Position numbers and translations under genes: made by a program. The notes under the pieces are model-generated. The model was not told the origin of the DNA. It searched no databases and worked only from the letters and a program-made list of their open reading frames with translations. From NCBI GenBank assembly GCA_021789095.1, contig JAJYJX010000059.1, positions 1 through 12,748 of the forward strand: a DNA stretch of 12,748 bases, read 5' to 3'. The DNA is from a bacterium (GTDB lineage: Bacteria > JAMCPX01). Positions 1 through 12,748 of the stretch are shown in pieces. Positions within the stretch are counted from its first letter, which is position 1. Every line of letters begins with the position of its first letter.

Positions 1-489
1 CACATTCAATTTATTCAATTCTCTTTGCAGTTCTTCTACACTGGATACACCCGGCAGATCCATCTTATTGTACTGCAATACAAGCGGTATATCGGACAGT
101 GTCCTGCCGTAGTGCTGTATATTCTCTTCAAGGTTCTTGAAACTTTCTAAATTATCATACATCTTGTCTTTTTCAGAAGTTGCAACAAATACAACCCCGT
201 CAACATTCTTCAGCACCAGTCTCCTGGTTGCATTATAAAAAACCTGACCAGGTACAGTGTAAAGCTGGAATCTTATCTTCATTCCCTTAATCTCACCAAG
301 CTCGACAGGGAGGAAATCAAAGAAAAGCGTTCTGTCCGTCTGTGTTGCAAGGGTCATCAGTTTACCCTTGTGCTCCGGCTTCAATTTTTTGTAAATGTAT
401 TGAATATTTGTGGTCTTGCCCGACAATCCAGGACCGTAATACACTATCTTTGCATTGATTTCCTTTTTATTCGAGTTTAACAAAGCCAT
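1..489 (-). CDS. mglA: MglA-family small Ras-like GTPase (3' part cut by window edge)
   Basis: This is a cytoplasmic small GTPase of the bacterial MglA family, which sets cell polarity and directs motility or envelope machinery in species such as Myxococcus. I translated 163 codons from the ATG at 489; the family is usually about 195 residues, so the C-terminal helices lie outside the window. Visible motifs are a P-loop GPGLSGKT (residues 19-26), a switch I region TDRTLFFDFLP (51-61), the MglA-type switch II TVPGQ (78-82) in place of the Ras DxxG, and the guanine-specificity motif NKMD (141-144). Its start overlaps the preceding stop as TAATG, and an AGGAG lies about 10 bases upstream, so it looks translationally coupled to the repeat protein. 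No MglB/Roadblock partner is visible here; one could lie further left. Family assignment is firm; the role in this organism is inferred. Confidence 0.93.
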   Translation of the reverse strand, partial: MALLNSNKKEINAKIVYYGPGLSGKTTNIQYIYKKLKPEHKGKLMTLATQTDRTLFFDFLPVELGEIKGMKIRFQLYTVPGQVFYNATRRLVLKNVDGVVFVATSEKDKMYDNLESFKNLEENIQHYGRTLSDIPLVLQYNKMDLPGVSSVEELQRELNKLNV

Positions 490-1688
490 TATTTTGTATC
501 TCCTATAAGTCTTTTCGCTGTAGTAGCTACTACAGAAGAAATATTCTTGCTGTTGCTTAGATTCTTTAAATCCTGTTTTGACATAGTTTCAAGCAATTTC
601 ATAGCAATCGGGACAGGTGTTTTAGGATTTGAAACAAGAGCCTGCCTTATTCTGTAACTCTTCTGCCATTCCCTGTTTGAAGCAATCATCCTGATTACAT
701 CTTCACTTACACTGCGCGAATTAGCAATTCCGATTACCTCTCCGTCAGTTATGCGCGGGCTTTTCATAACAGATTCGATAACGACCCTGTTTGAATCCCT
801 GAGGAGTACGCCCCTTGCCTCCTTATTGCCAAGCAGGGCAAGCTTTATTTTCTGTGAAACCGTCATTTTCTGTATCCTTTGATAGAGTGTCAGTTTTTTA
901 CCTTCATCCGTACTCCCTTCACTTTCCTGTTCTTCTATCAATTCTGACGGCAAGCCTTCCATGATAAGGCTGGTTGGCAGCTCATCCATCATATTTGACG
1001 GCAGTCCTGACAGTACATCCGAGGGAAGCTGTGCTTTGGAGCTTGGCAGCATGGCAGCATCTGATGGAAGTGCTGTTTCCCGGAGGTCGGAAGGTAGGCC
1101 TGCTTGCTTATCAAGTGATGCGGCCAGGTTCGATTTCTCATCCTGGGGTATGAGATCTTTTCTCTCTATTTTTATGTTTAACTTCTTGAGTTCCTTGCTG
1201 GCCACCCTGGTGAAGAATTCCATAAGTTGATCCTTTGCAATTTTTGACAGATGCGGATTGGTTATAATGGCGTCGAATATTCTGTCGTCCTTCAAAATCC
1301 TCACCTGGTTCTTAGCAAGCAGATCCAGTATCGATTCGTTGTCTGAAGCAGCAAGTTCGACAAGCATATCATCCGAGAGGTTTTTATTTGTTATAAAAGA
1401 ATAAACGGCATTCTGGGATATCGTATGGTTGTGGTAAATAAAACTTAAAACAAAATCAGGTACATCTTCGCCAACAGCCGTATCCACCAGGTTCGACGGC
1501 AGGGATTTAAGGGTATTTACTGCATCTGTCCTCGTCTGTTCGTCACCGTTCTTATAATGGTATGAAATGACTATTAACAGCTCTTTAGGTTCAAGCGGGA
1601 CAAGTCCTTTTACGACAGCAGATACAAGCTGTTTCGGGAGGGACTCTTTCAGGTAGAGCCGTGCACTTTCTGATAAATTCTCAAACAT
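489..1688 (-). CDS. conserved protein of unknown function with LPSD-type motif array, next to mglA
   Basis: I do not recognise a named family. The 399-residue protein is soluble by eye, with no signal peptide or membrane segment. Residues about 1-170 are helical and look like degenerate HEAT or leucine-rich-variant repeats. Residues 198-249 are a low-complexity stretch carrying seven LPS or LPT motifs (LPSD, LPSD, LPSS, LPSD, LPSN, LPTS, LPSE) spaced 7-9 residues apart. Residues about 268-399 form a basic helical domain containing LALLGNKEARGVLLRD and IASNREW, which resembles a conserved uncharacterised domain I recall from Deltaproteobacteria-type genomes. The stop overlaps the mglA start (TAATG), and the gene begins one base after the SPOR-like gene's stop. 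That coupling suggests a protein acting with MglA, for example as a scaffold or effector, but this is inference only. Confidence 0.85.
   Translation of the reverse strand: MFENLSESARLYLKESLPKQLVSAVVKGLVPLEPKELLIVISYHYKNGDEQTRTDAVNTLKSLPSNLVDTAVGEDVPDFVLSFIYHNHTISQNAVYSFITNKNLSDDMLVELAASDNESILDLLAKNQVRILKDDRIFDAIITNPHLSKIAKDQLMEFFTRVASKELKKLNIKIERKDLIPQDEKSNLAASLDKQAGLPSDLRETALPSDAAMLPSSKAQLPSDVLSGLPSNMMDELPTSLIMEGLPSELIEEQESEGSTDEGKKLTLYQRIQKMTVSQKIKLALLGNKEARGVLLRDSNRVVIESVMKSPRITDGEVIGIANSRSVSEDVIRMIASNREWQKSYRIRQALVSNPKTPVPIAMKLLETMSKQDLKNLSNSKNISSVVATTAKRLIGDTK
942..1097 (-). repeat. array of seven LPS(D/N/S/E)-type protein motifs
   Basis: Inside the 399-residue protein the motif L-P-[ST]-[DNSE] starts at residues 198, 207, 214, 221, 229, 237 and 246. 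The stretch joins a helical N-terminal half to a basic C-terminal domain. Codon use differs between copies, so this is a protein-level repeat and not a recent DNA duplication. A further LPSN lies at residues 63-66. It could be a flexible linker of docking motifs; function unknown. Confidence 0.8.
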
Positions 1689-1689
1689 A

Positions 1690-2829
1690 TTATTTCACTT
1701 TTACGGTGGTTATTTTCGCTGCAATCCTTCTTACCCTTGCTATATACGCTTTTGCTTCTTTATCCGATTTAAACGGGTAAACTTTCATATTGTATGTGGA
1801 AGATACGGCCGGAGCTTCTTTTAAAAGATCCTTTAGACCGGCAGACTGAATATTTTTTATATCCGTCATGGCACGGTTTTTTGCTGAATATTTGCCCACG
1901 AGTATCCTGTAACCTCCGTCGGCTTTTACAACAGAAGCATTTGATATATTGGCAACCATGAGTTTCAGGTTGTCTGCTGTTGCCTCGCCCTCCGAAGGAT
2001 AGACCTTATCGACAAAGAGGCTGTATTGTGTGCCTGTTGTTTTATTTTCTGTAACATCAAATTTCAGGGACCTGTCAATCCTTGCGCCTATGCGCTTTGC
2101 ATCATCAAGGGCTGCTTTTGATTTGATTTTCTCAAGCAGCACTTCAAACTGCTGGGATATCTCCTGAACAGGCTGAGGCTGAACGGCCGGATGCACATTG
2201 GCCGCTACCTGTTCCTGCGGATGCTGGGAAGGCTGTTGCCGGGCTGCCGGCTGACTTGATGCGGCCTCCTTTACATTTGTGCCGTGTTCAGCCTGCCCTG
2301 TCTTCTGCCCGTTCTGGATCCCGGCTGCTGACGGAGCAGATGGAACTGTTTGAGGAGGTTTTATCTCTATTGTCTGTGTACCCTGTATACCATTCACCCT
2401 GGTCGTTTCACTCACATGATGGGTATAAATATATACAATCCCGGCAACAAGTAAAACTATAATCCCGCCAAGCGAAGCAATAATTAACTTCAGTTTACTG
2501 CTTGAGGGTTCGGTAGTCCTGGCTACCACGACCGGTTTGGCAGCGGTAACGGCGGTCTGGGATTTTGCGGCTAAAGACTGCGGTAATTCGGATATCCCGC
2601 TGGATTCTTCCCCGAATAGTGTTTCATGTGTCGCTTCATCAGGCGATTTAAGGAAGTCATCGAACAAAAGACTTTCTTCTTTCGCCGCATGATCTTCAAC
2701 TGTTTTACCGGATTGCGGTTTTTCTGGTTTCGTCTCCTCGATAATATCTTCTATCGGCGGTTTAAAAAAATTATCCTCCAGCAACTCGTCGGCAATAGTT
2801 TTTTTTGTTTCTTTTCTTTTTTCCTCCAT
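1690..2829 (-). CDS. single-pass membrane protein with Pro/Gln-rich linker and SPOR-like C-terminal region
   Basis: This is a 379-residue bitopic membrane protein. Residues 1-112 are charged and acidic and should be cytoplasmic. One hydrophobic segment spans about 114-136 (KLIIASLGGIIVLLVAGIV). A Pro/Gln/Ala-rich linker covers about 155-225, and a folded periplasmic region covers about 227-379. Within that region, YSLFVDKV (269-276) and GYRILVGKYSAKNRA (306-320) resemble the two halves of a SPOR fold, the domain that binds denuded septal peptidoglycan; MKVYPFKSDKEAKAYIARV (348-366) looks like a second, partial copy. The layout matches FtsN or DedD-like proteins, but similarity is weak and I assign no symbol. 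An AAGGGT lies about 9 bases before the start. It lies two bases after the EF-G-like gene and one base before the LPS-motif gene, so it may link that cytoplasmic set to the envelope (inferred). Confidence 0.75.
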   Translation of the reverse strand: MEEKRKETKKTIADELLEDNFFKPPIEDIIEETKPEKPQSGKTVEDHAAKEESLLFDDFLKSPDEATHETLFGEESSGISELPQSLAAKSQTAVTAAKPVVVARTTEPSSSKLKLIIASLGGIIVLLVAGIVYIYTHHVSETTRVNGIQGTQTIEIKPPQTVPSAPSAAGIQNGQKTGQAEHGTNVKEAASSQPAARQQPSQHPQEQVAANVHPAVQPQPVQEISQQFEVLLEKIKSKAALDDAKRIGARIDRSLKFDVTENKTTGTQYSLFVDKVYPSEGEATADNLKLMVANISNASVVKADGGYRILVGKYSAKNRAMTDIKNIQSAGLKDLLKEAPAVSSTYNMKVYPFKSDKEAKAYIARVRRIAAKITTVKVK

Positions 2830-2831
2830 AG

Positions 2832-4916
2832 TTATACCCTTACCTCTTTTTTGTTCCTGCTGCTAACAATCTTTTCTGATATATGTGCAGGCACCTCCTC
2901 ATAACCGTAAAATTCAATGTCGAAAGTCCCCATTCCTTTCGTTATAGACCTTAATTCATCCCCGTAAGACTGAACCTCGGATAAAGGCACATGTGCCTTT
3001 ATTACCTGTTTCTTGCTGTCATCGTGCTCCATACCGAGTATCTTGGCCCTCTTGGAATTAAGCCCTCCTATCACTTCTCCTGTAAATGCTTCGGGTACTG
3101 TTACCGTAATGAGCATAATAGGCTCAAGTAATACAGGTATAGCATTTTCCATACATTTTTTAAAAGCAAACGAACCCGCAATTTTGAACGCAAGTTCGGA
3201 TGAATCAACAACATGGTACGAGCCGTCATACACCGTTGCAACAAGGTCAACAACGGGATAACCTGCAATAAATCCTTCCGATGCGGCTTCCTTTACTCCC
3301 TTTTCAACCGCAGGTATGTATTGCCGTGGTATGGAGCCACCGACTATATTGTCCACAAATTCAACACCCTTGCCCCTGTGGAGCGGCTCAAGTTTCAACC
3401 ACACATCTCCGTATTGTCCCCTGCCGCCGGATTGCTTCTTGTACTTGCCCTGTGCCTCTGCCTTTCCCTTTATAGTTTCCTTGTACGGTATATCGGGCAA
3501 AACAAGATCCAGATCTATACCATATTTTCTTTTTGCCTTATGCATATCAATTTCCAGCTGTTCTTTCGATATACCTTCGATTATTAATTCTTTCAGCTGG
3601 GTATCTCTTCTCAGCGAAAGAGATATATCTTCTTCCAGTATTTTGTTTAAGGTTTGTGTTACTTTGTCTTCATCGCTCTTGCCTTTTGGTTTCACTGCAT
3701 ACGCAACAAGCTTTTTGGGTTTGTAGACGGGAGGAATGGACATGGAATCCTTTGCACCTTTGAGAGTATCGCCTGTCCTTGTTGCCTGAAGTTTTGCCAG
3801 CGCAATAATATCACCGCTTTCTGCCGTATCGATAAGTTTGCTCTTCTTACCTGTCATTGCATAAATATGGTTTGTCTTTTCTTCCGTCCCTGTCGCGGCA
3901 TTGTAGAGCACATTGTCCTGGGTTATCCTGCCTGAAAAAACCCTTGCATAACTCATCTTTCCTGCATATGGGTCAATGGTCGTTTTAAATACAAACAGTA
4001 CGGGTTTCTCTGTTGAAGTCCTTTTTATCTCTGCCACATCCCCGCCGTCGGCTGATTTAAGCATTACCTTATCATTGAGCTCATTATGTGAAGGAAGCCA
4101 TAAGGAACAGAATTCGAAAAGTTTATCAATCCCGATATTAAGGAGAGAAGAACCCGGTATAACAGGTAACAGTGTCCTGGATAAAACTGCCTTTTTAATG
4201 GGCTTAAATAAGTCGTCGATCTTTAGTTGCTCGTTGTTAAGATATTTCTCGAGCAATACATCGTCGCTTTCAGCAACAATCTCTATTAAACCTTTTTCAA
4301 ATTCCCCTGCATCGGAAGGGATATTCTCCGTTGTCTGTTTGGAGCGACCAGAGGCATCTCTTGCGTAAAGGTAAGTTTTTTTATCAATTAAGCTGTACAG
4401 CCCTTCAAATTTGTCACAGCTGCCTATCGGTAAGGCTACAGGAGTCAGCCTGATATTGAGGTATTTACTGTACTCTTTTACCGATCGGTTAAAATCCGCA
4501 TTCTCCGCATCCATCTTGTTTATTAAAAATATGACCGGTAAGTTGAAAATACGGGTATGTTTTATAAGGATCTCTACCTCCTGTTTTATGTCGGTTTGTG
4601 CGCTCATAAGAAATATCGCGGCATCTACAGCCTGCAGCGCATTTATCGTGTCTCCCATAAACCCGTCTTGGCTCGGCGTATCAACTATATTGAACTTTGT
4701 TCCGTTAATCTCCACAGTAGCAAGAGAAGCTGTCATGGTCGTAAGATGCTCAAACTCCTCCTGTTCCAGCACCATATTTGATGTCTTATCTATGACCTTT
4801 CCGATACTTTGAACAACCTTTGCATTGTAGAGTACAGTATCAGCCAGTTGGGTTTTCCCGCTTGCTCCAAAGCCTATAATTGCGATATTTCTTGTCCGTT
4901 CGTTGTCTTCGGTCAT
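2832..4916 (-). CDS. EF-G-like translational GTPase (FusA2-type paralogue) with degenerate G3 motif
   Basis: This is a 694-residue EF-G paralogue with the full five-domain layout: G domain to about 300, domain II about 304-390, III about 401-475, IV about 478-598, V about 599-680. Domain IV has KKQSGGRGQYGDVWLKLEP (493-511), typical of the EF-G-like FusA2 group. G1 is GFGASGKT (15-22) and not the EF-G AHIDAGKT; G4 is NKMD (133-136). The switch I Thr is kept (T60). G3, normally DTPGHVDF, reads DTPSQDGF (79-86), so both the DxxG glycine and the catalytic histidine are lost. EF-G binds the ribosome and drives translocation; this paralogue is unlikely to be the housekeeping copy. Its ATG overlaps the TPR gene's stop as ATGA, with a GGGGGAG just upstream. 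It could act on ribosomes under special conditions or as a nucleotide-dependent switch; the sequence does not decide. Confidence 0.93.
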   Translation of the reverse strand: MTEDNERTRNIAIIGFGASGKTQLADTVLYNAKVVQSIGKVIDKTSNMVLEQEEFEHLTTMTASLATVEINGTKFNIVDTPSQDGFMGDTINALQAVDAAIFLMSAQTDIKQEVEILIKHTRIFNLPVIFLINKMDAENADFNRSVKEYSKYLNIRLTPVALPIGSCDKFEGLYSLIDKKTYLYARDASGRSKQTTENIPSDAGEFEKGLIEIVAESDDVLLEKYLNNEQLKIDDLFKPIKKAVLSRTLLPVIPGSSLLNIGIDKLFEFCSLWLPSHNELNDKVMLKSADGGDVAEIKRTSTEKPVLFVFKTTIDPYAGKMSYARVFSGRITQDNVLYNAATGTEEKTNHIYAMTGKKSKLIDTAESGDIIALAKLQATRTGDTLKGAKDSMSIPPVYKPKKLVAYAVKPKGKSDEDKVTQTLNKILEEDISLSLRRDTQLKELIIEGISKEQLEIDMHKAKRKYGIDLDLVLPDIPYKETIKGKAEAQGKYKKQSGGRGQYGDVWLKLEPLHRGKGVEFVDNIVGGSIPRQYIPAVEKGVKEAASEGFIAGYPVVDLVATVYDGSYHVVDSSELAFKIAGSFAFKKCMENAIPVLLEPIMLITVTVPEAFTGEVIGGLNSKRAKILGMEHDDSKKQVIKAHVPLSEVQSYGDELRSITKGMGTFDIEFYGYEEVPAHISEKIVSSRNKKEVRV

Positions 4917-5389
4917 TTCTCCCCCTTTGACTGCCTATAAAATAATTCCCTCATTTTCCCGGCAATCTTATTTATGGTATGCTGCCGGTCCCAAAACGGG
5001 AAAACAGGCCTTTTCCTTATACCCAGTTTATTTATTTCTTTTAAAAGTCCTTTATCCTTTTTATCAACCTTTAGGCCCTTGTAAAAGGTTTTTACAGCCA
5101 TATTCCTGTTGTTAACATCAAGATACAATCTGCCAAGATTAAGGTAGAAATCAGGATGAAAAAATTCTCTTTTTATCGCTTCATTGCACAGTTCTATGCC
5201 CCGCTTATAGTTATGGCTTACTATGCCCGTGAGATAACCATAGTAAGACAAATATCGCGCTTCTATCTCGTAAATAGAGGAAGGCATATTTTCTACAAGT
5301 TTCCTGAGTATTTCAAGGGCCTCACGTGTCTTTCCTGTCTCTATGAGCTTGAGAGCTTTGTTAAACAGCTCCTCGTGTTCAGAAGCCAT
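4913..5389 (-). CDS. TPR-repeat protein
   Basis: A 158-residue cytoplasmic protein with no signal peptide or membrane segment. Tetratricopeptide-like helix pairs are visible at about residues 7-36 (KALKLIETGKTREALEILRK), about 60-78 and about 80-110 (FYLNLGRLYLDVNNRNMAVK). The C-terminal tail has a KLGIRKRPVFPFWDRQH segment (121-137), a tail I recognise from small TPR proteins of Deltaproteobacteria-type genomes. TPRs normally bind partner proteins; the partner here is unknown. A perfect AAGGAGG stands 7 bases before the ATG, the best ribosome binding site of the minus-strand operon. The stop overlaps the start of the EF-G-like gene by four bases (ATGA), so the two products are probably made together. 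Confidence 0.88.
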   Translation of the reverse strand: MASEHEELFNKALKLIETGKTREALEILRKLVENMPSSIYEIEARYLSYYGYLTGIVSHNYKRGIELCNEAIKREFFHPDFYLNLGRLYLDVNNRNMAVKTFYKGLKVDKKDKGLLKEINKLGIRKRPVFPFWDRQHTINKIAGKMRELFYRQSKGEK

Positions 5390-5396
5390 TGATAAG

Positions 5397-5403
5397 CCTC
5401 CTT
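5397..5403 (-). promoter_or_regulatory. ribosome binding site of the TPR gene
   Basis: On the minus strand this reads AAGGAGG, seven bases before the ATG at 5389. It overlaps the coaX stop codon (5402-5404). It fixes the start of the TPR gene and allows re-initiation after coaX. Confidence 0.8.
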
Positions 5404-6184
5404 AATTTGTTTTTTTAGTTATATTCTTGTTATATATTAACTTTAGCCCTTTTAAAGTCAAGAACTCATCTACTTCCTCTATAAGGGCTGAAGCAGTGCC
5501 TATAAGTTCCGCGAGTCCCCCTGTAGCAATGACCATCGGCCTGTCTTCCTTCATTTCTTTTGAAATAAGTCTTATAATACCCTCAACAAGGGCAATATAT
5601 CCATAGAATATACCCGATTGCATGCTGTTAACCGTATTTGTTCCTATAACTTTCGGAGGAGCCATTATTTCAATTCTTGGTAATTTAGATGCATGGGTAA
5701 ACAAAGCTTCAAGGGATGTACCGATACCTGGTGCTATTACACCTCCGAGATACTCCCCCTTTTTGCTAACGCAATCAAATGTCGTGGCCGTGCCAAAATC
5801 AACTATTATAAGATTTTGCCTGTACTTTTCATAACCTGCTACTGCATTTACTATTCTATCCGCTCCTACTTCCTTGGGATTATCATACAGTATACTTATG
5901 CCTGTTTTAATGCCTGGCCCGATAATAAGCGGTTTTATACCGTAAAGTTCAACGCATGCCTTTTCAAGAGACATAATAACCGGCGGAACAACACACGACA
6001 CTGCTATGCCGTCGATAGACGCAACTGCAAGCCCGTCAAGATCAAATAGTTCTTTGAGAAGCAGTTTATATTCGTCCACAGTCCTGTCCCTTGAAGTCAC
6101 AACACGCCAGTGGGTAATTAATTTGTTGTCTTCAAATACTCCGAATACTATATTTGTATTACCAACGTCTATTGCCAGCAGCAT
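5402..6184 (-). CDS. coaX: type III pantothenate kinase
   Basis: This cytoplasmic enzyme phosphorylates pantothenate to 4'-phosphopantothenate, the first step of coenzyme A synthesis. CoaX enzymes belong to the ASKHA fold, need a monovalent cation and are generally insensitive to CoA feedback. At 260 residues it has the usual length. Diagnostic motifs are all present: DVGNTN (6-11) for phosphate binding, GADRIVNAVAGYE (107-119) with the catalytic Asp, DFGTATTFD (129-137), GGVIAPG (147-153) and ATGGLAE (220-226). It lies 19 bases after birA and 12 bases before the TPR gene. The birA-coaX pairing is common in bacteria and couples two cofactor enzymes. The ribosome binding site is weak (GAGAC), so translation may depend on the upstream gene. 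The assignment is secure. Confidence 0.97.
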   Translation of the reverse strand: MLLAIDVGNTNIVFGVFEDNKLITHWRVVTSRDRTVDEYKLLLKELFDLDGLAVASIDGIAVSCVVPPVIMSLEKACVELYGIKPLIIGPGIKTGISILYDNPKEVGADRIVNAVAGYEKYRQNLIIVDFGTATTFDCVSKKGEYLGGVIAPGIGTSLEALFTHASKLPRIEIMAPPKVIGTNTVNSMQSGIFYGYIALVEGIIRLISKEMKEDRPMVIATGGLAELIGTASALIEEVDEFLTLKGLKLIYNKNITKKTN

Positions 6185-6203
6185 AATACCAGTCTCTGTA
6201 TTA

Positions 6204-6992
6204 TTAAATTAAATGAACATCTCCTGATTTTACAGCTATTGTCTCATTGTTATTACTTTTTAGCACCAATCTGCCATACTTATCAATATCTTCCACTGTG
6301 CCGCTTAACTTTTCTGTACCATTTAATATATTAACCTGTTTACCTGTCATTTTAAATCTTCGCATAAACTGTTCGCGTATGCCGTTGAACCCGTTATGGA
6401 CACAATACATATTATACCATTCATGAAATACGGTGTAAAGATAGTTAAGCACACTTGATCTATCAAATACTTTGTTTGTTAACAATCGCATCGATGTGGA
6501 TGATGTAGTAATATAATCCGGATATTCTTTTGTATCAGAATTAACATTGATCCCTATCCCTACGACAATATAAGACTTATTGTTTAAATCTGTACCAAGT
6601 GCAAGCAACACGCCGCTTATTTTCTTATCCTCAACCATTACATCATTGGGCCATTTCAACTCTGCAGGCATATTTACAAAATGCTCAATAACAATTGCAA
6701 CAACCATGCCCGCAAGAAGGCTTATTGCCGGAAAATACTCATATGAAATCTCCGGTCTTAATATAAACGAAGTATATATATTGATACGAGACGGCGAGAA
6801 CCACACCCTCCCCTGCCTGCCCCTCCCATTGCTCTGAGAATCAGCGACCACAACTGTCCATTCACCACGGCCTGTGCGTGCCAGTTCCTCCGCTAAAACA
6901 TTGGTAGATCCTACAGAATCTCGATAAATGATATCACGTATAAACGGAAGGGAATCAAGGCTATATTTTACAGTATTCTCATAGCTATACAT
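6204..6992 (-). CDS. birA: biotin--[acetyl-CoA-carboxylase] ligase, monofunctional
   Basis: This enzyme activates biotin to biotinyl-5'-AMP and attaches it to the lysine of the biotin carboxyl carrier protein of acetyl-CoA carboxylase and related enzymes. Key motifs are GSTN (28-31), the biotinyl-AMP loop GRGRQGRVW (56-64), KWPNDV (113-118), KISGVL with the conserved Lys (124-129) and GIGINVN (145-151). A small C-terminal SH3-like domain follows (about 218-262). At 262 residues it lacks the N-terminal winged helix of bifunctional BirA, so it should not repress biotin genes itself. Its start overlaps the zinc-ribbon gene's stop as TAATG and no Shine-Dalgarno sequence is visible, which implies translational coupling. 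It is followed by coaX after 19 bases. Confidence 0.97.
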   Translation of the reverse strand: MYSYENTVKYSLDSLPFIRDIIYRDSVGSTNVLAEELARTGRGEWTVVVADSQSNGRGRQGRVWFSPSRINIYTSFILRPEISYEYFPAISLLAGMVVAIVIEHFVNMPAELKWPNDVMVEDKKISGVLLALGTDLNNKSYIVVGIGINVNSDTKEYPDYITTSSTSMRLLTNKVFDRSSVLNYLYTVFHEWYNMYCVHNGFNGIREQFMRRFKMTGKQVNILNGTEKLSGTVEDIDKYGRLVLKSNNNETIAVKSGDVHLI

Positions 6993-7582
6993 TATATATG
7001 TTTAAACCCATGCACTATTGAGTTAACAAGAAAGCCGATGCTTACATGCATGTCTTCGAGTTTTATGAGCGCTGAAAACAGAAACAAAGCCGTAAACACC
7101 ACAAATATTGAAATCGCATAGTAAAAGCATGGTATAAACTTATCAGTAAGAATGGAAAGATTCAGACCTTTCGCAAAACCTTGCAATCTGTCGACTAGAC
7201 CCCCGTTTCTCCATGGGCCCCTATAGCTGTCTGATCCTGCACTGTCATTCAAATTATCAGATGTATCAATAATACTGTCCGAACCGTTTTCTATCTGGTG
7301 TATAAGATCTTGTTGAATACCGGTGATGTTGCCCCTATTGGCATAATCGCCGGTATTCCTGTGGTTTCCGGCATTCATGCTTGCTTCGGCGATTACAGGC
7401 ATGCCACCCTGTTTGTCGCGCATTTTATATTTTTCATTTTTGTTATCCGGTATCCGGTGTTCGCCCGATTTTATTGCAATAGGATTTTTACAGACAGGAC
7501 ACCTTACCATGGATATACCATTCCTGTAATTATCCTTCGTGAATATGAATTCATTGCCGCATTTGTTGCACAAAACCTTCAT
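6992..7582 (-). CDS. zinc-ribbon protein with C-terminal membrane segment
   Basis: A 196-residue protein. The N-terminus is an MJ0042-type zinc ribbon with Cys at 5, 8, 28 and 31 (CNKC and CPVC), a fold common at the start of Deltaproteobacteria-type membrane and regulatory proteins. A polar, Asn/Gly-rich region (about 40-145) has no recognisable domain. One hydrophobic segment covers about 152-173 (CFYYAISIFVVFTALFLFSAL), and a weakly amphipathic stretch follows to the C-terminus. The zinc ribbon is probably cytoplasmic and tethered by its C-terminus. A GGCGGAAG lies just before the ATG. The start overlaps the regulator's stop (ATGA) and the stop overlaps birA's start (TAATG). Function unknown; zinc binding and topology are inferred from motif and hydrophobicity. 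Confidence 0.82.
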   Translation of the reverse strand: MKVLCNKCGNEFIFTKDNYRNGISMVRCPVCKNPIAIKSGEHRIPDNKNEKYKMRDKQGGMPVIAEASMNAGNHRNTGDYANRGNITGIQQDLIHQIENGSDSIIDTSDNLNDSAGSDSYRGPWRNGGLVDRLQGFAKGLNLSILTDKFIPCFYYAISIFVVFTALFLFSALIKLEDMHVSIGFLVNSIVHGFKHI

Positions 7583-9258
7583 TCTTCCGCCTGAATAACA
7601 TTATTTTTTAACAGTGTGTTCATAATATCCATTCCAGCCTGCGGATCCGGATTGAGCAGAAACGAGGATGTCAATATGTCATTCTTACCGTTGAATATTC
7701 TTGTCAGCTCCTCCTTTTCTTCATCTGCGTTGAATCGGTGCGACGGATTAATTATAAACCTTTTTTTAAAACTTCCGAATACAGGTTCAATTCTTCTGAC
7801 CTCATCCAGGAGCCTTAATCCGTCCATCAACAGTGTCTGCGTATCTATGTCTATTCTTGGCTCACCTATAATATCCTTAAACTTTATATCAAATTCCCCT
7901 TCTGTGAGGAACAGTATCCTATACACGGCATTTGCCCTTGTGAGATCGCCATAATAGGCATCTACCAGTCTGCCTTTATTGAATAATAACCATCCAATCT
8001 CGTTTGCATCGTTTATCTGTATCGTTCCCGATTTTCTGTTCAGTTCCAGCATCTGTATAAGTTCCACTATTGATATATCCTGCAGATTACCCGTAAATCT
8101 TGTTGTACTGCTGGAATCTGCCGGCCTGCTTGACATGCTCAAAAACACAGTCTTTTGTCCCTGATCAGTAGCGGTAAATTTTATGAGTTTAAGAATAAAC
8201 AGGGTATAGAGAAATCTATATGCATCGTCATGGGCCAGTCCGCTTTTACCTATCAACTCATACATACTTCTTTTACCATTAATCAGACTCATTAATCTGT
8301 TAAAGGATTGCGGAAATTTAAAATCTTCTATATTGAAAATATTATCAGGCGTAAAACTTACCACTTCGCCCTGAGCCTCCAGCTTCTTCTTTATGTATTC
8401 TAAGTCTGTTTTAATTTTTATTCCTTCGAACAGAACAATCGGGAATGATTCCTTTATCGATGTCATTTCTTTTATGCCGCCGATCTTTTCTTCCTTCGTA
8501 TACTCTATGCCTTCCCATAAAAACATATCCAGTATTATTGCCTTCATATGGTCAGAAACAGCATGTTCCAGGACATCATCCCCTATGGCTCCAAGCGTTA
8601 TAAGCGCATCTCCCAGCCTTATGCCTGTTTTATTCATTATATCATAAGCTGCTCCTAAAACACCTTCTGTTACAAGACCTTTATTTATAAGCCATTTATC
8701 GAGTCTTTCATTATCGTTATTGCTTACAGCAAAAACTGGATTGCCTCCGTCCCAGTAAATTTCCTTTACCGTGCCGCTCTTGCCGTAGCAGGTTGTCTTT
8801 CCGGTCCATAACATATGAGCGAATTCGGAAAGCATTTCTTCAGCTGTCTCAGCTGTATATATTTCGAGTTTTTCGCTTGGGAGATCGTACGATTCTGCTC
8901 TTTTCAACAGAGACATTAATTCTTCTTCATTCACGGGCTTTTTTAACAGCGCATGTATACCCCATCTTTTATTAACATTTTCCTGCTTATTATCCGGAAT
9001 GCTGTTCATAAATACTATGAACTTGGCATATTCACCATGAGGCGTGCCCTTGAGGCGTTTGACAAGCTGATAACCATTCAAACCTGGTAACAGGCTGTCA
9101 ACAATGACGATCTTATACGCATACTTGCCTATAGCATCGATAGCTTCTATCGGTGAAGAAGCAGCATCGTAGACATAATTGTTATCGCGCAGCATATTCT
9201 CGATGCTGTTTTTAATATCCGGCAGCCATATAACTGTTAGCAGTTGGTGTGATTTCAT
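7579..9258 (-). CDS. receiver-like and double PATAN/DUF4388 regulator
   Basis: First gene of the minus-strand operon, 559 residues from the chosen start. Residues about 6-120 form a CheY-like receiver: the phospho-acceptor Asp is kept (D54 in IVDSLLPG) and so is the Lys of KKPV (K107), but the acidic pair after strand 1 is missing, replaced by VIWLPD (9-14). Residues about 130-255 resemble a PATAN/DUF4388 domain ([17 protein letters not shown], then [12 protein letters not shown], 214-225). Residues about 388-465 are a clear second copy ([44 protein letters not shown]). PATAN domains mediate protein interactions in PatA- and FrzS-like motility or polarity regulators. A longer frame opens at an ATG at 9303, but that codon lies inside the promoter spacer, so I chose the ATG at 9258. 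The stop overlaps the next start (ATGA). Confidence 0.87.
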
Positions 9259-9294
9259 ATATATAATTTGATAAAGACATTTATTGTAAAAAAC

Positions 9295-9323
9295 AGTATA
9301 CATACTTATTGCAAACCGGTCAA
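9295..9323 (-). promoter_or_regulatory. sigma70-type promoter of the minus-strand operon
   Basis: On the minus strand the -35 element TTGACC (9318-9323) and -10 element TATACT (9295-9300) are separated by exactly 17 bases. Transcription would start near 9288, giving a leader of about 30 bases before the ATG at 9258. This is the only strong promoter match I see for the nine-gene operon. Not experimentally shown. Confidence 0.6.
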
Positions 9324-9336
9324 GAAAAGGTATGAT
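9309..9336 (+). promoter_or_regulatory. candidate promoter of the rpmH operon (P1)
   Basis: TTGCAA (9309-9314), a 16-base spacer and TATGAT (9331-9336) give a plausible sigma70-type promoter for the plus strand. It would start near 9343, with a leader of about 65 bases before rpmH. It overlaps the minus-strand promoter, so the two may compete for RNA polymerase. Confidence 0.42.
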
Positions 9337-9352
9337 AAGATATTTACACTGC

Positions 9353-9382
9353 TTGACAGTATTGTTACTATATGGTTACTAA
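9353..9382 (+). promoter_or_regulatory. candidate second promoter of the rpmH operon (P2)
   Basis: A perfect -35 TTGACA lies at 9353-9358, but the -10 position holds only a weak match (TACTAA at 9377-9382, 18-base spacer). It could be a second promoter using an activator or a chance hexamer. Confidence 0.28.
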
Positions 9383-9397
9383 ACAAAGATCGATATT

Positions 9398-9402
9398 GGA
9401 GA
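9398..9402 (+). promoter_or_regulatory. ribosome binding site of rpmH
   Basis: GGAGA stands six bases before the ATG at 9409. It confirms that L34 starts there and not at the upstream in-frame ATG near 9268, which would add a non-homologous 47-residue extension. Confidence 0.8.
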
Positions 9403-9408
9403 CAAAAA

Positions 9409-9564
9409 ATGAAAAGAACATATCAGCCCCATAACATAAAAAGAGCAAGGACACATGGTTTTTTATCGCGTATGGAAACCCGTTCCGGCAGGACAGTTAT
9501 AAACAAGAGAAGGGCGAAAGGCAGGCGCCGCCTGACAGTTAAAATCGGTGGTAAGCCATTTTAA
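9409..9564 (+). CDS. rpmH: 50S ribosomal protein L34
   Basis: A 51-residue, strongly basic protein of the large ribosomal subunit, where it binds 23S rRNA near the exit tunnel region. The sequence begins [18 protein letters not shown], contains [19 protein letters not shown] and ends in the lysine-rich KIGGKPF tail; this is the full L34 family pattern. Family members are about 44-52 residues, so the protein is complete. The start is set by the GGAGA at 9398-9402. It is the first gene of the rpmH-rnpA-yidD-yidC cluster, and its last codons overlap the probable start of rnpA. Confidence 0.97.
9547..9551 (+). promoter_or_regulatory. possible ribosome binding site of rnpA within rpmH
   Basis: GGTGG lies six bases before the ATT at 9558, the inferred rnpA start. 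It also encodes the conserved Gly-Gly of L34, so it would be present anyway; support is weak. Confidence 0.3.
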
Positions 9565-9896
9565 AGATTCGCGGTCTCTCTAAAAAAGAAAAGATTGTTT
9601 CATCTGCTGATTTCGAGTCTATAAAACATAAAAACAATAAATCAGAAACAGCCCATTTTATCATACTGGGGCGTACAAATTCGTTGAATACACCAAGATT
9701 AGGCATTATAGTTAGCAGAAAAGTCGGTAATGCTGCAAAAAGAAACAGGATAAAAAGGTTGATAAGAACATTCTTTAGATTACATAAGAATAACATGCAC
9801 AATACCGATTATATCTTTATAGCTAAAAATGACATAGACACCCCCGGATATGGACAGGTAGAAAAAGAACTGGCAAAAGCAGTATGCATAAAATAA
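9558..9896 (+). CDS. rnpA: ribonuclease P protein component, apparent ATT start
   Basis: This small basic protein binds the RNase P RNA and helps it cleave the 5' leader from pre-tRNAs. The family signature is unmistakable: [16 protein letters not shown] (residues 7-22) matches the N-terminal L-x-K-x-x-[RK]-[IL]...F region, and [19 protein letters not shown] (46-64) followed by IKRLIR is the RNR box. The frame runs from a TAA at 9552-9554 to the TAA at 9894-9896, and between that first stop and the RNR box there is no ATG or GTG; the first TTG (9684) would delete the first 42 residues. An ATT at 9558 gives 112 residues, the normal length; an ATT at 9567 is the alternative. The start overlaps the rpmH stop, so coupled translation is likely. 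The identity is secure and the start is inferred. The 3' end overlaps yidD by 13 bases. Confidence 0.88.
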
Positions 9897-10114
9897 AGTT
9901 AATTGCTAATACACTGGTAATATACATTATAAAGCTCTACAGGACCACAATATCACCCTTACTTGGGGCAACATGCAGGTTTAACCCGACATGCTCGGAA
10001 TATGCTATTACGGCCATACAAAGATATGGGATCTTGAGAGGAGGCTCATTGTCCGCAAAAAGGATCCTGAAATGTCACCCGTTCCATCCCGGGGGAAATG
10101 ATCCGGTACCCTGA
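9884..10114 (+). CDS. yidD: membrane protein insertion efficiency factor YidD
   Basis: A 76-residue inner-membrane-associated protein that assists insertion of proteins by YidC and Sec. The family hallmarks are all present: [10 protein letters not shown] (19-28), [11 protein letters not shown] (31-41) and [14 protein letters not shown] (63-76), including three conserved cysteines. An N-terminal amphipathic or hydrophobic helix (about 5-18) fits peripheral membrane attachment. The length is typical and the C-terminus ends right at the DPVP motif. The ATG lies inside the last codons of rnpA (13-base overlap), and the stop is separated from the yidC ATG by a single base, so the three genes are translated as a tight unit. 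Confidence 0.96.
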
Positions 10115-10115
10115 C

Positions 10116-11741
10116 ATGGAAAACAGAACTCTATTAGCAATAGTTTTATCATTTTTGGTGCTTTTCATTTACCAGTTGTTTTTTGCACCCGCACCGGGGA
10201 AAAAAGTCACGCCAAAGCCTGTACCTCAAACGGTGCAGCAACAGCCAACCGCACAACAAAATGTTATATATCCACGTAAGAGTAATGATAATGTTCCGGG
10301 ATCGAAAATAATATATGTAAGTACTCCGTTTTATAATGCAGAGCTTTCAACCAATAATTTTACGATAATGCACTGGTATTTAAAGGATTACAGAACCGAA
10401 CTTGAGAAAACCAGCCCGCCTGTAGAAGTCATAGGTCGTGTAAAGGGAGTTGCTTATCCTATGTGGGAAAGTTTTGACGGCTCAAGCTTCACAATGTCTT
10501 CAAACATAAGCTATGCATGTTCTGCATTGAGCGCTACTATTAAAGACACGGATAACCATGAACAAATTGCATGCTCTCACAGAGCAGGTTCAATTGGTAT
10601 AAAGAAAGTCATTACATTCTATGGAAATTCTTATACTGCAACTGTTACACTTGAACTCACAAATTATTCAGATAAACCTGTTGTAGAGAGGCTGGGGGTA
10701 AACTGGAGCGGATTATCGGGTGAGCTGGGATCAAGGTATGATATTGCCGATGGAATTGTATTAATAAACAACAGCAGGGAGACCATTGAAGCTAAATCCC
10801 TTAACCTTTCAAAATCTTATGATGGTATAATACAGTGGTTCGGCCTTGAGAACAGGTATTTCATTCAGACGGTCTTGCCGCATGAGCCCGAGCAGTCACA
10901 TCTCTACGCGGCAAGAATAAATAAACCAGAGAACGGCCTGATTCCTTTGCTGCTTACTTATGTTTACAACCCCGTGACCGTCGGGCCGCATTCAACCGGG
11001 AGCAAGACATACACTATATTTCTCGGTCCGAAGGACATCGACTTCCTGAACAGGGCAGGCTCCCACCTCGGCAGGGCACTGTATTTTGGCTGGTCAGATG
11101 TAATAGCCAAACCGCTTTTTTACGTTATGAAATTCATTAACAGATTTGTGGGCAATTATGGATGGACAATATTCATCCTGACCATATTGATACGGATCAT
11201 ATTGTTTCCGATCGGACAGATCGGCTTTAAATCAATGCGACAGATGCAGAAGATAGCGCCAAAGATCAATGAGCTTAAAGAGAAATATAAGAATGATAAA
11301 GAACGCCTGTACAGGGAAACAACAAATCTTTACAGGAGCTATAAAATAAATCCTCTCGGAGGATGTCTTCCGATGCTTATGCAGATACCCATATTCTTTG
11401 CACTGTATGAAGTTTTACTGCTTTCAATAGAGTTAAGGCATGCTCCATTCATATGGTGGATAAACGACCTGTCCGCACCGGATACCATTGGTACAGTTTA
11501 TTTGGCAGGTATGCATATAGGCATTCATATACTGCCTTTAATAATGGGCGTTACCATGCTATTCCAGCAACTGCTTACACCGACGACAGCAAGCCAGGCG
11601 CAGGCAAAAATGATGATCTGGCTAATGCCCATAGTTCTTACAGTATTATTTTGGGGCTTCCCGGCAGGCCTTGTTCTTTATTGGACTGTAAACAACATTT
11701 TCAGTATAGGCCAGCAGTACTATATTTTAAAGAAATACTGA
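10116..11741 (+). CDS. yidC: membrane protein insertase YidC
   Basis: YidC inserts and folds inner-membrane proteins, alone or with SecYEG. The 541-residue protein begins MENRTLLAIVLSFLVLFIYQ, the standard first membrane segment (about 5-23). A Pro/Gln-rich linker and a large periplasmic P1 beta domain follow (about 60-325), typical of Gram-negative YidC. The conserved core contains TM2 with the groove arginine (R360, equivalent to E. coli R366), a cytoplasmic coiled hairpin (373-410), NPLGGCLPMLMQIPIFFALY (412-431), the SPTT-like LTPTTA (487-492) and the last segment FPAGLVLYWTVNN (515-527). The C-tail is very short (ILKKY), without the basic extension seen in some lineages. I chose the ATG at 10116 because MENRT is the family start; an in-frame ATG at 10098 would add six residues. 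Its stop overlaps the lipoprotein gene's ATG (TGATG). Confidence 0.97.
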   Translation: MENRTLLAIVLSFLVLFIYQLFFAPAPGKKVTPKPVPQTVQQQPTAQQNVIYPRKSNDNVPGSKIIYVSTPFYNAELSTNNFTIMHWYLKDYRTELEKTSPPVEVIGRVKGVAYPMWESFDGSSFTMSSNISYACSALSATIKDTDNHEQIACSHRAGSIGIKKVITFYGNSYTATVTLELTNYSDKPVVERLGVNWSGLSGELGSRYDIADGIVLINNSRETIEAKSLNLSKSYDGIIQWFGLENRYFIQTVLPHEPEQSHLYAARINKPENGLIPLLLTYVYNPVTVGPHSTGSKTYTIFLGPKDIDFLNRAGSHLGRALYFGWSDVIAKPLFYVMKFINRFVGNYGWTIFILTILIRIILFPIGQIGFKSMRQMQKIAPKINELKEKYKNDKERLYRETTNLYRSYKINPLGGCLPMLMQIPIFFALYEVLLLSIELRHAPFIWWINDLSAPDTIGTVYLAGMHIGIHILPLIMGVTMLFQQLLTPTTASQAQAKMMIWLMPIVLTVLFWGFPAGLVLYWTVNNIFSIGQQYYILKKY

Positions 11742-12748
11742 TGAAAAACATTATTACCATTACCTTTATCTATGCAATAATAAGCGGATGTGTTTACACA
11801 CCCAAATGTACACCTCCGCCGGCTGATTCAATAGATGGACCTGTTGCTATTATAGTTCAACCAAACAATATGTTCTACGTGATCAACAGCAATGGCGATT
11901 CAAGGTACTGTTCAAGTTATATATCCAAGATTTCCCTGTCCTCGCCAACGCAGCCTTCTTATAACGGTGTAATACCTATACGCTATAAAGGTTCAGATAT
12001 ATCGTTTGTAGCAGGCGCTTATATATCTTCATCGGGTCTCCTGTGGCTTACGGACAGGTCAAACAACAGGGTACTGATCTTCGATACCTCTCTTAATACC
12101 GTAACATCTACTGTATCGGTCGGATCGAATCCTGTCTCAATTGCACCTGCAGAAAATGTAAACGGAGATCAATTACTCCTTGTATGCAATCTTTCCTCGA
12201 ATGATGTATCAATAGTTTCATCGGATCAGCAAAAAGAATTATACAGAATCCCGCTTACAAACAACGGGATTGGTGCATCACCGCTCAATTCCGTTGTAAC
12301 GCCAGCTCCTGTCAGTATTAACAGCCAGCCACCCGACCTATATGCCTATATAACAAGAGGGGCCGACAGTAATATTTCAGTTGTGTCAATAAATAACCGC
12401 TGCGAATTCAACCCTGCCTTCCCCAGTTCTGCATCCGTGCCTGTATTTAATACCGTTACGACCGGCAACACCGCCACAATGTCAAGTGTACAAACACATA
12501 ACTGCCTGACAAAATCAGAGCTGTGGACATTAAGTTTTACGCCTGCTGCCTCGGATTTCATCGTGGACGGTTCTGTATCAGGCGGGATGAAGACACATGC
12601 ACGTATAGGCATACCCTATACTTCCGACAACGGTTATGTTGGTTTCACAGTATATGAACCTCTTTATACCTATGTTTCGGGAGATAATTTTACTTTTTAC
12701 ACAACAGCATCGTACGGACTGATAAATATCCAGAATATCCCGGGTACG
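11741..12748 (+). CDS. predicted lipoprotein with beta-propeller-like repeats (3' end outside window)
   Basis: An open frame of 336 codons runs from the ATG at 11741 to the window edge without a stop. The first 17 residues are a short lipoprotein signal peptide: MKN, a hydrophobic core ITITFIYAII and the lipobox ISGC with the lipidated Cys at 17. The mature protein is Ser/Thr/Asn-rich. Segments such as LLWLTDRSNNRVLIFDT (100-116) and LLLVCNLSSNDVSIVSSD (145-162) resemble NHL or YVTN-type propeller blades; VSINSQPPDLYAYI and NISVVSI near 191-217 look like another blade. Extra Cys residues at 23, 58, 149, 221 and 255 could form disulfides. The start overlaps the yidC stop by one base, so it belongs to that operon and probably depends on coupled translation, since only a weak AAAGAAA precedes it. 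I do not recognise a named family; an envelope-anchored binding role is inferred. Confidence 0.8.
   Translation, partial: MKNIITITFIYAIISGCVYTPKCTPPPADSIDGPVAIIVQPNNMFYVINSNGDSRYCSSYISKISLSSPTQPSYNGVIPIRYKGSDISFVAGAYISSSGLLWLTDRSNNRVLIFDTSLNTVTSTVSVGSNPVSIAPAENVNGDQLLLVCNLSSNDVSIVSSDQQKELYRIPLTNNGIGASPLNSVVTPAPVSINSQPPDLYAYITRGADSNISVVSINNRCEFNPAFPSSASVPVFNTVTTGNTATMSSVQTHNCLTKSELWTLSFTPAASDFIVDGSVSGGMKTHARIGIPYTSDNGYVGFTVYEPLYTYVSGDNFTFYTTASYGLINIQNIPGT

Follow-up and report, generated by a model that had tools for sequence, protein, structure and literature searches.

An ATT triplet over the end of rpmH as the probable, conserved start codon of rnpA

The rpmH-rnpA locus

The window, a 12,748-nt stretch of contig JAJYJX010000059.1, carries rpmH, rnpA, yidD and yidC on the forward strand (Table 1), which is the standard order of this operon. 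The product of rnpA (RnpA) is the protein part of RNase P, a tRNA-trimming enzyme. The 3' end of rpmH reads GGT GGT AAG CCA TTT TAA, and the ATT at which we propose that rnpA starts is composed of the third base of CCA and two bases of TTT, with rnpA in the -1 frame of rpmH. The tail of L34 beyond residue 44 falls outside the L34 profile. At the other end of rnpA, the ATG of yidD at 9884 overlaps the gene by 13 nt (9884-9896), and rpmH, rnpA and yidD are thus linked one to the next by overlaps. Upstream of rpmH, in the position that dnaA occupies in many bacteria, lies a divergent minus-strand gene (7579-9303) for a protein with a response-regulator receiver and DUF4388. No match to Rfam at gathering thresholds and no tRNA was found in the window, the output of a promoter and terminator scan was uninformative, and local folding of the junction RNA gave no consistent structure.

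Table 1 Features of the rpmH-rnpA region; positions are those of the window.
Feature	Position	Strand	Properties
rpmH, ribosomal protein L34	9409..9564	+	51 aa; ATG start; TAA 9562-9564; PF00468 6.2e-23, TIGR01030 1.7e-23
SD-like GGTGGT	9547..9552	+	5 nt before ATT; codes for Gly-Gly of rpmH; anti-SD duplex about -8.4 kcal/mol
TAA in rnpA frame	9552..9554	+	rules out an rnpA start farther upstream
ATT, proposed rnpA initiator	9558..9560	+	conserved in 8/8 relatives; CCA wobble constraint; overlaps rpmH stop (ATTTTAA)
rnpA, RNase P protein component	9558..9896	+	112 aa from ATT; PF00825 2.2e-28, TIGR00188 2.2e-22
TTG, first canonical codon of rnpA frame	9684..9686	+	rejected as start; would remove 42 residues
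yidD	9884..10114	+	PF01809 4.2e-30
yidC	10116..11741	+	PF02096 5.3e-61, PF14849 1.9e-28

The rnpA frame and its candidate starts

The gene was identified as rnpA by matches above curated profile cut-offs, by an RNR motif (KRNRIKR) and by the order rpmH-rnpA-yidD-yidC. Counted from the ATT, the Pfam Ribonuclease_P match covers residues 7-108 (98.9 bits, cut-off 22.3) and the NCBIfam rnpA match (TIGR00188) residues 9-107 (79.4 bits, cut-off 38.35), and the alignment of solved RNase P proteins begins at residues 6-8. RnpA is intact and conserved, and its gene is present in a single copy in the genome.

The frame begins TAA(9552) GCC ATT(9558) TTA AAG ATT CGC GGT CTC TCT AAA and closes with a stop at 9894-9896. 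Its canonical codons (ATG, GTG or TTG) are TTG 9684, TTG 9759 and ATG 9795, with no others. A preliminary description of this DNA had reported the frame to be open from the TAA, which was confirmed on re-reading, and to contain no ATG or GTG. The latter holds upstream of 9684, where our scan of the window found no ATG, GTG or TTG, and fails downstream because of the ATG at 9795, which lies far too late to be the start. The same description had placed the conserved N-terminus from codon 7 after the ATT, in agreement with the Pfam match, and had noted the overlap of the ATT with the rpmH stop, which the coordinates bear out. It had also named TTG 9684 as the first TTG, 42 codons after the ATT, with the loss of part of the conserved fold if used, and the profile matches agree. 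Because the profile and structure matches begin at residues 6-9, initiation at TTG 9684 would cost the protein roughly the first 40 profile positions. No canonical start is compatible with the conserved N-terminus and, given the in-frame TAA at 9552-9554, ATT 9558 is the one plausible initiator that remains.

Conservation within the phylum

Nine genomes from one family and four genera were sampled in the phylum, eight of which contain rnpA; the eight species are related and represent fewer than eight independent observations. The comparison of rpmH-rnpA junctions that the preliminary description had proposed found the ATT at the same place in all eight, in the junction CCATT(T/C)T(A/G)AA(A/G), across the four genera and with RnpA identity down to 55%. 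Everywhere the Pro-Phe-stop of rpmH lies over the ATT-Leu-Lys of rnpA, and start and stop overlap as ATTTTAA or as ATTCTGA/ATTCTAA.

Codon 2 of rnpA is TTA, CTG or CTA (all Leu), codon 3 is AAG or AAA (Lys), codon 6 is one of the four Gly codons and codon 7 one of several Leu codons, and codons 4-5 vary freely among the eight genomes. Given these synonymous changes at codons 2, 3, 6 and 7, the frame looks translated from about codon 3 or earlier. Stops in the rnpA frame one or two codons before the ATT in two species (the window's genome, G000, and G003) confine the start to a handful of codons, among which ATT alone is both a known initiator and common to all eight genomes. A landmark in the RnpA core lies 18 codons after the ATT, and the canonical starts of 109 rnpA genes from other bacteria peak 17-18 codons before it. 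Measured against this landmark, the ATT occupies the position of the initiator in other RnpA proteins.

Synonymous constraint on rpmH

The rpmH Pro codon that supplies the A of the ATT is CCA in all eight species. CCA makes up about 10-15% of Pro codons in the well-sampled genomes (G000, 13%; G001, 11%; G002, 10%) and 14-33% in the remaining ones, for which the samples are small. When seven genomes were aligned, only one of the seven conserved Pro columns of the region was all CCA, namely the one at the rpmH 3' end; CCA stands there in the eighth genome as well. rpmH itself has no need for the A of CCA, yet this A is fixed, as expected if the ATT is needed. On this codon comparison, the ATT is held against synonymous drift of rpmH, which supports selection on the start codon.

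Start-codon census

A census of about 0.9 Mb from G000, G001 and G002 (part of each genome) compared 155 reciprocal ortholog pairs in 112 families. Only two families had no canonical start over a conserved N-terminus, infC (ATA) and rnpA (ATT); the remaining flags were put down to antisense shadows, to leads in another frame, or to short leaders that did not align and preceded an ATG. Non-AUG starts of infC are established, and the gene served as the positive control. Since only infC and rnpA were recovered from these parts of three genomes, the lineage does not use odd starts freely, and a genome-wide use of such starts is ruled out.

In the window's family infC begins ATA GAA AAG GAA. The ATA start is present in seven genomes of the family (L079, L080-L085), none of which offers a canonical alternative. 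In G005 the infC locus (L078) differs in type and may lie on a contaminant contig.

Start codons of rnpA in other bacteria

We surveyed 124 rnpA loci, mostly from different families, in public genome collections. A canonical start (ATG, GTG or TTG) was present 11-32 codons before the core in 109 of them, in a sample that favours well-scoring rnpA. Among the other 15 loci, several could start upstream of rpmH, as Thermus does, or a little way into the frame, and in three (G030, G163 and G302) an ATT lies at the expected position over the rpmH end.

The ATT recurs among relatives of two of these genomes. In all 14 readable loci from the order of G163 it precedes the rpmH end by 13 nt, and in eight of them the frame opens only two codons before it. 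In the order of G030 the same ATT, also 13 nt before the rpmH end, was found in 18 loci from several families; the triplet is fixed and its flanks are not. Here it is built from the rpmH codons AGA/CGA and TTA/TTG, in genomes of which most have a GC3 of 0.58-0.72, with TTA at 0-6% of Leu codons and AGA at 1-16% of Arg codons near the locus. CGC CTG, CGT CTG and similar pairs predominate in relatives whose rnpA has a canonical start or an ATG upstream, a comparison that measures the cost of keeping the ATT rather than an unbiased frequency, as the ATT loci were listed for having it. The overlap is 7 nt in the window's phylum versus 13 nt in the two other orders, and this difference in geometry suggests that the ATT may have arisen separately there.

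Four loci of the G030 order (L149, L151, L171, L174) lack the ATT and carry an ATG in frame a short way before rpmH, in a Thermus-like manner; both solutions may thus exist within one order. In four further loci, L242 (G381), L248 (G175), L268 (G401) and L288 (G286), the rnpA frame runs through the end of rpmH with no ATG, GTG or TTG before the core and no ATT. In L248 a CTG stands directly at the rpmH TGA (CTGA).

The preliminary description had proposed ATT as the likely initiator. Its presence in eight of eight relatives, the signature at synonymous sites, the lack of any other plausible start in two species and its recurrence in at least two other orders all uphold that proposal, and from these sequence data we strongly infer that ATT 9558 is the initiator of rnpA.

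Proposed mechanism and alternatives

We consider it likely (probability about 0.8) that AUU 9558-9560 initiates rnpA by re-initiation after rpmH, yielding little RnpA per L34, probably in an IF3-sensitive manner. Ribosomes would end rpmH at the overlapping UAA and then re-initiate, aided by the SD-like GGUGGU inside the end of rpmH. The initiator tRNA would be placed on AUU with low efficiency, so that much more L34 than RnpA would be made from each rpmH-rnpA mRNA. Re-initiation is proposed because start and stop overlap (ATTTTAA) and because GGTGGT lies 5 nt upstream; an overlap of the start with the upstream stop together with an SD-like sequence is what translational coupling would call for. 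Paired with the anti-SD taken from the 16S of G001 and G004, the SD-like sequences form duplexes of -5.0 to -9.7 kcal/mol across the eight species. In six of the eight the pairing is moderate (-5.0 to -5.7 kcal/mol), which counts against this reading.

RnpA output would be expected to fall when IF3 is in excess and to rise when it is short, since IF3 discriminates against AUU and its excess also inhibits re-initiation. The infC gene of the same family, with its AUA start, would be controlled in the same way. Both re-initiation and starts at non-canonical codons are reduced by an excess of IF3, to a smaller extent where an SD is present (PMC2268962), and the GTC start of sigR is repressed by IF3 (PMC5472188). 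Reporters with AUU or AUA starts reached about 10% of the AUG output in S. aureus in poor medium (PMC13009471). The low, coupled or regulated translation suggested in the preliminary description would fit the start-stop overlap, the SD-like sequence and this literature.

Re-initiation under IF3 control has one serious competitor, in which AUU is the start and is merely tolerated within the rpmH overlap, with no regulatory role. We regard this as possible, although it has rather less than an even chance, and its probability overlaps with that of re-initiation because both take the ATT as the start. An ATG in place of the AUU would alter the terminal Phe codon of rpmH and thereby the C-terminus of L34. 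RnpA is required in small amounts, and a weak start would be affordable. However, the L34 tail past residue 44 lies outside the profile and should be able to vary, divergence of this depth would have allowed a better start to arise, and the ATT solution recurs in other orders. To us the ATT-start arrangement appears to be a selected means of limiting RnpA relative to L34.

The other explanations carry far less weight. A -1 ribosomal frameshift from rpmH, giving an L34-RnpA fusion, would be in keeping with the -1 frame of rnpA and with a frame that is open into rpmH in several relatives. It is nevertheless very improbable: the rnpA-frame stops in G000 and G003 leave just the last rpmH codons for a shift, inspection of those codons found no conserved slippery heptamer (X XXY YYZ), T-AAG, G-CCA and A-TTT offer no good re-pairing, and conservation in the other orders concerns the ATT triplet rather than the A run. 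Equally improbable is initiation at TTG 9684 or at a different near-cognate codon (ATT 9567 or TTA 9561). TTG is a canonical start and the other codons are possible in principle, but TTG 9684 would remove the conserved N-terminal part of the fold, codon 4 (9567) is ATT in the window alone, and codon 2 is variable. A canonical start upstream of rpmH, nested as in Thermus (PMC9841429), has an in-frame upstream ATG in G005 and in some members of the G030 order to recommend it, but we give it next to no weight: it is ruled out for the window by the TAA at 9552-9554, a stop likewise directly precedes the ATT in G003, and the open frames of G002, G004, G007, G008 and G001 have no canonical codon upstream. 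Finally, a fault in sequencing or assembly, or decay of rnpA, conceivable in a fragmented assembly (203 contigs, 92% complete), has a negligible chance, as the same junction stands in eight genomes with RnpA intact, conserved and single copy; independent assemblies exclude the hidden ATG or GTG against which the preliminary description had cautioned.

Significance and comparison with known systems

A core RNA-processing gene with a probable AUU start, fixed across the phylum as sampled and present in at least two other orders, is accompanied here by signs of selection on synonymous positions in the gene upstream. Tentatively, and with somewhat less than even odds, the AUU-start rnpA over the end of rpmH could be a recurrent, selected form of regulation in several lineages, which would set the RnpA:L34 stoichiometry and, alongside infC, tie tRNA-processing capacity to initiation conditions via IF3. 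If re-initiation and IF3 control operate as proposed, RnpA synthesis should depend on the translation of rpmH and on IF3. Gene callers limited to ATG, GTG and TTG would be expected to truncate or miss rnpA in these genomes, and an ATT conserved through rare codons of an overlapping gene offers a genome-wide route to hidden AUU starts.

Textbooks treat bacterial AUU starts as rarities (infC, and pcnB in E. coli), and infC combines an AUU or AUA start with autoregulation by IF3. In the open-access literature that we searched, subscription journals being outside its scope, no report of an AUU (ATT) start for rnpA was found. Like infC, rnpA is a core information-processing gene with a non-AUG AT(T/A) start conserved over wide distances. 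Unlike infC, it overlaps the rpmH stop, its product is not the regulator, and its control by IF3 is putative. Further non-canonical starts are those of pcnB (AUU; PMC4245954), cvfC1 (AUU) and ccpN (AUA; PMC13009471) and sigR (GUC; PMC5472188), in which, as proposed for RnpA, a weak start keeps a protein scarce and such starts are repressed by IF3; these are other genes, without the rpmH overlap.

In Thermus, rpmH is nested in rnpA and a single initiation site, AUGGAUG, is used (PMC9841429). The same two genes stand in the same -1 relation there, with an overlap that expresses both, whereas rnpA of the window would start at the end of rpmH on AUU rather than upstream on AUG, with no long N-terminal extension. 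The junction also resembles termination-reinitiation overlaps of the ATGA type in having its start within a few nucleotides of the upstream stop and an SD-like sequence inside the upstream gene, and differs from them in that the start would be AUU, not AUG or GUG.
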